NCBI RefSeq assembly: GCF_001436395.1
Contig: NZ_AZGJ01000004.1
Span: forward strand, 1-64,000
From: Secundilactobacillus malefermentans DSM 5705 = KCTC 3548
GTDB lineage: Bacteria > Bacillota > Bacilli > Lactobacillales > Lactobacillaceae
Length of the DNA stretch: 64,000 bases
Reading direction: 5' to 3'
Part shown: piece by piece, positions 1 through 64,000 of the stretch
Layout of the letters: each line of letters starts with the position of its first letter
How positions within the stretch are numbered: the stretch's first letter is position 1
Made by a program: the position numbers and the translations under genes
The notes under the pieces: model-generated
The model's database searches: none
Seen by the model: the letters and a program-made list of their open reading frames with translations, nothing else
Told to the model about the DNA's origin: nothing

Positions 1-50
1 CAACAGGAAAAAGTATAGAACCATTATTAAGGTTGAAGCCATCTAAACTC

Positions 51-86
51 AGAACCAATCATTTAATGATTGGTTCTTTTCTTTTT
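51..86 (+). terminator. Intrinsic terminator of an upstream gene
   Basis: A perfect hairpin (AGAACCAATCA / TGATTGGTTCT arms) is followed by a T-rich run. It closes a plus-strand gene whose end lies at the window edge; stop codons occur at 16-18 and 44-46 in two different frames, so the gene's frame cannot be decided from so few bases. Confidence 0.85.
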
Positions 87-93
87 AAATTTC

Positions 94-148
94 TTGCCCT
101 ATGGTGGTCAAGAGTGTTATAAATGAAGTATCAATGTAAGCGCTTCAT
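94..148 (+). promoter_or_regulatory. Promoter with cre-like site ahead of the HesB-fold gene
   Basis: A TTGCCC -35 (94-99) and a TATAAA -10 (118-123) are 18 bp apart. Just downstream, at 135-148, is TGTAAGCGCTTCAT, whose left half matches the catabolite-responsive element (cre) fully while the last three bases do not. If CcpA binds there it would act as a roadblock. The promoter is plausible; the operator is weak. Confidence 0.4.
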
Positions 149-171
149 ACTATTTACAAAGGAGCTTTTTT

Positions 172-480
172 ATGATGAAAATTACAGTAACTGACAAGGC
201 CAGCAAATGGTTTAAAGATGACATGGGTTTGGATGACGGAAGTTCATTGAGATTCTATGGTAAAGTATATGGAAATACCCCAGTTCACGATGGATTTTCA
301 CTGGCAATGACCCCTGATGGCGATACGTCTGATGCGTATGCCCTAACTGAAAAGGATGGCGTTAATTATTACGTGACTGAGGCTGATGAGTGGTTTTTTA
401 AAGGCTACGATTTAGAGGTAGACTATGACGCAAAGCACGATGGGCCTCAATATAACTATATTCAAAATAACGAATTATAA
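172..480 (+). CDS. HesB/YneR-like iron-sulfur biosynthesis fold protein, cysteine-free
   Basis: A 102-residue protein with the general layout of the HesB/YadR/YfhF family: a short beta-rich domain with a GSSLRFYGKVYG strand near residues 22-34 and an acidic C-terminal half. The SD AAAGGAG (158-164) sits 7 bp before ATG 172; ATG 175 is possible too. Classical A-type Fe-S carriers use three conserved cysteines, and this protein contains no cysteine at all, as is usual in the small Firmicutes branch of the family, so a direct cluster-carrying role is unlikely. It has its own promoter and a terminator on both sides, making it monocistronic. The family call is fairly safe; the function is not known. 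Confidence 0.75.
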   Translation: MMKITVTDKASKWFKDDMGLDDGSSLRFYGKVYGNTPVHDGFSLAMTPDGDTSDAYALTEKDGVNYYVTEADEWFFKGYDLEVDYDAKHDGPQYNYIQNNEL

Positions 481-483
481 AAA

Positions 484-510
484 AAGGTAATTGCCATCGG
501 CAATTACCTT
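484..510. terminator. Bidirectional terminator between convergent genes
   Basis: A near-perfect stem (AAGGTAATTGCC / GGCAATTACCTT, loop ATC) has A-runs on the left and T-runs on the right, so it can end both the HesB-fold gene and the convergent minus-strand membrane-protein gene. The stop codon of the latter (504-506) lies inside the right arm. Confidence 0.85.
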
Positions 511-3152
511 TTCCTATTTTTACGACTATATAACTTTCGTAAAGCAACAAGTCCACAACTAACGAATAGCGTTAAACCACTTATAATCAGACCTAGATTG
601 AAGTATGGGGGCCAGTACGAAAGAACAATGTGATGATTCCCTTTTGTTAATGAAAGGGCAATCATGTAATTTGCAGATTTTTGAATTTTAACCTTTTTAC
701 CATCAACTCGAGCCGTCCAGCCTTTATCATATGGAATAGTTGTTGAGAGCGTTTTTGCTTGGTTGCTCGTGACGTCAACATTACCAATGATTTTTCGTTG
801 GCTATGATTAGTGACCTTTAACGGATGAGATTGTAGTTTCTTGATGGATTGTTTAAATTGATTGTTGTTTAGTTCATACAGGGTAAAGTTTTGAAGCCAC
901 AGACTATTGTGTTTCAACTGCATCTTAATATTGATTGTTTTACCTTTTGCGTTGCTAGCCACGTTTGTAATGACTGTGTGGCGGAAGGTGGGGTACTGAT
1001 GCATTGTTTTCCCATTAATCGTCATTGTGACGTTATCCTCATCAATGTTTTGACCCAATGTTAAGTAATAGGAATTATTTGTTGTTGGGACGAATGATAA
1101 AGTGATACTTGCTGGTTTGAGAATACTCTGTTTCTGTAAAATCGCACCCGTCAAATTAGTTTGCTGCTTAATATTTTGGAACAGAACATGGTTAAAGTTT
1201 TGAGCGGTGAAAATATTTTGGTCATTAGAATTCCCCGTTAGTGAAGCAAGCCAATTAGCCTGATAATGAACTGGATCAAGCGTTTTATTTTTATAGGTAA
1301 TTGAGTTGCTGGAACTAAGAAAGGCGAGAGGCAGAGCAAATTGGTTCTTATAGGTTTCCGTCGTTGCCGTTTGGTTAATCTTTCGATATTGATTAACATC
1401 GGGTTTATTGGTGATTTGTGGCAACGTGTAAGAGCTTTTAGCACTTGGAAGCGATGTTTTCCGTCCTGCAAAAACGTATTTCATATCAAGAATAGCGTCT
1501 GATACCAATGTCCCGTTTGTGTATGCAACAAAACCATCACCGTCTGGTTGGCCAATCTTACCAAAGAAGTTGGGTGTTTTCTTTTCAAGAGTAGATGAGA
1601 AGATGGATCCACCAAAATATTGATTAGATAGGGGATCATTTTTAGTTCGCATGAAAGTGGTCGCTACCCGGTAAAAGGATTGATTCTTACTGGCAACCTT
1701 TGCCGTTTGGGCAGATAGACTGTTACGATATAGTTCATACTCATTTTGGGAAACGTAACTTATGTTATTGAGGCTTAGTATGGCATTGAGCCCAAGTTCT
1801 GACAACATTAGTAGGCAAAAGACGAATGGGTAGAGAAGAAACTTACTTCTAGGAGTGGCAATTAGGCAAAGGGCCAAGGTTGCGAACAGCAAACCAAATA
1901 CTAACTGGTTTGTGGATAGGAAGCTAAACTTCTTTTCATTTAACCAAACATAGCTAATACCGATTGCAAAGACAATAACAACGGTCAAAATTTGACGTAA
2001 ATTTGGAACGAAATCAGGTTGCAAAGTCAACGCCGCAATCCAGACTAACCAGAAACAGACTACAAATGAAAAACGGTATGGGTACCAGATTGGAAATTGC
2101 ATTGCATGCCAGATTAAGTCTAGCGGCTGGAAACAAAGGGAAAGTGCTAGGAAGAGCGTAAATAGGCCAGCCGCAATTTTAGTTCCTATATTAAATTGGC
2201 GACTGACGAAGAATAAGACAGCACCAATTAGGACAAATGACCCAATAAAAAGATTGGCCGTTCCTTTTGGCATTTGATCAAAATTGAAACTACCAACGAA
2301 GAATTTTGCAATCATTTTTGGCGGGAAAAAATCAAATTTGAATTTAAATTTAGTTACAGTATATTGAGCCTTACTACCGAGTAAGGAAAAGTAGGTGGGC
2401 AGGAGTATAAAAGCTGCAATAAGTGCACTCGTCAATGAACCCGCTATAAATTTCAACGTAGTCTTAAAGAAAGTGCGCCATGAGGTGAAGTGCCTGACAC
2501 TTGCCCATAAATAGTACCCGATTATGAAGAGGCAAACCATATAAGCCATATAGTAATTAATAATTAGCAGGGCAGCCAGCCAGGGAACATAGGTCGTTAA
2601 GCGTCCTGAGGTTTCAAGCTTCTCGATTCCTAACACAATTAAAGGCAAAATAATGACGGCATCTAGCCACATTAAATTTAATTGGTTTGCAATCATCCAG
2701 CCAGAAAGCGCATAGGCAGTGGCAAAAAGTGGAACACGATAACCCGACTGCGATTTGGTCTGTAATAGAAGATAACCAAAACTAAGTCCGGCCAATCCAT
2801 ACTTTAATACAGTTAATACTAAGATACCGCTTGGTAATATTTTATCTGGAAAAAAGAGGAGCAATAGATTAAGTGGACTCATTAAGTAGTATGACCAAGT
2901 TCCGGTCATTTCACCACCTAGCGCCTTTCCAAACGAATAAAGGATTCCACTAGGATCATTTAAAAAAGAATGTCTGAAGTATGCAAAAAAATCAATGTAT
3001 TGTTGGCCTAAATCCACCGTTAAAAGGGATGAACCACCAAAAGGCGCCATTTTTCGATAAATGAAATATCCCAACATGATAATTGCTGGAATGCTGAAGC
3101 TAAATATAAGTAAATTTCGCCGTTGGTGCGTGGGGCGTTTCTGATTAAGCAA
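504..3152 (-). CDS. yfhO: YfhO family polytopic membrane protein (glycosyltransferase-like)
   Basis: An 882-residue protein with about a dozen or more hydrophobic helices in the first 460 residues, a long extracytoplasmic beta-rich region (about 460-850) and a final helix near the C-terminus. The N-terminal GGSSLLTVDLGQQYIDFFAYF segment and the following WSYYLMSPLNLLLLFFP are hallmarks of the YfhO family (PF09586). YfhO-like proteins belong to the GT-C superfamily, and homologues have been linked to glycosylation of teichoic acids with undecaprenyl-linked sugars; the acceptor here cannot be inferred. Translation starts at TTG 3152 behind GGAG; no better ATG exists. It is transcribed away from the penicillin-binding protein gene. 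Confidence 0.85.
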   Translation of the reverse strand: MLNQKRPTHQRRNLLIFSFSIPAIIMLGYFIYRKMAPFGGSSLLTVDLGQQYIDFFAYFRHSFLNDPSGILYSFGKALGGEMTGTWSYYLMSPLNLLLLFFPDKILPSGILVLTVLKYGLAGLSFGYLLLQTKSQSGYRVPLFATAYALSGWMIANQLNLMWLDAVIILPLIVLGIEKLETSGRLTTYVPWLAALLIINYYMAYMVCLFIIGYYLWASVRHFTSWRTFFKTTLKFIAGSLTSALIAAFILLPTYFSLLGSKAQYTVTKFKFKFDFFPPKMIAKFFVGSFNFDQMPKGTANLFIGSFVLIGAVLFFVSRQFNIGTKIAAGLFTLFLALSLCFQPLDLIWHAMQFPIWYPYRFSFVVCFWLVWIAALTLQPDFVPNLRQILTVVIVFAIGISYVWLNEKKFSFLSTNQLVFGLLFATLALCLIATPRSKFLLYPFVFCLLMLSELGLNAILSLNNISYVSQNEYELYRNSLSAQTAKVASKNQSFYRVATTFMRTKNDPLSNQYFGGSIFSSTLEKKTPNFFGKIGQPDGDGFVAYTNGTLVSDAILDMKYVFAGRKTSLPSAKSSYTLPQITNKPDVNQYRKINQTATTETYKNQFALPLAFLSSSNSITYKNKTLDPVHYQANWLASLTGNSNDQNIFTAQNFNHVLFQNIKQQTNLTGAILQKQSILKPASITLSFVPTTNNSYYLTLGQNIDEDNVTMTINGKTMHQYPTFRHTVITNVASNAKGKTINIKMQLKHNSLWLQNFTLYELNNNQFKQSIKKLQSHPLKVTNHSQRKIIGNVDVTSNQAKTLSTTIPYDKGWTARVDGKKVKIQKSANYMIALSLTKGNHHIVLSYWPPYFNLGLIISGLTLFVSCGLVALRKLYSRKNRKR

Positions 3153-3323
3153 GATACCACTCCAATTCTCTGATTAGATTAATAGTTTTATTTTACGATT
3201 TTAAAGAGGCTTTGTCGTTTCTTTTCTAGAATATCATAAAAAGTTTAAAATTCAGGTACTTCCATAGTTCTGAATAAGGAAATCTGTTAGAATAGTGAAG
3301 TTAAATAAGGAGCTTGAAAGACA

Positions 3324-5393
3324 TTGAAGAATTTTTTTACCAACCTATTCAAACGAAATAGTAAAAGTAAGCCAGATGGCAATAAAAAAAGTGGGTCACA
3401 GATTCCGTTCAGATTGAACTTTCTTTTTATTATCGTTGCCGTTCTTTTTGCACTTTTAATTGGTCAGCTGGCCTATTTACAAGTTATGTACGGTACCAAG
3501 TTTAAGGCGGAAGTTAATAGCACCGATAATACGACAGAGACAAATAATGTCCAACGTGGAATGGTTTTTGATTCGACTGGTAAAGTGCTGGTTGGAAACA
3601 AAGCCCATCAAGCAATTACGTACACAAAGGGCATTAATACGTTATCTTCAGAAATTTACACGACGGCGACTGCCTTGGGTAAGTATTTATCGGTACCCAC
3701 AAGTTCATTAACAAAACGCCAGGCCGCTGATTTTTATTTGTCAAACACAACGCAATTAAGGCAGATTGAGAAAAAGATTCCAAATATCAGTCAATATTCC
3801 TCTGATACGCGCTATGACAAGGCTCTAGCATACTTGCTTAAAAATAACATGCACTATACAAAACAGCAACGAAACGATGCAACTATTTTTGCAAAGATGA
3901 GTAGTGCTTACCAATTATCGACAACTTATATTAAGGCTTCAAGCGTTTCAAGCAAAGAAATTGCAGAAGTTGGCGAACATTTGTCATCAATGCCAGGTGT
4001 GAAGGTTGGAACTAGTTGGTCGAGAAATTATCCAAATGGATCTTCCATAAAGAGTATTATTGGAACCGTTTCTTCAGAAAAGACTGGATTGCCAAGTGAT
4101 CGGGTCAATGAACTTTTGGCAGAGGGTTATTCTCGAAATGACTCAGTTGGTCAAAGTTACCTTGAAGAGCAATATGAACCAGTTTTACGTGGAACTAAAT
4201 CTCAGACTGAGGTTGAAGTTACTGGTAACGACAAAATTAGTAAAGAAGTTAAAAAGTATGGTGGTAAGAAGGGCGATAATCTACAACTTACTATTAATGC
4301 TGGGTTCCAAAAGAAATTACAGTCCTTAGTGCGTTCTGCTGAAGGCAGTGCCGGTGGCTATTCTACAGGTACGTATGCAGTCGTGATGAATCCTAACACT
4401 GGCGGAATTATTGGGATTGCGGGTGTTGACCGAAATCCTTCTACAGGTAAAATAACCGATAACGCCCTTGGAACTATCAATAGTTCAATCGTTATGGGAT
4501 CCGTTGTTAAGGGTGCAACAGTATCAGGTGCTTTAATGGATAAAGTCATCACGCCAACCAATTCAACACTGACTGATGAAGTTATCAACGTTGGGGGAGT
4601 TAAAAAATCTTCATGGTTCAATAAGAAAGGCTCTGCTAATATCGCGCTAGATGCGTCAACTGCATTGGAGGTTTCTTCTAACTCATACATGATGCAATTA
4701 GCAATGAAGGAAGCTAAATTTAATTATGTATCCGGTAGCGCACTGAACATGAAGACAAGTATTTTTAATAAGCTACGAGGTTACTTCAATCAATTTGGTT
4801 TAGGTGTTAAAACCGGTGTTGACTTACCTGGTGAGTCAACAGGACTAAAGGGATCAAGTACGAAGAAATATATTGGTAGCGCACTTGACCTTTCATTTGG
4901 AAACTACGATGCTTATACCGTTATGCAGGTAGCACAGTATATGTCCACCATTGCAAATGGGGGCTACCGATTACAGCCACACGTTCTTTCTTCTATTAGG
5001 GGAACGAGTGCAAGTGGTAAACTTGGTGCAGTTCAAGATTCAATCACGCCAAATATTTTGAATCAAATTGATATGACGGCTTCTGAACGAAAAGTTGTAA
5101 CGGATGGCTTATACGATGTGGTCCACGGTTCAAATACCTACAAGACAGGTGGATCAATGTCCTCAATCTCACCAGGAATCTCTGGTAAAACGGGTACAGC
5201 TGAAACCTTCTACAAGGGGACATCAACCGTTACGCTTAGTTTGGCATCATATGCACCATCGAAGCATCCACAGGTTGTAGTCGCCTTGGCAATGCCTAAT
5301 TTAGGTGAAGATGCTGAGGACAACAATATGCAACTAGCTAAGAAGATTTATTCCGCTTATTGGAGCATGGTGCAAGCAAAGCCAACAGATTAA
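3324..5393 (+). CDS. pbpA: Class B penicillin-binding protein (PBP2/PbpA-type transpeptidase)
   Basis: A 689-residue peptidoglycan transpeptidase that cross-links septal or side-wall peptidoglycan outside the membrane. A basic cytoplasmic tail is followed by one signal-anchor helix (about residues 29-50), a dimerisation domain and the transpeptidase domain. Catalytic motifs are all present: SVVK with nucleophile S393 and K396, SSN at 451-453, and KTG at 622-624. Start is TTG 3324, with AAGGAG at 3307-3312. Synteny (upstream of rpmG, 5-FCL, rhomboid, yqgQ and glcK) matches the Bacillus pbpA neighbourhood, supporting an elongation-type PBP2 rather than FtsI, although no PASTA domain or mreBCD context is available to prove it. 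Confidence 0.88.
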   Translation: MKNFFTNLFKRNSKSKPDGNKKSGSQIPFRLNFLFIIVAVLFALLIGQLAYLQVMYGTKFKAEVNSTDNTTETNNVQRGMVFDSTGKVLVGNKAHQAITYTKGINTLSSEIYTTATALGKYLSVPTSSLTKRQAADFYLSNTTQLRQIEKKIPNISQYSSDTRYDKALAYLLKNNMHYTKQQRNDATIFAKMSSAYQLSTTYIKASSVSSKEIAEVGEHLSSMPGVKVGTSWSRNYPNGSSIKSIIGTVSSEKTGLPSDRVNELLAEGYSRNDSVGQSYLEEQYEPVLRGTKSQTEVEVTGNDKISKEVKKYGGKKGDNLQLTINAGFQKKLQSLVRSAEGSAGGYSTGTYAVVMNPNTGGIIGIAGVDRNPSTGKITDNALGTINSSIVMGSVVKGATVSGALMDKVITPTNSTLTDEVINVGGVKKSSWFNKKGSANIALDASTALEVSSNSYMMQLAMKEAKFNYVSGSALNMKTSIFNKLRGYFNQFGLGVKTGVDLPGESTGLKGSSTKKYIGSALDLSFGNYDAYTVMQVAQYMSTIANGGYRLQPHVLSSIRGTSASGKLGAVQDSITPNILNQIDMTASERKVVTDGLYDVVHGSNTYKTGGSMSSISPGISGKTGTAETFYKGTSTVTLSLASYAPSKHPQVVVALAMPNLGEDAEDNNMQLAKKIYSAYWSMVQAKPTD

Positions 5394-5402
5394 TGATTGG
5401 GT

Positions 5403-5430
5403 GTTAAGTAAAATTACTTAACAATTGTTA
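5403..5430 (+). promoter_or_regulatory. Overlapping inverted repeats between pbpA and rpmG
   Basis: Two dyads overlap: GTTAAGTA-AAAT-TACTTAAC (5403-5422, 8-bp arms) and the perfect 12-bp palindrome TAACAATTGTTA (5419-5430). No T-run follows, so it is not a normal terminator. It lies about 30 bp before a likely -10 (GATAATAT, about 5459-5466) for rpmG, a position suited to an operator. The regulator is unknown. Confidence 0.35.
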
Positions 5431-5521
5431 TTTAAGACTGGTAATTTAGGCTAAATAATGATAATATATTACGAGTTAGGGCAGAAGCCTGAGTTATGAA
5501 CAAGTTTGGAGGTCAGCGACC

Positions 5522-5671
5522 ATGCGTGTACACATCACTTTAGAATGTACTGAGTGTCATGAACAAAATTACTTATCAAGTAAAAACCGACGTAACAATC
5601 CTGATCGGGTAGAATTCAACAAATATTGCCCACGTCAACGTAAAGTAACGTTACATCGTGAAACAAAGTAA
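5522..5671 (+). CDS. rpmG: 50S ribosomal protein L33
   Basis: A 49-residue L33 with the typical [14 protein letters not shown] start, an [11 protein letters not shown] middle and HRETK end. ATG 5522 is preceded by GGAGG (about 5507-5512). The first zinc-type pair (C9, C12) and the third cysteine (C36) are kept, but the fourth position reads YCPRQRK, so the four-cysteine zinc knuckle is incomplete. This form is common in lactobacillus L33 copies, and another copy elsewhere in the genome is likely. It assembles into the large ribosomal subunit. The gene stands between its own leader and a terminator. Confidence 0.95.
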
Positions 5672-5678
5672 CACGAAG

Positions 5679-5728
5679 ATAAGCAGCTATAATCCTTGCT
5701 ATTAAAGGAATTGTGGTTGCTTATTTTT
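5679..5728 (+). terminator. Terminator after rpmG
   Basis: An imperfect stem pairs ATAAGCAGC...ATCCTT with AAGGAATTG...TTGCTTAT and is followed by seven T residues. Confidence 0.6.
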
Positions 5729-6069
5729 TTATTCTCATAAAATTACCCCATAATTTGACTGGCAAACATGGGAAATGCGCTAATTGAGGGGGTTAATTTT
5801 AAGGCCTAATTAGTGTAAGTATTTTTAGTCTGATTTGAATAATTATAAGAAGAAATTAAAAGCGAAAAATCTCTTTTTCAATTCATAGTAGGTGTGTTAA
5901 ACTATTTTAGGTAGTTTTCTTTTTTGATACAAATATAAAAATAATTGGGTTGTTAGACGACTTTGAGACAAAAAGATAAATACTTTTAGAAAACATTGCT
6001 TGAAGCCACATGACTGATTGATGATGAATTGTGAGTGACAGCCCAGACTTTTTTGAAGGGGGAAAATGG
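5729..6069. other. AT-rich 340-bp gap with no intact gene
   Basis: No ORF with an SD is visible. One bulged stem (CTAATTGAGG with CCTAATTAG, about 5780-5816) is the only clear secondary structure. The segment presumably holds the promoter of the 5-FCL operon, but no convincing -35/-10 pair stands out. I see no ncRNA that I recognise. Confidence 0.4.
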
Positions 6070-6639
6070 ATGACCGGTAAAAAAAGTCAAAGGAAGTTAA
6101 TCATAGAGAAAATGCAAACGATTTCGCGGTCGGAAAAACTAGAACTTTCAAATTGTTTATATGATCGACTATTCAATGCTGAGGATTGGAAGAATGCCAA
6201 TTCCATTGCGATTACCCTTTCAACGCCTATGGAAATTGATACGCAGCCGATTATTGAAAAAGCTTGGGCGAGTGGTAAGACTGTTCTCGTTCCGACAACC
6301 TTGTCAGACTGGCAGATGAAGTTTAGTCCGTATACGGTACAAACCGTTATTCAGAAAAATTCGCACGGAATAGATGAGCCGAAAAGTGGGGATGCCGTTG
6401 ATGCAAGCCAAATTGACTTAATCATTGTTCCTGGCCTAGGATTTTCCACTTCGGACGGTTTTCGATTAGGATTTGGCGGTGGCTATTATGATCGCTATTT
6501 AGCGAGGTATTCCGGAAAGACGATTTCTCTAGCTCTACCTGTGCAAACGTTTGAAAGTCCTGAGTGGCCGACTTATGAGCACGATATCCCAATCCAATCA
6601 ATCATTACGTGTGCTAATAGGGAGGAGGATGACAAATGA
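6070..6639 (+). CDS. 5-formyltetrahydrofolate cyclo-ligase
   Basis: This 189-residue enzyme converts 5-formyl-THF to 5,10-methenyl-THF with ATP in the cytoplasm, returning a storage folate to one-carbon metabolism. The C-terminal signature is clear: DLIIVPGLGFSTSDGFRLGFGGGYYDRYL, with the glycine-rich GFGGGYYDR loop that binds phosphate. ATG 6070 is chosen because GAAGGGGG (6055-6062) lies 7 bp upstream; an in-frame GTG at 6031 would add 13 residues not expected in the family. Its stop overlaps the start of the rhomboid gene (ATGA), so they are translationally coupled. Confidence 0.93.
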   Translation: MTGKKSQRKLIIEKMQTISRSEKLELSNCLYDRLFNAEDWKNANSIAITLSTPMEIDTQPIIEKAWASGKTVLVPTTLSDWQMKFSPYTVQTVIQKNSHGIDEPKSGDAVDASQIDLIIVPGLGFSTSDGFRLGFGGGYYDRYLARYSGKTISLALPVQTFESPEWPTYEHDIPIQSIITCANREEDDK

Positions 6640-7316
6640 ATCGTCAGTTAAAGCGAATTGATAATTCTCCATATGTAACAATTGGACTTCTTGGTATCAT
6701 GGTAATCGTATTCTTACTGATGACCGTCATGGGTGGGAGTACAAATACGTATGTGCTGATTCAATTTGGTGCAAAAGTATCTAGCCTGATTCAAGCTGGA
6801 CAGTGGTGGCGCTTATTTACACCAGTTTTTTTGCACATTGGGTTTGAGCATATTCTCTTAAATGGAATTACCCTATATTTCTTAGGACTTCAAATTGAAC
6901 GAATTTTTGGCCACTGGCGCTATTTTATTATTTTTGTGGTGACAGCAATTGGGGGTAATTTAGCAAGTTTTGTATTCAGCCCTAATTCACTATCTGCAGG
7001 TGCTAGTACAGCAATCTTTGGTCTGTTTGGTGCATTTTTAATGCTTGGAGAATCTTTTTGGGAAAATCCTTACATTAGACAAATGACCAAAACATTTGCA
7101 CTTTTTATTGTTTTGAATTTAGGATTTGATCTTTTATCTCCTGGAATTGACCTTTCTGGACATATTGGCGGCTTAGTCGCTGGTTTCCTGATTGGCTATG
7201 TTGTTGCTTTGCCAAAGAACATTTTAGGGAAAGTCAGCGTCGCAAAACGAGTTATTGCAGTAGTTGTATTGATCGTTGGGTTTGTTTGGTTATACGAAAT
7301 GGGAATGAATGCTTAG
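6636..7316 (+). CDS. gluP: Rhomboid family intramembrane serine protease (GluP-like)
   Basis: A 226-residue membrane protein with six or seven helices. The catalytic dyad of rhomboids is present: serine 124 in GASTAIFG and histidine 176 in SGHIGG; the HIGFEHILLNGITLYFLG helix with conserved His and Asn is also there. It cleaves membrane-spanning substrates within the bilayer; substrates are unknown here. It lacks the cytosolic TPR region of Bacillus GluP, as in other lactobacilli. It overlaps the cyclo-ligase gene by 4 bp and is followed 40 bp later by yqgQ, the same order as in Bacillus. Confidence 0.92.
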   Translation: MNRQLKRIDNSPYVTIGLLGIMVIVFLLMTVMGGSTNTYVLIQFGAKVSSLIQAGQWWRLFTPVFLHIGFEHILLNGITLYFLGLQIERIFGHWRYFIIFVVTAIGGNLASFVFSPNSLSAGASTAIFGLFGAFLMLGESFWENPYIRQMTKTFALFIVLNLGFDLLSPGIDLSGHIGGLVAGFLIGYVVALPKNILGKVSVAKRVIAVVVLIVGFVWLYEMGMNA

Positions 7317-7356
7317 CAACTGAATCTTCGTGCAATCTCAAAAAGGATGTGGCACA

Positions 7357-7581
7357 ATGAGAAAGTTATACGATGTACAGCAACTTCTAAAGAAGTATGA
7401 CATCTATGTATACGTTGGAAAACGGCTTTGGGATATTGAAGTCATGGCACTTGAGCTTGATCATTTACATGAAGCTAGTTTAGTTGATCATTCAACGTAT
7501 GCGAAAGCAAAACTAGTATTGACACATGAGCATCGAATAGAAGAAGAGAGAGAAAAAGAAATTAGTGGAGGTAAGAACTGA
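7357..7581 (+). CDS. yqgQ: YqgQ family small protein
   Basis: A 74-residue soluble, helical protein of the YqgQ (DUF910) family, recognised by the opening MRKLYDVQQLLKKYDIYVYVG and by position between a rhomboid and glcK. ATG 7357 has AAAGGATGTGG directly upstream; an in-frame upstream start near 7330 lacks an SD. Its TGA overlaps the glucokinase ATG by one base. YqgQ has been proposed to bind nucleic acid on structural grounds, but no function is established. Confidence 0.85.
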   Translation: MRKLYDVQQLLKKYDIYVYVGKRLWDIEVMALELDHLHEASLVDHSTYAKAKLVLTHEHRIEEEREKEISGGKN

Positions 7582-8546
7582 TGAAAGGCAACTTAATTGG
7601 AATTGATCTTGGAGGTACGACAACCAAAATTGCGTTCCTTAAAACGGATGGCGAAGTAACGGATAAGTGGAGTATTCCAACTGATATTTCTGATGAAGGA
7701 AAGAACATCGTTCCTAATATCATTGCTAGTATTAAAAAGCACGTGACTGATTCTGGAAGCAAACTCAGCGATTTTGCGGGTATTGGAATGGGTACTCCAG
7801 GATCTGTTGACATCGAAAACGGAACCGTTATTGGTGCTTATAACTTGAATTGGTCAAAACGACAAAACGTTCGGGATCAAATTCAAGGGGCACTTGGGTT
7901 ACAGTTTGTACTAGATAACGATGCCAATGTTGCATCCCTTGGTGAATATTGGAAGGGTGCAGGCGAAAAGGACCAAGACGTCGTATTCGTGACACTTGGA
8001 ACAGGTGTTGGCGGCGGAGTTATTGCCGGTGGCCATTTACTTCATGGCGTTAACGGTGGTGCTGGAGAGCTCGGCCATATTACAGTACAGCCAAATGGCT
8101 ACTTATGTACATGTGGTAAGCATGGCTGTCTTGAACAGTATTCTTCAGCAACTGGAATCGTTCACGTTGCTAAAGATATGGCTGCTGAGTTTACTGGACA
8201 ATCACGATTAAAAGAACTATTTGATAATCAAGAGGAAGTTACCTCAAAAATGGTTGTCTACTTAGCTGACAATGGTGATATTCTTGCCAATCAGATTGTT
8301 GATCGAGTATCTTTCTATCTTGGCTTAGCTTTAGCTAACGTTGCTAACACACTAAATCCAGCAAATATTATTATTGGTGGTGGTGTGTCAGCAGCTGGTA
8401 ACACATTACTTCAACCAACAACACGTTACTTCCAAGAGAATAGTTTTCCATCAGTGCGAGACTCAACTAAACTTAGATTAGCGCAATTAGGTAATGATGC
8501 CGGTGTCATAGGTGCCGCATCACTTGCTTTAAGATTTATTGCCTAG
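7581..8546 (+). CDS. glcK: ROK-family glucokinase
   Basis: A 321-residue cytoplasmic kinase phosphorylating glucose to glucose 6-phosphate with ATP. Visible motifs are the N-terminal phosphate loop GIDLGGTTTK (about 6-15), the sugar-binding DNDANVASLGE segment, the GTGVGGG loop and the ROK zinc motif CTCGKHGCLE (around residue 174) including its metal-binding cysteines and histidine. It is the last gene of a translationally coupled set with yqgQ and is followed by a strong terminator. It would feed free glucose, imported without a PTS, into the phosphoketolase or glycolytic route. Confidence 0.95.
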   Translation: MKGNLIGIDLGGTTTKIAFLKTDGEVTDKWSIPTDISDEGKNIVPNIIASIKKHVTDSGSKLSDFAGIGMGTPGSVDIENGTVIGAYNLNWSKRQNVRDQIQGALGLQFVLDNDANVASLGEYWKGAGEKDQDVVFVTLGTGVGGGVIAGGHLLHGVNGGAGELGHITVQPNGYLCTCGKHGCLEQYSSATGIVHVAKDMAAEFTGQSRLKELFDNQEEVTSKMVVYLADNGDILANQIVDRVSFYLGLALANVANTLNPANIIIGGGVSAAGNTLLQPTTRYFQENSFPSVRDSTKLRLAQLGNDAGVIGAASLALRFIA

Positions 8547-8550
8547 CAAA

Positions 8551-8574
8551 AAGCTCCCATTTGGGAGTTTTTTT
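8551..8574 (+). terminator. Terminator after glcK
   Basis: AAAAAGCTCCC-ATTT-GGGAG hairpin followed by seven T residues, 5 bp after the glcK stop. Confidence 0.9.
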
Positions 8575-8649
8575 GATAGAACTAGTCAAATAAGCGTAAA
8601 ACTAGTAAAATGTAATTATTAGTTATGAAGAGGGAAGGACGATTTAATC

Positions 8650-9045
8650 GTGTCTAATATGACAATTTATACAATTATTGTGTTAATAATTCTGGTTGTT
8701 TTCGCCGGATGGCAACTAATCACACTTTTACGAAGAAACAAAGTCGCAAAGATGATTGATGAGCCAGCATTTCAATCAGGATTGCATCACGCTCAAGTTA
8801 TTGATGTTCGAGAAAAGAAACCATTTGATGAAGGCCATATTCTCGGTGCAAGGAATGTACCATACTCAACAATGAAAGCATATTATATGCAAATTCGTAA
8901 GGATCTACCAGTTTACTTGTATGATCAAAGTACAACGTTGAGCACCCGTGCTGCTCTATTGCTGGCTAAACACGGTTACTCAGAAATTTATATATTAAAA
9001 CGTGGTTACCAACGATGGGAAGGCAAGACGAAGAAGTCTGAATAA
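8650..9045 (+). CDS. Membrane-anchored rhodanese-like protein lacking the catalytic cysteine
   Basis: A 131-residue protein with one N-terminal membrane helix (about 5-27) and a cytoplasmic rhodanese fold (residues 35-128). The entry motif VIDVREKKPFDEGHILGARN is intact, but the active-site loop that normally reads C-x-x-G-x-R reads YDQSTTLSTR, with D92 where the sulfur-carrying cysteine should be. Sulfurtransferase activity is therefore not expected; the domain may bind a partner instead. GTG 8650 lies 11 bp after GGGAAGG; ATG 8659 is an alternative. This gene follows glcK in many lactobacilli, as YqgQ-GlcK-rhodanese. Confidence 0.88.
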   Translation: MSNMTIYTIIVLIILVVFAGWQLITLLRRNKVAKMIDEPAFQSGLHHAQVIDVREKKPFDEGHILGARNVPYSTMKAYYMQIRKDLPVYLYDQSTTLSTRAALLLAKHGYSEIYILKRGYQRWEGKTKKSE

Positions 9046-9092
9046 AAAAATACCGGCTAGACTTCATAATGAAGGACTACCGGTATTTTTGT
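9044..9092. terminator. Bidirectional terminator between convergent genes
   Basis: AAAAATACCGG and CCGGTATTTTT arms enclose a 23-base loop. It ends the rhodanese-like gene and, read from the other side, the DUF3042 gene. Confidence 0.85.
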
Positions 9093-9104
9093 TATTTAGT
9101 TGAT

Positions 9105-9281
9105 TTATCCACGATGGGCAGCACGGCTCTTGCGCATAGCCTTCTTGCGATTATCTTCGAAACGTTGCTCCTCAGATTCAATTGGCTCTACAACAGCCTT
9201 TTTAAAAGATAAGAGGGCACCAGCAACTGCGCCAATAGTAGCAACTGCGCCAAATAAGAATCCCTTTGAAAAATTTTTCAT
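9105..9281 (-). CDS. DUF3042 family small membrane protein
   Basis: A 58-residue protein with an N-terminal glycine/alanine-rich helix (KGFLFGAVATIGAVAGALLSF, about residues 6-26) and a charged tail with EEQRFEDNRKKAMRKS. That pattern is characteristic of the DUF3042 family of lactobacilli and enterococci. The start ATG (9281-9279) has AAGGAG 9 bp upstream. The plus-strand reading frame over the same DNA is unsupported. Function is unknown; it is predicted to sit in the membrane with its basic tail in the cytoplasm. Confidence 0.88.
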   Translation of the reverse strand: MKNFSKGFLFGAVATIGAVAGALLSFKKAVVEPIESEEQRFEDNRKKAMRKSRAAHRG

Positions 9282-9391
9282 ATAGCATCGTCTCCTTATT
9301 GTTTATTATTTAATTTGTTAGTCTTATTATGCAAGATTTTTTGAAAAATTACCAGTTTGACTCACTATTCTCAACCAATTGGAGTAAGAAA

Positions 9392-10135
9392 ATGAAAGAA
9401 AAGTATACTCAAGTAATTGCACATCGTGGTAGCAAAGGAACTCGACCTGAAAATACACTAGCTTCTTTCCAAGAAGCGATAAATGCTGGAGCAGATGGTA
9501 TTGAGACGGATGTTCATCTGTCTGCCGATCGACAATTGATTATTATGCATGACGAAAAAGTAAATCGGACAACCGATGGGACAGGACTAATCCTTGAAAA
9601 AACATTAGCCGAAATTAAAGAGCTTGATGCGGGATACAAATTTGGTTCGGAATATCGTGGCACCAAAGTTCCGACGCTTGAAGAGGTAGTCGATCTTTTA
9701 ATTGAGAATGATTTCCATGGCGTTTTTAATCTCGAGTTAAAAACTAACAAGATTGCTTACATTGGGATCGAAGAATTAGTCACGGAACAATTGTCAAATC
9801 GGCGTCTGCCTTTCAAAATTATTTATTCCAGTTTTAATTCAGAATCAATCAAAAAGATGCATGAATTGAATCCTGATTCTGAGTATGCCAAGTTGTTTAA
9901 AACAGGTATTAAGCGAGTTATGCTACTAAAAAAAGGTCATTTAATCCAGGGAATTCATCCAGATATTAAGTGGGTTAAACGGCATAAATTGCTCTTACCA
10001 CACATTCTCATCAGGCCTTGGACGGTTAACACGGAGGCAGATATGGCTTTTTGCTTTAAGCACAAGCTAGCAGGTCTCATCACGGATTATCCCAAACGTG
10101 CAATTGAGCTTCGGAAAGACATTCAAGGTGGTTAA
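9392..10135 (+). CDS. Glycerophosphodiester phosphodiesterase
   Basis: A 247-residue GDPD-fold hydrolase that splits glycerophosphodiesters into sn-glycerol 3-phosphate and an alcohol. Catalytic and metal-binding residues are in place: H11-R12, E20-N21, E38/D40 and H53 within the motifs IAHRG, PENT, IETDVH and MHDE. No signal peptide is seen, so it is probably cytoplasmic. ATG 9392 is 8 bp after TTGGAG; ATG 9329 further upstream lacks an SD and adds 21 atypical residues. Its stop is one base before the miaA start, so both are co-transcribed. Confidence 0.92.
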   Translation: MKEKYTQVIAHRGSKGTRPENTLASFQEAINAGADGIETDVHLSADRQLIIMHDEKVNRTTDGTGLILEKTLAEIKELDAGYKFGSEYRGTKVPTLEEVVDLLIENDFHGVFNLELKTNKIAYIGIEELVTEQLSNRRLPFKIIYSSFNSESIKKMHELNPDSEYAKLFKTGIKRVMLLKKGHLIQGIHPDIKWVKRHKLLLPHILIRPWTVNTEADMAFCFKHKLAGLITDYPKRAIELRKDIQGG

Positions 10136-10136
10136 A

Positions 10137-11054
10137 ATGGAAAAAGTTTTGGCAATTGTTGGTCCAACTGCGGTAGGGAAAACTGCGCTATCCATTGAAC
10201 TCGCAAAAAAGTATCATGGTGAAATTATTTCTGGAGATTCGATGCAAGTTTACCGGGGACTCGACATTGGCACTGCAAAAGTGACCGCTCAGGAAAAGCA
10301 GGGAATTGTCCATTATCTTATCGATATTCGGAATATTGATGAGCGATTTTCGGTTGCAGATTTTGTTTCACTTAGTCAAAAATTAATCTCAGAAATTAAT
10401 CGTCGGGCACATTTGCCAATCATTGTTGGAGGAACCGGCTTCTATCTGAATGCGCTCCTTGATGGCTTGACTTTGGGCGGTGATTCTTATGACCAGAACG
10501 AGACAGTTCGAAATAAGTGGCGGGAGTTTGCTGCACAAAATGGTCATGAAGCATTATGGCAAAAACTACATAAAGTTGACCCCGAGGCAGCAGCCAAAAT
10601 TCCAGTTAGTAATGAACGCAGAATCATTAGAGCGCTAGAAGTTTTCGAGAGAACTGGAAAGAAGATTTCGAGTCAAGAAATTAAACCTGATTCGAGATAT
10701 GATGCGCTCGTCATAGGACTTAATACTGAACGAGAAGTGCTGTATAACAGGATTAATCAGCGTGTGGATCTGATGATGAAGGCGGGACTTGAACAGGAAG
10801 CGAGAACCCTTTTTACTGAAGGCGGTTTCAACTTTCAAGCGGGTAAAGGAATTGGCTATCGGGAGTTATTTCCTTATTTTGAAGGGAAAGCGCCCTTGAT
10901 TGATGCAGTTAATGATATCAAGCTGGATTCTCGTCACTATGCCAAACGACAGTTAACCTGGTTTCGAAACAAATTGGATGTTAACTGGTTTAATCTCGTC
11001 CAAAATCCTGATGAAATACAAAAAATTAAGGAAACGGTTGCTGATTGGTTGTAG
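10137..11054 (+). CDS. miaA: tRNA dimethylallyltransferase
   Basis: A 305-residue enzyme that adds a dimethylallyl group to A37 of tRNAs reading UNN codons. The P-loop GPTAVGKT is at residues 9-16, followed by the substrate-binding GDSMQVYRGLDIGTAK, IVGGTGFYLNALLDGL and the later GIGYRE motif. ATG 10137 is preceded by AAGGTGG; upstream in-frame starts overlap the GDPD gene without an SD. In Bacillus and lactobacilli miaA commonly lies just before glnRA (with or without hfq); here no hfq is visible between miaA and glnR. Confidence 0.95.
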   Translation: MEKVLAIVGPTAVGKTALSIELAKKYHGEIISGDSMQVYRGLDIGTAKVTAQEKQGIVHYLIDIRNIDERFSVADFVSLSQKLISEINRRAHLPIIVGGTGFYLNALLDGLTLGGDSYDQNETVRNKWREFAAQNGHEALWQKLHKVDPEAAAKIPVSNERRIIRALEVFERTGKKISSQEIKPDSRYDALVIGLNTEREVLYNRINQRVDLMMKAGLEQEARTLFTEGGFNFQAGKGIGYRELFPYFEGKAPLIDAVNDIKLDSRHYAKRQLTWFRNKLDVNWFNLVQNPDEIQKIKETVADWL

Positions 11055-11057
11055 CCA

Positions 11058-11074
11058 TGTTAGAAAACATAACA
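11058..11074 (+). promoter_or_regulatory. GlnR operator
   Basis: TGTTAGAAAACATAACA matches the GlnR/TnrA consensus TGTNA-N7-TNACA at every fixed position. It ends 8 bp before the -35 of glnR, so the repressor would control its own operon when nitrogen is plentiful. Confidence 0.85.
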
Positions 11075-11082
11075 TGAAACTC

Positions 11083-11110
11083 TTGACACTTATTTTTAAA
11101 GTGGTAAGCT
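11083..11110 (+). promoter_or_regulatory. glnRA promoter
   Basis: A perfect TTGACA -35 (11083-11088) is followed 16 bp later by TAAGCT (11105-11110) as -10, directly downstream of the GlnR box. Confidence 0.6.
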
Positions 11111-11136
11111 TATGAATAAGTAAGGAGGTGACTGTT

Positions 11137-11529
11137 GTGAAAGGTAAAGAGCTGTTACGATCTCGTTCAGTTTTACCAATTGGTACAGTTATGAAATTGA
11201 CCAATTTAACTGCGCGACAAATTCGATATTATGAGGAACAAGAACTTGTTTTACCAGATAGGAGCGAGGGAAATCGACGCTTATATTCATTAAATGATAT
11301 TGACCGTTTACTGGAGGTTAAAGACTATTTGGATGATGGCATTAATATGGCCGGCATCAAAGAAATTTATCGACAGCGACGTCAAAAGCAAGCATCGAAA
11401 CGTCATGAAGAAAATAAGCCGTTAACAGATAGCGACTTGAGGCGAATCTTACATGATGAGTTTATGAATTTGGGAGGCTTGGATACACCAGATCAACAGT
11501 CCTTCCGTACACATAATCCTTTGATGTAG
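11137..11529 (+). CDS. glnR: GlnR, MerR-type repressor of nitrogen assimilation
   Basis: A 130-residue regulator with a MerR winged-helix domain ([21 protein letters not shown], about residues 15-35) and a basic linker leading to a short C-terminal tail (SFRTHNPLM) of the kind that in Bacillus senses feedback-inhibited glutamine synthetase. Start is GTG 11137, 8 bp after AAGGAGG; the GTG at 11128 overlaps the SD itself. It forms an operon with glnA 41 bp downstream and carries a consensus GlnR box upstream, showing autoregulation. Confidence 0.95.
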
Positions 11530-11570
11530 CTGAATTTGATTTTAGAAAAATAAATAGAGGAGTGTCGACG

Positions 11571-12911
11571 ATGGCAAAACATGATTACAACAAAGATGAC
11601 ATTAGACAGATGGCTAAAGATGAGAACGTTAAATTTTTACGCTTAATGTTTACGGATTTATTTGGAACGATTAAGAATGTTGAGGTTCCAATTTCACAAT
11701 TGGAAAAACTTCTTGATAATAAGCTAATGTTTGATGGTTCTTCAATTGATGGCTTTGTTAGAATTGAAGAAAGTGATATGTATCTTTATCCTGATTTATC
11801 AACTTGGATGATTTTTCCTTGGAGTAGTGAACGAGGCAAAATTGCTCGTGTCATTTGCGAAGTTTATACACCAGATAAAGAACCATTTGAAGGCGATCCC
11901 CGTAATAATTTAATTCGAGTCCTTGACGATATGAAAAAAGCAGGATTTACCAGCTTTAACATTGGACCTGAACCTGAGTTCTTCTTATTCAAAATGGATG
12001 AAAATGGAAAACCAACGACAACGCTTAATGATCAAGGTTCCTATTTTGATATGGCACCAATGGACCTTGGCGAAAATTGTCGCCGTGAAATTGTTTTAAC
12101 ACTAGAGGAAATGGGCTTTGATGTTGAGGCGGCGCATCACGAAGTTGCCCCAGGGCAACACGAAATCGACTTTAAGTATGCTGATGCTTTAGAGGCTGCT
12201 GATAATATTCAGACCTTTAAACTTGTTGTGAAAACAGTTGCACGTAAATACGGTTTATATGCAACCTTCATGCCAAAACCATTAGCAGGTATTAACGGTT
12301 CCGGGATGCACATTAACATGTCACTGTTCCATAATGACGGAAACGCATTTTATGATAAGAAGGGTGAATTAGAGCTCTCCAAAGATGCCTATTACTTCTT
12401 GGGTGGACTGTTAACTCATGCCCGTAGTTTTACCGCTATTTGCAATCCAACGGTTAATTCCTACAAACGGTTAGTTCCTGGCTATGAAGCGCCTGTTTAT
12501 GTTGCATGGTCCGGTTCAAATAGATCACCTTTAATCCGTGTACCAAGTTCTCGTGGTCTTTCTACTAGACTTGAACTGCGAAGTGTTGACCCAACTGCTA
12601 ATCCATATTTGGCAATTGCTGCAATTCTTGAAGCAGGACTAGACGGTTTGAGAAATAAGATTGAGCCAACGGAAAGCGTTGACCGAAATATTTATCGTAT
12701 GGATGAAGAGGAACGAGAAGAGAACCATATCACTAATCTACCGGACACGCTTCATAATGCATTGAAGGATTTAGAAACGGATACAGTAATGAGAAAGGCA
12801 ATGGGATCACATTTGTTCCAAAGCTTTGTTGAAGCTAAAAATCTGGAATACAACGCTTATCGTACCCAAGTTTCTAAGTGGGAACGCGATCAATACATGG
12901 AACTCTATTAG
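11571..12911 (+). CDS. glnA: Glutamine synthetase type I
   Basis: A 446-residue cytoplasmic enzyme making glutamine from glutamate, ammonia and ATP, active as a dodecamer. Recognisable motifs are [19 protein letters not shown] near the N-terminus, EPEFFLF, the ATP-binding region with [13 protein letters not shown], and NRSPLIRVP / [17 protein letters not shown] around the active site. The length fits the GSI-alpha subtype, which is regulated by feedback inhibition rather than adenylylation. ATG 11571 has AGAGGAGTG upstream; an earlier in-frame start at 11562 overlaps this SD. Confidence 0.97.
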
Positions 12912-12913
12912 AC

Positions 12914-12986
12914 AAAAAAGAGAAGACTATTGTCCATTTCATCAATTTATTTGTGAATAAATTGAGAGACTGGCAACGGCCTTTTT
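12914..12986 (+). terminator. Structured region and likely terminator after glnA
   Basis: A perfect 10-bp stem with a TGTG loop (TCAATTTATT / AATAAATTGA, 12942-12965) sits inside outer arms in which AAAAAAG near 12915-12921 can pair with CTTTTTT near 12981-12986. The T-run lies 16 bases after the inner stem, so the outer pairing may be the terminating element. More elaborate than the other terminators here. Confidence 0.5.
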
Positions 12987-13091
12987 TAATTTACAAAAAA
13001 ATTTTAATGAAAGAGCTTTATTATTGTGACGTTTTTGGTTAACATGAAGTTAGTGATTGTACATATCTATATAACAGAATGAGGGAATATT

Positions 13092-13979
13092 ATGGATAAC
13101 CAGGGCCAAGTAACAGAAAATAATGCGAATCAATCAGACGTTCAGTTGAACGGAGAAATTAGTCAAAAGATCGAATATTTAACAACACTTCAAACAGCAA
13201 TTGCTGATAAACATGATTTAAAGGCGTATGAACTTCTTGATACAACTCGATTTGGTAAGTTAATCAAGAAAACCAGAACGTCTACTAGACCAACCGGCCT
13301 GGAAAAATTGGTAGATGATTTGCACCCAGAACTAAGTCATTACTTGAGTCACCATCTCATCGACTATCTTGGGAAAACATATCCATTTTTCTATTATGAT
13401 GAATATAAACTAGGAGAATTCCAAATTTATTTTGGAAACTGGTGGAATCGTCGACAGTTTGGCACCCTCGATGTCTTAAATATTGCTTTCAAGTTTGATG
13501 AAGATGAGTTTGATAAATTAAAAACAGGTTTCGAATTAGAAACGGAAAATAAGCGGTATAACAGTAGTCGAATCGAAGAAATATCTGCCAGTAATACTGA
13601 TTTACAAAAGCTTATCGATGATCAAACGAATCGTGATCAACGTAAAGAGCAACTTAGGGCTCAGCTTAAAGAAAATGGGCAGAAGAGCACATTACCTTGG
13701 GACTCAGGGAAAGTTAAGGATGAGCGACAAGTAATTATTGATCAATTAAGTACATTGGCAGACGAGGATGAAGCAGCTCTAGATGCCAATAATACAATTA
13801 AAGAAAATGATGAACAAATCTTAGCATTGTCAAAAGAAGACACCATCATTAACTATGAAATGCAAAGTATAAAAAAGACTTTTGAAGACTTCAGTCGATT
13901 TAATCAACGAAATCAAAGTCTATATACCGATTATCTAAATAGCCTAGTAGGGGAAGCGCGGGTGAACGCAGATGATTAA
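13092..13979 (+). CDS. Conserved-type protein of unknown function, coiled-coil
   Basis: I do not recognise this 295-residue protein. Its first half is mixed and aromatic-rich (HHLIDYLGKTYPFFYYDEY, FGNWWNRRQFG, about residues 90-125). The second half (about 150-285) is highly charged and helical, with heptad-like Gln/Lys/Glu/Leu runs suggesting a coiled coil. No Walker or nuclease motif is visible, and no signal peptide or membrane helix. ATG 13092 follows GAGGGAATATT, and the gene overlaps the next by 8 bp. It opens a three-gene operon whose last member looks like a dUTPase, hinting at nucleotide or DNA metabolism; that link is inference only. Confidence 0.7.
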   Translation: MDNQGQVTENNANQSDVQLNGEISQKIEYLTTLQTAIADKHDLKAYELLDTTRFGKLIKKTRTSTRPTGLEKLVDDLHPELSHYLSHHLIDYLGKTYPFFYYDEYKLGEFQIYFGNWWNRRQFGTLDVLNIAFKFDEDEFDKLKTGFELETENKRYNSSRIEEISASNTDLQKLIDDQTNRDQRKEQLRAQLKENGQKSTLPWDSGKVKDERQVIIDQLSTLADEDEAALDANNTIKENDEQILALSKEDTIINYEMQSIKKTFEDFSRFNQRNQSLYTDYLNSLVGEARVNADD

Positions 13980-14913
13980 TGAAAATGATCCTTCAACCTT
14001 AAGTACGAGTGGTAGATTATTGGCGTATAACGACGCTATTAAATCTGGTCTCGAAACGGGTGAAAAATTCACAAAATTAATGGATCAACTAGTCCAAACA
14101 ACTGATCCTGAATTATTATTGCAGGCCGCGGATGCCTTATCGGTTTATTCGTTGAATTCCGATTATGTGACATTTCCACATCAATATTCGTTTGCCGATT
14201 TTTATCTGATTTTTGTAAGCCGGATGTGGGAACTTCATGGTGAAGGCGACGCAATCACTTTGGAATCATCAGAATATCAAGAACAACTAAATCAACAAAT
14301 TACTGTTCTAGATGACTCAGGTACATTTAATTTCAGTAATACGGGGTCTGATGATAGTGGCGTTTATTATCAGGAACGGGCAAGTGGCCAATCCTTGTTC
14401 TATTTGAATTTGCAAAAAAAGATGCTGCGATTTAACAGCCATGCATTTACTCAACTATTTATCATTCAGTATGCAGATAAAGTCGAAAAGTCTGATATTT
14501 TAAAAGCTGTTCAAGTTTTTATTAATCTCGGGAACTATCTCAAAAAGGATTTCGGTTTTAGCGTGGACTTTAATATGTTAGATACAGATAATAGTGAAGT
14601 TTATGAATTCCAAAATGAGCACTTATCCGAGTCTATTGTTGATAAACTCTTCGTTTCTGCTGCACACGAAGGGTACATGCTTGAAAATAGCGCGACCGGT
14701 ACCGGAGCAATGCTACATTTAAAGGATGATTTAGTCGTTCAGGTTTATAATAAAGGATCACAAAGCGATCCAGACTGGGTTTTAAGTGTTCATGATAAAC
14801 TACAACAAGTTTCCTGGTTCAAATTATTAATTGATTATGATTTCCTAAAAGCTTGGTATCTAAATGATTTGGCTGAGTTGGAAATTAAATCTGATCCGCT
14901 CGTTTTTGCCTAA
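13972..14913 (+). CDS. Protein of unknown function
   Basis: I do not recognise this 313-residue protein. It is acidic and soluble, with no signal peptide, membrane helix or catalytic motif that I can name. Notable stretches are FPHQYSFADFYLIFVSRMWELHG (about 65-87), a Ser/Gly/Asp-rich centre (NFSNTGSDDSGVYYQERASG, about 119-138) and hydrophobic-aromatic segments near the C-terminus (WFKLLIDYDFLKAWYLNDL). It starts at ATG 13972 inside the end of the previous gene, 8 bp overlap, and ends 21 bp before the dUTPase-like gene. The tight packing suggests the three products act together or in one pathway. Confidence 0.7.
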   Translation: MINENDPSTLSTSGRLLAYNDAIKSGLETGEKFTKLMDQLVQTTDPELLLQAADALSVYSLNSDYVTFPHQYSFADFYLIFVSRMWELHGEGDAITLESSEYQEQLNQQITVLDDSGTFNFSNTGSDDSGVYYQERASGQSLFYLNLQKKMLRFNSHAFTQLFIIQYADKVEKSDILKAVQVFINLGNYLKKDFGFSVDFNMLDTDNSEVYEFQNEHLSESIVDKLFVSAAHEGYMLENSATGTGAMLHLKDDLVVQVYNKGSQSDPDWVLSVHDKLQQVSWFKLLIDYDFLKAWYLNDLAELEIKSDPLVFA

Positions 14914-14934
14914 TAGAAGGGACGATATTAATAA

Positions 14935-15483
14935 ATGGCATTGGATTTAGGTGCATTACTAAAAAAGTCCATTCAGTTGGATCAAAGTATTTCGGATCAA
15001 AAATCACTTTATATGAAAAAAGAATTAGCAATTCAAAATGCCTACGTTTCACTTGATGTGGAGTTGGCAGAGATTGCAAACACTGCTGAGTGGTTTAAAA
15101 TTTGGAAAGAGAATCGCGGCAAGAAAGCAACTGAAGGGAAAACTCACAGACAAACCTTATTGGAAGAATATGTCGATGCGCTTGATTTCTATCTGCTTGT
15201 TGCTGCTAAGCAAACCTGGTCTCACCTAATTGTGATTGATCCAGCTGATTTAACAGAATTAAGTCAAAATAGTCCTGACAAAAACATGGATCAACATTAT
15301 CTAGTGATGAAAGAACAGTTATTTGATAGTCACTTTAATCATAGACAGGAATCATTCAGACACTCATGGCGTCTTTTTCTTAAATGGGGCCTGGTTGATT
15401 TTAAATTTACTCAAGATGAAATTCAGAATGCCTATTTGAAAAAGAATCAAATCAACTATGATCGCCAAAATAATGGGTACTAA
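14935..15483 (+). CDS. Probable dimeric dUTPase, MazG-like all-alpha NTP pyrophosphatase
   Basis: A 182-residue all-helical protein with the metal-binding pattern of dUTPase_2 (PF08761) enzymes: E43-x-x-E46 in DVELAEIANTAEW and E78-x-x-D81 in LLEEYVDALDFYL, separated by a FKIWKENRG segment. Such enzymes hydrolyse dUTP (and often dUDP) to dUMP and keep uracil out of DNA. ATG 14935 is preceded by AGAAGGGACG. It is the last gene of the operon and is followed by a strong terminator. Substrate specificity within the MazG-like superfamily cannot be read from sequence alone, so dCTP or other NTP hydrolysis remains possible. Confidence 0.75.
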   Translation: MALDLGALLKKSIQLDQSISDQKSLYMKKELAIQNAYVSLDVELAEIANTAEWFKIWKENRGKKATEGKTHRQTLLEEYVDALDFYLLVAAKQTWSHLIVIDPADLTELSQNSPDKNMDQHYLVMKEQLFDSHFNHRQESFRHSWRLFLKWGLVDFKFTQDEIQNAYLKKNQINYDRQNNGY

Positions 15484-15486
15484 CTA

Positions 15487-15528
15487 AAATAGAGGCAAGC
15501 GGGTTTGTATACCTGCTTGCCTCTATTT
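15487..15528. terminator. Strong bidirectional terminator
   Basis: 14-bp perfect stem AAATAGAGGCAAGC / GCTTGCCTCTATTT with an inner extension, between the dUTPase-like gene and a convergent small ORF. Confidence 0.92.
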
Positions 15529-15540
15529 AATATTCCCCCG

Positions 15541-15675
15541 TTATGCGTTTCGGTTCATTTTGGGGTTATCAGAAAAATGTCTGCTGTTCTTTTTGACGGA
15601 CTTAGAGTAGTCCAAGTAATATTGCCAAATACCTGCACCAATAATAAGAAAAATAATAAATAATAGAAAAATCAT
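15541..15675 (-). CDS. Small membrane protein, 44 residues
   Basis: A short minus-strand ORF encoding one very hydrophobic N-terminal helix (MIFLLFIIFLIIGAGIW) followed by a basic, polar tail (SKSVKKNSRHFSDN). The start ATG (15675-15673) has a strong GGAGGA SD 6-8 bp upstream, and the frame ends just before a bidirectional terminator, which together make it a credible gene despite its size. I do not recognise the family. It is predicted to lie in the membrane with its charged tail in the cytoplasm. Confidence 0.7.
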   Translation of the reverse strand: MIFLLFIIFLIIGAGIWQYYLDYSKSVKKNSRHFSDNPKMNRNA

Positions 15676-15834
15676 ACTAATTCCTCCAATCAGAATCAGA
15701 ACATGTTACACTTTGATTATGGTAATGTTACGAAATAATTTCAAACAATACACTCTGTGCTTTGGTGTTCTTAATGGTTTCTTAAAACTTAACGTATATT
15801 TTTGATAATCAATGAATTTTTATGAAATAGTAGA

Positions 15835-15864
15835 TTGACTTTACCCTATAGGCTAATTTATAAT
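15835..15864 (+). promoter_or_regulatory. tRNA-Arg promoter
   Basis: TTGACT -35 (15835-15840) and a perfect TATAAT -10 (15859-15864), spacing 18, about 22 bp before the tRNA. Confidence 0.8.
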
Positions 15865-15885
15865 AGTAAATGTTCGTGATGCTAT

Positions 15886-15959
15886 GTCGCAATAGCTCAG
15901 CTGGATAGAGCAACGGTCTTCTAAACCGTAGGTCGAGGGTTCGAATCTCTCTTGCGACA
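15886..15959 (+). tRNA. tRNA-Arg (anticodon TCT)
   Basis: A complete 74-nt cloverleaf: acceptor GTCGCAA/TTGCGAC with discriminator A, D-arm GCTC...GAGC, anticodon stem ACGGT/ACCGT with loop CTTCTAA giving anticodon TCT (reads AGA/AGG), and T-arm GAGGG-TTCGAAT-CTCTC. CCA is not encoded. It is a single tRNA gene with its own promoter and terminator. Arg tRNAs are frequent phage integration sites, but no integrase or repeated tRNA end is seen downstream. Confidence 0.97.
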
Positions 15960-15976
15960 TTTTGCAAACTGATTAA

Positions 15977-16013
15977 GGCGCCTATTATTCGTAATAGGCG
16001 TCTTTTTGTTTTT
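15977..16013 (+). terminator. Terminator after tRNA-Arg
   Basis: Perfect CGCCTATTA-TTCG-TAATAGGCG stem (15979-16000) with a stable TTCG loop, followed by TCTTTTTGTTTTT. Confidence 0.93.
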
Positions 16014-16395
16014 AAAAGAGGCTCATTTGTCGTGCTGTTTTCGCAACATGATGTTATCTAATTTATTTAATTAGATAAATATTATAAATAGCAGGTATGT
16101 AAGTACCTTAAAATTAGATTATGGTGTATACTATTTTATGCCAATAAAGGTTACTATGTGTGATAAATTTAAGCTTTGAATATAAAAAAGCCCTGAATTG
16201 GTAATTTACATGAATGACGAGGTAAGGCATGAATCAGAAGATATTTAAAAGTCTATAATAATAAAGCCGATTACTGTTTATTTAATTTGAACGGTTTATA
16301 ATAGCCGTTAGCTTAAAAAGTACTATAAAAAAGTGAAATTTAATGATGCAGTGGACATTAATAATTGAGAAATTTAATAATGAGGGGGATTTACC
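16014..16395. other. AT-rich gap with a perfect inverted repeat
   Basis: About 380 bp without a credible gene. It contains a perfect dyad with 10-bp arms TTATCTAATT / AATTAGATAA and a TATTT centre at 16054-16078, an operator-like element. A smaller dyad (AACGG...CCGTT) surrounds a TATAAT near 16297-16303, about 95 bp before the TetR gene, and may mark its promoter. Nothing else is recognisable. Confidence 0.45.
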
Positions 16396-17049
16396 ATTAA
16401 ATCTAAAGCAGACCCGCGAGTGGTTAAAACTCGCAAAAACTTAAAAAATGCATTAATTGAGCTTCTAGGTGAGCACAAGATTTCTGAAATTAGTATTCAA
16501 AAAATAACAGATACTGCCCATGTAACTCGAGGCACATTCTATTTACACTATGAAGATAAAAATGATTTCATTTCGCGAACGTTGGCAGAAATTATGACTG
16601 GTTTTTTTGACGCAGTCATTGTTAGAGCAGATTATGTAAATGATAAGTGGCAGTACGGCGAAAATGGAAACTTCAGATTGTTTTCGATTAATAAAGCTTT
16701 TGATTATATTGAAGAAAATGCAAAAACATTCGATGTCTTATTGAACAAATATGAGAATGATGATTTTCGAGCTGAATTTGAAAGCAAACTATCAAAATTA
16801 TTGACTGAGTTTTTTGATCAATCCAAAACGATGCTTAATTCTACAGATGGAAGTAAATTTTCAACCGATGCGTTATCAGATGATATTTTGATTGCATATC
16901 TGGTATCCGCTCATATTGGAATTATCCAGCTTTGGCTGCAAGGCGGCATGAAATACACAGCTCGATACATGACCAAGAGCGTTGATCAAATAAATGATGC
17001 TATAGAAGCTCAGTTCCCAGTTTCAGGTTTCTTTGTCAGTCAATTGTAA
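16396..17049 (+). CDS. TetR family transcriptional regulator, apparent ATT start
   Basis: A repressor of about 217 residues. The N-terminal helix-turn-helix is clear (ISEISIQKITDTAHVTRGTFYLHY), followed by a variable ligand-binding helical domain with C-terminal YLVSAHIGIIQLWLQGG, typical of the YxxxHxxGxxxxWL pattern in TetR_C proteins. The usual prediction starts at GTG 16420, but that codon has no SD. The strong SD GAGGGGG (16382-16388) is 7 bp before ATT 16396, and the codons between (K-S-K-A-D-P-R) look like the normal TetR N-terminal tail; a stop at 16381-16383 excludes anything earlier. There is no adjacent target gene, as L21 follows with its own promoter, so the regulon is unknown. 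Confidence 0.85.
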   Translation: MKSKADPRVVKTRKNLKNALIELLGEHKISEISIQKITDTAHVTRGTFYLHYEDKNDFISRTLAEIMTGFFDAVIVRADYVNDKWQYGENGNFRLFSINKAFDYIEENAKTFDVLLNKYENDDFRAEFESKLSKLLTEFFDQSKTMLNSTDGSKFSTDALSDDILIAYLVSAHIGIIQLWLQGGMKYTARYMTKSVDQINDAIEAQFPVSGFFVSQL

Positions 17050-17056
17050 TCAGCCA

Positions 17057-17085
17057 TTGACTTCGTTGCTGAAATTAGATATAAT
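17057..17085 (+). promoter_or_regulatory. rplU-prp-rpmA promoter
   Basis: TTGACT (17057-17062) and TATAAT (17080-17085) with the ideal 17-bp spacer. The -35 lies just after the TetR stop. Confidence 0.85.
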
Positions 17086-17089
17086 TTTA

Positions 17090-17186
17090 ATGTTGTAATT
17101 GTGGACTTCCACAGCTACAACCGCTCGAAATGAGTCTAAGTTCGCTTGCGACACTTATTTTCGGCGAGTCTGAGTTAAAATTATAA
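17090..17186 (+). ncRNA. Ribosomal protein L21 leader RNA
   Basis: The 5' UTR of rplU holds a structured element with GTGGA-CTT-CCAC, repeated AGTCTAAG/AGTCTGAG segments and paired TCGGCGAG-like arms, in the position of the Firmicutes L21 leader. Such leaders let excess L21 repress its own operon. Identification rests on location and general architecture; a covariance search was not possible. Confidence 0.7.
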
Positions 17187-17200
17187 GGAGGTGCACAAAT

Positions 17201-17509
17201 ATGTACGCAATTATTGTTACAGGTGGCAAGCAATACCGAGTTGAAAAGGGCGAAGCAGTTTATGTTGAAAAGCTAAGCGCTGATGCTGGCGAAAAGGTTA
17301 CTTTTGATCAAGTAGTCTTTGTAGGCGGTGACACAACGAAGGTTGGAACACCACTTGTTGATGGTGCAACTGTTTCAGGAACTGTTGAAAAGCAGGGTCG
17401 TGAAAAGAAGGTTGTTACATTCAAGTACAAGGCAAAGAAGGGTCAACATTCTAAAGTTGGTCATCGTCAACCTTATACTAAGGTTGTTATCGACGCAATC
17501 AATGCATAG
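17201..17509 (+). CDS. rplU: 50S ribosomal protein L21
   Basis: A 102-residue ribosomal protein with the standard opening [25 protein letters not shown] and C-terminal [23 protein letters not shown]. It binds 23S rRNA in the large subunit. Strong SD AAGGAGGTG precedes ATG 17201. First gene of rplU-prp-rpmA, with the protease gene beginning 14 bp after the stop; a leader RNA probably sets the operon's expression. Confidence 0.97.
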
Positions 17510-17523
17510 AGGTGATTTTTACC

Positions 17524-17865
17524 GTGATTAAAGCAGTTTTTGTTCATAATAACTCTAATCGAGTTAGTGGATTTGAAATAACTGGACATGCAGACTCTGG
17601 ACCATATGGAATGGATATAGTATGTGCAGCGGTTTCGGCTCTTTCAATCGCAACGGTAAATGGTCTAACTCGTGTCGCAAAGATTGAGCCAAAAGTTGAG
17701 AGTGATGATGAAAATGGGGGCCTTTTAAAGGTGCAAATTCCAGTGGATTCGGATTCTCAGAAAAATTTGGTGGCTAATGCACTTGCCCAATCCCTAGAGG
17801 ATGGACTTAGTGATGTTGCTTTAAATTATAAATCGTTTATGAAATTAGAAATTACAGAAAAATAA
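17524..17865 (+). CDS. prp: Ribosomal-processing cysteine protease Prp
   Basis: A 113-residue cysteine protease that removes the N-terminal extension of L27 during ribosome assembly. The catalytic pair is visible as H22 in ITGHADSG and C34 in DIVCAAVSAL. GTG 17524 is 9 bp after AGAGGTG; GTG 17512 overlaps that SD. Position between rplU and rpmA is universal where L27 carries an extension, and the L27 encoded next does carry it. Confidence 0.95.
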   Translation: MIKAVFVHNNSNRVSGFEITGHADSGPYGMDIVCAAVSALSIATVNGLTRVAKIEPKVESDDENGGLLKVQIPVDSDSQKNLVANALAQSLEDGLSDVALNYKSFMKLEITEK

Positions 17866-17883
17866 TAACTGGAGGTGTATCTG

Positions 17884-18180
17884 ATGCTTAAGATGAACTT
17901 ACAATTTTTCTCTCACCATAAAGGTGGAGGTTCAACTTCTAACGGCCGTGATTCAGCAGGTCGTCGTTTAGGAACAAAGGCTGCTGATGGTTCAGTAGTA
18001 ACAAGTGGTTCAATTCTTTACCGTCAACGTGGAACTCATATTTACCCAGGTGTTAATGTTGCCCGTGGTAATGATGATACTTTGTTCTCAAAGGTTAATG
18101 GTGTTGTTCGCTTCGAACGTAAAGGTCGCGACAAGCGCCAAGTTTCCGTTTATCCAGTAGCTGAAGCTGCTGCTAAATAG
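17884..18180 (+). CDS. rpmA: 50S ribosomal protein L27 with cleavable N-terminal extension
   Basis: A 98-residue precursor. The first nine residues MLKMNLQFF form the extension that Prp removes, here before S10, leaving [15 protein letters not shown] as the mature flexible tail that reaches the peptidyl transferase centre. ATG 17884 has GGAGGTG 6 bp upstream. Last gene of the operon, followed by a terminator. Confidence 0.97.
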
Positions 18181-18193
18181 TAATAATGAAGGG

Positions 18194-18216
18194 GGATCCG
18201 GTTGGGTCCTTTTTTT
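18194..18216 (+). terminator. Terminator after rpmA
   Basis: GGATCC-GGTT-GGGTCC stem followed by seven T residues. Confidence 0.85.
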
Positions 18217-18245
18217 ATTGCAGTTTGTGACGCATATAAAATGAG

Positions 18246-19301
18246 GTGTTTGAAATCAATTCTCAAATCACTAAAGTTCAAGAAAAATTTGATCAATATA
18301 GAATTGATGCGCTACTCGTGAGTGATCGATTAAATTTAAGATATCTTTTCGGACTAGATGTTACTGCTGGTGATGGGTACGGATTAATTACTGAGAACGA
18401 TGCATTTTATGTAACCGATGCTCGGTTTGTTTCTGAGTTAAATCAAAATTTTCCAGATTTAAAAACAGTCATTACGCGTGATTATCTATCTGGCATCTGT
18501 CAGCTAATTGAAATAAATGATGTGACAGTACTAGGATTTGAATCGACACTTTCCTATGCTGATTATGATCAACTGGACGAGTTGGTCGTTAGTGATATTG
18601 TCCCCATGCCAGGGTTAATTGATGAGATTCGTGAGGTAAAGGATCAACGGGAAATTGATAAGATTGCAAGAGCTTGTCGACTGACGGTTGAGGGCTTAGC
18701 TGAATTAGAAGGTAATTTGAAGCCAGGCGTTACTGAGAAAGAGTTAGCGAATCAATTACTAGTCATTATGGCAAAAAAAGGATCCACTGGGACTAGTTTT
18801 TCAACGATTGTGGCAACCGGAATTCGTTCCGCTTTTCCACATGGTATCGCAAGCGACAAATTGGTTGAAAACGGTGATTTAGTGACAATTGATTGTGGAT
18901 TCTATTTCGATGGTTATACCTCTGATGTCACGAGATCGTTCATTGTTGGTGAAGGTACAGAAAAGCAGAAAGAAATTTTAAAAGTCGTAGCTGAGGCAAA
19001 GAATGCGACTATTGCGGCCATCAAACCTGGAATCACTGGCGCTCAATTAGACGAAATTGGTCGAAAAATTATTGAAAAAGCTGGTTTTGGTGCTCAATTC
19101 ATTCATGGAATGGGTCACGGAATTGGACTTGATATTCATGAAGGCCCCAATATTGGCGGTGGATTTGAACAACCCCTAAAATCTGGGAACGTTATTACGA
19201 TTGAACCGGGAATTTATATCGAAAATTTCGGTGGGGTTAGACTTGAAGACGATGTATTAGTGACAAGCTCTGGCTACAAAATTCTTTCAAGTTTAGGGTG
19301 A
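18246..19301 (+). CDS. pepP: Xaa-Pro aminopeptidase (M24 family)
   Basis: A 351-residue metallopeptidase that releases N-terminal residues followed by proline. A creatinase N-domain (residues 1-125) precedes the pita-bread catalytic domain with all five metal ligands: D216, D227, H291 in GMGHGIG, E320 in IEPGIY and E334 in RLEDD. The start is uncertain. GTG 18246 overlaps the only good SD (GAGGTG 18243-18248); ATC 18255 is 6 bp downstream of that SD. Either choice changes only three residues. It is located in the usual place upstream of efp. Confidence 0.93.
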   Translation: MFEINSQITKVQEKFDQYRIDALLVSDRLNLRYLFGLDVTAGDGYGLITENDAFYVTDARFVSELNQNFPDLKTVITRDYLSGICQLIEINDVTVLGFESTLSYADYDQLDELVVSDIVPMPGLIDEIREVKDQREIDKIARACRLTVEGLAELEGNLKPGVTEKELANQLLVIMAKKGSTGTSFSTIVATGIRSAFPHGIASDKLVENGDLVTIDCGFYFDGYTSDVTRSFIVGEGTEKQKEILKVVAEAKNATIAAIKPGITGAQLDEIGRKIIEKAGFGAQFIHGMGHGIGLDIHEGPNIGGGFEQPLKSGNVITIEPGIYIENFGGVRLEDDVLVTSSGYKILSSLG

Positions 19302-19336
19302 GTTTTCATTTAATATGGATAAATACGTATGAAATC

Positions 19337-19366
19337 TTGCAATTTAGACCAAAGAATTGCTATGAT
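19337..19366 (+). promoter_or_regulatory. efp operon promoter
   Basis: TTGCAA (19337-19342) and TATGAT (19361-19366), spacing 18, followed by a short leader and AGGAGG before efp. Confidence 0.65.
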
Positions 19367-19395
19367 ATAAGGGACATATTTTAGGAGGAAAAACT

Positions 19396-19956
19396 ATGGC
19401 TATTTCTACAGCTGATTTTAAAAATGGATTAACAATCGAAGTTGACAACGCAATTTGGAGAATTATTGAATTCCAACACGTTAAACCTGGTAAGGGTGGT
19501 GCGTTTGTTCGTTCTAAGCTTAAGAACCTACGTACTGGAGCCGTGCAAGAAAAGACGTTCCGTGCCGGTGCAAAGATGGAACAAGCACCAATTGTGACTC
19601 GTAAAATGCAATATCTTTATGAAGACGGCGATTCACGTGTCTTTATGGATAATGATAACTATGAGCAAATCAGTATTCCAGATGATCAAATTAAGTCAGA
19701 ATTAAACTATCTACAAGAAAACATGGCCGTTAGTGTTGTGCAGTACGGTACTGAAACAATCGGAATTGAAATTCCTAATACCGTTGTGTTGACTGTTAAA
19801 GCAACAGAACCAGGTATCAAGGGTAGTACCGCTTCTGGTGGCTCAAAACCAGCTACAATGGATACAGGGTTAGTTGTACAAGTTCCATTCTTTGTTAATG
19901 AGGACGATAAGATTTCAATCAATACTCAGGATGGTACTTACATTTCTCGAGCTTAG
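19396..19956 (+). CDS. efp: Translation elongation factor P
   Basis: A 186-residue, three-domain protein that rescues ribosomes stalled at polyproline. The KOW-like domain I carries the tip loop [11 protein letters not shown], with lysine 33 as the residue that is post-translationally modified in many bacteria; no modifying enzyme is encoded nearby. The C-terminal OB domain includes [22 protein letters not shown] 19396 is 7 bp from AGGAGG. It heads the asp23-nusB-folD run. Confidence 0.97.
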
Positions 19957-19995
19957 TTTACGTGAAATCGAGTTGTTGAAAAGGAGGCAAATGCG

Positions 19996-20436
19996 ATGGC
20001 AGAAGATACTAATATTATCTTGACGGCTGATGAACCCACGTTAGGCCAAATAGAATTAGCACCGCAAGTTTTGGAAATTATTGCTGGCATAGCTGCAACG
20101 GATGTTGACGGCGTTGCTAGTATGCGTGGATCATTCGCTAACAGTGTGAATGAACTTTTTGGTCGTAAAGAACATGGTAAGGGTGTTAAGCTGGTTCTCA
20201 ATGATGATGAACTTGATGTCGATATCTATGTTTATCTAGATTACGGCAGTGCAGTTCCTAAAGTTGCGATGGCAATTCAAGAGAATGTCAAAGAGCGACT
20301 TTTATTCATGACGGATCTTAAAGTTCGCCAAGTTAACGTTCACGTGGAAGGCGTCATTCCCGAAAAAGCTGACGCAGGTGTCGATCCAAATCATCTTTTC
20401 GATGATGAAACTAAGGAAAATGGTGAAGTTAAGTGA
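19996..20436 (+). CDS. yqhY: Asp23/Gls24 family envelope stress protein (YqhY-like)
   Basis: A 146-residue Asp23-domain protein (GQIELAPQVLEIIAGIAATDVDGVASMRG at the N-terminus, YVYLDYGSAVPKVAMAIQENVKERL in the middle). Its location between efp and nusB equals Bacillus yqhY, a protein linked to acetyl-CoA carboxylase control and envelope stress. AAGGAGG precedes ATG 19996. Its stop overlaps the nusB GTG (GTGA). A second family member, YloU-like, lies at 43.9 kb. Confidence 0.93.
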   Translation: MAEDTNIILTADEPTLGQIELAPQVLEIIAGIAATDVDGVASMRGSFANSVNELFGRKEHGKGVKLVLNDDELDVDIYVYLDYGSAVPKVAMAIQENVKERLLFMTDLKVRQVNVHVEGVIPEKADAGVDPNHLFDDETKENGEVK

Positions 20437-20855
20437 GTGAAGAAATGACTCGTCATCAAATTCGAGAACGTGCTTTTCAAACATTATTTGCTTTGAATGC
20501 AAATAAAGAGGGCGATAAGCAGGCAATATTTGATCAATTATTAGGTGATGAAGGTGAAGAACAAGTTACAGTTCCGACGTACCTTAATGTGTTGGTTGAT
20601 GGTGTTTTAGAACATCAGTCTGATCTTGATGACTTAATCACTAAGTACCTGAGTGAGGGTTGGTCAATCAATCGAATCGCAAAAACGGATTTAGTGATTC
20701 TTCGACTAGCTTTTTTTGAAACGAAATTCGTTGAGGATGTTCCCAATCCAGTTGCTGTTGATGAGGCACTTGAATTAGCAAAAAGGTTTAGTGATGATCG
20801 TTCACGACGATTCATTAATGGTGTTTTGTCGCATACAATTGAAACAACTAAATAA
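20433..20855 (+). CDS. nusB: Transcription antitermination factor NusB
   Basis: A 140-residue helical RNA-binding protein that with NusE (S10) promotes antitermination on rRNA operons. The N-terminal arginine-rich stretch RHQIRERAFQTLFAL and C-terminal ELAKRFSDDRSRRFINGVL are diagnostic. GTG 20433 overlaps the previous stop, indicating translational coupling. A terminator follows. Confidence 0.96.
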   Translation: MSEEMTRHQIRERAFQTLFALNANKEGDKQAIFDQLLGDEGEEQVTVPTYLNVLVDGVLEHQSDLDDLITKYLSEGWSINRIAKTDLVILRLAFFETKFVEDVPNPVAVDEALELAKRFSDDRSRRFINGVLSHTIETTK

Positions 20856-20862
20856 TTGAAAG

Positions 20863-20897
20863 GTTTCTTCTCCAATTTTGGAGAAGGAACTTTTTTT
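20863..20897 (+). terminator. Terminator after nusB
   Basis: Stem GTTTCTTCTCCA / TGGAGAAGGAAC with an ATTT loop, followed by seven T residues. Confidence 0.93.
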
Positions 20898-20974
20898 ATA
20901 CCTTTGAGAACTGTTTTGTGGTGTGGGACTATGCTAAAATTGAATTTATATTAAAGGCAAGGACGGCTAGAATT

Positions 20975-21826
20975 ATGGCAACAATTATCGATGGTAAATC
21001 CTTAGCAAATGAGTTAAATAAAAAAACTAAATTAGAAGTTGAGCAACTTAAGAAAAAAGGCATTGTACCAGGCCTCGTCGTTATCATTGTTGGTGAGGAT
21101 CCAGCAAGTAAAATATATGTCCGAAATAAGCAACGAAAAGCTGAGCAGTTGGGAATTTACTCGGTTGTTGAAGAGGCACCAAGTACAATTAGTGAAGAAG
21201 ACCTGATTGGAATTGTACAGAAATATAATCAAGACCCTGCGATTCATGGAATTTTAGTTCAGTCTCCGTTGCCAAAGACAATGGATGAGCCACGAGTGAC
21301 ACGAACAATCTTACCTGAAAAGGATGTTGATGGGTTTCATCCAGTAAATGTCGGTCGACTTTTCGCTAATTTGAAGGGCGATTATCCAATTGCTTGCACG
21401 CCTAGAGGAATAATGACGATGTTAAAGCATTATGAAATTCCGATGGAGGGAAAAAATGCAGTAGTTGTTGGACGTTCAAACATTGTTGGTCGGCCAATGA
21501 TGGCGTTATTGAATAATGCCAATGCGACCGTTACCCTAACTCATCGATTTACGAGCAACTTATCACAATACACACAAAATGCCGATATTTTGGTAGTCGC
21601 AACTGGTGTCCGCCATCTAATTAAAGCAGATGCAGTTAAGCCAGGAGCAACTGTGATTGATGTTGGCATGGACCGCGATGAAAATGGTAAGTTGACAGGA
21701 GATGTTGATTTTGACCACGTCAAGGACGTTGCCGGCTTCATTACACCAGTCCCTGGTGGTGTGGGACCAATGACGATTGCAACTTTAATGCAACAGATTG
21801 TAGAACTTGCTAAGTGGAGTGATTAA
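20975..21826 (+). CDS. folD: Methylenetetrahydrofolate dehydrogenase / cyclohydrolase
   Basis: A 283-residue bifunctional enzyme interconverting 5,10-methylene-, methenyl- and 10-formyl-THF with NADP. Motifs VRNKQRKAEQLGI (with catalytic K), VQSPLPKTMDE, VVGRSNIVGRP for dinucleotide binding and the C-terminal TPVPGGVGPMT are present. ATG 20975 follows AAGGACGG; a far upstream GTG at 20918 would add 19 unrelated residues. The xseA start follows immediately after the stop. Confidence 0.96.
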   Translation: MATIIDGKSLANELNKKTKLEVEQLKKKGIVPGLVVIIVGEDPASKIYVRNKQRKAEQLGIYSVVEEAPSTISEEDLIGIVQKYNQDPAIHGILVQSPLPKTMDEPRVTRTILPEKDVDGFHPVNVGRLFANLKGDYPIACTPRGIMTMLKHYEIPMEGKNAVVVGRSNIVGRPMMALLNNANATVTLTHRFTSNLSQYTQNADILVVATGVRHLIKADAVKPGATVIDVGMDRDENGKLTGDVDFDHVKDVAGFITPVPGGVGPMTIATLMQQIVELAKWSD

Positions 21827-21827
21827 A

Positions 21828-23174
21828 GTGGCAGATGATTATTTAACAGTTAGTGCACTAACCCAATATTTAAAACGTAAATTTGATGTAGATCCTTATC
21901 TTAATCGGGTCTATTTGACAGGTGAAATTTCAAACTTTAGACTGCGCCGAAATGCGCATCAATATTTTAGTATCAAAGATGATCATGCTAAGATCAGCGC
22001 AATTATGTTTAAATCTGCTTTTGAAAAAATAAAATTTGAACCAGAAGAGGGAATGAAAGTTCTTGTTACTGGACGAATTTCTTTATACGAACAGACTGGT
22101 AACTATCAAATTTATGTCGATCACATGGAACCAGATGGGGTTGGCCAATTTTATCAAGCGTATGAACAGTTAAAAAAGAAGCTGGATGCAGAAGGACTTT
22201 TCACTGCACCAAAGAAACCGTTAGTTCAATTTCCTAAAAGAATTGCGGTTGTTACTAGTCCGAGTGGGGCCGTCATCCGTGATATTATCACGACGACTCG
22301 AAGACGGTTTCCAATTAGTCAGATTGTTCTTTTTCCGGCAATTGTGCAGGGAAATGACGCAGCGGATAACCTTGTTCAGCAAATTAATCGAATCAATGAC
22401 CTCGGAACTTTTGATACAATGATTGTTGGACGAGGCGGTGGTTCAATTGAAGATTTATGGCCGTTTAATGAAGAACGAGTTGCTAGGGCAATTTTTAATA
22501 GCAAAATTCCGGTTATTTCTTCAGTTGGCCATGAGACTGATACAACGATAGCGGATCTTGTAGCTGATGTGCGAGCGGCAACACCCACAGCTGCAGCCGA
22601 ATTAGCCGTTCCGGTTTTAAGTGATTTGGTTGCCAATATATTACAAATGCGGACACGGCTGGTTAGTGTGATGCAAAGTCGGCTAACGAGTGAACAACAG
22701 CGCTTGACGAAATTAAGTAGCTCTTATATTTTTCAGCAACCTGAACGACTATATCAGGGCTATAGTCAAAATGTCGATTTATTGAGAGACCGATTGAAAA
22801 GAAAAATGCAGACGCAATTAAATGGGTGGGAACACCAAATCTCATTAATACACCAGCGATTATATTCAGCGAGCCCTACAGATTCTGTACGTCGAGCAAA
22901 TCAGACGCTGCGAGATTTAAACTTTAGACAAAATAGAGCTATTAAATTGGAATTGGAAAATAAGAAAAGAAAATTTACCGATTCAGTATCTCGATTAGAT
23001 GCGTTAAGTCCTTTGAGAACAATGAGTCGAGGGTATGGCTACCTAACTGAAAATGGTAAAGTCTTAAAAACAACCAATGACCTTAAACTCAATCAAAAAG
23101 TCACCATTCAGTTAATCGACGGCACTGCCAAAGCGAAAATTGAGCAAATTGAAACCACTAAAGGAGAAAAATAA
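21828..23174 (+). CDS. xseA: Exodeoxyribonuclease VII large subunit
   Basis: A 448-residue nuclease subunit. It has an N-terminal OB-fold ([23 protein letters not shown]), a catalytic centre with [16 protein letters not shown] and [28 protein letters not shown] split over residues 200-260, then a long coiled coil. With XseB it degrades single-stranded DNA to oligonucleotides. GTG 21828 is 1 bp after the folD stop and has GGAG upstream; it is co-transcribed with xseB. Confidence 0.95.
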
Positions 23175-23175
23175 A

Positions 23176-23430
23176 ATGAGTGAACAGTCAAAAGAAAAGC
23201 AGCCAACGTTTGAAGAAAAATTGGCAGATTTAGAAACAATCGTAAATCAATTAGAGCAAGGCGATGTGCCATTGGAAAGTGCCCTTGACCAATTTCAAAA
23301 AGGAGTAAATCTGAGCAAGGACCTGCAGAAGACGCTAGAAAATGCTGATCAAACATTAGCTAAATTAATGAGTGATGATGGTAAGGAAGTTGCATTTGAA
23401 AAGCCAGCTGGTGATGAGAGTCATGACTGA
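23176..23430 (+). CDS. xseB: Exodeoxyribonuclease VII small subunit
   Basis: An 84-residue helical protein with the family motif [26 protein letters not shown] and an acidic tail. Several small subunits coat the XseA coiled coil. ATG 23176 is 10 bp after AAAGGAG, and the xseA stop is one base before. It overlaps the start of ispA by 8 bp. Confidence 0.95.
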
Positions 23431-24325
23431 TGCAGAATGTTTAAAAACGTTTGAAAGCAAACTAGTTCCTGAACTCAATCGCTTATTAGAACGAAAGATT
23501 GACACATCAGTGAGTCAAACTGACTTACGAAATTCGATGAGTTACTCCGTCTTAGCTGGCGGAAAACGATTAAGACCATTGCTGACTTTAGCAGTGCTAT
23601 CCGTTCACGGGGTGAATATTGATGCCGATTCTTTGCAAATAGCTGGTGCACTCGAACTTTTGCATACTTACTCACTTATTCATGATGATTTACCTGCAAT
23701 GGATAATGATGATTTACGCCGAGGTAAGCCAACGAACCATGTTAAGTTTGGTGCAGGAATGGCAACATTAGCGGGTGATGGACTTTTGACCTTGGCCTTT
23801 GACTGGCTAAGCAGTGCTCCCATTTCTGCAGAGAAACGGATTGAATTGGTGAGTGCTCTCTCAATTGCGGCGGGACCTCGAGGGATGGTTTCAGGTCAAG
23901 CAACTGATATTGTGGGAGTTAATAAAGATTACAATTTTGAAGAGTTAAGAAATTTACATTTACGCAAGACGGGCGCTCTCATTCACTATGCAGTCGAAGC
24001 AGGATGTATTTTGAGCGATTTAAAGGCTGCCGAAAAAGAGTCACTACTGATCTTTGCAGATAGTTTTGGCTTGGCTTTTCAAATTTATGATGATATTAAC
24101 GATGTGGTCGGATCAGAAGAGAAGTTAGGCAAACGAGTCCATGTAGATGCAAGTCAGCATAAGAATACATATCCTAGCTTATTAGGAATGGAAGGTTCTT
24201 ATAAGGCATTATCGACCGCAATTGATAATGGCAAGCAGGCACTCGTTAATTTAGGTCAGCAAACGGGTGTTGATTACCAACTACTAACGAGTTTCTTTAG
24301 TTATTTTGATGTGAGTGGAGAATAA
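23423..24325 (+). CDS. ispA: Polyprenyl (farnesyl) diphosphate synthase
   Basis: A 300-residue isoprenoid chain-elongating enzyme. Both Asp-rich motifs are present: the first, [10 protein letters not shown], with the following RRGKPTNH, and the second, YDDINDVVG; the GGKRLRP substrate loop is near residue 48. It condenses IPP with DMAPP/GPP, supplying precursors for undecaprenyl phosphate. ATG 23423 within the xseB end is preferred ([14 protein letters not shown]); GTG 23411 is possible. Length fits the family. Confidence 0.93.
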
Positions 24326-24326
24326 A

Positions 24327-25142
24327 ATGGAAAAACAACGAGTCGATGTACTATTAGTGAATCAGGGCCTTTTTGATACACGTGAAAAAGCAAAACGAGC
24401 GGTGATGGCTGGAGAAGTTTTAGGTAAGAATGAAGAGCGTTTGGACAAACCGGGCGTAAAAATTCCAGCCGATACAAAATTACATTTAAAAGGGAAGGTT
24501 ATGCCCTATGTGAGCCGAGGTGGCTTAAAGTTAGCTAAAGCACTAAAGCAATTTAACATTAGTGTTGATGGCAAGGTGGTCTTGGATATTGGCTCATCAA
24601 CAGGTGGTTTTACTGATGTTATGCTTCAAAACGGGGCCCAGCTTTCATATGCATTGGATGTCGGAAGTAATCAACTTGTGTGGAAGCTGCGCGAGGATGA
24701 GCGCGTGATTGTCATGGAGCACACGAATTTTCGCTACAGTAAGTTGGCTGATTTCACCAAAGGCCAACCTGAATTCGCGTCAATCGATGTTTCTTTTATT
24801 TCTTTAAGTCTAATTTTGCCACCATTGAAAGATATTTTAATGGAAGATGGCGAAGTTGTTGCGCTGATAAAACCTCAATTTGAAGCAGGACGCGAAAATG
24901 TTGGAAAACATGGAATTGTACGTGACCGAGGGGTTCATGAGCAAGTAATTGAAAAAATTGTTAATCTCGCAATTTCACTCGGATATAGTGTTCTAAACTT
25001 GGATTATTCGCCCATTAAGGGTGGTGAAGGCAACATCGAATTTTTAATTCATTTAAAATCGGTTGCGACTGATCCCGTAGTTGGCACAAATGTTTCGATT
25101 GAAAAGACATTAGAACGTGCTTATCAAGACTTGAATAAATAA
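24327..25142 (+). CDS. tlyA: TlyA family rRNA 2'-O-methyltransferase (hemolysin-A-like)
   Basis: A 271-residue protein with an N-terminal S4 RNA-binding domain (VDVLLVNQGLFDTREKAKRAVMAGEV) and an FtsJ-type Rossmann domain carrying the SAM motif LDIGSSTGGFTDVM and ALIKPQFEAGRENVG. Family members methylate riboses in rRNA; the hemolysin name is historical. ATG 24327 follows GTGGAG, which overlaps the ispA end. Its position between ispA and argR equals Bacillus yqxC. Confidence 0.92.
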   Translation: MEKQRVDVLLVNQGLFDTREKAKRAVMAGEVLGKNEERLDKPGVKIPADTKLHLKGKVMPYVSRGGLKLAKALKQFNISVDGKVVLDIGSSTGGFTDVMLQNGAQLSYALDVGSNQLVWKLREDERVIVMEHTNFRYSKLADFTKGQPEFASIDVSFISLSLILPPLKDILMEDGEVVALIKPQFEAGRENVGKHGIVRDRGVHEQVIEKIVNLAISLGYSVLNLDYSPIKGGEGNIEFLIHLKSVATDPVVGTNVSIEKTLERAYQDLNK

Positions 25143-25229
25143 TTCAATTTTAGTATAAAATCCGCTTTCAAATGAATACCAAATGGGCTATTATGTATAT
25201 ATACAGCTTATTTTGGAAAGGATGATCGC

Positions 25230-25682
25230 ATGAAGAAGCAAGATCGTCAGAAATTAATTAGACAATTGTTGAGTAATCAAGATGTCGAGCGTCAAGAAGA
25301 TTTTGTGGAGCTATTAGAAAGACAAGACATCCGAGTGACGCAAGCAACCATTTCACGAGATATTAAGGAAATGCAGCTTGTAAAGGTGCCGTCTGTTTCG
25401 GGTGGCTATCATTATGCGATGCCTGTTCAAAAGAAGTTGGACACTGAAAAGAAACTTAAACGAACGCTTAGGGATGCTTTTGTTTCCTTTGCAATTCAAG
25501 ATAAAAATACATTTTTAAAAGTTTTACCTGGAAATGGACCAGCAATCGCTGCTTTGATTTATCAAATGAATTATGATTTTGTTTTTGGCACGATTGGTGA
25601 TGACAATACCGTATTTACTATATGTAAGAGTGATGACGATGCGGTAAGGTTTCAGGAAGCGATTAGCTTGCTACTGGAGTGA
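25230..25682 (+). CDS. argR: ArgR/AhrC family arginine repressor
   Basis: A 150-residue regulator. An N-terminal winged helix with VTQATISRDIKEMQLVKVP contacts DNA, and the C-terminal hexamerisation and arginine-binding domain carries VLPGNGPAIAALI and GTIGDDNTVF. The location before recN is that of Bacillus ahrC. Lactobacilli often hold two or more paralogues, so targets here cannot be specified. SD GGAAAGGATG precedes ATG 25230; a terminator follows. Confidence 0.94.
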   Translation: MKKQDRQKLIRQLLSNQDVERQEDFVELLERQDIRVTQATISRDIKEMQLVKVPSVSGGYHYAMPVQKKLDTEKKLKRTLRDAFVSFAIQDKNTFLKVLPGNGPAIAALIYQMNYDFVFGTIGDDNTVFTICKSDDDAVRFQEAISLLLE

Positions 25683-25690
25683 AGCATGTT

Positions 25691-25727
25691 GGGTCAGGTC
25701 TCTTAGTGAGATCTGGCCCATTTATTT
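25691..25727 (+). terminator. Terminator after argR
   Basis: 12-bp stem GGGTCAGGTCTC / GAGATCTGGCCC (two wobble pairs) followed by a T-rich run. Confidence 0.8.
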
Positions 25728-25754
25728 AGACATTTATAGAACGGAGGTAGCCAC

Positions 25755-27452
25755 TTGATACAAGCACTATCTATTAGAAATTTTGCAATTATTGAAAAAT
25801 TGGACGTTGAATTTGATAAGGGAATGACCGTGCTGACAGGAGAAACAGGTGCCGGAAAATCCATCATTATTGATGCGGTGGGTTTACTTGCAGGTGGCAG
25901 AGGTTCTCAACATTTTATTCGAACGGGAGCTGATAAGGCGGTTCTACAAGGATCATTTGTTCTTCCAAAGGGAAATGTGAGTTTTACGCTCCTTGATGAA
26001 CTGGGCATTGATCATGATGACCACGAAATTATTCTCCAGCGGGAGATTCATCGTAATGGTCGGAATGTTTGTCGAGTGAACAGCATGCTGGTTAACATTC
26101 AAACATTGAAACGGATTGGCGAAACACTTGTCGATATTCATGGTCAAAATGAGCATCAAGAACTTATGCAGCCAGAGAAACACATATTTATGCTTGATGA
26201 ATATGCAAATGGTCAGATTGCCACTAAACTAGAAGCATATAAACAGAGCTATGAAGCCTACTCAAAGTTAAAAAAGGCCGTTGATAAACGTCGAGCCAAT
26301 GAAAAGGAATGGGCACAACGTTTGGACATGCTTAAATTTCAAGTCAATGAAATTGAGGATGCACAGCTTCAGCACGGCGAAGAAGAGAAACTTAATTCTG
26401 AACGAGATCGGTTGAACAATTTTCAAAAAATAAACGAGTCGTTGAACAGAAGTTTTTCTGCGCTTGCTGGGGATGATGAAATTTCGGGTGCGCTTGATTC
26501 AGTGGGGGAAGCGATGAATGCACTCGCAAGTATTGAGGACCTGGATTCCGAATTTAAGGAGCTTTCCGGAAACGTAAATTCTGCATTTTACGCATTACAG
26601 GATGCCTCACAGGGAATTTCACGCCAAATTGACCTGTTAGAGTGGGATGACAATCGGTTAAATGAAATTGAAAAACGGTTGGCAACAATCCAAGAATTAA
26701 AGCATAAATATGGCGATTCTGAAGACCAAGTTATTAGTTACTTCGAAAAAATTTCTAAGGAACTTGCTGAGATGGAAGAAAACGAGCTTAGTGATTCTGA
26801 CGTAGAAAATGACCTAATGAAAAAGCAACAGGATTTATGGACTCGCGGAATTGAATTATCTAAAATTAGAAAATCCTGTTCAAAAGATCTGGTCAAGGCC
26901 ATTCATAAGCAGCTCGCAGATTTGTATATGGAAAAAACGGTTTTCGAGGTTCGATTTTCAGAACCCAAGAAAAATACTTTTTATCGAAATGGTATCGATC
27001 AGTTGGAATTTTATATTCAACCCAATCCTGGAGAAGAGATGCGCCCATTAGCGAAGATAGCGTCTGGTGGTGAACTTTCTAGGATTATGCTTGCCCTAAA
27101 AATGATTTTTTCTAGGACGCAAGGAGTCACCTCAATCATTTTTGACGAAGTAGATACAGGTGTATCTGGCCGAGTTGCACAGGCAATCGCAGAAAAAATT
27201 AGTGATATTTCACGTGAATCACAGGTTCTTTGCATTACCCATTTACCTCAGGTTGCGGCAATGAGCGACCATCACTACTTTATTGCAAAACACGTTTCAG
27301 GAGGCCGTACCGAAACAACGCTGGCTAAGCTGACGGCACAACATCGAATTGATGAAATAGCAAGAATGCTAGCAGGGGCTGAAATTACCAAATTGGCCAA
27401 ACAGCATGCCAAGGAGCTGCTTGATTTGGGAGAAAAAGCTAAATCTAAGTAG
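25755..27452 (+). CDS. recN: DNA repair protein RecN
   Basis: A 565-residue SMC-like ATPase acting early in double-strand break repair. Walker A GETGAGKS is at about residues 30-37, the coiled-coil arms span about 150-370, and the C-terminal head carries the signature SGGELSRIMLALK, Walker B IIFDEVDTGVSG and a switch histidine in CITHLPQVA. Start is TTG 25755, 6 bp after CGGAGGTAG. No LexA box is visible in its short upstream region, so SOS control is not evident. Confidence 0.96.
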   Translation: MIQALSIRNFAIIEKLDVEFDKGMTVLTGETGAGKSIIIDAVGLLAGGRGSQHFIRTGADKAVLQGSFVLPKGNVSFTLLDELGIDHDDHEIILQREIHRNGRNVCRVNSMLVNIQTLKRIGETLVDIHGQNEHQELMQPEKHIFMLDEYANGQIATKLEAYKQSYEAYSKLKKAVDKRRANEKEWAQRLDMLKFQVNEIEDAQLQHGEEEKLNSERDRLNNFQKINESLNRSFSALAGDDEISGALDSVGEAMNALASIEDLDSEFKELSGNVNSAFYALQDASQGISRQIDLLEWDDNRLNEIEKRLATIQELKHKYGDSEDQVISYFEKISKELAEMEENELSDSDVENDLMKKQQDLWTRGIELSKIRKSCSKDLVKAIHKQLADLYMEKTVFEVRFSEPKKNTFYRNGIDQLEFYIQPNPGEEMRPLAKIASGGELSRIMLALKMIFSRTQGVTSIIFDEVDTGVSGRVAQAIAEKISDISRESQVLCITHLPQVAAMSDHHYFIAKHVSGGRTETTLAKLTAQHRIDEIARMLAGAEITKLAKQHAKELLDLGEKAKSK

Positions 27453-27536
27453 CATATAAGTTTATGTCTATTGTGAGTCCTGTTACAATGTGATTAAGTC
27501 AAATCGCAGTCATTTGCGGGTTAGGAGTGATGTGCC

Positions 27537-28724
27537 TTGCTATTAAAAATGGAGCACCTTTCTAAAGTTTATCCAGGTAAAAAAGAAGTTTTGTCTGATT
27601 TTAACCTTGACGTTAATAAGGGCGAATTTATATGTTTGATTGGAACATCGGGATCTGGTAAGACAACAGTTATGCGGATGATTAATAGAATGCTAAATCA
27701 AACTGAAGGTTCTATTTTGATTAACGATGAGGATATTAGCAAAATGGATCCGGTAAAACTGCGCCGGAAAATTGGCTATGTTATCCAAAATGTCGGATTA
27801 ATGCCGCATATGACGATTCGGGAAAATATTACATTAGTGCCAAAACTGCTTAAGTGGTCGGAAGACAAACGTAATGAACGCGCGAAGGAAATGCTTAAGC
27901 TTGTCGAAATGCCGGAAGAAATGCTAGATAGATATCCGTCCGAGCTATCTGGTGGGCAGCAGCAACGAATTGGCGTTGTGCGAGCTTTAGCAGCGGATCA
28001 AGATATCATTTTGATGGATGAGCCCTTTGGTGCTTTGGATCCAATTACCCGTGACTCACTACAAACGCTAGTTAAAGACTTGCAGGTTCGTTTGAATAAA
28101 ACGTTCATTTTTGTGACTCACGATATGGATGAAGCTTTAAGATTAGCAACGCGGATTGTCATTATGAGCCATGGTAAACAGGTTCAGACTGATTCTCCAG
28201 ATAACATATTGCGTCATCCGGCGAATGAATTTGTCAAAGAGCTGATTGGAAAAGATCGCCTCATTCAAGCACGACCAAGCATTACAACGGTTGGCCAAAT
28301 TATGCTGAAAGACCCAGTTGCAATTACCCCCGGTAAATCATTAATTCAAGCAATTCAATTGATGCATGATCGCCGAGTTGATTCACTATTAGTGACAGAC
28401 GACGCTGGAATATTGAAGGGCCGAATTGATGTTGAAAGTGTCGACTATTCCTTTAACACGGCAACAAGTGTTGGAGATATTATGGACACGGATGTCTTTA
28501 CGGTGGACTCAGATTCGCTGATTAGGGATACTGTCGGTCGGATTTTGAAACGTGGTTTTAAGAATATTCCCGTTGTTGATGACAATCATAAATTGGTTGG
28601 AATTGTTACCCGGGCAGCGTTGGTAGACATCGTGTATGACGCGCTTTACGGGGAGGCTCATGCTGAGCAAAATCATCCATCTACCGGTACTTCGGATTCG
28701 AAGAAGGTTGGTGATGACGAATGA
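27537..28724 (+). CDS. opuCA: Osmoprotectant ABC transporter, ATP-binding protein with CBS domains
   Basis: A 395-residue ATPase powering uptake of quaternary amines such as glycine betaine, carnitine or choline. Walker A GTSGSGKTT, signature LSGGQQQRIGVVRALA, and Walker B ILMDEPFGALDP are all present. Residues about 250-375 hold two CBS domains, which in OpuA-type systems sense ionic strength. TTG 27537 is 9 bp after AGGAG. Four genes follow as one operon in the order ATPase, permease, binding protein, permease, the OpuC layout. Confidence 0.93.
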   Translation: MLLKMEHLSKVYPGKKEVLSDFNLDVNKGEFICLIGTSGSGKTTVMRMINRMLNQTEGSILINDEDISKMDPVKLRRKIGYVIQNVGLMPHMTIRENITLVPKLLKWSEDKRNERAKEMLKLVEMPEEMLDRYPSELSGGQQQRIGVVRALAADQDIILMDEPFGALDPITRDSLQTLVKDLQVRLNKTFIFVTHDMDEALRLATRIVIMSHGKQVQTDSPDNILRHPANEFVKELIGKDRLIQARPSITTVGQIMLKDPVAITPGKSLIQAIQLMHDRRVDSLLVTDDAGILKGRIDVESVDYSFNTATSVGDIMDTDVFTVDSDSLIRDTVGRILKRGFKNIPVVDDNHKLVGIVTRAALVDIVYDALYGEAHAEQNHPSTGTSDSKKVGDDE

Positions 28725-29350
28725 TGGCGTTCTTCCAACAATACGGCGGTCAACTACTGTTGAAAATTTGGCAGCATATCTATATTTCTGGTATTTCGCT
28801 TGCGTTAGGTGCCATTGTTGCGGTTCCCCTAGGTATTTTGTTAACACGTCTAAAAAAGGGGGCTGGCATAATCATTGGTTTTGCAAGTGTTCTACAAACA
28901 GTTCCTGCGATGGCACTACTTGCGCTGATGATTCCCGTATTTGGAATCGGTATAAAGCCCGCCATTGTTGCACTCTTTATCTACTCGTTACTGCCCATTT
29001 TACGGAACACTTATCTTGGTATGATGAATGTAAATGACACGATAAAAGATGCTGCAAAGGGAATGGGTATGACTAATTTTCAGTCAATGATGAAGGTTGA
29101 ATTACCAATGGCTGCGCCAGTTATCATGTCCGGAATACGATTGTCTGCAACCTACGTCATTGCGTGGGCCGCTCTAGCATCTTATATAGGGGCTGGCGGT
29201 TTAGGAGATTTTATTTTCAACGGACTTAATCTTTATCAATCTGACTTAATTTTTGGCGGTTCTATTCCGGTCATTATGCTCGCACTGATCACTGATTATT
29301 TACTTGGTAGAGTGGAGGCTCTGGTCACGCCACGAACGGAAAGCGAATAG
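28721..29350 (+). CDS. opuCB: Osmoprotectant ABC transporter permease 1
   Basis: A 209-residue inner-membrane permease with five or so helices and the ABC coupling motif around GMGMTNFQSMMKVELPMAAPVIMSGIR (EAA-like loop, about residues 110-136). It overlaps opuCA by 4 bp (ATGA). It pairs with OpuCD to form the channel. There is no fused substrate-binding domain, unlike some OpuB/BusB proteins, and a separate lipoprotein follows. Confidence 0.92.
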   Translation: MMAFFQQYGGQLLLKIWQHIYISGISLALGAIVAVPLGILLTRLKKGAGIIIGFASVLQTVPAMALLALMIPVFGIGIKPAIVALFIYSLLPILRNTYLGMMNVNDTIKDAAKGMGMTNFQSMMKVELPMAAPVIMSGIRLSATYVIAWAALASYIGAGGLGDFIFNGLNLYQSDLIFGGSIPVIMLALITDYLLGRVEALVTPRTESE

Positions 29351-29361
29351 GAGGGACTCAA

Positions 29362-30294
29362 TTGAAAATTTCAAAAAGATTCTTCAAGTTTTTAATTGTT
29401 TGTGCTGGCATGATTCTATTGCTGACTGGTTGTGGATTCCCTGGCTTAGGTGGAAACCAAAAGGAAACGGTTAAAGTTGCTTCAATGACCACCACCGAGC
29501 AGCAGATCATGACCTACATGGTAAAGGGCATGATTGAGCATTATTCAAATCTGAACGTTGAGATTGTTAATAATTTAGGATCGGCTTCGGTGTCTTTAAA
29601 CGCAATGAAACGTGGCGATGCGGATATTTCTGCTGTGCGTTATAACGGAACTGATTTGACAACGGTTTTGGGGAATAATGCCGAAAAAGATCCAACGGTC
29701 GTTGCTAAGAAGGTAAAACAAGAATTTAAGGATCGATTTCACATGACCTATTTTAAGAGCTATGGATTCGCGGACACTTATGCATTCATGGTTACTCAAA
29801 AATACGCGAAGGAACACAATCTGCAAACCATTAGTGATTTGAAAAAAATCGCTCCTGAAATGACAGTTGGGATTGATCAGAGTTGGTTGAATCGTAAGGG
29901 TGATGGCTACTCAGGCTTTAAAAAAGAGTATCAAATGGATTTTGGAAAAATTTATCCAATGCAGATTGGGTTAGTTTATGATGCACTACAGGCTGGAAAG
30001 ATGGATTCGGTTTTAGGATATTCGACTGACGGCCGAATTGGAAGTTACGATCTTAAAATATTAAAAGATGATCGACAATTTTTCCCACCATATGATGCTT
30101 CACCAGTTGCAACTGATGCCATCTTAAAAAAGCATCCTGAATTACGCCCAATATTGAACCGGATGGTGGGCAAAATTTCACTAAAAACAATCCAAAAGTT
30201 GAACTATCGAGTTGATGATAACTTAGAGGAACCGCAAGCAGTCGCAAATGAGTATTTAAAAGCACATGACTACTTCAAAGGGAGTGATAGTTGA
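29362..30294 (+). CDS. opuCC: Osmoprotectant ABC transporter, substrate-binding lipoprotein
   Basis: A 310-residue lipoprotein with a signal peptide ending in the lipobox LLTGC, so C24 is lipidated and the protein sits outside on the membrane. The OpuAC-like domain follows (VKVASMTTTEQQIMTYMVKGMIEHY, then DISAVRYNGTDL). TTG 29362 has AGGAGG 8 bp upstream. Ligand cannot be read with certainty; glycine betaine, carnitine and choline are the usual ligands of this subfamily. Confidence 0.92.
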   Translation: MKISKRFFKFLIVCAGMILLLTGCGFPGLGGNQKETVKVASMTTTEQQIMTYMVKGMIEHYSNLNVEIVNNLGSASVSLNAMKRGDADISAVRYNGTDLTTVLGNNAEKDPTVVAKKVKQEFKDRFHMTYFKSYGFADTYAFMVTQKYAKEHNLQTISDLKKIAPEMTVGIDQSWLNRKGDGYSGFKKEYQMDFGKIYPMQIGLVYDALQAGKMDSVLGYSTDGRIGSYDLKILKDDRQFFPPYDASPVATDAILKKHPELRPILNRMVGKISLKTIQKLNYRVDDNLEEPQAVANEYLKAHDYFKGSDS

Positions 30295-30959
30295 TGAAAA
30301 ACTTAAATTTATTGGATCAATTAATCTACTACTTTTCTCATAATGGACTTTATGTTTTAAATCAATTTAATCGAACTTTCCTGATTGCAATTTATGGTGT
30401 GATTTTTGCAGCCGTTATTGGAATTCCAATTGGCATTTGGACGGCTAAATATCGGAAACTAAGTCCAATCGTCATCGGAATTGCCAATGTGATTCAAACA
30501 GTTCCATCCCTTGCAATGTTATCAATCATCATGTTGGGTCTTGGACTTGGTGTCAATACCGTGATTATGACGGTGTTTCTGTATGCGTTACTCCCAATTA
30601 TTAAAAATACTTACACGGGAATGGTCAATGTTGATCCGGACGTGCTCGATTCTGGGAAGGGCATGGGCATGACAACTTTTCAGTTGTTATATTTAGTTGA
30701 ATTACCACTTTCGTTATCGGTTATCATGGCCGGCATCCGAAATGCATTGGTTCTAGGAATAGGGATCACAGCCATTGGCTCTTTCGTTGGTGCTGGTGGA
30801 TTAGGTGATATCATTATTCGAGGAAGTAATGCGACTAATGGTGGTGCCATTATATTAGCGGGTGCATTACCGACTGCATTAATGGCCATCATTTCTGATG
30901 CAGTATTAGCTTTCTTTGAGAAAAAATTTGATCCAAGCAAAAAAAAGGCGACAAAATAA
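30294..30959 (+). CDS. opuCD: Osmoprotectant ABC transporter permease 2
   Basis: A 221-residue permease, paralogous to OpuCB, with the same GKGMGMTTFQLLYLVELPLSLSVIMAGIR coupling loop (about 119-147). ATG 30294 is chosen because it is 9 bp after GGGAG; the TTG at 30291 directly before is an alternative. It overlaps the opuCC stop by one base. Last gene of the operon, with a strong terminator after it. Confidence 0.92.
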   Translation: MKNLNLLDQLIYYFSHNGLYVLNQFNRTFLIAIYGVIFAAVIGIPIGIWTAKYRKLSPIVIGIANVIQTVPSLAMLSIIMLGLGLGVNTVIMTVFLYALLPIIKNTYTGMVNVDPDVLDSGKGMGMTTFQLLYLVELPLSLSVIMAGIRNALVLGIGITAIGSFVGAGGLGDIIIRGSNATNGGAIILAGALPTALMAIISDAVLAFFEKKFDPSKKKATK

Positions 30960-30960
30960 A

Positions 30961-31003
30961 GGACTAGTAATCATTGTAAGAACAATGACTGCTGGTCCTT
31001 TTT
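30961..31003 (+). terminator. Terminator after opuCD
   Basis: 17-bp interrupted stem GGACTAG..ATCATTGT / ACAATGACTGCTGGTCC followed by TTTTT. Confidence 0.88.
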
Positions 31004-31027
31004 ACATCGCAGTTAGGTAGAAGTTTT

Positions 31028-31351
31028 TTAAAGCGCAGAAATGTATCGAATTCGATTCGTAAAAATAATTTTAGTAAGGTTGGATTGCGGATTTTGAATG
31101 AGGAGTTGATGCTCTGGTCCGTTTTTTAAAACACCGGTAACTACTTCAATTTGGCCATTCTGAGCATCAACTTATAAGGTAACGGGTTTGCGACTCGTAA
31201 CAGAAGCACTGATAAACAACTTTTGTTGAAATGCTGGCATCCGTGTTTGCTTTTCTAATAGGTAATCTTGCGGAGTTAAACTGAAGAATTGTTGATATCG
31301 ATTAGTAAGTTGTTCCGTTAAGTTTTTTATTGCTGAAATTTGTGCAGCCAT
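31028..31351 (-). pseudogene. SOS-controlled gene interrupted by a nonsense codon
   Basis: A minus-strand frame of 107 sense codons begins at ATG 31351-31349 with AGGTGAT upstream, but a TAA at 31172-31174 stops it after residue 59 (end SVTSRKPVTL). The same frame then continues 47 more codons (VDAQNGQIEVVTGVLKNG ... TNRIRYISAL) to a normal TAA. Both halves look coding, so this is most likely a single nonsense mutation. The layout, helical N-terminus with PQDYLLEKQTRMP and a small beta-rich C-terminal half, resembles YolD-like proteins that accompany SOS polymerases, but that is tentative. The promoter carries a perfect LexA box. A truncated 59-residue product is possible. Confidence 0.7.
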
Positions 31352-31363
31352 TGAATATCACCT

Positions 31364-31413
31364 CGAACGTTTGTTTGTATTTCTATTATACGAACAAATG
31401 TTCCAAAAAGCAA
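31364..31413 (-). promoter_or_regulatory. LexA (SOS)-controlled promoter
   Basis: CGAACAAATGTTCC at 31391-31404 fits the Gram-positive LexA consensus CGAACRNRYGTTYC at all positions. It fills the spacer of a minus-strand promoter, -35 TTGCTT (31413-31408) and -10 TATAAT (31390-31385), 17 bp apart. A second, imperfect copy CGAACGTTTGTTTG lies at 31364-31377, near the start of the transcript. Confidence 0.85.
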
Positions 31414-31523
31414 TACCCTTTATTTTTTATTTTTGCATGGCTAAAATTTGGTTGGGACTTGCAGAAATGAATAAAAAGGCGCAGAATGTACTATTATAAA
31501 CCTTAAAAGGGGATTCAACATAA

Positions 31524-32138
31524 ATGGCAAAACGTGGTATGTTAATTGTGCTTTCTGGTCCTTCAGGAGTTGGTAAAGGAACTGTCAGAAAAGCACTGTT
31601 TGATGCAGGTGACACAGACTTTCAATATTCAATCTCCATGACGACTCGAAAGCCACGCGATGGCGAAAAAGATGGCATTGATTATTTCTTTGTTTCCAAG
31701 GAGCAGTTCGAAGATAACATTCAGAATGGAAAAATGTTAGAATATGCTAAGTACGTTGACAATTATTACGGGACACCAATTGATTACGTTAATGCGACGC
31801 TTGACTCGGGCAAAGATGTTTTCCTAGAAATTGAGGTAAATGGCGCGATGCAAGTTCGTGCAAATTGCCCAGATGCTGTATTTGTTTTCTTAACGCCGCC
31901 TGATTTAGTTGAACTAAAACATCGTCTTGTTGGACGAGGTACGGACGATATGGAAGTTATCAACAAGCGTATTAAAAAGGCGGTCGGTGAAATCGGAATG
32001 ATGCGGAACTATGATTACGCAGTTGTTAACGATGAAGTACAAAATGCAGTAGACCGAATTCGTTCAATTATTAATAGTGAACGGTTGAGAGTTACAAGAG
32101 TGATGCCAGATTACGAACAAATGTTAGGAGAAGATTAA
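31524..32138 (+). CDS. gmk: Guanylate kinase
   Basis: A 204-residue enzyme phosphorylating GMP to GDP with ATP. P-loop [11 protein letters not shown] is near residues 11-21, followed by the GMP-binding [20 protein letters not shown] and the later RLVGRGTDD lid. ATG 31524 lies 15-20 bp after AAAAGGGG. It begins the conserved gmk-rpoZ-coaBC-priA-fmt-rsmB series and ends 2 bp before rpoZ. Confidence 0.96.
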
Positions 32139-32140
32139 TT

Positions 32141-32362
32141 ATGTTATTATACCCATCAGTAGATGATTTGTTAAAAAAAGTTAACTCAAGATATTCACTT
32201 ATTATGTTGGCAAGCAAGCGGGCACATGAGCTTGATGCTGGTGCTACCCCATTACTTTCAAGCTACGAATCGCCCAAAACTATTGGTCGTGCACTTGAAG
32301 AAATTGCAGCCGGAGTTGTATCGATAGATGCAGAAAAAACGAAAGCTAACAAAAGTAAATAA
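32141..32362 (+). CDS. rpoZ: RNA polymerase omega subunit
   Basis: A 73-residue subunit that helps fold the beta' subunit. The core [22 protein letters not shown] and the [15 protein letters not shown] segment are typical. AGGAG inside the end of gmk precedes ATG 32141, so both genes are coupled. A terminator follows. Confidence 0.95.
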
Positions 32363-32369
32363 TGACTGA

Positions 32370-32400
32370 AGCAGGACCATGAAAATGGTGCTGCTTTTTT
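32370..32400 (+). terminator. Terminator after rpoZ
   Basis: Stem AGCAG-GA-CCAT / ATGG-TG-CTGCT with GAAA loop, followed by TTTTTT. Confidence 0.88.
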
Positions 32401-32467
32401 ATTCGTTTAAATACATAAAAATTGGTACAATGGAGCAAGCAAGAAACTAATTTTTGGGGGCACTAAA

Positions 32468-33673
32468 ATGCAAAAGAACAAACACATTACTTTGTACGTA
32501 TCAGGGAGTATTGCTGCCTATAAATCTGCAACGTTAGTTCGGTTACTGGTTAAAAGTGGCGCAGAAGTGAGAGTTGTTCTAACCGAAGCGGCCCAGAAAT
32601 TTATCACGCCGTTAACATTTGAAGTATTAAGCAAGCAGTCTGTCATAACGGATGCTTTTGATTCTCAAGAGGATTTTGTGCCACACATCGAATTAGCTGA
32701 CTGGACTGACTTAGCAATTGTTGCGCCAGCAAGTGCGGATCTGATTGGTAAACTTGCAAACGGGTTAGCGGATGATATGGCAAGTTTGACACTGTTGGCT
32801 ACAACGGCACCTAAAATAATTGCGCCGGCTATGAACGAACACATGCTGAATAATCCTGCGACTGTTAGAAATATTCGACAATTGCATCATGATGGTGCGC
32901 TTTTTGTCGATTCTGGTTATGGATTTTTGGCGGAAGGCTATTCAGGTCAAGGCCGAATGGCTGAGCCGGAACAAATTTTTGCCGCGGTAGATGCTGGGCT
33001 GGGTGTTGTTCAACAAGGATTAAAAAATAAAAAAGTTTTGATTACTGCTGGAGGTACCCGTGAATTAATTGATCCAGTTCGGTTTATTGGGAATAAATCA
33101 TCTGGAAAAATGGGATATGCAATCGCGCAGTCTGCAATTAATGCGGGTGCCCAAGTGACGTTGGTAACTGGAAAGACGAATTTACAACCTCCACTTGGCG
33201 CAAAGGTTATTCATGTCATTTCGACCAAAGAAATGGCTGATGCAGTGGCGGAGAACTTCGAACAGTCAGACGCTTTGATTATGGCTGCAGCAGTTGCCGA
33301 TTTTATGCCTGAAAATTATGTGGATCAAAAAATAAAAAAACAGGCCGAAGATGATGGCCTCACACTCAAATTAAAGAAAACAGTGGACATTATTAAAACA
33401 ATTGGTGGCCAAAAACATGCTGGTCAAATCGTTGTTGGCTTTGCTGCTGAAACTCAAAATCTTTTAAATAATGCAAACAAGAAACTCAATGATAAACGGA
33501 TGGATATGCTAGTTGCAAATAATGTTTCAAATGACAAAATCGGGTTTAACAGCGATGACAACCAGGTCACTTTTTTGCTACCAGGACAAGAGCCGGAACA
33601 GACACCAATAATGACCAAACACGCTATCGCAAATATGTTAGTTGATAAAATTTCACATTTATTCAATGAGTAG
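32468..33673 (+). CDS. coaBC: Bifunctional phosphopantothenoylcysteine decarboxylase/synthetase
   Basis: A 401-residue enzyme for two steps of coenzyme A synthesis. The N-terminal flavoprotein CoaC domain (about 1-180) has GSIAAYKSATLVRLL, APASADLIGKLANGLADD and the PAMNEHMLNNPAT motif with its substrate Asn. The CoaB domain (about 185-401) starts with VLITAGGTRELIDPVRFIGNKSSGKMG and includes AAAVADF. It couples 4'-phosphopantothenate to cysteine and decarboxylates the product. ATG 32468 follows GGGGGCAC. Confidence 0.95.
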   Translation: MQKNKHITLYVSGSIAAYKSATLVRLLVKSGAEVRVVLTEAAQKFITPLTFEVLSKQSVITDAFDSQEDFVPHIELADWTDLAIVAPASADLIGKLANGLADDMASLTLLATTAPKIIAPAMNEHMLNNPATVRNIRQLHHDGALFVDSGYGFLAEGYSGQGRMAEPEQIFAAVDAGLGVVQQGLKNKKVLITAGGTRELIDPVRFIGNKSSGKMGYAIAQSAINAGAQVTLVTGKTNLQPPLGAKVIHVISTKEMADAVAENFEQSDALIMAAAVADFMPENYVDQKIKKQAEDDGLTLKLKKTVDIIKTIGGQKHAGQIVVGFAAETQNLLNNANKKLNDKRMDMLVANNVSNDKIGFNSDDNQVTFLLPGQEPEQTPIMTKHAIANMLVDKISHLFNE

Positions 33674-33688
33674 GAGACGAGTTATTTA

Positions 33689-36103
33689 ATGGAACAAATT
33701 GCAAAGGTAATTGTTGATGTGCCAACAATGCAGACAAATAGTCCATATAGCTATCTGATTCCTCAAGAATTTTTAAACCAGATTCAAGTCGGAATGCGAG
33801 TAATTGTCTCATTTGGTAAGGGCAATCGGAAGGTCCAAGGAATGGTTGTTGGCATTGATGATGACAAAAGCTTTGATGGAAAATTAAAAGAGATTGATTC
33901 TATTATGGATTTACAACCGGTGTTAAACACTGAACTCTTGAAGTTGTCAGGTTATTTAGCAGAGTCAACCTTTTCCTTTGCAATTACTTGTATTCAGACT
34001 ATTTTACCTAATGCATTAAAGGTTAAATATGAAAAAGAATTGGTTCCAGCTACGACAATAAACGATGCTGATAAAGCACAAATTTTTGGTGGACAAAAGC
34101 GATTACTTTTTGAAAGTGATCAATTAACAACACAACAACTTAGCCGACTTTTAAAACTCAAAAAAGCAAACCAAATAAAAATAAATTATCTCGTTCAAGA
34201 TCGGGCCAAAGCTAAAACAGAAATTCAAATTAAGCGGACTCCCAATGTTAGTTTTCTAAGAGAAGAATTTGATTCGATTCGAAAAGGGGCTGTCCAGCAG
34301 GAACGTCTTTTGAACTACCTCGTTAGTATGGGGGAAAAACAAGTTAGTCAATCTGACCTGATTGAAGCAGCAGATGTTTCGAGTGCCACTATTAAGTCTG
34401 GCGAGAAAAAGAAGTGGCTAACTCGCAGTCGTGTTGAAGTCTTACGAGATCCCTTTAAGCACGAAGTCACTCGTACTCAACCACTTAAGTTACAACCAGA
34501 TCAACAAAATGCTGTTGATGCAATTTCTGAAAAAATTAATCATTCAGAGTATTCACCGTTTTTGCTAGAAGGGGTTACTGGTAGTGGTAAAACCGAAGTT
34601 TATCTTCAAAGTATGGCTCAAGCACTAAGTGAGAATAAGACCGCGTTGATGCTGGTCCCTGAAATATCGTTAACACCACAAATGGTTAATCGAGTGAAAG
34701 CGCGATTTGGGCATCAGGTAGCAGTTCTTCACAGTGGTCTTTCAGATGGTGAAAAGTATGATGAATGGCGCCGAATTGAGCGTGGGGACGCAAAAGTTGT
34801 CGTTGGCGCTCGTTCGGCAGTATTTGCACCTCTTAATAACATTGGGATTATTATCATGGATGAAGAGCATGAAACAAGTTATAAACAAGACGAGAGCCCA
34901 AGATATCATGCACGCGATGTTGCTTTGTGGCGAGGTAAATACCATGGCTGCCCAGTTGTCCTAGGTTCGGCAACGCCATCCCTAGAAACTCGTGCTCGAG
35001 CTGAGAAGGGTCTGGTTACTCGGTTACTTTTACCAAATCGAATCAACCATCAGTCCTTACCCGCAGTTTCAGTTGTTGATATGAAGAATGAAATTAGTCA
35101 GCACAAAGAGAGCAACTTTTCGACGGAATTGCTGGACGCGATTAAACTGAGAATTCAGCGTAAAGAGCAGATTGTCCTGATGTTGAATCGGCGAGGGTAC
35201 TCGTCCTTTATTATGTGTCGAGATTGCGGCTTTGTTTTGATGTGTCCCAACTGCGATATTTCGTTGACGCTTCACATGGATACGCACTCAATGAAATGTC
35301 ACTATTGTGGACATGAAGAGGCGATACCAAAAATTTGTCCAAACTGTCAGAGCCACAAGATTCGGTATTATGGAACGGGCACTCAAAAAGTAGAAACCGA
35401 ATTAAAGGAACTTCTACCAGATGCACGAGTTATTCGGATGGATGTTGATACGACTAGACGTAAGGGTGCCCATGAAAAACTTTTGGATGAATTTGGCAAC
35501 CATGAAGGGGATATCTTATTAGGCACCCAGATGATTGCTAAAGGACTGGACTTTCCTAACGTGACATTGGTGGGCGTATTAAATGCTGATACGTCGCTAG
35601 GGATTCCGGATTATCATTCAAGTGAACGAACCTTCCAATTGTTAACTCAGGTCAGTGGTCGAGCAGGCCGAGCGGAAAAAGCAGGTCAGGTCATTATTCA
35701 AACGTTTAATCCGGACCATTATGCCATTCAATTGGCAAAATCTCAGAATTACGAGCAATTCTTTGCCTATGAAATGAAAATTCGTCATGAAAGTAACTAT
35801 CCACCATACTATTATGCGGTTCAAATCACGACAAATGCTGCAACTGAGGCCGAAGCAGCTAAACTAATGTTTAAGATAGCAAAGCAGGCAAGAGAAGTCC
35901 TTTCTGATCAGGCAATTGTTCTTGGTCCAACACCACAAACTATTGCTCGAATTAAAAAACGCTATTATTACCAACTCATTATTAAGTATAAAAAGGAACC
36001 ACAACTGAATGAACTGTTGACGAAGGTTCTTAAAAATTCACAGAAATTAGGTAGAAATGCCGCAAAGGTTAGTATTAATCCCAACCCAGTTAGCTTTATG
36101 TAA
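33689..36103 (+). CDS. priA: Primosomal protein N' (replication restart helicase PriA)
   Basis: An 804-residue 3'-to-5' helicase that reloads the replisome at stalled forks. The N-terminal DNA-binding domain is followed by Walker A GVTGSGKTEVY, box II IMDEEHE, and an eight-cysteine zinc region (CRDCGFVLMCPNCD ... CHYCG ... CPNC) inserted between helicase lobes. The last lobe contains DADTSLGIPDYHSSERTFQLLTQVSGRAGR. AGGAG precedes ATG 33689. Usual neighbours coaBC and fmt flank it. Confidence 0.96.
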   Translation: MEQIAKVIVDVPTMQTNSPYSYLIPQEFLNQIQVGMRVIVSFGKGNRKVQGMVVGIDDDKSFDGKLKEIDSIMDLQPVLNTELLKLSGYLAESTFSFAITCIQTILPNALKVKYEKELVPATTINDADKAQIFGGQKRLLFESDQLTTQQLSRLLKLKKANQIKINYLVQDRAKAKTEIQIKRTPNVSFLREEFDSIRKGAVQQERLLNYLVSMGEKQVSQSDLIEAADVSSATIKSGEKKKWLTRSRVEVLRDPFKHEVTRTQPLKLQPDQQNAVDAISEKINHSEYSPFLLEGVTGSGKTEVYLQSMAQALSENKTALMLVPEISLTPQMVNRVKARFGHQVAVLHSGLSDGEKYDEWRRIERGDAKVVVGARSAVFAPLNNIGIIIMDEEHETSYKQDESPRYHARDVALWRGKYHGCPVVLGSATPSLETRARAEKGLVTRLLLPNRINHQSLPAVSVVDMKNEISQHKESNFSTELLDAIKLRIQRKEQIVLMLNRRGYSSFIMCRDCGFVLMCPNCDISLTLHMDTHSMKCHYCGHEEAIPKICPNCQSHKIRYYGTGTQKVETELKELLPDARVIRMDVDTTRRKGAHEKLLDEFGNHEGDILLGTQMIAKGLDFPNVTLVGVLNADTSLGIPDYHSSERTFQLLTQVSGRAGRAEKAGQVIIQTFNPDHYAIQLAKSQNYEQFFAYEMKIRHESNYPPYYYAVQITTNAATEAEAAKLMFKIAKQAREVLSDQAIVLGPTPQTIARIKKRYYYQLIIKYKKEPQLNELLTKVLKNSQKLGRNAAKVSINPNPVSFM

Positions 36104-36129
36104 TTAAATACGGAAAGAAGTTTTGTAAA

Positions 36130-37077
36130 ATGAAGTCCATTGTATTCATGGGAACACCAGAGTTCGCAGTGCCAATTCTAAAAAGCTTAATAGCAAATGA
36201 CAACTACGATGTGATTGCAGCAGTGACTCAACCAGATCGAAAAGTCGGTAGGAAACACATTTTGACTGGTTCACCTGTCAAACAAGCAGCTGTTGAAGCA
36301 GGAGTTAAAGTTTATCAACCAGAAAAAATTAGTGGTAGCGATGAAATGGCTGAATTAATGAGTTTGAACGCCGATTTCATTGTGACTGCAGCGTTCGGTC
36401 AATTTTTGCCAACCAAATTATTGAAATCGGTGAAATTGGCCGCTATTAATGTCCATGCCTCACTTTTGCCAAAGTATCGAGGCGGCGCTCCCGTCCACTA
36501 TGCTATTTTGAAGGGTGACCAGGAAACGGGCGTCTCAATCATCTATATGATTAAAAAAATGGATGCTGGGGATGTGATTTCTCAGGCGCGAATTCCAATT
36601 GAAAAGACGGATGACGTTGGAAGTATGTTTGATAAATTAAGTTTGTTGGGAAGAGACTTACTATTGCAGACGATGCCATCCCTCATCGATGGCACTGCTA
36701 CGCCCCAACCTCAGGATGAAGAAAAGGTTACTTTTGCTCCAACAATCAAGCCAGAAGAAGAGCAGGTAGATATTAACTTGCCAGCCAGGCTTGTGGATGC
36801 CAAGGTTAGAGGGCTTCGACCATTTCCAGTTTCTTACGTTATGTTAGATGGCGTTCGAACTAAATTGTGGGGGGTCGAGGTGTTGGATGAAACGACAAGC
36901 TTGGACCCCGGACATGTTGTTCGTCGAACGAAACATGAACTTGTGATTGCCACCGGCCAAAATGGTGTGATTAGTCTTAAAAAGCTCCAACCAGCTGGGA
37001 AACCTCAGCAAAGTATCACTGATTTCTTAAATGGCTCAAGAGATAAATTCAATGAAAATGAAAAGGTGATTGATTAA
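36130..37077 (+). CDS. fmt: Methionyl-tRNA formyltransferase
   Basis: A 315-residue enzyme that formylates initiator Met-tRNA using 10-formyl-THF. MGTPEFAVPIL opens the protein, and the catalytic region INVHASLLPKYRGGAPVHYAI with Asn and His is near residues 108-128; the C-terminal OB-like tRNA-binding domain follows from about 205. GGAAAGAAG precedes ATG 36130. Its TAA overlaps the ATG of rsmB by one base. Confidence 0.96.
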   Translation: MKSIVFMGTPEFAVPILKSLIANDNYDVIAAVTQPDRKVGRKHILTGSPVKQAAVEAGVKVYQPEKISGSDEMAELMSLNADFIVTAAFGQFLPTKLLKSVKLAAINVHASLLPKYRGGAPVHYAILKGDQETGVSIIYMIKKMDAGDVISQARIPIEKTDDVGSMFDKLSLLGRDLLLQTMPSLIDGTATPQPQDEEKVTFAPTIKPEEEQVDINLPARLVDAKVRGLRPFPVSYVMLDGVRTKLWGVEVLDETTSLDPGHVVRRTKHELVIATGQNGVISLKKLQPAGKPQQSITDFLNGSRDKFNENEKVID

Positions 37078-38420
37078 TGGATATCGAAAATAATCCACGA
37101 AATTTAGCAGTGACAGTTCTTTCGAAAGTGAAAACTGGCGCATATTCAAATCTCCAACTTAATAATGTCATCAATGATCATACCCTAATTCCAGCTGACG
37201 TTAACCTACTAACGACAATCGTTTATGGGGTTGTTCAGCATCGTTTAACTTTGGACTTTTACTTAGCACCATTTCTTAAGAATCCCGATAAGGTCGAACC
37301 TTGGGTCAGAGAATTACTCTACACTGCGTTATTTCAGGAGCTCTATCTAGATCGAATTCCTAAACGGGCGATTTTTAACGAAACAATTGAAATTGCTAAA
37401 CAGCGAGGACATGAGGGTATTCGACGATTTGTAACTGGCGTTTTGCACCAAATGGATCGTACCGGATTACCAGATGTTGCGACGATAAAAGATCCAATTG
37501 AACGGCTAGTAGTGACCTACTCGGTTCCTAAATGGTTTATTAATGCACTAATCGACCAGCGAGGAGAAGAAAAAGCGCTGTCGATTCTTTCAAAAATTAA
37601 TCAACCTGCTAACCAGTCGATTCGGGTGAATACCGTTGAACTTTCTCTAGATGATGCAGTTCGTCGTTTAACGGAAGAGGGCTTTGAAGTAAGAGAGAGT
37701 ATCGTTTCGGGGACAGGTTTAGTTGTGTCTGGACAACCTGCCAATCAGTCGACCTTATTCAAAAACGGTCAAGTGACGATTCAGGATGAAAGTGCCATGC
37801 TGCCAGCAGAGTCAATGCAACTGGATGATCAGATGTGGGTTCTCGATGCTTGTGCTGCACCAGGCGGAAAAACAACTCAAATTGCCACGTATTTAAGCCC
37901 TGAAAAAGGTGGAAAAGTCACTGCGTTAGACATTCATCCCCACAAGATTAAGTTGATTAATCAGAATGCCAAACGGCTGCACGTTCAAGATCAAATTGAA
38001 GCCGTTCAACTGGATGCTAGAAAAGTTGATGAAAAATTTGATGATGAAACTTTTGATAGAATTTTAGTAGATGCGCCATGCTCCGGTCTAGGCTTGATCA
38101 GACGTAAGCCTGAAATTCGATATGAGAAAAGTTTGTCGGACAGTCAACACTTACAAAAGGTTCAGTTAGATATTTTGAACGGCGTTGCGCCTAAGTTAAA
38201 AACAGATGGCATTTTAGTGTACAGTACGTGTACAATCTTAGATGAGGAAAATAAAGACGTTTATACCGAATTTTTACGCCAAAATTCTAATTTTAGATCA
38301 GTGAAGGTTAAGACGGATAAGAACCTTAAGCTCGATAGAAAAACGGACTATCTGGAAATATTCCCAGATGATTTTGATTCCGACGGTTTTTTCATTAGTG
38401 CATTTCAAAAAGTAAAATGA
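37077..38420 (+). CDS. rsmB: 16S rRNA m5C967 methyltransferase
   Basis: A 447-residue SAM-dependent methyltransferase. A NusB-like helical RNA-binding domain (about 1-145) precedes the catalytic domain with SAM motif LDACAAPGGKTTQI, DAPCSGLGLIRRKPEIRY containing one of two key cysteines, and YSTCTILDEENKDV containing the other. The start overlaps fmt, and the end overlaps the region upstream of stp. Confidence 0.95.
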   Translation: MDIENNPRNLAVTVLSKVKTGAYSNLQLNNVINDHTLIPADVNLLTTIVYGVVQHRLTLDFYLAPFLKNPDKVEPWVRELLYTALFQELYLDRIPKRAIFNETIEIAKQRGHEGIRRFVTGVLHQMDRTGLPDVATIKDPIERLVVTYSVPKWFINALIDQRGEEKALSILSKINQPANQSIRVNTVELSLDDAVRRLTEEGFEVRESIVSGTGLVVSGQPANQSTLFKNGQVTIQDESAMLPAESMQLDDQMWVLDACAAPGGKTTQIATYLSPEKGGKVTALDIHPHKIKLINQNAKRLHVQDQIEAVQLDARKVDEKFDDETFDRILVDAPCSGLGLIRRKPEIRYEKSLSDSQHLQKVQLDILNGVAPKLKTDGILVYSTCTILDEENKDVYTEFLRQNSNFRSVKVKTDKNLKLDRKTDYLEIFPDDFDSDGFFISAFQKVK

Positions 38421-38434
38421 TTGGGGGAGATCCT

Positions 38435-39178
38435 GTGGAAGTTGCATATCAAACTGCGATAGGGAAAAAACGAACTGAAAACCAAGATTATGTCAGTGTA
38501 TTTCGAAATCAAGCTGATCAACAATTAGCGATTATTGCTGATGGTATTGGTGGAAATCGTGGTGGGGATGTCGCTTCTGCTATGGCTGTCTCACACATTG
38601 GCTTTCTTTTCGAAGCGACTAAGTTCGATGAATATCAAGATGTTGAAAAATGGCTAAGAAAAAATGTTCAGGACGAGAATAATTCAATTATTGAAAAGTC
38701 TCATCAATATGATGATTTGCAGGGGATGGGAACAACTATCGCTTTGACCGTTTTGTTAAAGAAGCGAATGATTTTTGCTAATATTGGTGATAGTCGTGGG
38801 TATTTACTTCGGGATTTTGAACTGCATCAAATAACGGAAGATCATTCCTTAGTAAATGAGCTTGTAAAACGTGGCGAGCTAAGCAAAAAAGAAGCAATCA
38901 ATCATCCTCAAAAAAACGTGATTATTCGTACATTGGGGATTTCTTCAGATGCTGACTTAGATACATACACGTTGCCCCTTGAACCAGGGGATCAAATTTT
39001 GCTTTGTACGGATGGCCTAACAAACATGGTTTCTGATGCTGACATCCAGAAAACACTATTGCAAAACATTTCAGCAACCGAAAAATGTCAACAGCTAGTC
39101 GATCAAGCAAACACAGCTGGTGGCCTGGATAATATTACCGTCCTCATTTATCAAGACGATGAGGAGGTGACTAATTAA
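38435..39178 (+). CDS. stp: PP2C-type Ser/Thr protein phosphatase
   Basis: A 247-residue metal-dependent phosphatase that reverses PknB phosphorylation. Its PP2C motifs are NQDYV, DGIGGNRGGDVAS, GMGTTIAL, IGDSRGYLL, LCTDGLTNM and DNITVLI, carrying the metal-binding aspartates. GTG 38435 is 7 bp after GGGGGAG; ATG 38417 lies upstream of the SD, inside rsmB. Its stop shares a base with the pknB start, so phosphatase and kinase are made together. Confidence 0.95.
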   Translation: MEVAYQTAIGKKRTENQDYVSVFRNQADQQLAIIADGIGGNRGGDVASAMAVSHIGFLFEATKFDEYQDVEKWLRKNVQDENNSIIEKSHQYDDLQGMGTTIALTVLLKKRMIFANIGDSRGYLLRDFELHQITEDHSLVNELVKRGELSKKEAINHPQKNVIIRTLGISSDADLDTYTLPLEPGDQILLCTDGLTNMVSDADIQKTLLQNISATEKCQQLVDQANTAGGLDNITVLIYQDDEEVTN

Positions 39179-41160
39179 TGCGAGAAAATTATGTATTAAA
39201 TGGTCGCTATCGAATTCTACATTCACTTGGTGAAGGCGGAATGGCTAACGTTTATCTGGCGCATGATCTTATTTTGGATCGGGATGTCGCGGTGAAGTTG
39301 CTAAGGCTTGATTTGCGTGATGATCCCAAGACAAATAAACGATTTCAACGGGAAGCACTTGCAGCAACTGAACTTGTAAATCCTAACATTGTGAGTGTTT
39401 ATGACGTTGGTGAAGAAAATGGCATGAACTACCTTGTAATGGAATATGTTAGCGGAATGGATTTGAAGAATTATATTAAGGTGAATTTTCCAATTCCGTA
39501 TCAAGAAGTTATCAATATTCTTGAACAAGTTTTGTCTGCCGTCCAAGTGGCTCATGATCATGATATTATCCATCGTGATTTGAAGCCTCAGAATATTTTA
39601 GTGGATAAAAATGGTCAAGTAAAAATTACCGATTTTGGGATTGCCATTGCACTTTCTGAGCACTCCCTAACTCAAACCAACACCGTTTTAGGATCCGTGC
39701 ATTATTTATCACCTGAGCAAGCTCATGGTGGCATGGCCACAAAAAAGTCTGATATCTATTCACTTGGAATAATTCTTTACGAAATGCTGACTGGCAAGGT
39801 TCCTTTTGATGGCGAGACTGCCGTTTCAATTGCAATCAAACATTACCAAGAGGATGTGCCATCGGTTAGAGATGTTGATCCAAGGATTCCTCAGGCACTT
39901 GAAAATGTCGTGTTGAAGGCAACCGCAAAGCAACCTGAAAATCGCTATGAAAGTTCTCAAGAAATGGGAGAGGATCTCTTAACATCGCTCTCTGATAAGC
40001 GAGCAAATGAACCTAAATTTATTCCGCATTCTAACGATTTAGGCGAAACAAAAGTAATGCCAATGGCGGACATTAAAAATGGCATTAATCAGGCGAGTCC
40101 TGATGAGGATTCAGAAAGTAAAAATAAGAAGCCTAAAACCCGAAAGAAAAAGCATCAAAAATTACGATATGCCCTTCTAGTGATTGGATTCCTTTTTGTT
40201 TTAATGTTTGGTCTAATCACTTGGGCCAATCAGACCCAAATGATTGAGGTACCTGATGTGACCGAAATGTCTGAGCAAACAGCGACACGAAAAATTGAGG
40301 CTGCCAGTTTGACGGTTGGCTCTGTATCACATAAACCAAGCAATTCCGTGAAGAAAGATCGAATTATCAAAACCAATCCAAGATACGGATTTAAGGTTAA
40401 GAAGAATCATAAAGTAAACCTCATGATTAGTTCAGGGGTTAAGAAAACCACTTTTAGAAACTATCGTGGGATGCAGTATAAGGCAGTTGCTAGAAATTTA
40501 AGGGCAAAAGGATTTACCGTCATCAGACAGAATAATTCCTCGGATAGCTTATCTGCGGGTCAAATTATGGAGCAGGACATTGCGTCTGGGAAAAAGGTCG
40601 TTGCCAAAAATACGACCGTGACGTTTACTGTTTCTACTGGTCAAAAGCAGATTACGCTTGAAAATTTAACCGGCAAAACAAAGAAGCAGATTAATGATTA
40701 CGCAAGTGAGAATTCAATCAACGTCTACTATAGCTACGAATATAGTGATACCGTCGATAAAAATAAGGCAATTTCTCAAGATCCGATTGCTGGAACGACG
40801 ATTAAACAAGGATCAAACGTAAAAATCAGCCTATCACGAGGTAAACAGACTGATGACAGTGATTCTACAGATCAATTTAATGTAAAATTGACGATTCCGT
40901 TCAAAGGAACCGACAGTAGTTCATCCGTCACTTCTGATAATTCAAGTAGTGCTGAATCAATTGGGGAAAATATTATCTATGTCTATTTAAAGGATAGTAC
41001 CCATACCTATAAGACAGTGTATCGACAGTTAACGATTACCAAGAGCACGTCCATCACGTTACCTTTTACCCTTAAGAGTGGTAAATCAGGTGGTTACAAG
41101 GTGGTTAGGGATGGACAGACCATTATGAGTGATAATGGCGTCACTAAAGATAACCACTAG
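39178..41160 (+). CDS. pknB: Ser/Thr protein kinase with PASTA domains
   Basis: A 660-residue eukaryotic-like membrane kinase. The cytoplasmic kinase domain (about 10-270) shows GEGGMANVYLA, catalytic HRDLKPQNILVD and DFGIA. A basic linker leads to one membrane helix (about 331-351). Outside the cell three PASTA repeats follow (about 355-560; IEVPDVTEMSEQTA starts the first), which bind muropeptides or lipid II, then a Ser-rich linker and a small C-terminal beta domain of unknown role. It controls cell-wall growth and division. Neighbours stp, rsgA, rpe and thiN match the Bacillus prkC locus. Confidence 0.96.
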   Translation: MRENYVLNGRYRILHSLGEGGMANVYLAHDLILDRDVAVKLLRLDLRDDPKTNKRFQREALAATELVNPNIVSVYDVGEENGMNYLVMEYVSGMDLKNYIKVNFPIPYQEVINILEQVLSAVQVAHDHDIIHRDLKPQNILVDKNGQVKITDFGIAIALSEHSLTQTNTVLGSVHYLSPEQAHGGMATKKSDIYSLGIILYEMLTGKVPFDGETAVSIAIKHYQEDVPSVRDVDPRIPQALENVVLKATAKQPENRYESSQEMGEDLLTSLSDKRANEPKFIPHSNDLGETKVMPMADIKNGINQASPDEDSESKNKKPKTRKKKHQKLRYALLVIGFLFVLMFGLITWANQTQMIEVPDVTEMSEQTATRKIEAASLTVGSVSHKPSNSVKKDRIIKTNPRYGFKVKKNHKVNLMISSGVKKTTFRNYRGMQYKAVARNLRAKGFTVIRQNNSSDSLSAGQIMEQDIASGKKVVAKNTTVTFTVSTGQKQITLENLTGKTKKQINDYASENSINVYYSYEYSDTVDKNKAISQDPIAGTTIKQGSNVKISLSRGKQTDDSDSTDQFNVKLTIPFKGTDSSSSVTSDNSSSAESIGENIIYVYLKDSTHTYKTVYRQLTITKSTSITLPFTLKSGKSGGYKVVRDGQTIMSDNGVTKDNH

Positions 41161-41235
41161 TTGCAATTAATCCTGAAAAGATAGTCAAAGTCTTTTATAA
41201 TTAAGAGGTAAATCGAAATTGAAGGGGATGACTGC

Positions 41236-42120
41236 TTGAACCTAGGACAGATTCACCAGTCTCTGAGTGGCTTTTATGATGTAATGGACGAAAATGGCAC
41301 GTTACATCGAACGAGAGCCCGCGGAAACTTTAGAAACAGGAACATTACACCATTAGTTGGTGATTGGGTTGAATTTGATGATACTGGTAAATATATTTTA
41401 AAAATTAGAGAACGAAAAAATTCTTTAGTTCGTCCACCTATCTCAAATATTGACCAAGCCATTGTGACAACTGCAGCTGCACAACCAGCATTTTCTACCA
41501 ATCTTTTAGATCGACAACTTATTACCCTAGAAATTGCGAACATTCGTCCCGTTATTTATTTCACGAAGACAGATTTAGTCGATGACTCGGAATATGAAGC
41601 CATTGCAATTTTGGCAGAATACTATCGAAAGATTGGGTATCCAACCTTTTTAGCGCGGACACCATTTGAAAAAGATCAACTAAATCAATTGATAAAGGTG
41701 TTAGCTAATAAGGAAAGTGTCATCATGGGTCAAACCGGTGCAGGAAAATCAACGCTACTCAATCATTTAGCACCTGAGTTAGCGTTGAAGACTGGTGAGA
41801 TTTCTAAAGCTCTAAATCGAGGCAAACATACAACCCGTAAAGTGGGATTACTGCAGGTTGGAGAAGGCTTGATCGCGGATACACCTGGATTCTCTTCCTA
41901 TGATTTAATGAAGACTTCCGCCATTGATCTGACGAAATACTTACCGGAATTTGTTGAAATTGGTACTAATTGTCGTTTCAGAGGTTGTGTTCACGTGAAC
42001 GAACCAGGTTGTGCTGTTAAGGCCGCTGTCGATGAGGGTGAGATTGTTCAAAGTCGGTATGATAATTATCTTCAACTCTATACAATGTTAAAAAATCAAA
42101 AACCAAATTATAAGAAATGA
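41236..42120 (+). CDS. rsgA: Small ribosomal subunit biogenesis GTPase RsgA
   Basis: A 294-residue circularly permuted GTPase that checks late 30S assembly. OB-fold at the N-terminus; G motifs appear in permuted order: G4 TKTDLVD, G1 GQTGAGKSTLLNHL, then G3 DTPGFSSYD. A zinc motif CRFRGCVHVNEPGC near residue 253 closes the protein. TTG 41236 has AAGGGG 10 bp upstream. It is 9 bp ahead of rpe. Confidence 0.95.
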   Translation: MNLGQIHQSLSGFYDVMDENGTLHRTRARGNFRNRNITPLVGDWVEFDDTGKYILKIRERKNSLVRPPISNIDQAIVTTAAAQPAFSTNLLDRQLITLEIANIRPVIYFTKTDLVDDSEYEAIAILAEYYRKIGYPTFLARTPFEKDQLNQLIKVLANKESVIMGQTGAGKSTLLNHLAPELALKTGEISKALNRGKHTTRKVGLLQVGEGLIADTPGFSSYDLMKTSAIDLTKYLPEFVEIGTNCRFRGCVHVNEPGCAVKAAVDEGEIVQSRYDNYLQLYTMLKNQKPNYKK

Positions 42121-42129
42121 GGAATTATA

Positions 42130-42783
42130 ATGATTAAGGTAGCACCTTCAATTTTAAGCGCAGATTATGTTAATTTACAAAAGGATATTGAAAAGGTCGA
42201 AAAAGCGGGCGCAGAGGTCTTGCATATCGATATTATGGACGGTCAGTTCGTGCCAGCTTTGTCATATGGACCTGGTTGGGTTAAAGCAATTCGTCCCATT
42301 AGCAAAATGGTCCTAGATGTTCACATGATGGTTCAAAACCCAGAACGTTACATCGACGATTTTGCCGAAGCCGGCGCCGATATCATTGGCGTTCACGTTG
42401 AAGCCACTGCCCATATTCATCGCGCTTTACAAATGATTAAAAACGCCGGTGTAAAAGCTGAAGTTGTTATTAATCCAGGGACACCAGTTTCATTAATTGA
42501 ACCTCTATTACCAATGGTTGACCAAGTATTGGTAATGACCGTGAATCCTGGATTTGGTGGCCAGAAATTCCTACCAGAAACGATTAAGAAAATTGCCAAA
42601 TTAGATCAATTGAAACAAATTGAGGGTTACGACTTCGATATCGAAATTGATGGTGGTGTAAACGATAAGACGGTTGTTGAATGTGCTAAAGCTGGTGCAA
42701 CAGTTGCCGTAGCAGGTTCATATGTATTTAACGCAGAAGATCCAGCTGCTAGAGTTCAAGCAATTAAAGACGCCACGAAGTAA
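42130..42783 (+). CDS. rpe: Ribulose-phosphate 3-epimerase
   Basis: A 217-residue TIM-barrel enzyme interconverting ribulose 5-phosphate and xylulose 5-phosphate; the latter is the substrate of the phosphoketolase encoded at the right end of the window. SILSADY, LHIDIMDGQFVPALSYGP, DVHMMVQNPERY, MTVNPGFGGQKF and IEIDGGVN carry the metal and phosphate contacts. ATG 42130 follows GAGGAATTATA. Confidence 0.96.
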   Translation: MIKVAPSILSADYVNLQKDIEKVEKAGAEVLHIDIMDGQFVPALSYGPGWVKAIRPISKMVLDVHMMVQNPERYIDDFAEAGADIIGVHVEATAHIHRALQMIKNAGVKAEVVINPGTPVSLIEPLLPMVDQVLVMTVNPGFGGQKFLPETIKKIAKLDQLKQIEGYDFDIEIDGGVNDKTVVECAKAGATVAVAGSYVFNAEDPAARVQAIKDATK

Positions 42784-42788
42784 TTGGC

Positions 42789-43442
42789 ATGAAAATTTTA
42801 AATTTATTAGTTGGGGGACCAATTGAGAATTGGCCTCAAGAACTCAAAGAGAACACAATTGAAGGTCCCTGGATTGGTGTGGATCGTGGTAGTTTACGTT
42901 TGCTTGAACGTGGAATTACGCCAATCGTTGCGATTGGTGATTATGATTCGATGGGGACTCAAGAGTTTCAGACCGTTAAGGAACGGGTAAAGGATATTCG
43001 CCGAGCGATTCCAGAAAAAGACGAAACCGATACTGAATTAGCAGTTACGGTGGCACTTAATGAGTTTGAAACTGATCGATTGGACATTTATGGGGCGACG
43101 GGCGGCCGATTAGATCACTTCCTTGCAAATCTCTTCCTTGTATTGAAAGATCGGTATCGCAGCAGTGCACCCAAGATTCGATTCATTGATAGAGCGAATA
43201 CCATTACTTTTTATTTGCCCGGAGAATATGAAATTTTAAAGGAACCAGATAAAAAGTATTTAGCATTCATCCCCTTAACGCCGATTAATCACTTGACCCT
43301 AGTAGATGAAAAATATCGATTGGGGCACGCAAAGGTCCTATATCCAATTTCCTATGCAAGTAATGAATTTGTAGGGGAAAAGGGACATTTCCAATTTGAC
43401 TCAGGTGTGATGTGTGTCATTCAAAGTAAAGATGTTAAATAA
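42789..43442 (+). CDS. thiN: Thiamine pyrophosphokinase
   Basis: A 217-residue enzyme transferring pyrophosphate from ATP to thiamine. IGVDRGSLRLLERGITPIVAIGDYDSM and PEKDETDTELAVT in the N-terminal half hold the catalytic acids; YGATGGRLDHFLANLFL is the family signature. Thiamine diphosphate is the cofactor of phosphoketolase. It begins 5 bp after rpe and shares a terminator with the convergent rpmB. Confidence 0.94.
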   Translation: MKILNLLVGGPIENWPQELKENTIEGPWIGVDRGSLRLLERGITPIVAIGDYDSMGTQEFQTVKERVKDIRRAIPEKDETDTELAVTVALNEFETDRLDIYGATGGRLDHFLANLFLVLKDRYRSSAPKIRFIDRANTITFYLPGEYEILKEPDKKYLAFIPLTPINHLTLVDEKYRLGHAKVLYPISYASNEFVGEKGHFQFDSGVMCVIQSKDVK

Positions 43443-43478
43443 AAAAAGCGCCAGTACATTAAGTACTGACGCTTTTTT
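43441..43478. terminator. Bidirectional terminator, thiN / rpmB
   Basis: AAAAAAGCGCCAGTAC and GTACTGACGCTTTTTT arms with a short loop, located between two convergent genes. Confidence 0.92.
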
Positions 43479-43496
43479 ATTTGACTCAAGTTTAAA

Positions 43497-43682
43497 TTAA
43501 ACTCGAGTAACTTTACCTGATTTAAGTGTTCTAGCTGAAACCCAAACACGTTTAGGCTTACCATCAACTAAAATCTGAACCTTTTGTAAGTTTGGCTTCC
43601 ACGCACGTCGTGATGAGTTCAAAGCGTGTGAACGCTTGTTACCAAAACGAGTCCGTTTGCCATTAAAAAAGTCTTTAGCCAT
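43497..43682 (-). CDS. rpmB: 50S ribosomal protein L28
   Basis: A 61-residue ribosomal protein, [24 protein letters not shown] at the start and a basic tail ending [14 protein letters not shown]. It has no cysteines, i.e. the zinc-free form. The start ATG 43682-43680 has AAAGGAGGA 10 bp upstream; a longer frame from 43781 adds 33 residues without family support. Divergently transcribed from the asp23 gene, as in Bacillus. Confidence 0.96.
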
Positions 43683-43932
43683 GACTGAAGAATCCTCCTT
43701 TACGGATTTAAATAAAATCTCAATTTGCTCACTTAGATAATTTAGCATATAAAGGCTGGTAATGCAATAGAATTCTTTCAAGTAATTTTACTTGACAGTG
43801 AATTTTATTCAGGCAAAAGGAATTTTTAATTGAAATTTATGACGCGGGTTTCACTTATTTTTCTTTTCTAAACGGTTGTAGTAACATTACTATCGATATA
43901 CATTTTGAAATCAATCAAGGAGGCTGTTTTTC
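43683..43932. promoter_or_regulatory. Divergent control region rpmB / asp23
   Basis: 250 bp without a gene. On the minus strand TTGCAT and TATGCT (about 43767 and 43744) form a likely rpmB promoter with a 17-bp spacer. A perfect dyad CAAGTAA-TT-TTACTTG (43779-43794) lies directly upstream of it and recalls the repeat ahead of rpmG. The plus-strand promoter for asp23 is not obvious; AAGGAGG (43918-43924) is its SD. Confidence 0.45.
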
Positions 43933-44295
43933 ATGGCCGTTAAAATAAAAACGCAAAACGGAACAATTAATATTACAAACGATGTCATAGCGACAGTTGT
44001 TGGTGGCGCTGCGACTGATAGTTATGGTGTCGTTGGTATGGCAAGCAAGAATCAAATTCGCGATAACGTTAACGTTATTTTACGCCGCGAAAATTATGCA
44101 AAAGGTGTTGTCGTCCATCAGGAAGATAATGGCATCTCGATTGAAGTAAATTTAATTGTAAGCTATGGCTCGAAAATATCTGAGGTTTCCAAGGCAGTTC
44201 AGTCGAAAGTTAAGTATAACTTAGAGACGATGCTTGGTGTAACCGCTAATTCAGTAAACGTTATTGTTCAAGGTGTAAAGGTCATTAGCGATTAA
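43933..44295 (+). CDS. yloU: Asp23/Gls24 family protein (YloU-like)
   Basis: A 120-residue Asp23-domain protein with NGTINITNDVIATVVGGAATDSYGVVGM and VNLIVSYGSKISEVSKAVQSKVKYNLE. Its position directly before fakA equals Bacillus yloU. Members associate with the envelope or with fatty-acid metabolism; function is not settled. SD AAGGAGG is 8 bp before ATG 43933. Confidence 0.93.
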   Translation: MAVKIKTQNGTINITNDVIATVVGGAATDSYGVVGMASKNQIRDNVNVILRRENYAKGVVVHQEDNGISIEVNLIVSYGSKISEVSKAVQSKVKYNLETMLGVTANSVNVIVQGVKVISD

Positions 44296-44326
44296 GCTTT
44301 TTGGGAAACCGAGGGGGATTATTTAG

Positions 44327-46018
44327 TTGATAGTAACAGAGAAAATTACAAACCATGAATTCGGTAAAATGGTCCAAGCTGCTTCAACAGTTTTGAATCA
44401 GAACGCCGAATTTATTAATTCATTAAACGTTTTTCCGGTACCGGATGGAGACACTGGTACTAATATGAGTCTATCTCTCGCCAGCGGTCTTAAGTACGAA
44501 CGCGAAGAGACGAGTGATTCTGTAGGTAAATTATCAGTAGCGTTAGCTAAGGGACTGTTGATGGGGGCACGTGGTAATTCTGGCGTGATTCTTTCACAAA
44601 TTTTTAGAGGCTTTTCGAAGAGTATTGAAGAAAAACCTTCTTTAGATGCCCAAGATTTAGCTGAAGCTCTTTCGGCAGGCGCTGAGACTGCGTATAAGGC
44701 GGTTATGAAGCCTACAGAGGGAACTATCCTCACAGTTGTTCGGGAGGCTGCTCAAGCGGCTAGAAACGAAGCAAACGAGGGCGGTAGTGTTGTCACAGTT
44801 ATGGACAAGGCTTCGGAGGCTGCAAAAGTTGCGTTAGCTTCTACACCAGATTTACTCCCTGTTTTAAAACAAGTCGGGGTTGTCGATTCTGGTGGACAAG
44901 GTTTAGCCTTTGTTCTAAGTGCATTTGATGACATCTTAAACGGCCGAGAAATTTCCGAGGACCAACAACATCAACCCGATAATACCGAAATGGATGAGAT
45001 GATTGATGCAGAACATCATCGAAGTGTTCAAGGAAAACTTAATCCGGATGATATTGTCTATGGTTACTGTACAGAAATTATGGTCAGAATTGGTAAAGGT
45101 AAAGAAGTCGATCATAAATTTGATTACGACACGTTCTATAAGTATCTAGCCGATTTAGGAGATTCATTGTTAGTTGTAAATGACGATGAGGTTGTTAAGG
45201 TCCATGTTCACACTGAGCATCCTGGAAAAGTGATGGCATGGGGTCAAAGTTTCGGTGATTTAGCGAAGGTTAAAGTCGATAATATGCGACTTCAACAGGA
45301 AACAATCATTGAAAATGATGCAGAAGAGGCCGCTTCTGAGGCTAAAGCTTCTGAGAATATTCCAGAGACTGCTATCATTGCGGTTGCTTCGGGTGAAGGA
45401 ATCCAAACGCTATTTAAGAGCTTAGGCGTTACCCATATTATTAGTGGGGGTCAAACCATGAACCCAAGTACCGAAGATATTGTTAATGCCATTAATGATA
45501 GTCAAGCAAAAGAAGCTATTATTTTGCCAAACAACAAGAATATTTTCCTATCTGCTGAACAGGCTGCTGAAGTTGCAGATATTCCAACAAAGGTAGTTCA
45601 CAGCAGAAGTATTTCACAAGGAATGACTGCTCTTCTTGGATTTAACCCCGAAAGTGATTTGGATGGTAACACGGCCTCGATGGAAGAGAATTTGAGTACC
45701 GTGAAGAGTGGTGAGGTGACCCACGCTATTCGCGATACTGAATTAGACGGCATCCAGATTAAAAAGGGTGACTTCATGGGAATCGTTGATGGAAAAATTA
45801 AAGTAACTAGACCAGATATGATTGATACTAGTGTTGCAATGGTTCAAAGCATGCTAGATGAAGATAGCGAAATTGTCACAATTATTTATGGAACTGATGC
45901 AACGGAAGAAGAAGCAAATAAAATTGAAGATGCTGTTATGGCTATAGATGGTGATCTCGAAGTTGAGATTCATGAGGGAGATCAGCCCGTCTATCCATTC
46001 GTCATTTCAGTTGAATAA
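44327..46018 (+). CDS. fakA: Fatty acid kinase catalytic subunit FakA (DAK2 domain, YloV)
   Basis: A 563-residue kinase that, with a FakB fatty-acid-binding partner, phosphorylates exogenous fatty acids for phospholipid synthesis. The N-terminal DAK2 domain has FPVPDGDTGTNMSLSL with Mg-binding aspartates, and GARGNSGVILSQIFRGF; the C-terminal half is the DAK1-like/DegV-interacting region. TTG 44327 follows GAGGGGG by 9 bp. No fakB is found in the window. PlsX two genes later uses the acyl-phosphate pathway, which fits. Confidence 0.94.
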   Translation: MIVTEKITNHEFGKMVQAASTVLNQNAEFINSLNVFPVPDGDTGTNMSLSLASGLKYEREETSDSVGKLSVALAKGLLMGARGNSGVILSQIFRGFSKSIEEKPSLDAQDLAEALSAGAETAYKAVMKPTEGTILTVVREAAQAARNEANEGGSVVTVMDKASEAAKVALASTPDLLPVLKQVGVVDSGGQGLAFVLSAFDDILNGREISEDQQHQPDNTEMDEMIDAEHHRSVQGKLNPDDIVYGYCTEIMVRIGKGKEVDHKFDYDTFYKYLADLGDSLLVVNDDEVVKVHVHTEHPGKVMAWGQSFGDLAKVKVDNMRLQQETIIENDAEEAASEAKASENIPETAIIAVASGEGIQTLFKSLGVTHIISGGQTMNPSTEDIVNAINDSQAKEAIILPNNKNIFLSAEQAAEVADIPTKVVHSRSISQGMTALLGFNPESDLDGNTASMEENLSTVKSGEVTHAIRDTELDGIQIKKGDFMGIVDGKIKVTRPDMIDTSVAMVQSMLDEDSEIVTIIYGTDATEEEANKIEDAVMAIDGDLEVEIHEGDQPVYPFVISVE

Positions 46019-46047
46019 CTTCTACTTATAAAAATACGGTATAATTA

Positions 46048-46096
46048 AATGGCTATTACTTTTCCGAATAATTCGGAAGTATTGGTCATTTCATTT
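46048..46096 (+). terminator. Hairpin between fakA and recG (terminator or recG leader attenuator)
   Basis: A long stem from AATGGCTATTACTTTTCCGAA to TTCGGAAGTATTGGTCATT, with core TTCCGAA-TAA-TTCGGAA, followed by TTTCATTTT. A TATAAT hexamer (46040-46045) lies just before it, so the hairpin may be in the leader of a recG transcript rather than a simple end of fakA. Confidence 0.55.
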
Positions 46097-46119
46097 TAAT
46101 TTGATGAGGAGGTATGGAG

Positions 46120-48144
46120 ATGGCATTAAGTGATTCAGTACAAGTTTTGCCGAGTGTAGGGCCTAAACGTCTTGAAGCACTGCAAGATTTAGGAATCAGT
46201 ACAATTGAAGATTTATTGACCTATTTTCCATACCGATATGATGACCTTAAAAGCAAAGAGCTTGCCGAAATTCAAAATGATGAAAAAGTGACTTTAAGTG
46301 GAACGGTTGCCTCTGAACCGGTTGTTTCATACTTTGGTCGCCACAGAAATCGCCTTGTTTTTCGCCTATTAATTAAAAATGATGTCGTTCCGGTGACTTT
46401 TTTTAACCAACCTTGGCTAGATAAGCAAGTGGTTGTTGGCGAAGAAATTGCCGTTTACGGCCGATTTGATGGTAACAAAAAAACGCTAAGTGGTATGAAG
46501 ATTATTAAAGCAGCGGAGGGGATGGATTCCATTTATCCAGCTTCCAAATCAATTCGGCAGTCAACTATTAGAAATCTGATTGAAGTGGCTTGGGATAAGT
46601 ATCAAAATGAAATTCAAACAATTATTCCTAGTGCAATTCGACAACGGTACAAGCTGATGGATCGTAAACTAATGATTCATGACATGCATTTTCCCGATGG
46701 CCAATATGCAGCAAAATTAGCGAGAAGGACAGCAAAGTTTGAAGAATTTTTTATTTTTCAAATGCGACTTCAGCTTGTTAAGCAGGCAGATCGACTCGAA
46801 GATGGACTTTCAATTGATTATAAAATTTCTGAACTTACTGACTTAATTGCGAGTTTACCGTTTGAATTGACCGATGCTCAAAAGCGGGTCGTGAATGAAA
46901 TATGTGTGGATTTAAAGCGACCAACCCATATGAACCGCCTTTTACAAGGAGATGTTGGGAGTGGCAAAACGATTGTAGCTGCACTAGCTGTGTACGCCAC
47001 CATCACGGCGGGGTACCAAACGGCACTAATGGCACCAACGGAAATTTTGGCTGAACAACATGCTGAAAATTTGCAAAAAACGTTTAAGGACTTCCCAGTA
47101 AACATCGTGCTATTAACCGGTTCTACAAAGGTTGCCGTACGAAAGCAGATTTTACCCAGAATAAAAAATGGTGAAGTTAACCTAATTATTGGGACACATG
47201 CGCTAATCCAAGATGAGGTTCAGTACCATAAACTGGGACTGGTCATCATTGACGAACAACACCGGTTTGGTGTGCATCAAAGACAAATATTGAGAGAAAA
47301 AGGCGAGCGCCCTAATGTATTGGCGATGACGGCGACTCCGATTCCTAGAACGCTCCAGATTACAAGTTATGGTGAAATGGATATTTCGGTCATTGATGAA
47401 TTACCAGCGGGTCGGAAAAAGATTAAGACAACTTGGTTGCGGAGTAATGAAACCGATAAAGCACTACGCTTCGTTCGAGACCAATTAACTTTGGGCCGCC
47501 AAATATATGTGGTGACACCCTTAATTGAAGAATCTGAAGTCATGGATATGCGAAATGCCCAAGCCATTTACGACCGGTTAAGGACTGATTTTGAACCAGC
47601 GTATAAGGTTGGGTTACTTAATGGTAGAATGAAGAGCAATGAAAAAGAAGACGTTATGCGCGCATTTAAAGCAAACGAATTTCAGGTACTAGTGGCAACC
47701 ACCGTCATTGAAGTTGGTGTGGATGTGCCAAATGCTACCGTAATGATGATCTACGATGCCGATCACTTTGGATTAGCTCAATTACATCAGTTACGAGGTC
47801 GTGTTGGTCGTTCAAATCTTGCTTCATACTGTTTGTTAATTGCTGATCCCAAGAATCAACAAGCAATCGAGCGAATGGAAGTTATGACGAAAACGAATGA
47901 TGGCTTTGTCCTTTCACAACGTGACTTAGAACTTCGAGGATCGGGTGATATCCTTGGAAACAAGCAATCCGGATTACCTGAATTTAACGTGGGCGATCCA
48001 GTAGCCGATTTGAAAATGTTATCAATTGCGCAAGAAGAGGCTAATGAAATTACCGATGATGAAAATTGGGAGCGTGAACCTGATAACCAGGTGCTTGGCA
48101 ATTATTTGAATGAAAACTGGAAAGGGCACATGGCCTTTGATTAA
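46120..48144 (+). CDS. recG: ATP-dependent DNA helicase RecG
   Basis: A 674-residue helicase that remodels stalled forks and branched DNA. An N-terminal wedge OB domain (about 60-160) precedes Walker A LLQGDVGSGKTIVA, DEQH box with VIIDEQHRFGVHQRQ, and TATPIPRTL; the C-terminal lobe ends with QLRGRVGR and a TRG-like motif. ATG 46120 is 8 bp after AGGAGG; ATG 46114 is too close. Followed 15 bp later by plsX. Confidence 0.96.
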   Translation: MALSDSVQVLPSVGPKRLEALQDLGISTIEDLLTYFPYRYDDLKSKELAEIQNDEKVTLSGTVASEPVVSYFGRHRNRLVFRLLIKNDVVPVTFFNQPWLDKQVVVGEEIAVYGRFDGNKKTLSGMKIIKAAEGMDSIYPASKSIRQSTIRNLIEVAWDKYQNEIQTIIPSAIRQRYKLMDRKLMIHDMHFPDGQYAAKLARRTAKFEEFFIFQMRLQLVKQADRLEDGLSIDYKISELTDLIASLPFELTDAQKRVVNEICVDLKRPTHMNRLLQGDVGSGKTIVAALAVYATITAGYQTALMAPTEILAEQHAENLQKTFKDFPVNIVLLTGSTKVAVRKQILPRIKNGEVNLIIGTHALIQDEVQYHKLGLVIIDEQHRFGVHQRQILREKGERPNVLAMTATPIPRTLQITSYGEMDISVIDELPAGRKKIKTTWLRSNETDKALRFVRDQLTLGRQIYVVTPLIEESEVMDMRNAQAIYDRLRTDFEPAYKVGLLNGRMKSNEKEDVMRAFKANEFQVLVATTVIEVGVDVPNATVMMIYDADHFGLAQLHQLRGRVGRSNLASYCLLIADPKNQQAIERMEVMTKTNDGFVLSQRDLELRGSGDILGNKQSGLPEFNVGDPVADLKMLSIAQEEANEITDDENWEREPDNQVLGNYLNENWKGHMAFD

Positions 48145-48159
48145 AGGGGAGATTGAATG

Positions 48160-49191
48160 ATGAAACTTGCAATTGATGCAATGGGTGGCGACTACGCCCC
48201 AGAGGAAATCGTAAAAGGTGTTGAGTTAGCGCGAGATCAACATTCAGATATTGAATTTTTACTATTTGGTCAGACTGACAAAATCACACCATTTTTAAAA
48301 GACAATTCGCATATTACGATTGTTCAAGCTGATGAAGTCATTGAAATGGGAGATGAACCCGTTCGTGCCATTCGTCGCAAGAAACAGTCAAGTATTGTTT
48401 TGGCAGCACAGGCCGTTAAAGAAGGAAAAGCAGATGCTTTCTTTTCAGCAGGAAATACAGGTGCCGTCTTGGCTGCAGGGCTTTTAATTATTGGTCGGAT
48501 TAAGGGAATTGACAGACCTGGACTAACAACGACACTGCCGGTTATTACTAAAAAGGATCAGGATAGTTTCGTCATGCTTGATATCGGAGCAAATGCGGAC
48601 TCTAAGCCTGCTAATTTGGTTCAATATGCCGTAATGGGTAAGTATTACGCTGAATCTGTGATGAATATTACCAATCCAAGAATCGGTTTGCTGAATAATG
48701 GAACCGAGGCTGATAAGGGCGATAAGGTCCATCGTGAAGTTCATGATCTATTATTAGAAACAGAAAATATTAACTTTATTGGAAATGTTGAATCTAGGGA
48801 ATTGCTCAACGGTGTAGCTGACGTTGTTGTTACCGATGGATTTACCGGCAATGCCGTTTTGAAAACTGTTGAAGGAACCGCCTTGTCCATGTTCAAGATG
48901 ATTAAAGGCTCTATTATGAGCGGTGGCGTTGGTGGCAAACTTGGCGCAGCCATGCTAAAAGGAACCTTTAATGAAGTTAGAAACCAAATGGACTACTCAA
49001 AATATGGCGGAGCAGTGTTATTAGGTGTTAAAGCGCCCGTTGTTAAAACACATGGTTCAAGTAAGGCGGAAACGGTTGTTAATACGATTTCGCAAATTAA
49101 ATCCATGATCGATACGCAAAGTGTTCAAAACGTCATTTCCTACTTCGATGACCAAGCAAAAAAGGCAGCAAATGAAGAAGAGAACGCTTAA
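48160..49191 (+). CDS. plsX: Phosphate acyltransferase PlsX
   Basis: A 343-residue peripheral membrane enzyme that converts acyl-ACP to acyl-phosphate for phospholipid synthesis. MKLAIDAMGGDYAPEEIVKG opens it, with later SAGNTGAVLAAGLL and VVTDGFTGNAVLKT. ATG 48160 has optimal spacing (8 bp) to AGGGGAG; ATG 48157 adds one Met. acpP follows after 66 bp, giving the enzyme's partner. Confidence 0.95.
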   Translation: MKLAIDAMGGDYAPEEIVKGVELARDQHSDIEFLLFGQTDKITPFLKDNSHITIVQADEVIEMGDEPVRAIRRKKQSSIVLAAQAVKEGKADAFFSAGNTGAVLAAGLLIIGRIKGIDRPGLTTTLPVITKKDQDSFVMLDIGANADSKPANLVQYAVMGKYYAESVMNITNPRIGLLNNGTEADKGDKVHREVHDLLLETENINFIGNVESRELLNGVADVVVTDGFTGNAVLKTVEGTALSMFKMIKGSIMSGGVGGKLGAAMLKGTFNEVRNQMDYSKYGGAVLLGVKAPVVKTHGSSKAETVVNTISQIKSMIDTQSVQNVISYFDDQAKKAANEEENA

Positions 49192-49257
49192 GGCGGTATC
49201 ACAAAGGATTAACTTATGTTAGACTATTTATGAATTAAGTTGAATGAGGGATGAATA

Positions 49258-49497
49258 ATGTCAAGAGAAGAAATTTTCAATAAAATTGCCGCTATTATTG
49301 CGGATCGTTTTGAAGTCGAACAAAGTACCATCACTGAACAATTGAATTTCAAAAAAGATTTAGACGCTGATTCAATTGATTTCGTTGAATTCGTTCTAGA
49401 ATTAGAGGACACGTTTAATGCGGAAATATCAGATGAGGACGCCGAGAACTTAAATACAATTGGTGAAGTCGTTGATTACATCGCGAACAACAATTAA
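49258..49497 (+). CDS. acpP: Acyl carrier protein
   Basis: A 79-residue acidic four-helix protein. Serine 39 in DLDADSIDFVE is the phosphopantetheine attachment site; the site usually reads DSLD, so isoleucine replaces leucine. This is the plsX-linked ACP; lactobacilli often hold another copy in the fab cluster. SD GAGGGATGA precedes ATG 49258; a terminator separates it from rnc. Confidence 0.95.
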   Translation: MSREEIFNKIAAIIADRFEVEQSTITEQLNFKKDLDADSIDFVEFVLELEDTFNAEISDEDAENLNTIGEVVDYIANNN

Positions 49498-49514
49498 GGA
49501 CCGTAAATTTGGAG

Positions 49515-49546
49515 CGATTACTAACAATGAGAGTAATCGTTTTTTG
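49515..49546 (+). terminator. Terminator after acpP
   Basis: CGATTACT / AGTAATCG stem with a 9-base loop, then seven T residues. Confidence 0.85.
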
Positions 49547-49572
49547 TTATAAATAAAGGAAGAGGTTTAAGC

Positions 49573-50271
49573 GTGGATAGTAAAGTTGACAAAGCACTTG
49601 CTGAAAATTTCAATATCGTATTCAAAGATGAGTCATTGTTGGATGAAGCATTAACTCAGGCATCGTATGTAAATGAGCATCCCAATCAAAATTTAAAATT
49701 TTATGAACGGATTGAGTTTTTAGGGGATGCCGTTATGCAGTTTGTGGTTTCTGAATATATTTTCAAACGTTATCCACAGCTACCCCAAGGACGACTAACG
49801 CGTCTTAGAGCAGCAATGGTCAATGAAGAAAGCTTTGCCAGTTTTGCGCGAGAATGTCATTTCAATGATTATATTCGCCTAGGTAAGGGAGAAGAATTGG
49901 CAAATGCGCGCGAGCGAGATTCATTGCTATGTGATATTTTTGAATCCTTTGTCGGAGCAGTTTATATGGACCAAGGAATTAAAAAGGTCATCACCTTTGC
50001 GGAACAAGTCATTTATCCTAAGCTGGATGAAGGCCGATTTGATGACTATTTTGATCATAAAACAGAGCTACAAGAAATGGTTCAAAAGAACGGCCCCGTC
50101 AGCATTGATTATCAGTTACTTGACGAAAATGGACCCGAGAACGATCGCGTTTTCAAAGTTGCGGTTCTAGTGAACAAAGTGGAATTAGGAGTAGGAGAAG
50201 CCCATTCCAAGAAACATGCTGAGCAGCGAGCTGCCAAAGTGGCATTGGATCAATTAAAACGGAAAATGTAA
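49573..50271 (+). CDS. rnc: Ribonuclease III
   Basis: A 232-residue double-strand-specific RNase that processes rRNA precursors and mRNA. The catalytic signature is ERIEFLGDAVMQFVVSEYIF (about residues 38-57), with the second acidic cluster in DIFESFVGAVYMDQG; the C-terminal dsRNA-binding domain ends GEAHSKKHAEQRAAKVALDQL. GTG 49573 lies behind GGAAGAGG. Forms the rnc-smc-ftsY operon. Confidence 0.96.
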   Translation: MDSKVDKALAENFNIVFKDESLLDEALTQASYVNEHPNQNLKFYERIEFLGDAVMQFVVSEYIFKRYPQLPQGRLTRLRAAMVNEESFASFARECHFNDYIRLGKGEELANARERDSLLCDIFESFVGAVYMDQGIKKVITFAEQVIYPKLDEGRFDDYFDHKTELQEMVQKNGPVSIDYQLLDENGPENDRVFKVAVLVNKVELGVGEAHSKKHAEQRAAKVALDQLKRKM

Positions 50272-50295
50272 GATTTTTAGATAGGGGCCAGGAAA

Positions 50296-53200
50296 ATGAA
50301 ATTAAAGTCCTTGGAAATAAGCGGATTCAAATCATTTGCTGATTTTACTAAAATTGAATTTCTACCAGGGATGACCGGGATTGTTGGACCCAACGGAAGT
50401 GGCAAAAGTAACATTAGTGAAGCCATTCGTTGGGTTCTTGGTGAGCAGTCAGCTAAAAGCTTACGAGGAAATAAGATGCCGGAAGTTATTTTTGCTGGTT
50501 CTGCAGATAGAAAACCATTAAACCGGGCACAGGTAAGGATTACTTTTGATAATTCTGATCACTATTTGAATAGCGATTTTTCTGAACTAACCGTTACTAG
50601 AAAACTATTCCGAACAGGTGAAAGTGAATACTTGATTAATGAACAGTCCTGTCGCTTAAAGGACGTTTTAGAATTATTCATGGATTCTGGCTTGGGTGGC
50701 GATTCATTTTCAATTATTTCTCAAGGTCGGGTTGAATCAATATTTAACAGCAAACCTGAAGATCGTCGGGTCATCATTGAGGAAGTAGCTGGTGTTTTTA
50801 AATACAAGAAGCATAAGCAAAAAGCAGAACGTGAACTTCAAGATACTGACGAATACTTGGACAGAATTAATGATATTTTGAATGAACTAAATTCCCAGAT
50901 TAAACCTTTAGAGGAACAAAGTAGTCTAGCCACGGACTATTTAGATCAACAGAAACGCTATGAAAAATACGATCAAGAACGTTTGGCTTTCGAGATTAAT
51001 CAATCAGAATCAAAAAAGACGACTTTAACTGAGCAGCAAAATCAGGCGAAGCAGACCCTTAAGCAAATTTCTGTTCAGGTAGCTGAATCAAAAAATTCAA
51101 TTAGTGAATTATCTCGAAAAGAATCAAAGCTGCTTAAAACAAAAGACCAGCTCCAAGATGATCTGGTCAATGCAACAAGCGAATATGAAAGTTTAGTTGG
51201 GAAAAAGGAAATTTCAAAAGAGCGAAGTTCACATCTTTTGGAATCTAAAACAAAATTAAAAGATCAAATTCAAGAACAGACCATTAAGCTGACAGGACTC
51301 AAGCAAGAAATTGCGATTACTGAAAAGGATCTGTTGACTCAAAAGCAACGTCTTAATGACATGAAGTCTGACTTACAGAACTCAGATAAAGCAAGTTTTG
51401 AGAAGCAAATTCAGAACTTGGAAAAGCAAATTGAAAACAAACGAAACGAATACGTGGATTTGATGCAGCAAAGGGCAGGTTTACATAATGATCAACAGTA
51501 TCTGACTAAAAATCAGCAAACGGCCGACCAGCGATTAAAACGAATTGATGAAAATTTAACGACCTCAACAAAATTGATGCGTGATCTCCAAGGAGAGTTA
51601 AAAGGACTTGAGGATAAAGTACAGCAAGTCAGTCAAAAATTGACCGAGTTGCAAACAAAACGAGACTCATTGGGTACATCAATTTCAACGAGCAATCAAA
51701 AGGGGAACGATCTGCAAAATAAGTGGCTTGCAGCACTTGAGATTTACCAAAAGGCTCAAGCCAAGTTAAATAGTTTGAGAACGGTTTCCAATGAGTACTC
51801 GGGATTTTACCAAGGGGTCAGAAGCGTCTTACAAAATCGGAAGAAATTTTCAGGATTAATTGGACCCGTCTCGGAAATCTTGAAGGTTGATAAACAATAC
51901 ACGACTGCGGTTGAGTTTGCTTTGGGAAATCAAGTCCAACAAATCATAGTTGAAGATGACGGCGCCGCTCAAAGAATCATTAGCTATTTAAGTAAAAATC
52001 ATTTAGGTCGAGCAACGTTTCTACCCCTAACGACAATCAAAACTTATCAAATTTCAACAGGCACATTAACGCAATTAAAGAGCATGAGTGGATTCATTGG
52101 AATTGCCAGTCAGTTAATTAGTGTTAAGCCTCGATATCAAACAGTCATTGACCATTTGTTAGGCACAACCATTATTTGTGATACGTTGGCACACGCAACC
52201 GTTATAGCCAAGCAAATTCATTACAAAAATCGAATTGTGACCTTAACGGGGGATATTTTAAGCGCCAATGGGTCGATTACGGGTGGTCAAAATCGAAAAC
52301 AACGGGCCGGAATTTTAGAACAAAATCAGGAACTGACGGATCTCGAGAGCAGTGTCCAGCAGATGTCCACCAAATTAACTGAGCAGGAAAATTACTTAAA
52401 AGAATTAAAGGCCAAGCAAGATGAGGGACAAAAGTCCTTAGACCTTCTGGAAAAAGATTATAATGAAACTCAAAATTCCAAACGGGATCTGGTATCACAA
52501 AAAGCATTGCTTGAATCGCGACTCAATGAACAAGATAGGCAAACCAAGGCATATGCGTTTGAAAAAGAACAGCAATCCGCTAGTTTAACGACAAAGGAAC
52601 AACTTGAGAAAAATCAGCATGCACTAGATCAAATTGAGTTGAATCTAAGTAAAAACCAGCAGGAAATGACTGAATTTAAAACGCAATTAGCTGAGAAACG
52701 GACATTGAGCGATAAGGTTACCAATGATTTTCAGGCGGCACATGAGGAATACGCAATTGCTAACGAAAAGTATCAGCAGTTGCAGCGTACTGGGGACACT
52801 GAACGTAATCAGTTAGCGGATGCAATTAAAAATTCAAAGCTTTTAAAAACCGAACTTCAGCAATTGGAAGACGGCACTAATCAGGATGAAGTTAGTAAAA
52901 TTGAGCTAGCTATTAAACGGGCTGCAACTCAAAAAATGGAAATTCAAGCCTATTTGGACGATGGTCAACGAACTCTTAACACAGTGAAATTAGAATTAAT
53001 TGCCCAGAATACGGAACTTGAAAAGCGCCAACAATTAACGCAATTATCGACTGATGAGGTCCAAAAAATTGAAACAAAACTGGCTAGGTTAGACATGGTC
53101 AGCAATCAGCAAATGGACAAATTGGCGGAGACCTACCATGTCAGTTATGCTGATATTCGTAATCAAGTCGCTGATGAACCGATTGAGACCGTAATGGCCC

Positions 53201-53838
53201 AACTGAAGCTTTTAAAACGAGGCTTAGATGAAATTGGAGAGGTCAATGTTGGTGCGATTGAGGAATACAAACGGGTCAAAGAGCGACATGACTTTTTAAT
53301 CAAGCAGCAAGATGACCTTTTGGCGTCGAAGCAGCAGCTTTTATCAACCATGGACAAAATGGATGTTGAAGTTCAAAAACGGTTTAAGAAAAGCTTTGAT
53401 GAAGTTGCGGCACAATTTGAAAAAACCTTTGTTCAGATGTTTGGTGGCGGGAAGGCCAAGCTCATTTTAACTGAGCCTGATCACCTATTAACTTCTGGCA
53501 TTGATATTATGGCGCAACCACCTGGAAAGAAGTTTCAAAATATGCGACTGCTTTCCGGTGGAGAACGCTCGTTAACGGCAATCACCCTATTGTTTGCTAT
53601 ACTAAATGTTAGACCAATTCCATTTTGTATCTTGGATGAAGCAGAGGCGGCATTGGATCCAGCCAATGTTGAGCGGTTTGCCGACTACCTGAGTAACTTT
53701 AACGGGGAGACGCAATTTATTGTGATTACCCACAGAAAAGAAACGATGATTTATGCAGACATTCTATATGGCGTTACGATGCAAGAGTCAGGCGTTTCTA
53801 AGATGGTGTCGGTCAATTTAGATGAACTTGTTAGCTAA
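50296..53838 (+). CDS. smc: Chromosome segregation protein SMC
   Basis: An 1180-residue ATPase that compacts and separates chromosomes with ScpA and ScpB. The N-terminal head has Walker A GPNGSGKSN (about residues 32-40); two coiled coils (about 170-500 and 660-1010) flank the hinge (about 505-660, GPVSEILKVDKQYTTAVEFALG); the C-terminal head has signature LSGGERSLTAITLLFAI and Walker B FCILDEAEAALD. Full length for the family. SD AGGGGCCAGG-like precedes ATG 50296. Confidence 0.97.
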   Translation: MKLKSLEISGFKSFADFTKIEFLPGMTGIVGPNGSGKSNISEAIRWVLGEQSAKSLRGNKMPEVIFAGSADRKPLNRAQVRITFDNSDHYLNSDFSELTVTRKLFRTGESEYLINEQSCRLKDVLELFMDSGLGGDSFSIISQGRVESIFNSKPEDRRVIIEEVAGVFKYKKHKQKAERELQDTDEYLDRINDILNELNSQIKPLEEQSSLATDYLDQQKRYEKYDQERLAFEINQSESKKTTLTEQQNQAKQTLKQISVQVAESKNSISELSRKESKLLKTKDQLQDDLVNATSEYESLVGKKEISKERSSHLLESKTKLKDQIQEQTIKLTGLKQEIAITEKDLLTQKQRLNDMKSDLQNSDKASFEKQIQNLEKQIENKRNEYVDLMQQRAGLHNDQQYLTKNQQTADQRLKRIDENLTTSTKLMRDLQGELKGLEDKVQQVSQKLTELQTKRDSLGTSISTSNQKGNDLQNKWLAALEIYQKAQAKLNSLRTVSNEYSGFYQGVRSVLQNRKKFSGLIGPVSEILKVDKQYTTAVEFALGNQVQQIIVEDDGAAQRIISYLSKNHLGRATFLPLTTIKTYQISTGTLTQLKSMSGFIGIASQLISVKPRYQTVIDHLLGTTIICDTLAHATVIAKQIHYKNRIVTLTGDILSANGSITGGQNRKQRAGILEQNQELTDLESSVQQMSTKLTEQENYLKELKAKQDEGQKSLDLLEKDYNETQNSKRDLVSQKALLESRLNEQDRQTKAYAFEKEQQSASLTTKEQLEKNQHALDQIELNLSKNQQEMTEFKTQLAEKRTLSDKVTNDFQAAHEEYAIANEKYQQLQRTGDTERNQLADAIKNSKLLKTELQQLEDGTNQDEVSKIELAIKRAATQKMEIQAYLDDGQRTLNTVKLELIAQNTELEKRQQLTQLSTDEVQKIETKLARLDMVSNQQMDKLAETYHVSYADIRNQVADEPIETVMAQLKLLKRGLDEIGEVNVGAIEEYKRVKERHDFLIKQQDDLLASKQQLLSTMDKMDVEVQKRFKKSFDEVAAQFEKTFVQMFGGGKAKLILTEPDHLLTSGIDIMAQPPGKKFQNMRLLSGGERSLTAITLLFAILNVRPIPFCILDEAEAALDPANVERFADYLSNFNGETQFIVITHRKETMIYADILYGVTMQESGVSKMVSVNLDELVS

Positions 53839-53850
53839 AGGAGAGTAATA

Positions 53851-55164
53851 ATGGGATTATTTGATTTCTTAAAGAAAAAATCAACTCATAAAGATGAACC
53901 AAAGTCTGAACCTAAAAGTGACGAACCAGCGCAGGTAAATGTTGAATCTACGCAAGCGACTGTTGATGAAAGTGAAAAGACGATAAACAAAGAAACGTCT
54001 CCTGAGGTTGAAGAATCAAAAACTGACGACAATCAAGAATCAACTGAGAGTATTGAAAAACCGGAACCAGCTTCAGAATCAGATACTGATGATGGAGAAC
54101 CTTCACATGTTGACCAACCGGTCTCTGAACCGACTCCCGAAGAAACGAGCGAGGATGACGAGCCGGTTACTGAACCAGCTAATACGGAAGATAAAGCAGA
54201 ATCACAGGCTGATGAAACAACTGATACTGATGAAGAAGCTCGGTATGATCGTGGTTTAGAAAAATCGCGTTCGACGTTTGGAAGTCGCCTTAACCGATTA
54301 CTTGCAAACTTCCGCCACGTAGATGAAGCTTTTTTTGATGATTTGGAAGAAGCGCTCATCGAATCTGACGTTGGATTTGAAACCGCAATGAAGATTAGTG
54401 ACTCTTTGAGGGAAGAAGTTAAGATTCAAAATGCGAAACGCCCTCAAGATGTTCAAAATGTTGTGATTGAGAAATTAGTTGATATTTACGAAGAAGCTGG
54501 AAAAAACGAGAACAATCAAATTGAATTTGCGCCTGAGGGACCAACTATAATTTTATTCGTTGGGGTAAATGGAGTTGGTAAAACAACGACTATCGGTAAA
54601 ATGGCTGCTATGTATAAGAAACAAGGTAAAAAAGTGCTCCTTGCTGCAGCTGATACCTTTAGAGCTGGTGCAATTCAACAATTGAACGAGTGGGCAGTTC
54701 GTGACGGCGTTGACATTGTTAAGCACAAGGAGGGGGGCGATCCCGCTGCCGTTGTTTTTGATGGTGTTAAAAAGGCAAAAGCGGATAATTATGATGTGCT
54801 CTTCGTTGATACAGCGGGTCGACTACAAAATAAAGTCAACCTAATGAATGAACTATCGAAAATGAAAAAAATTATTACTCGGGAAATTCCAGAAGCACCA
54901 CATGAGGTTTTACTGGTTCTAGATGCAACTACGGGACAAAACGCTTTGAACCAGGCAAAGTTATTTAAAGAATCGACTGATGTCACCGGCATTATCTTAA
55001 CTAAACTGGATGGGACTGCTCGAGGTGGGATTGTTCTCCCAATTCGAAATGAACTTCACTTGCCAGTTAAGTTCGTTGGGTTAGGCGAACAAGTGGATGA
55101 TTTACGGCCATTTAAGCCGCAAGATTTTGTTTACGGTTTATTTAAAGGGTTAATTGAAGCATAA
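53851..55164 (+). CDS. ftsY: Signal recognition particle receptor FtsY
   Basis: A 437-residue SRP GTPase docking ribosome-nascent chains at the membrane. A very acidic Glu/Ser/Asp-rich A-domain (about 10-135) is followed by the NG domain: G1 GVNGVGKTTTIGKMA, DTFRAGAIQQL, G3 DTAGRLQ, G4 TKLDGTARGG and the closing GLGEQVDDLRPF. The N-terminal MGLFDFLKKK is an amphipathic membrane-targeting helix. Co-transcribed with smc (12 bp gap). Confidence 0.96.
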   Translation: MGLFDFLKKKSTHKDEPKSEPKSDEPAQVNVESTQATVDESEKTINKETSPEVEESKTDDNQESTESIEKPEPASESDTDDGEPSHVDQPVSEPTPEETSEDDEPVTEPANTEDKAESQADETTDTDEEARYDRGLEKSRSTFGSRLNRLLANFRHVDEAFFDDLEEALIESDVGFETAMKISDSLREEVKIQNAKRPQDVQNVVIEKLVDIYEEAGKNENNQIEFAPEGPTIILFVGVNGVGKTTTIGKMAAMYKKQGKKVLLAAADTFRAGAIQQLNEWAVRDGVDIVKHKEGGDPAAVVFDGVKKAKADNYDVLFVDTAGRLQNKVNLMNELSKMKKIITREIPEAPHEVLLVLDATTGQNALNQAKLFKESTDVTGIILTKLDGTARGGIVLPIRNELHLPVKFVGLGEQVDDLRPFKPQDFVYGLFKGLIEA

Positions 55165-55169
55165 ATTCT

Positions 55170-55207
55170 GATAAAGTCAGTGTAGGTAAACTACACTGGC
55201 TTTATTT
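55170..55207 (+). terminator. Terminator after ftsY
   Basis: Stem AAAGTCAGTGTAG / CTACACTGGCTTT with GTAAA loop, then ATTTTTA. Confidence 0.9.
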
Positions 55208-55286
55208 TTAAAATCGGATAGTTGACTAGAACGCTAAAAATCGGTAATCTTAGAAGGTGTCTAGGATTAAATTGGAGGAATAGCGG

Positions 55287-55625
55287 TTGGAAATTGAAAA
55301 AAATAATCGAATCAATTCGTTGTTAGCATTTTATCAACCGTTACTAACCAAAAAGCAGGATGAATACATGCAACTGTATTATGCGGATGACTTTTCACTT
55401 GGCGAAATAGCTGAGGAATTCGAAATTAGTCGTCAAGCCGTTTATGACAATATTCGCCGGACTGAAAAAATTCTAGAAGAGTATGAGGCAAAGCTACACT
55501 TACTAAAGGCTTATCATGCACGAAATGATCAGGCAGATCGAATACAAAGTTATGTAAAAGAAAATTATTCAGATGATAAAACGCTAACTGAATTAGTCAA
55601 TCATCTTGAAACATTGGAAGAATAA
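55287..55625 (+). CDS. ylxM: YlxM/p13-like SRP-associated DNA-binding protein
   Basis: A 112-residue helix-turn-helix protein with [44 protein letters not shown], the characteristic YlxM core (sigma-70 region 4-like). It always precedes ffh in Firmicutes and in streptococci modulates SRP. TTG 55287 is 6 bp after TTGGAGGA. It is 14 bp before ffh. Confidence 0.94.
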
Positions 55626-55639
55626 GGATAGGTGTAATA

Positions 55640-57076
55640 ATGGCATTTGAAGGTTTAACTGAACGATTACAAAATGCAATGAAGAAGATTCGGGGAAAAG
55701 GAAAAGTAACCGATGCTGATTTACGAGAAACAATGCGTGAAATTCGACTCGCTCTGTTAGAGGCCGACGTTAATTTTGACGTGGTGAAAAATTTCGTTAA
55801 AACAGTTCGAGACCGTGCTTCTGGAACTAAAGTCTTAGAGGGTCTGAACCCGGCTCAACAAATCGTCAAAATTGTCGATGAAGAATTGACGAAGACGATG
55901 GGTGAGGAAGCCGTCCCACTTAATAAGTCCGATAAAATTCCGACGATTATCATGATGTCAGGTCTTCAAGGTGCCGGTAAAACGACTACCGTTGGGAAAT
56001 TAGCAAACAAGCTAAAAACTGATGAGAAAGCGCGACCATTGATGATTGCCGCCGATATTTACCGACCAGCTGCCATTGATCAGTTGGTGCAAGTGGGTGA
56101 ACAAATTGATGTGCCCGTTTTTGAAATGGGAACTGATGTTAATCCAGTTGAAATTGTACGAAAAGGGCTTGAAAAAGCTGCCGAAGATCACAATGATTAC
56201 GTCTTTATTGATACAGCTGGTCGATTACAAATTGATGAACAACTGATGCAGGAACTTTCAGATATTAAAGAATTGGCACATCCTGATGAAATCTTGCTTG
56301 TGATTGATGCAATGACTGGTCAAAATGCCGTTGCAACAGCTGAAGGATTTGATAAGAAACTTGATATTACGGGTGTTGTTTTAACGAAGTTAGATGGCGA
56401 TACACGTGGTGGTGCGGCCCTTTCTATTCGTGCAGCAACTGGCAAGCCAATTAAATTTGTCGGCCAAGGCGAAAAGATGGCTGATTTAGACGTCTTCCAT
56501 CCCGATCGAATGGCTTCTCGAATTCTAGGAATGGGCGACATGCTTTCTCTGATTGAGAAAACGCAGAAAAAGTTTGACGATAAGCAAGCGCAGGAATTAA
56601 CCGAAAAAATGCGTGAAAACACGTTTGACTTCAATGATTTTCTTGACCAGATGACGCAGATTCAAAGCATGGGACCAATGGAAGATCTGATTAAGATGAT
56701 TCCTGGAATGGCAAATAATCCTGCATTGAAGAACGTTCAGATGGATCCTAAGGACATTGAGCATACAAAGGCGGTTGTTTATTCAATGACTACCGCTGAG
56801 CGTGAGAGGCCCGAAATATTAAATCCTTCTCGCCGTCGTCGAATTGCTGCTGGATCAGGGCGGCCAATTCACGAAGTAAACCGTATGATTAAACAGTTTG
56901 GTGAAATGAAAAAGATGATGCAACAGGCATCTAACGGTAATATGTCTGGCATGGAAGGCCTGATGGGTGGTAGTATGCCAGGCGGTCGAATGGGCAAAAT
57001 GGCAATGAACACGATGGCTCGTCGAATGAAGAAAAATAAGAAAAAGAGAATTAAAAAGAATAAGCGTCGTAAATAA
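55640..57076 (+). CDS. ffh: Signal recognition particle protein Ffh
   Basis: A 478-residue SRP GTPase binding signal sequences. N domain at 1-90; G domain with GLQGAGKTTTVGKLA, DIYRPAAIDQL, DTAGRLQ, TKLDGDTRGGAALS; M domain (about 300-440) rich in methionine, with the RNA-binding motif SRRRRIAAGSGRP; a Lys/Arg-rich tail closes it. Partner FtsY lies just upstream. In the usual order rpsP, rimM and trmD follow, but here a different block begins. Confidence 0.97.
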   Translation: MAFEGLTERLQNAMKKIRGKGKVTDADLRETMREIRLALLEADVNFDVVKNFVKTVRDRASGTKVLEGLNPAQQIVKIVDEELTKTMGEEAVPLNKSDKIPTIIMMSGLQGAGKTTTVGKLANKLKTDEKARPLMIAADIYRPAAIDQLVQVGEQIDVPVFEMGTDVNPVEIVRKGLEKAAEDHNDYVFIDTAGRLQIDEQLMQELSDIKELAHPDEILLVIDAMTGQNAVATAEGFDKKLDITGVVLTKLDGDTRGGAALSIRAATGKPIKFVGQGEKMADLDVFHPDRMASRILGMGDMLSLIEKTQKKFDDKQAQELTEKMRENTFDFNDFLDQMTQIQSMGPMEDLIKMIPGMANNPALKNVQMDPKDIEHTKAVVYSMTTAERERPEILNPSRRRRIAAGSGRPIHEVNRMIKQFGEMKKMMQQASNGNMSGMEGLMGGSMPGGRMGKMAMNTMARRMKKNKKKRIKKNKRRK

Positions 57077-57105
57077 TACATGTAATTATTTAGGATGTTA
57101 AAGCA

Positions 57106-57140
57106 AACGATTCTGGGGATTAGCCTAGGATCGTTTTTTT
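57106..57140 (+). terminator. Terminator after ffh
   Basis: Stem AACGATTCTGGG / CCTAGGATCGTT (with wobble pairs) and GATTAG loop followed by seven T residues. Confidence 0.88.
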
Positions 57141-57196
57141 GTGGGGAATTTCACGATAACGGTTATTTTAGCGACTAGTTCAACCGACTAATTAAG

Positions 57197-57364
57197 TATA
57201 ATAGGAACAAGGTTAAATTTGATTAGGCTCTTAGTAGGGAGGAATAAGTCAGGGCACCAAGTCGTATTAAATTAGTTGACGCATTAATTGAAGAACTAGC
57301 AACAAAATCCTGATCAAAAATATTAATAAAAGGTCGAATCCAATAGTTGGATTTCGGCTTTTTC
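57197..57364 (+). other. Possible short transcript with a broken or non-ATG mini-ORF
   Basis: About 340 bp between ffh and the next gene hold a TATAAT (57197-57202), an SD GGGAGG (57237-57242) and a terminator (stem CGAATCCA / TGGATTTCG, 57332-57364, then TTTTTC). Eight bases after the SD an open frame begins with AGG (57251), not ATG, and reads about 20 codons (APSRIKLVDALIEELATKS) to TGA 57311-57313. It may be a gene start whose ATG mutated, a leaderless remnant, or a small RNA. Not recognised. Confidence 0.3.
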
Positions 57365-57429
57365 TATGTCTGACTTTATTATCCTGATGCTACTGGTAGT
57401 TGCGAAATTGTAACAGCATATATCGTGAC

Positions 57430-57448
57430 TGAAAGCGCTTAATATAAT
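57430..57448 (+). promoter_or_regulatory. Promoter with cre-like dyad ahead of the XRE gene
   Basis: A consensus -10 TATAAT (57443-57448) is overlapped by TGAAAGCGCTTAAT (57430-57443), which matches cre except for the last two bases. No good -35 at the right spacing was found. Confidence 0.4.
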
Positions 57449-57479
57449 AGAATTAGGGTGTAGAGAGGATGTGTTAACG

Positions 57480-57833
57480 ATGATGCTGGGACAACGTATT
57501 AAAGAAGAGCGTGAAAATCAGAATTGGACACAAGATGATTTGGCAGAAAAAATTAATGTAAGCTCACAAGCCATTTCAAAGTGGGAATTGGCGACCGCAT
57601 ATCCTGACATTGACCGGTTAATTCAACTGAGCGAGTTGTTTAATGTAAGTCTGGATAGTTTGATTAAGGGCGATGGTGACCTGCAGAAAAAGATTAGCAT
57701 CAAAAAAGAAACGGGCCATATGAACTTTTGGGAATTTATCACGCGTTATTACTGGATTGTTTTTATATTAGTTTTCGGAATTGGCGGTTGGTTAACATGG
57801 CTCATCCCGACAATCATTAATTCGACAAAATAG
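57480..57833 (+). CDS. XRE family transcriptional regulator with C-terminal membrane helix
   Basis: A 117-residue protein: an N-terminal Cro/C1 helix-turn-helix (LGQRIKEERENQNWTQDDLAEKINVSSQAISKWE, about 3-37) and one C-terminal membrane helix (IVFILVFGIGGWLTWLIP). Such membrane-tethered regulators are frequent in Firmicutes. ATG 57480 is 11 bp after GAGAGGA; ATG 57483 is possible, and GTG 57471 is too near the SD. It has its own promoter and terminator. Target unknown; the adjacent PTS gene is a possible one. Confidence 0.85.
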   Translation: MMLGQRIKEERENQNWTQDDLAEKINVSSQAISKWELATAYPDIDRLIQLSELFNVSLDSLIKGDGDLQKKISIKKETGHMNFWEFITRYYWIVFILVFGIGGWLTWLIPTIINSTK

Positions 57834-57846
57834 GTTGATCAAGGAT

Positions 57847-57873
57847 CACTGTCAGAGATGATGGTGTTTTTTT
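57847..57873 (+). terminator. Terminator after the XRE gene
   Basis: CACTGTC / GATGGTG stem with two wobble pairs and AGAGAT loop, then seven T residues. Confidence 0.65.
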
Positions 57874-58093
57874 AGTTTGAACGGCTATTATCAGCAAAAC
57901 TGTCAAAATATTTCGCGAAGAGTTGACTATTTTGATAGAATAGAAACAGATTGGTATACATTTGTTACGCAAATCTAGATGTTGATGGTTGAGCCGGTAG
58001 ATGTTGGCAGATTTATTGGATGGCTAGAAGCACTCGATGATTATATTGTGACCAGTTTGACTGCTTTAACAAAAGAATAAAAATGAGATGACA

Positions 58094-58130
58094 AATAAGT
58101 AGTTTCTCAAATGAAATTACCTATTTTTTT
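58094..58130 (+). terminator. Terminator after the remnant ORF
   Basis: 13-bp stem with wobble pairs and a TCAAAT loop followed by seven T residues. Confidence 0.75.
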
Positions 58131-58299
58131 GCCTGTACAAATCTTGGCGTGGTTAACAATCTAAAAAGAACCAATATTTATTTCAACGGACAATGCGGCG
58201 TAGACGAGTGAGTGATTTTAGCTTGCCTAAAAAGACGGCGTACTAAAATTCAGGTATATACCAATATAAAAAAGAATTGATAGACCAATTTTTACTCGT

Positions 58300-58313
58300 T
58301 GAAACCGCTTACA
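58300..58313 (+). promoter_or_regulatory. Catabolite-responsive element (cre) for the PTS gene
   Basis: TGAAACCGCTTACA fits the cre consensus TGWNANCGNTNWCA throughout. It lies 46 bp before the PTS start and near its likely promoter, so CcpA should regulate this sugar transporter. Confidence 0.8.
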
Positions 58314-58358
58314 TTTCATGATAAGCTTTGTGATGTACTAATTTGAGGAGGAGTTAAA

Positions 58359-60340
58359 GTGAAAGATTACTTACAAAGATTGGGTCGCTCATTGCAGCTA
58401 CCCGTTGCAGTATTACCTGCCGCTGCGTTGCTAGTTGGTATTGCAAACTACTGGTTATCATTTGGAACCAATTCAATTGCAAATTTCCTACTACAAGGTG
58501 GTCTAGCAGTCCTGAATCAATTGCCAATTCTATTTGCCGTTGGTGTCGCATTGGGGATGGCGAAGGACAAAGATGGTACCGCGGCCTTTGCGGGACTTGT
58601 CGCCTTTGAAATACCAGTCAACGTCTTAAAGCCAGAAAACATTGCCGCTTGGACCGACGTGAAATTGACTGCAGTAGATCCAGCGTTTGCCCAGATTTCA
58701 AACGTCTTTATTGGTATTATGGCTGGTTTGATAGCGGCTGCGCTATATAACCGTTTCCATGAAATCAAACTACCAATGGCGTTATCATTCTTTAGTGGAA
58801 AACGATTTGTCCCAATCATGGCAGCATTTGTCATGATGATTGTCAGTGCTGTTCTATTTGTTATTTGGCCAGCAGTTTATTCTGTATTAGTTAGCTTTGG
58901 TGAGTCAATTGTTAACTTGGGGGCAGTTGGTGCTGGTGTGTACGGGTTCTTTAACCGATTATTGATTCCAACTGGGCTGCACCAAGCATTAAATTCAGTT
59001 TTCTGGTTTAATGTTGCTGGAATTAATGATATCGGCAAGTTCCTATCTTCCCAAGGCGTCAAAGGGGTTACTGGAATGTATCAAGCAGGATTCTTCCCAG
59101 TAATGATGTTCGGCCTACCAGCTGGTGCGTTTGCCATTTATAAGAACGCGCGACCAGAACGTAAAAAGGAAGTTGGCTCTTTAATGCTAGCCGGCGCCTT
59201 TGCTTCATTCTTTACCGGAGTGACTGAACCACTAGAATTTTCATTCATGTTTGTTGCGTGGCCATTATACGTTATTCATGCTTATTTACTGGTTTATCCT
59301 TAGCCTTCGCAGCTTTCATGCACTGGACCGCTGGATTCGCTTTCTCCGCCGGTTTAGTAGACTTTGTACTAAGCTTTAAAAATCCAATTGCTAATGCGCC
59401 ATACATGCTGATCCTACAAGGATTGGTCATGGCTGCGATTTATTACTTTGGCTTTAATTTTGCGATTAAGAAATTTAATTTAATGACGCCAGGTCGTGAA
59501 GAAATTACCGATGATGACGACGCCGAAGAAAGTGTTGCCACCGATGACGGTGATGACAAGTATGTGACCGAAGCTAAGAAAATCTACGCAGCCATTGGCG
59601 GTGCGGATAATATTAAGGTAGTCGATAATTGTACGACTCGGTTACGATTACAACTAGAAGACACAGATGCAATTAATCAAAACGCGATTAAGCGTAGTGG
59701 CGCACCTGGTTTAAATAAACTTGATAAACATAATTTACAAATTGTCATTGGCACAGAGGTTCAATTTGTTGCTGATGCCCTAGCAAAACTGAATAAAACG
59801 AAGGCACCAATTACGAAGACCGATTCTGAAACACAGGCTGCAACTGCTCCCGTAAAGGCTGCAGAAACAAACAGTGGCGTTACCGAAAACTTCTACAGTG
59901 TTGCAGACGGTGATTATGTCGATTTAGAAGATCTTCCAGACAAAACCTTTGCTGAAAAAATGATTGGCGATGGATTTGCCATCGAACCAACAAACGGGAC
60001 CATCACTGCACCAGTTGATGGCATGGTTACCACAGTTTTCCCAACTAAGCATGCAGTTGGTTTTAAGACTGACGCTGGGCTGGAAGTACTGCTACACATG
60101 GGCTTAGATACAGTTGAGCTGAAAGGTGCACCATTTGATATTAAGGTCAGCGATGGCCAAAAGGTTACCCATGGTGATCCGATTGCTCAGGTTGATTTAA
60201 ATGCCATTCGTACGGCTGGCAAAAAAACGGCGATGATCGTGATTGTCACGAATATGGATGCGGTTGGCATCATGAAGTTCAAACCGTTGAGTGAAAAGGT
60301 AACATCAAGCTCGTTAATTTTAACGACGACTACCAAATAA
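58359..60340 (+). pseudogene. nagE: Sugar PTS EIICBA gene (glucose/GlcNAc family) with a frameshift
   Basis: A sugar-specific phosphotransferase of about 660 codons with domain order EIIC, EIIB, EIIA. The first frame (GTG 58359, SD GAGGAGGAG) encodes EIIC residues 1-308 and then runs off into YLLVYP and a stop at 59301-59303. The second frame picks up exactly where family members continue (FTGLSLAFAAFMHWTAGF), through the rest of EIIC, EIIB with phosphocysteine in VVDNCTTRLRL, and EIIA with phosphohistidine in VLLHMGLDTV. One missing T near 59282-59283 explains it: restoring CTTTA would give VIHALFTGLSL. The opening YLQRLGRSLQLPVAVLPAAALL is NagE-like; glucose is an alternative substrate. It could be a true mutation or a sequencing error. 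Confidence 0.88.
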
Positions 60341-60386
60341 ATAGAGATATCTAAGATTGAAACAGTGATGTTAATCTTGATATGAA

Positions 60387-60430
60387 GAAGTGACAAACAT
60401 TCGGGATAGAGTGTTTGTCACTTCTTTGTT
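60387..60430 (+). terminator. Terminator after the PTS gene
   Basis: Stem GAAGTGACAAACA / TGTTTGTCACTTC with T-rich tail CTTTGTTAT. Confidence 0.85.
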
Positions 60431-60538
60431 ATCTACTGAATTTTTATATGGGTACTTTAAAGTGCGTACTTCCCTCGTTTATATCTTTGTACTAAGGTGT
60501 GAATGTAATCAAATTTAAGAATAAAGGAGCAACTAATA

Positions 60539-61711
60539 ATGAGCTATCAATTTTTGAAACCTTATACATTTGAAAATGGGATGACAATCAAGAATCGAAT
60601 TGTTATTCCACCAATGACGGAGGCATCTAGTCTTGAAAATGGCGCAATTTCAAATGATGAATTAGCCTATTTCCGCTTGCATACTGGGGGCGCTGGTATG
60701 TTTATTGCACCAGTTGCCAATGTGACCGAGAATGGTAAGGGATTTGAAGGTGAACTTTCAATTGCGGACGACAAGTTCTTACCCGGTTTGATAAAATTAG
60801 CAGAAACATTAAAGCACAATGGTACAAAGGCAATCCTTCAAATTTTTCACGCTGGTCGGATGTCGAACTCGAAGATTCTGAGGGGAAATGCAACGGTAAG
60901 TGCCAGTGCAGTTGCCGCATTGAGACCCAATGCAGAAACGCCAAAGGAGCTTTCAGAAGCTGAGATTGAGCACATTATTGCGGCGTTTGGGGAGGCAACT
61001 CGCCGTGCGATTCAAGCTGGCTTTGACGGAATTGAATTACACGGAGCTAACACCTATTTGATGCAACAATTCTTTTCACCACATTCTAACCGTCGAACTG
61101 ACAAGTGGGGTGGTTCGGTAGAGAAACGAATGAATTTTGCATTGGAGATTATTAAGACAGTTCAAAAAGCTGCTGAAAAATATGCAACTCAGCCATTTAC
61201 GATTGGTTACCGAATCTCTCCAGAAGAAATTGAAGAACCAGGAATTCGATTGGCTGATACACTGAAATTTATTGATGTCCTGGCTAAGCAACCGATTAAT
61301 TATTTGCATTTATCAATGGGTTACGCATGGCGGACCTCGCTAAATGACAAATCCGACAGCGAACCAATTGTTAAGAAAGTGTTGCAACAGCTAAACGGTC
61401 GCTTACCGCTTATTTCGGTTGGCTTGGTTGAAACACCAGATGATGCTGAAAAGCTGATGAATGCTGGCGTTGACTTCGTTGCCATTGGTCGTGAAAGTTT
61501 AAGAGAGCCACAATGGGTTCAAAAGGTAATTGCTGGGCAGGAGGCTGCCATTCGATATACAGTTGCAGAATCTGATTTTGAGGAATTAGGTATCAATTTG
61601 GCGTTCCAAGATTTTCTGGGATTACTAAATGCTGATCTGCACATTGTTGGTTCAAGTCAAAGCAAGGATGAATTTGATAAGAAAATGGGTGGCGTTGAAG
61701 GCGGCGTTTAG
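60539..61711 (+). CDS. NADH-dependent flavin oxidoreductase (Old Yellow Enzyme family)
   Basis: A 390-residue TIM-barrel FMN enzyme. Motifs are NRIVIPPMTEASSLENG at the FMN phosphate end, QIFHAGRMS, the active-site GIELHGANTYLMQQFFSPHSNRRTDKWGGS with histidine and asparagine near 172-175, and ISVGLVETPDDAEKLM ... DFVAIGRESLREP. Such enzymes reduce activated alkenes; the natural substrate is unknown. SD AAAGGAG is 9 bp before ATG 60539. It stands alone between a PTS gene and a small unknown gene. Confidence 0.92.
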   Translation: MSYQFLKPYTFENGMTIKNRIVIPPMTEASSLENGAISNDELAYFRLHTGGAGMFIAPVANVTENGKGFEGELSIADDKFLPGLIKLAETLKHNGTKAILQIFHAGRMSNSKILRGNATVSASAVAALRPNAETPKELSEAEIEHIIAAFGEATRRAIQAGFDGIELHGANTYLMQQFFSPHSNRRTDKWGGSVEKRMNFALEIIKTVQKAAEKYATQPFTIGYRISPEEIEEPGIRLADTLKFIDVLAKQPINYLHLSMGYAWRTSLNDKSDSEPIVKKVLQQLNGRLPLISVGLVETPDDAEKLMNAGVDFVAIGRESLREPQWVQKVIAGQEAAIRYTVAESDFEELGINLAFQDFLGLLNADLHIVGSSQSKDEFDKKMGGVEGGV

Positions 61712-61753
61712 TGAAGTAAACACTTCATCATAGGCAGATAAATAGTCAGTCAA

Positions 61754-61797
61754 CTCCTGAATTTGCTAGACTTAATGTAGAAAAAATAATTCAGGAG
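61754..61797 (+). promoter_or_regulatory. Inverted repeat including the SD of the next gene
   Basis: CTCCTGAATT (61754-61763) is the exact reverse complement of AATTCAGGAG (61788-61797), which contains the SD of the following small gene; the loop is 24 bases. If both arms are transcribed, the SD would be masked. A possible -10 (TAGACT or CTTAAT, about 61767-61776) lies in the loop, in which case the repeat would be a DNA operator instead. Confidence 0.5.
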
Positions 61798-61805
61798 GAA
61801 ACTAA

Positions 61806-61991
61806 ATGCTTAAAAAAATTAAAACGATTGAGAACGACGTCTATTATATTAACGAAGATTTAATTTCCTGCATCAAAAAAGTTGATTCGACCGTCACTGA
61901 TAAGGAAAGCGACTGGCAGGTTCAATTAGCGGATGATGACGATTCAACTTTTACAATCACGTACGAACAGATGAATCGTAAAATTAGATAG
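61806..61991 (+). CDS. Small acidic protein of unknown function, 61 residues
   Basis: A short soluble protein, beta-rich in appearance (IENDVYYINEDLISCIKKVD ... WQVQLADDDDSTFTITYEQM), without a membrane helix or known motif. A strong SD AGGAGG 8 bp before ATG 61806 and a good terminator right after support a real gene. Its SD is half of a perfect inverted repeat. I do not recognise the family. Confidence 0.7.
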   Translation: MLKKIKTIENDVYYINEDLISCIKKVDSTVTDKESDWQVQLADDDDSTFTITYEQMNRKIR

Positions 61992-61998
61992 ATTATTG

Positions 61999-62040
61999 AG
62001 CCAAGCTTGCATCCTTTATGGAAAAGCTTGGCTTATTTAT
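61999..62040 (+). terminator. Terminator after the small gene
   Basis: AGCCAAGCTT / AAGCTTGGCT perfect stem followed by TATTTATTTG. Confidence 0.85.
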
Positions 62041-62134
62041 TTGAATTAAGCAGAATGACTGAATTTTGCAGATACAACTTGGTCAACCGTTTGTTGTTTT
62101 TCACAAATTTGGGTCGGTCCAATTGACAAATAGG

Positions 62135-62225
62135 TTGACTTTTTCAAAAATCCACGTATTATAGTGATTGTAAATTGAAAAGTAATTGAATTTACGGTAT
62201 CGTTACTTAGGCTACTTCGAGTAGC
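62135..62225 (+). promoter_or_regulatory. Phosphoketolase promoter and leader hairpin
   Basis: TTGACT (62135-62140) and TATTAT (62157-62162), spacing 16, form the promoter. The leader of about 85 bases contains a perfect GCTACT-TCG-AGTAGC hairpin (62211-62225), 15 bases before GGAGAG, which may stabilise the mRNA. Confidence 0.7.
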
Positions 62226-62254
62226 AATTCAGTTAATGAAGGAGAGTATAATTC

Positions 62255-64000
62255 ATGGCAGTAGATTACGATTCCAAACAATATTTGGAAAAAGTTGACG
62301 CTTGGTGGCGTGCAAGTACCTACCTTTCAGGTGGTATGATTTTTCTGAAGAGCAATCCATTGTTCTCAGTTACAAACACACCTCTTAAGGCAGACGACAT
62401 TAAAGTTAAACCAATTGGTCACTGGGGTACTATCTCAGGCCAAACATTCTTATATGCTCATGCTAACCGTTTAATCAACAAGTACGGTTTAAACATGTTC
62501 TACATTGGTGGCCCAGGTCACGGTGGCCAAGTTATGGTTACAAACGCCTACTTGGATGGTTCATATACTGAAGATTATCCTGAAATTACTCAAGATCTTG
62601 AAGGTATGTCACGTCTTTACAAGCGATTCTCATTCCCAGGTGGAATTGGATCACATATGACTGCCCAAACTCCTGGCTCACTTCATGAAGGTGGCGAGTT
62701 AGGTTACTCATTATCACATGCTTCTGGTGCCGTTTTGGACAATCCTGACCAAATCGCATTTACAGTTGTTGGTGATGGTGAAGCCGAAACTGGTCCAGCT
62801 ATGACTGCATGGCATTCAATCAAGTTCTTGAACCCTAAGAATGACGGTGCCGTTTTACCTACTTTAGACTTAAACGGATTTAAGATTTCTAACCCAACAA
62901 TCTTCTCACGTATGAGTGATGAAGAAGTTGCTAAGTTCTTCGAAGGACTTGGCTGGTCACCACGTTTCCTTGAAAATGATGAAATCCATGATTACATGGC
63001 TTATCACGAAAAGGCAGCTAAGATTTATGACCAAGCTATTGCTGACATTAAAGCTATTCAAAAGGACGCCCGTGAAAACGGCCGTTACCAAGATGGCGAA
63101 ATTGCTGCATGGCCAGTTGTTATTGCTCGTTTACCAAAGGGTTGGGGCGGTCCTCAATTCAACCCAGCTGGCGAACCAATCGAAAATTCATTCCGTGCTC
63201 ACCAAGTTCCACTTGGTTTATCACAAAACAACCTCAAGGAATTACCTGAGTTTGAAGAATGGATGAACTCATACAAACCAACAGAATTATTCAATGCTGA
63301 TGGCTCATTGAAGGCTGAAGTTGCTGACTTTGCACCTAAGGGTGACAAGCGTATGGCAATGAACCCAGTTGCTAATGGTGGCCGTGCTCGTGGCGAAAAG
63401 CCTGAAACACTTGACTTACCTAACTGGAAAGACTTCTCAAATAAGATTACTGCAGGCAACCGTGGAACTGAATTAACAGATCCTAACCAAAACATGGATA
63501 TGAACGTTCTTTCTGGCTATCTTGCTAAGATTTCAACCATGAACCCTAAGTCATTCCGCTTCTTCGGACCTGACGAAACAATGTCAAACCGTCTTTGGGA
63601 AATGTTCAAGGTTACTAACCGTCAATGGATGGAAGAAATCAAAGAACCAAATGACCAATACGAAGCCCCAGAAGGCCGTATCTTAGATGCTCAATTATCA
63701 GAGCACCAAGCTGAAGGCTGGCTAGAAGCTTATACACTTACTGGTCGTACAGGAATCTTTGCTTCATACGAATCATTCCTTCGAGTAGTGGACTCAATGA
63801 TTACTCAACACTTCAAGTGGATTCGTCAAGCTGCTGATGAGAAATGGCGTAATGATTACCCATCATTGAACCTTATCTCAACTTCAACTGTCTTCCAACA
63901 AGACCATAATGGTTACACCCACCAGGATCCTGGTATGTTAACTCATTTGGCTGAAAAGAAGTCAGACTTTATCCGTCAATACTTACCAGGTGATGCAAAC
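62255..64000 (+). CDS. xpkA: Xylulose-5-phosphate / fructose-6-phosphate phosphoketolase (partial)
   Basis: The first 582 residues of a protein normally near 790; the gene continues past the window. It splits xylulose 5-phosphate (or fructose 6-phosphate) with phosphate into acetyl phosphate and glyceraldehyde 3-phosphate (or erythrose 4-phosphate), using thiamine diphosphate. Signatures are EGGELGY at 145-151, the TPP-binding GDGEAETG from residue 173, [16 protein letters not shown] near the start, and [12 protein letters not shown]. Codon use differs visibly from neighbours, with repeated strong codons (GGT, GAA, AAG, AAC), as expected of a highly expressed gene. ATG 62255 follows AAGGAGAG. 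It is the central enzyme of heterolactic fermentation. Confidence 0.97.

Follow-up and report, generated by a model that had tools for sequence, protein, structure and literature searches.

A dimeric-dUTPase-family gene behind two conserved genes of no known family in Lactobacillaceae: the active site is lost in at least five lineages and the gene is kept

What does a gene of the dimeric dUTPase family do directly behind two genes that resemble no known family? The question is raised by a locus of Secundilactobacillus malefermentans DSM 5705 = KCTC 3548, within the 64,000 nucleotides of contig NZ_AZGJ01000004.1 analysed here (the window). Three genes lie on its forward strand, namely gene A (13092..13979; 295 aa) and gene B (13972..14913; 313 aa), both ORFs of no known family, and gene D (14935..15483; 182 aa), of the dimeric-dUTPase family PF08761. 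According to the ORFs, A and B overlap by 8 bp (13972-13979), and 21 nt separate B from D. SD-like sequences can be read directly upstream of A (GAGGGA) and of D (GAAGGGA). An earlier note on this DNA had described two unrecognised proteins of about 300 residues, overlapping by 8 bp, followed by D and having SDs of their own, and all of this is confirmed. Its strong terminator is supported by an 18-bp hairpin 3' of D (about 15487..15528, + strand), a probable terminator with a folding energy of -31 kcal/mol (z = -8.2; none of 200 shuffled sequences folds as well), but the T tract is weak and the hairpin is absent from the terminator list of the pattern scan. Promoter-like sites in the trio region did not rise above chance.

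The trio is flanked in the window by glnR-glnA on the 5' side and by tRNA-Arg / TetR / rplU-ysxB-rpmA on the 3' side. The glnA gene (11562..12911, +) is the usual, not obligatory, upstream neighbour and lies outside the unit. Just past the hairpin there is an ORF for a membrane peptide of about 44 aa (about 15539-15660, - strand), and the tRNA-Arg (tct) downstream of D (15885-15960, +) is found at the same place in three other loci (L132, L209, L211). Since the gene content between D and rplU varies, this stretch may be an insertion site.

The window copy of D matches Pfam PF08761 (dUTPase_2) at E=1.3e-21, with 78 bits against a curated cut-off of 22.9. Its metal-binding ExxE and ExxD are E43 E46 and E78 D81, its FKxWK loop is F54 K55 W57 K58, and its C-terminal tail contains K170 N174 R177 Q178, in which K170-N174-R177 are spaced as Lys154/Asn158/Arg161 in motif V of phiDI Dut. 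The ExxE, FKxWK, ExxD and motif V Lys-Asn-Arg elements are common to this copy and the Bacilli phage dUTPases of PF08761 / PHROG 173, including Dut of S. aureus phage phiDI (PDB 5myd), and phage dUTPases are also the nearest outside relatives found for D (about 30% identity). The name "dUTPase" is a family assignment for D, and catalysis is a prediction from the sequence.

The alignment of D comprises 103 copies, of which 69 are called active-type (EEED at positions 43/46/78/81) and 34 inactive-type (EEED not all kept); both counts include close relatives. At motif IV, the window copy has Asp84-Phe85 instead of His-Phe, and Asp occupies this position in 66 of 69 active-type copies, whereas all four phage relatives have His. 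The His was proposed to select uracil in dimeric dUTPases, while phiDI Dut has Ala at this position and is still a dUTPase, and Ala was linked to the ability of some forms to act as dCTPase and dITPase (PMC5608427). Because phiDI Dut remains a dUTPase with Ala, Asp84 bears on substrate specificity and not on family membership; as it replaces the His, and the Ala of phiDI is tied to dCTPase and dITPase activity, active-type D may act on more than dUTP alone. D differs further from the phage enzymes in W145 and K150, which are specific to the cellular family, occur in the window copy and are missing from the four phage enzymes, in its place in a cellular operon with A-B, and in having many orthologues without an active site.

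D is not the only dUTPase-family protein of these cells. A match to the trimeric dUTPase family PF00692, whose fold is unrelated to that of D, was found above cut-off in 63 of 63 genomes tested, and D was the sole PF08761 match in each genome of the set that had one. The PF00692 protein of the window genome has 178 aa, adjoins radA (by eye) and contains the stretches AAGYD, RSS, GIGVIDADYY, GQGIF and GGFGS, which we take to be like the five trimeric dUTPase motifs. Because a PF00692 dUTPase is found in all 63 genomes, catalysis by D would probably be redundant for dUTP.

The main observation is that D has lost its active site in five lineages or more, in which the gene is intact and in place. 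In the 34 inactive-type copies, the FKxWK loop is also shortened or altered and the NxxRQ tail is mostly gone, and most genomes with such a copy have no PF08761 match above cut-off. The "probable dimeric dUTPase" of the earlier note is thus right as to family, but many orthologues lack catalytic residues. Inactive-type D is found in every Secundilactobacillus examined other than S. oryzae and the window species, in Ligilactobacillus and relatives, in Limosilactobacillus (L143, L208), in a group made up of g23, g43, L059, L064 and L066, and in L067. On a quick tree of neighbouring core proteins with missing data, the state of D changes at least six times, and at least five changes are forced by supported branches. 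We read these changes as losses because regain of all the elements is implausible.

The inactive-type copies evolve faster than the active-type copies (D distance 0.61 vs 0.44 at similar core distance). Nevertheless, they are not decaying pseudogenes, since their frames are open, their median dN/dS is 0.04-0.07 in the few pairs with usable dS, and W145 and K150 are retained in 34 of 34, compared with none of the four phage relatives. Among active-type copies, which are under strong purifying selection, W145 is found in 68 of 69 and K150 in 64 of 69. These two residues may serve core packing of the penultimate helix of D instead of a partner surface.

How the three genes are inherited is clear from their order and distances. 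The order A-B-D is found in 80 of 80 named Lactobacillaceae loci, which are the best matches to A and hence not a random sample; one locus that seemed to deviate, L094, did so only through the choice of ORFs. Across 201 Lactobacillaceae genomes, B was detected in 105 by a single-protein search and D likewise in 105 by a profile search; 91 genomes have both, and in all 91 D lies directly downstream of B on the same strand. The reading frames of A and B share bases in 75 of these 80 loci, and 42 of the 75 overlaps measure 8 bp. Generally, glnA adjoins the trio and D is mostly near rplU. Insertions between glnA and A occur in several loci (L077, L078, L088, L131, L143), none is found inside the trio, and the trio is intact in L060 and L127, where other genes stand on either side of it. 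In Ligilactobacillus and two other genera (L129, L135-L138, L055, L057), a gene of 387-394 aa replaces glnA before the trio.

Protein distances correlate with those of the concatenated neighbouring core proteins (0.885 for A and 0.832 for B), and the A-B correlation (r=0.935) is above that of A with the core. A was absent from 50,697 phage records, and a plasmid collection held a single record with it (L208, CP033372.1, 760 kb), which carries glnA, rplU, nusB and other chromosomal genes and is probably chromosomal sequence that was misassembled or wrongly labelled; a phage or plasmid origin of A thus found no support beyond this chromosome-like record. Judged from these comparisons, A-B-D is an ordinary vertically inherited operon. 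The suggestion in the earlier note that it may simply be a lactobacillus family without known function is supported, and the same genes in the same order across the family show one conserved unit and not a chance arrangement.

However, the trio is not indivisible. A and B are present without D in g8, g17, g46 and f3. Diverged A-B pairs of adjacent genes without D come from f3, probably Enterococcaceae and thus a second Lactobacillales family, and from the Lacticaseibacillus-like L185-L190 group. By hhalign, A matches f3 at E=1.3e-9 and the L185-L190 group at E=9.5e-17, and B matches them at 7.5e-9 and, over the C-terminal 73 columns only, 1.5e-7. Among 398 genomes sampled from the phylum, A-B was not found beyond the window itself. 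From this distribution, A-B would predate the arrival of D, or D would have been lost on the other branches; the later arrival is simpler. LemA-like and HtpX-like genes, recognised by eye, follow A-B in place of D in g17 (L070, L191), and in g8 the A gene is split into two frames with B intact (L069:7757-8625, - strand).

Conversely, inactive-type D occurs without A or B in 14 genomes of two reduced genera (g23 and g43), where absence means no profile match at E <= 0.001. Because D is kept there while A and B are absent, D has retained a function independent of them in these genera. Since D without A/B and A/B without D show separable functions, a shared operon does not by itself imply a complex.

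For A and B themselves, searches of Pfam, NCBIfam and PHROGs gave no significant match, and profile comparison found no homology between the two. The AlphaFold2 models (mean pLDDT 88.8 for A and 88.9 for B) predict for A N-terminal helices, a four-stranded sheet (100-135) and a long C-terminal coiled coil (158-264), whose helices bear out the coiled-coil half that had been read from the sequence, and for B a mixed alpha/beta protein with a C-terminal domain (205-308). A conserved motif, YPFFYYxE...FGNWWxRRxFGxLDVLN, lies in the sheet region of A, and the closest A among named genomes is that of S. oryzae (77%).

Searched against the PDB by sequence, A and B gave either coiled-coil chains alone, above E 0.1, or no match; Foldseek returned nothing at E <= 0.001 for either model against the PDB or for the B model against viral models. 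VIA-align gave only coiled-coil rows for A, and because the coiled coil dominates the search, the sheet domain was barely probed. For B 205-308, its matches (RnlA, KA1, phosphoglucomutase domain 4 and Mediator types) reach Z 6.2 with an rmsd of 3.5 over 90 residues, which is within the method background, so the TBP/KA1-like resemblance of the modelled domain at Z about 6 is weak. A Pfam hint of AbiV (HEPN) for A (E=0.099) lies over the coiled coil and was rejected as chance.

In Limosilactobacillus fermentum CP033372, A and B have direct orthologues that follow glnA and are annotated "exonuclease SbcC" and "hypothetical protein", and D is named dUTPase. The SbcC identity was rejected for A, which has 295 aa and no SbcC, nuclease or ATPase match in Pfam/NCBIfam, and the name seems to reflect the coiled coil only. 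A proteomic study of luxS in L. plantarum lists a "Dimeric dUTPase" (A0A0G9FCA3) that may or may not be D (PMC5654829), and a literature search for lp_1582 to lp_1584, or for SbcC together with dUTPase, found nothing.

We favour the reading, at a probability of about 0.55, that D is a recruited phage-type dUTPase which repeatedly became a pseudoenzyme and whose lasting role is binding, and that A-B is the older pair which D joined. In this scheme A and B would be an old, vertically inherited Lactobacillales pair, probably working as a complex, beside which a phage-type dimeric dUTPase would have been recruited in a subgroup of Lactobacillaceae. As the active site was lost at least five times and the gene was kept, in place and under purifying selection, the lasting job of D is most likely non-catalytic, such as binding of a partner protein, or of a nucleotide without cleavage, and D would then act as a pseudoenzyme or regulatory subunit. 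A precedent exists in regulatory phage dUTPases of the dimeric type, which derepress SaPIs by binding Stl and so have a binding function besides catalysis (PMC5608427); however, these enzymes keep their catalytic motifs, whereas D is without catalytic residues in whole genera. Copies with the catalytic residues, as in the window, may additionally hydrolyse dUTP or another dNTP, and inactive-type copies may still cleave by an altered mechanism. More tentatively, D could be a domesticated phage dUTPase turned into a pseudoenzyme in parallel, which serves with an A-B complex as a dNTP-sensing or protein-binding regulator, catalysis being the dispensable part of the family.

The strongest rival, which we still consider unlikely, is that D and A-B are independent housekeeping genes with unrelated jobs, held together by ancestral synteny only. 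It is favoured by the survival of D in g23 and g43, where A/B are missing, and by genomes that have A/B but no D, and also by the position of D mostly near rplU, by which adjacency can be plain synteny; yet insertions fall just upstream of the trio in several loci and never inside it, the trio has been relocated as a whole in L060 and L127, and A and B overlap in nearly all the named loci. The same low standing is given to nucleotide-pool housekeeping, raised in the earlier note, in which D would be a working dUTPase or dNTP pyrophosphatase with A and B as its partners or regulators. The window copy argues for it, with its PF08761 match, all catalytic residues and motif V spaced as in phiDI, and so does the strong purifying selection on active-type D, but as a conserved role it is weakened by retention of the gene after loss of the catalytic centre in at least five lineages, by a PF00692 dUTPase in every genome tested and by the A-B pairs without D; such a role may apply to active-type species only.

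Far less probable is an antiphage role, which the earlier note also raised. The trio would then be a defence or toxin-antitoxin unit in which D acts on phage nucleotides or in sensing of phage dUTPase; in its favour, phage dUTPases are closest to D, and regulatory binding functions are known for those of the dimeric type (PMC5608427). No PADLOC model matched A, B or D (for the f3 relative of A there were weak matches, confined to the coiled coil), A was not found in phages and its only plasmid-collection record, with glnA and ribosomal protein genes, is chromosome-like, and the patchy distribution and mobile-element association typical of defence are not seen. The earlier note had held that constant adjacency to glnA with an ordinary core-genome phylogeny would speak against defence; the phylogenetic part holds, and glnA is the neighbour in most genomes but not all. 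A defence role is unlikely because the trio is vertical and widespread in the clade, with core-like distances and mostly beside glnA.

In summary, what is new at this locus is the loss of the catalytic site in D with retention of the protein itself. Active-type and inactive-type orthologues occupy the same locus in different species, in places of a single genus, and form a natural series that makes a non-catalytic role of a dUTPase-fold protein directly testable in harmless food bacteria. For many genera, a "dUTPase" annotation of D is unsafe, and A and B are two conserved protein families that no family model covers, in a large bacterial group with industrial uses.
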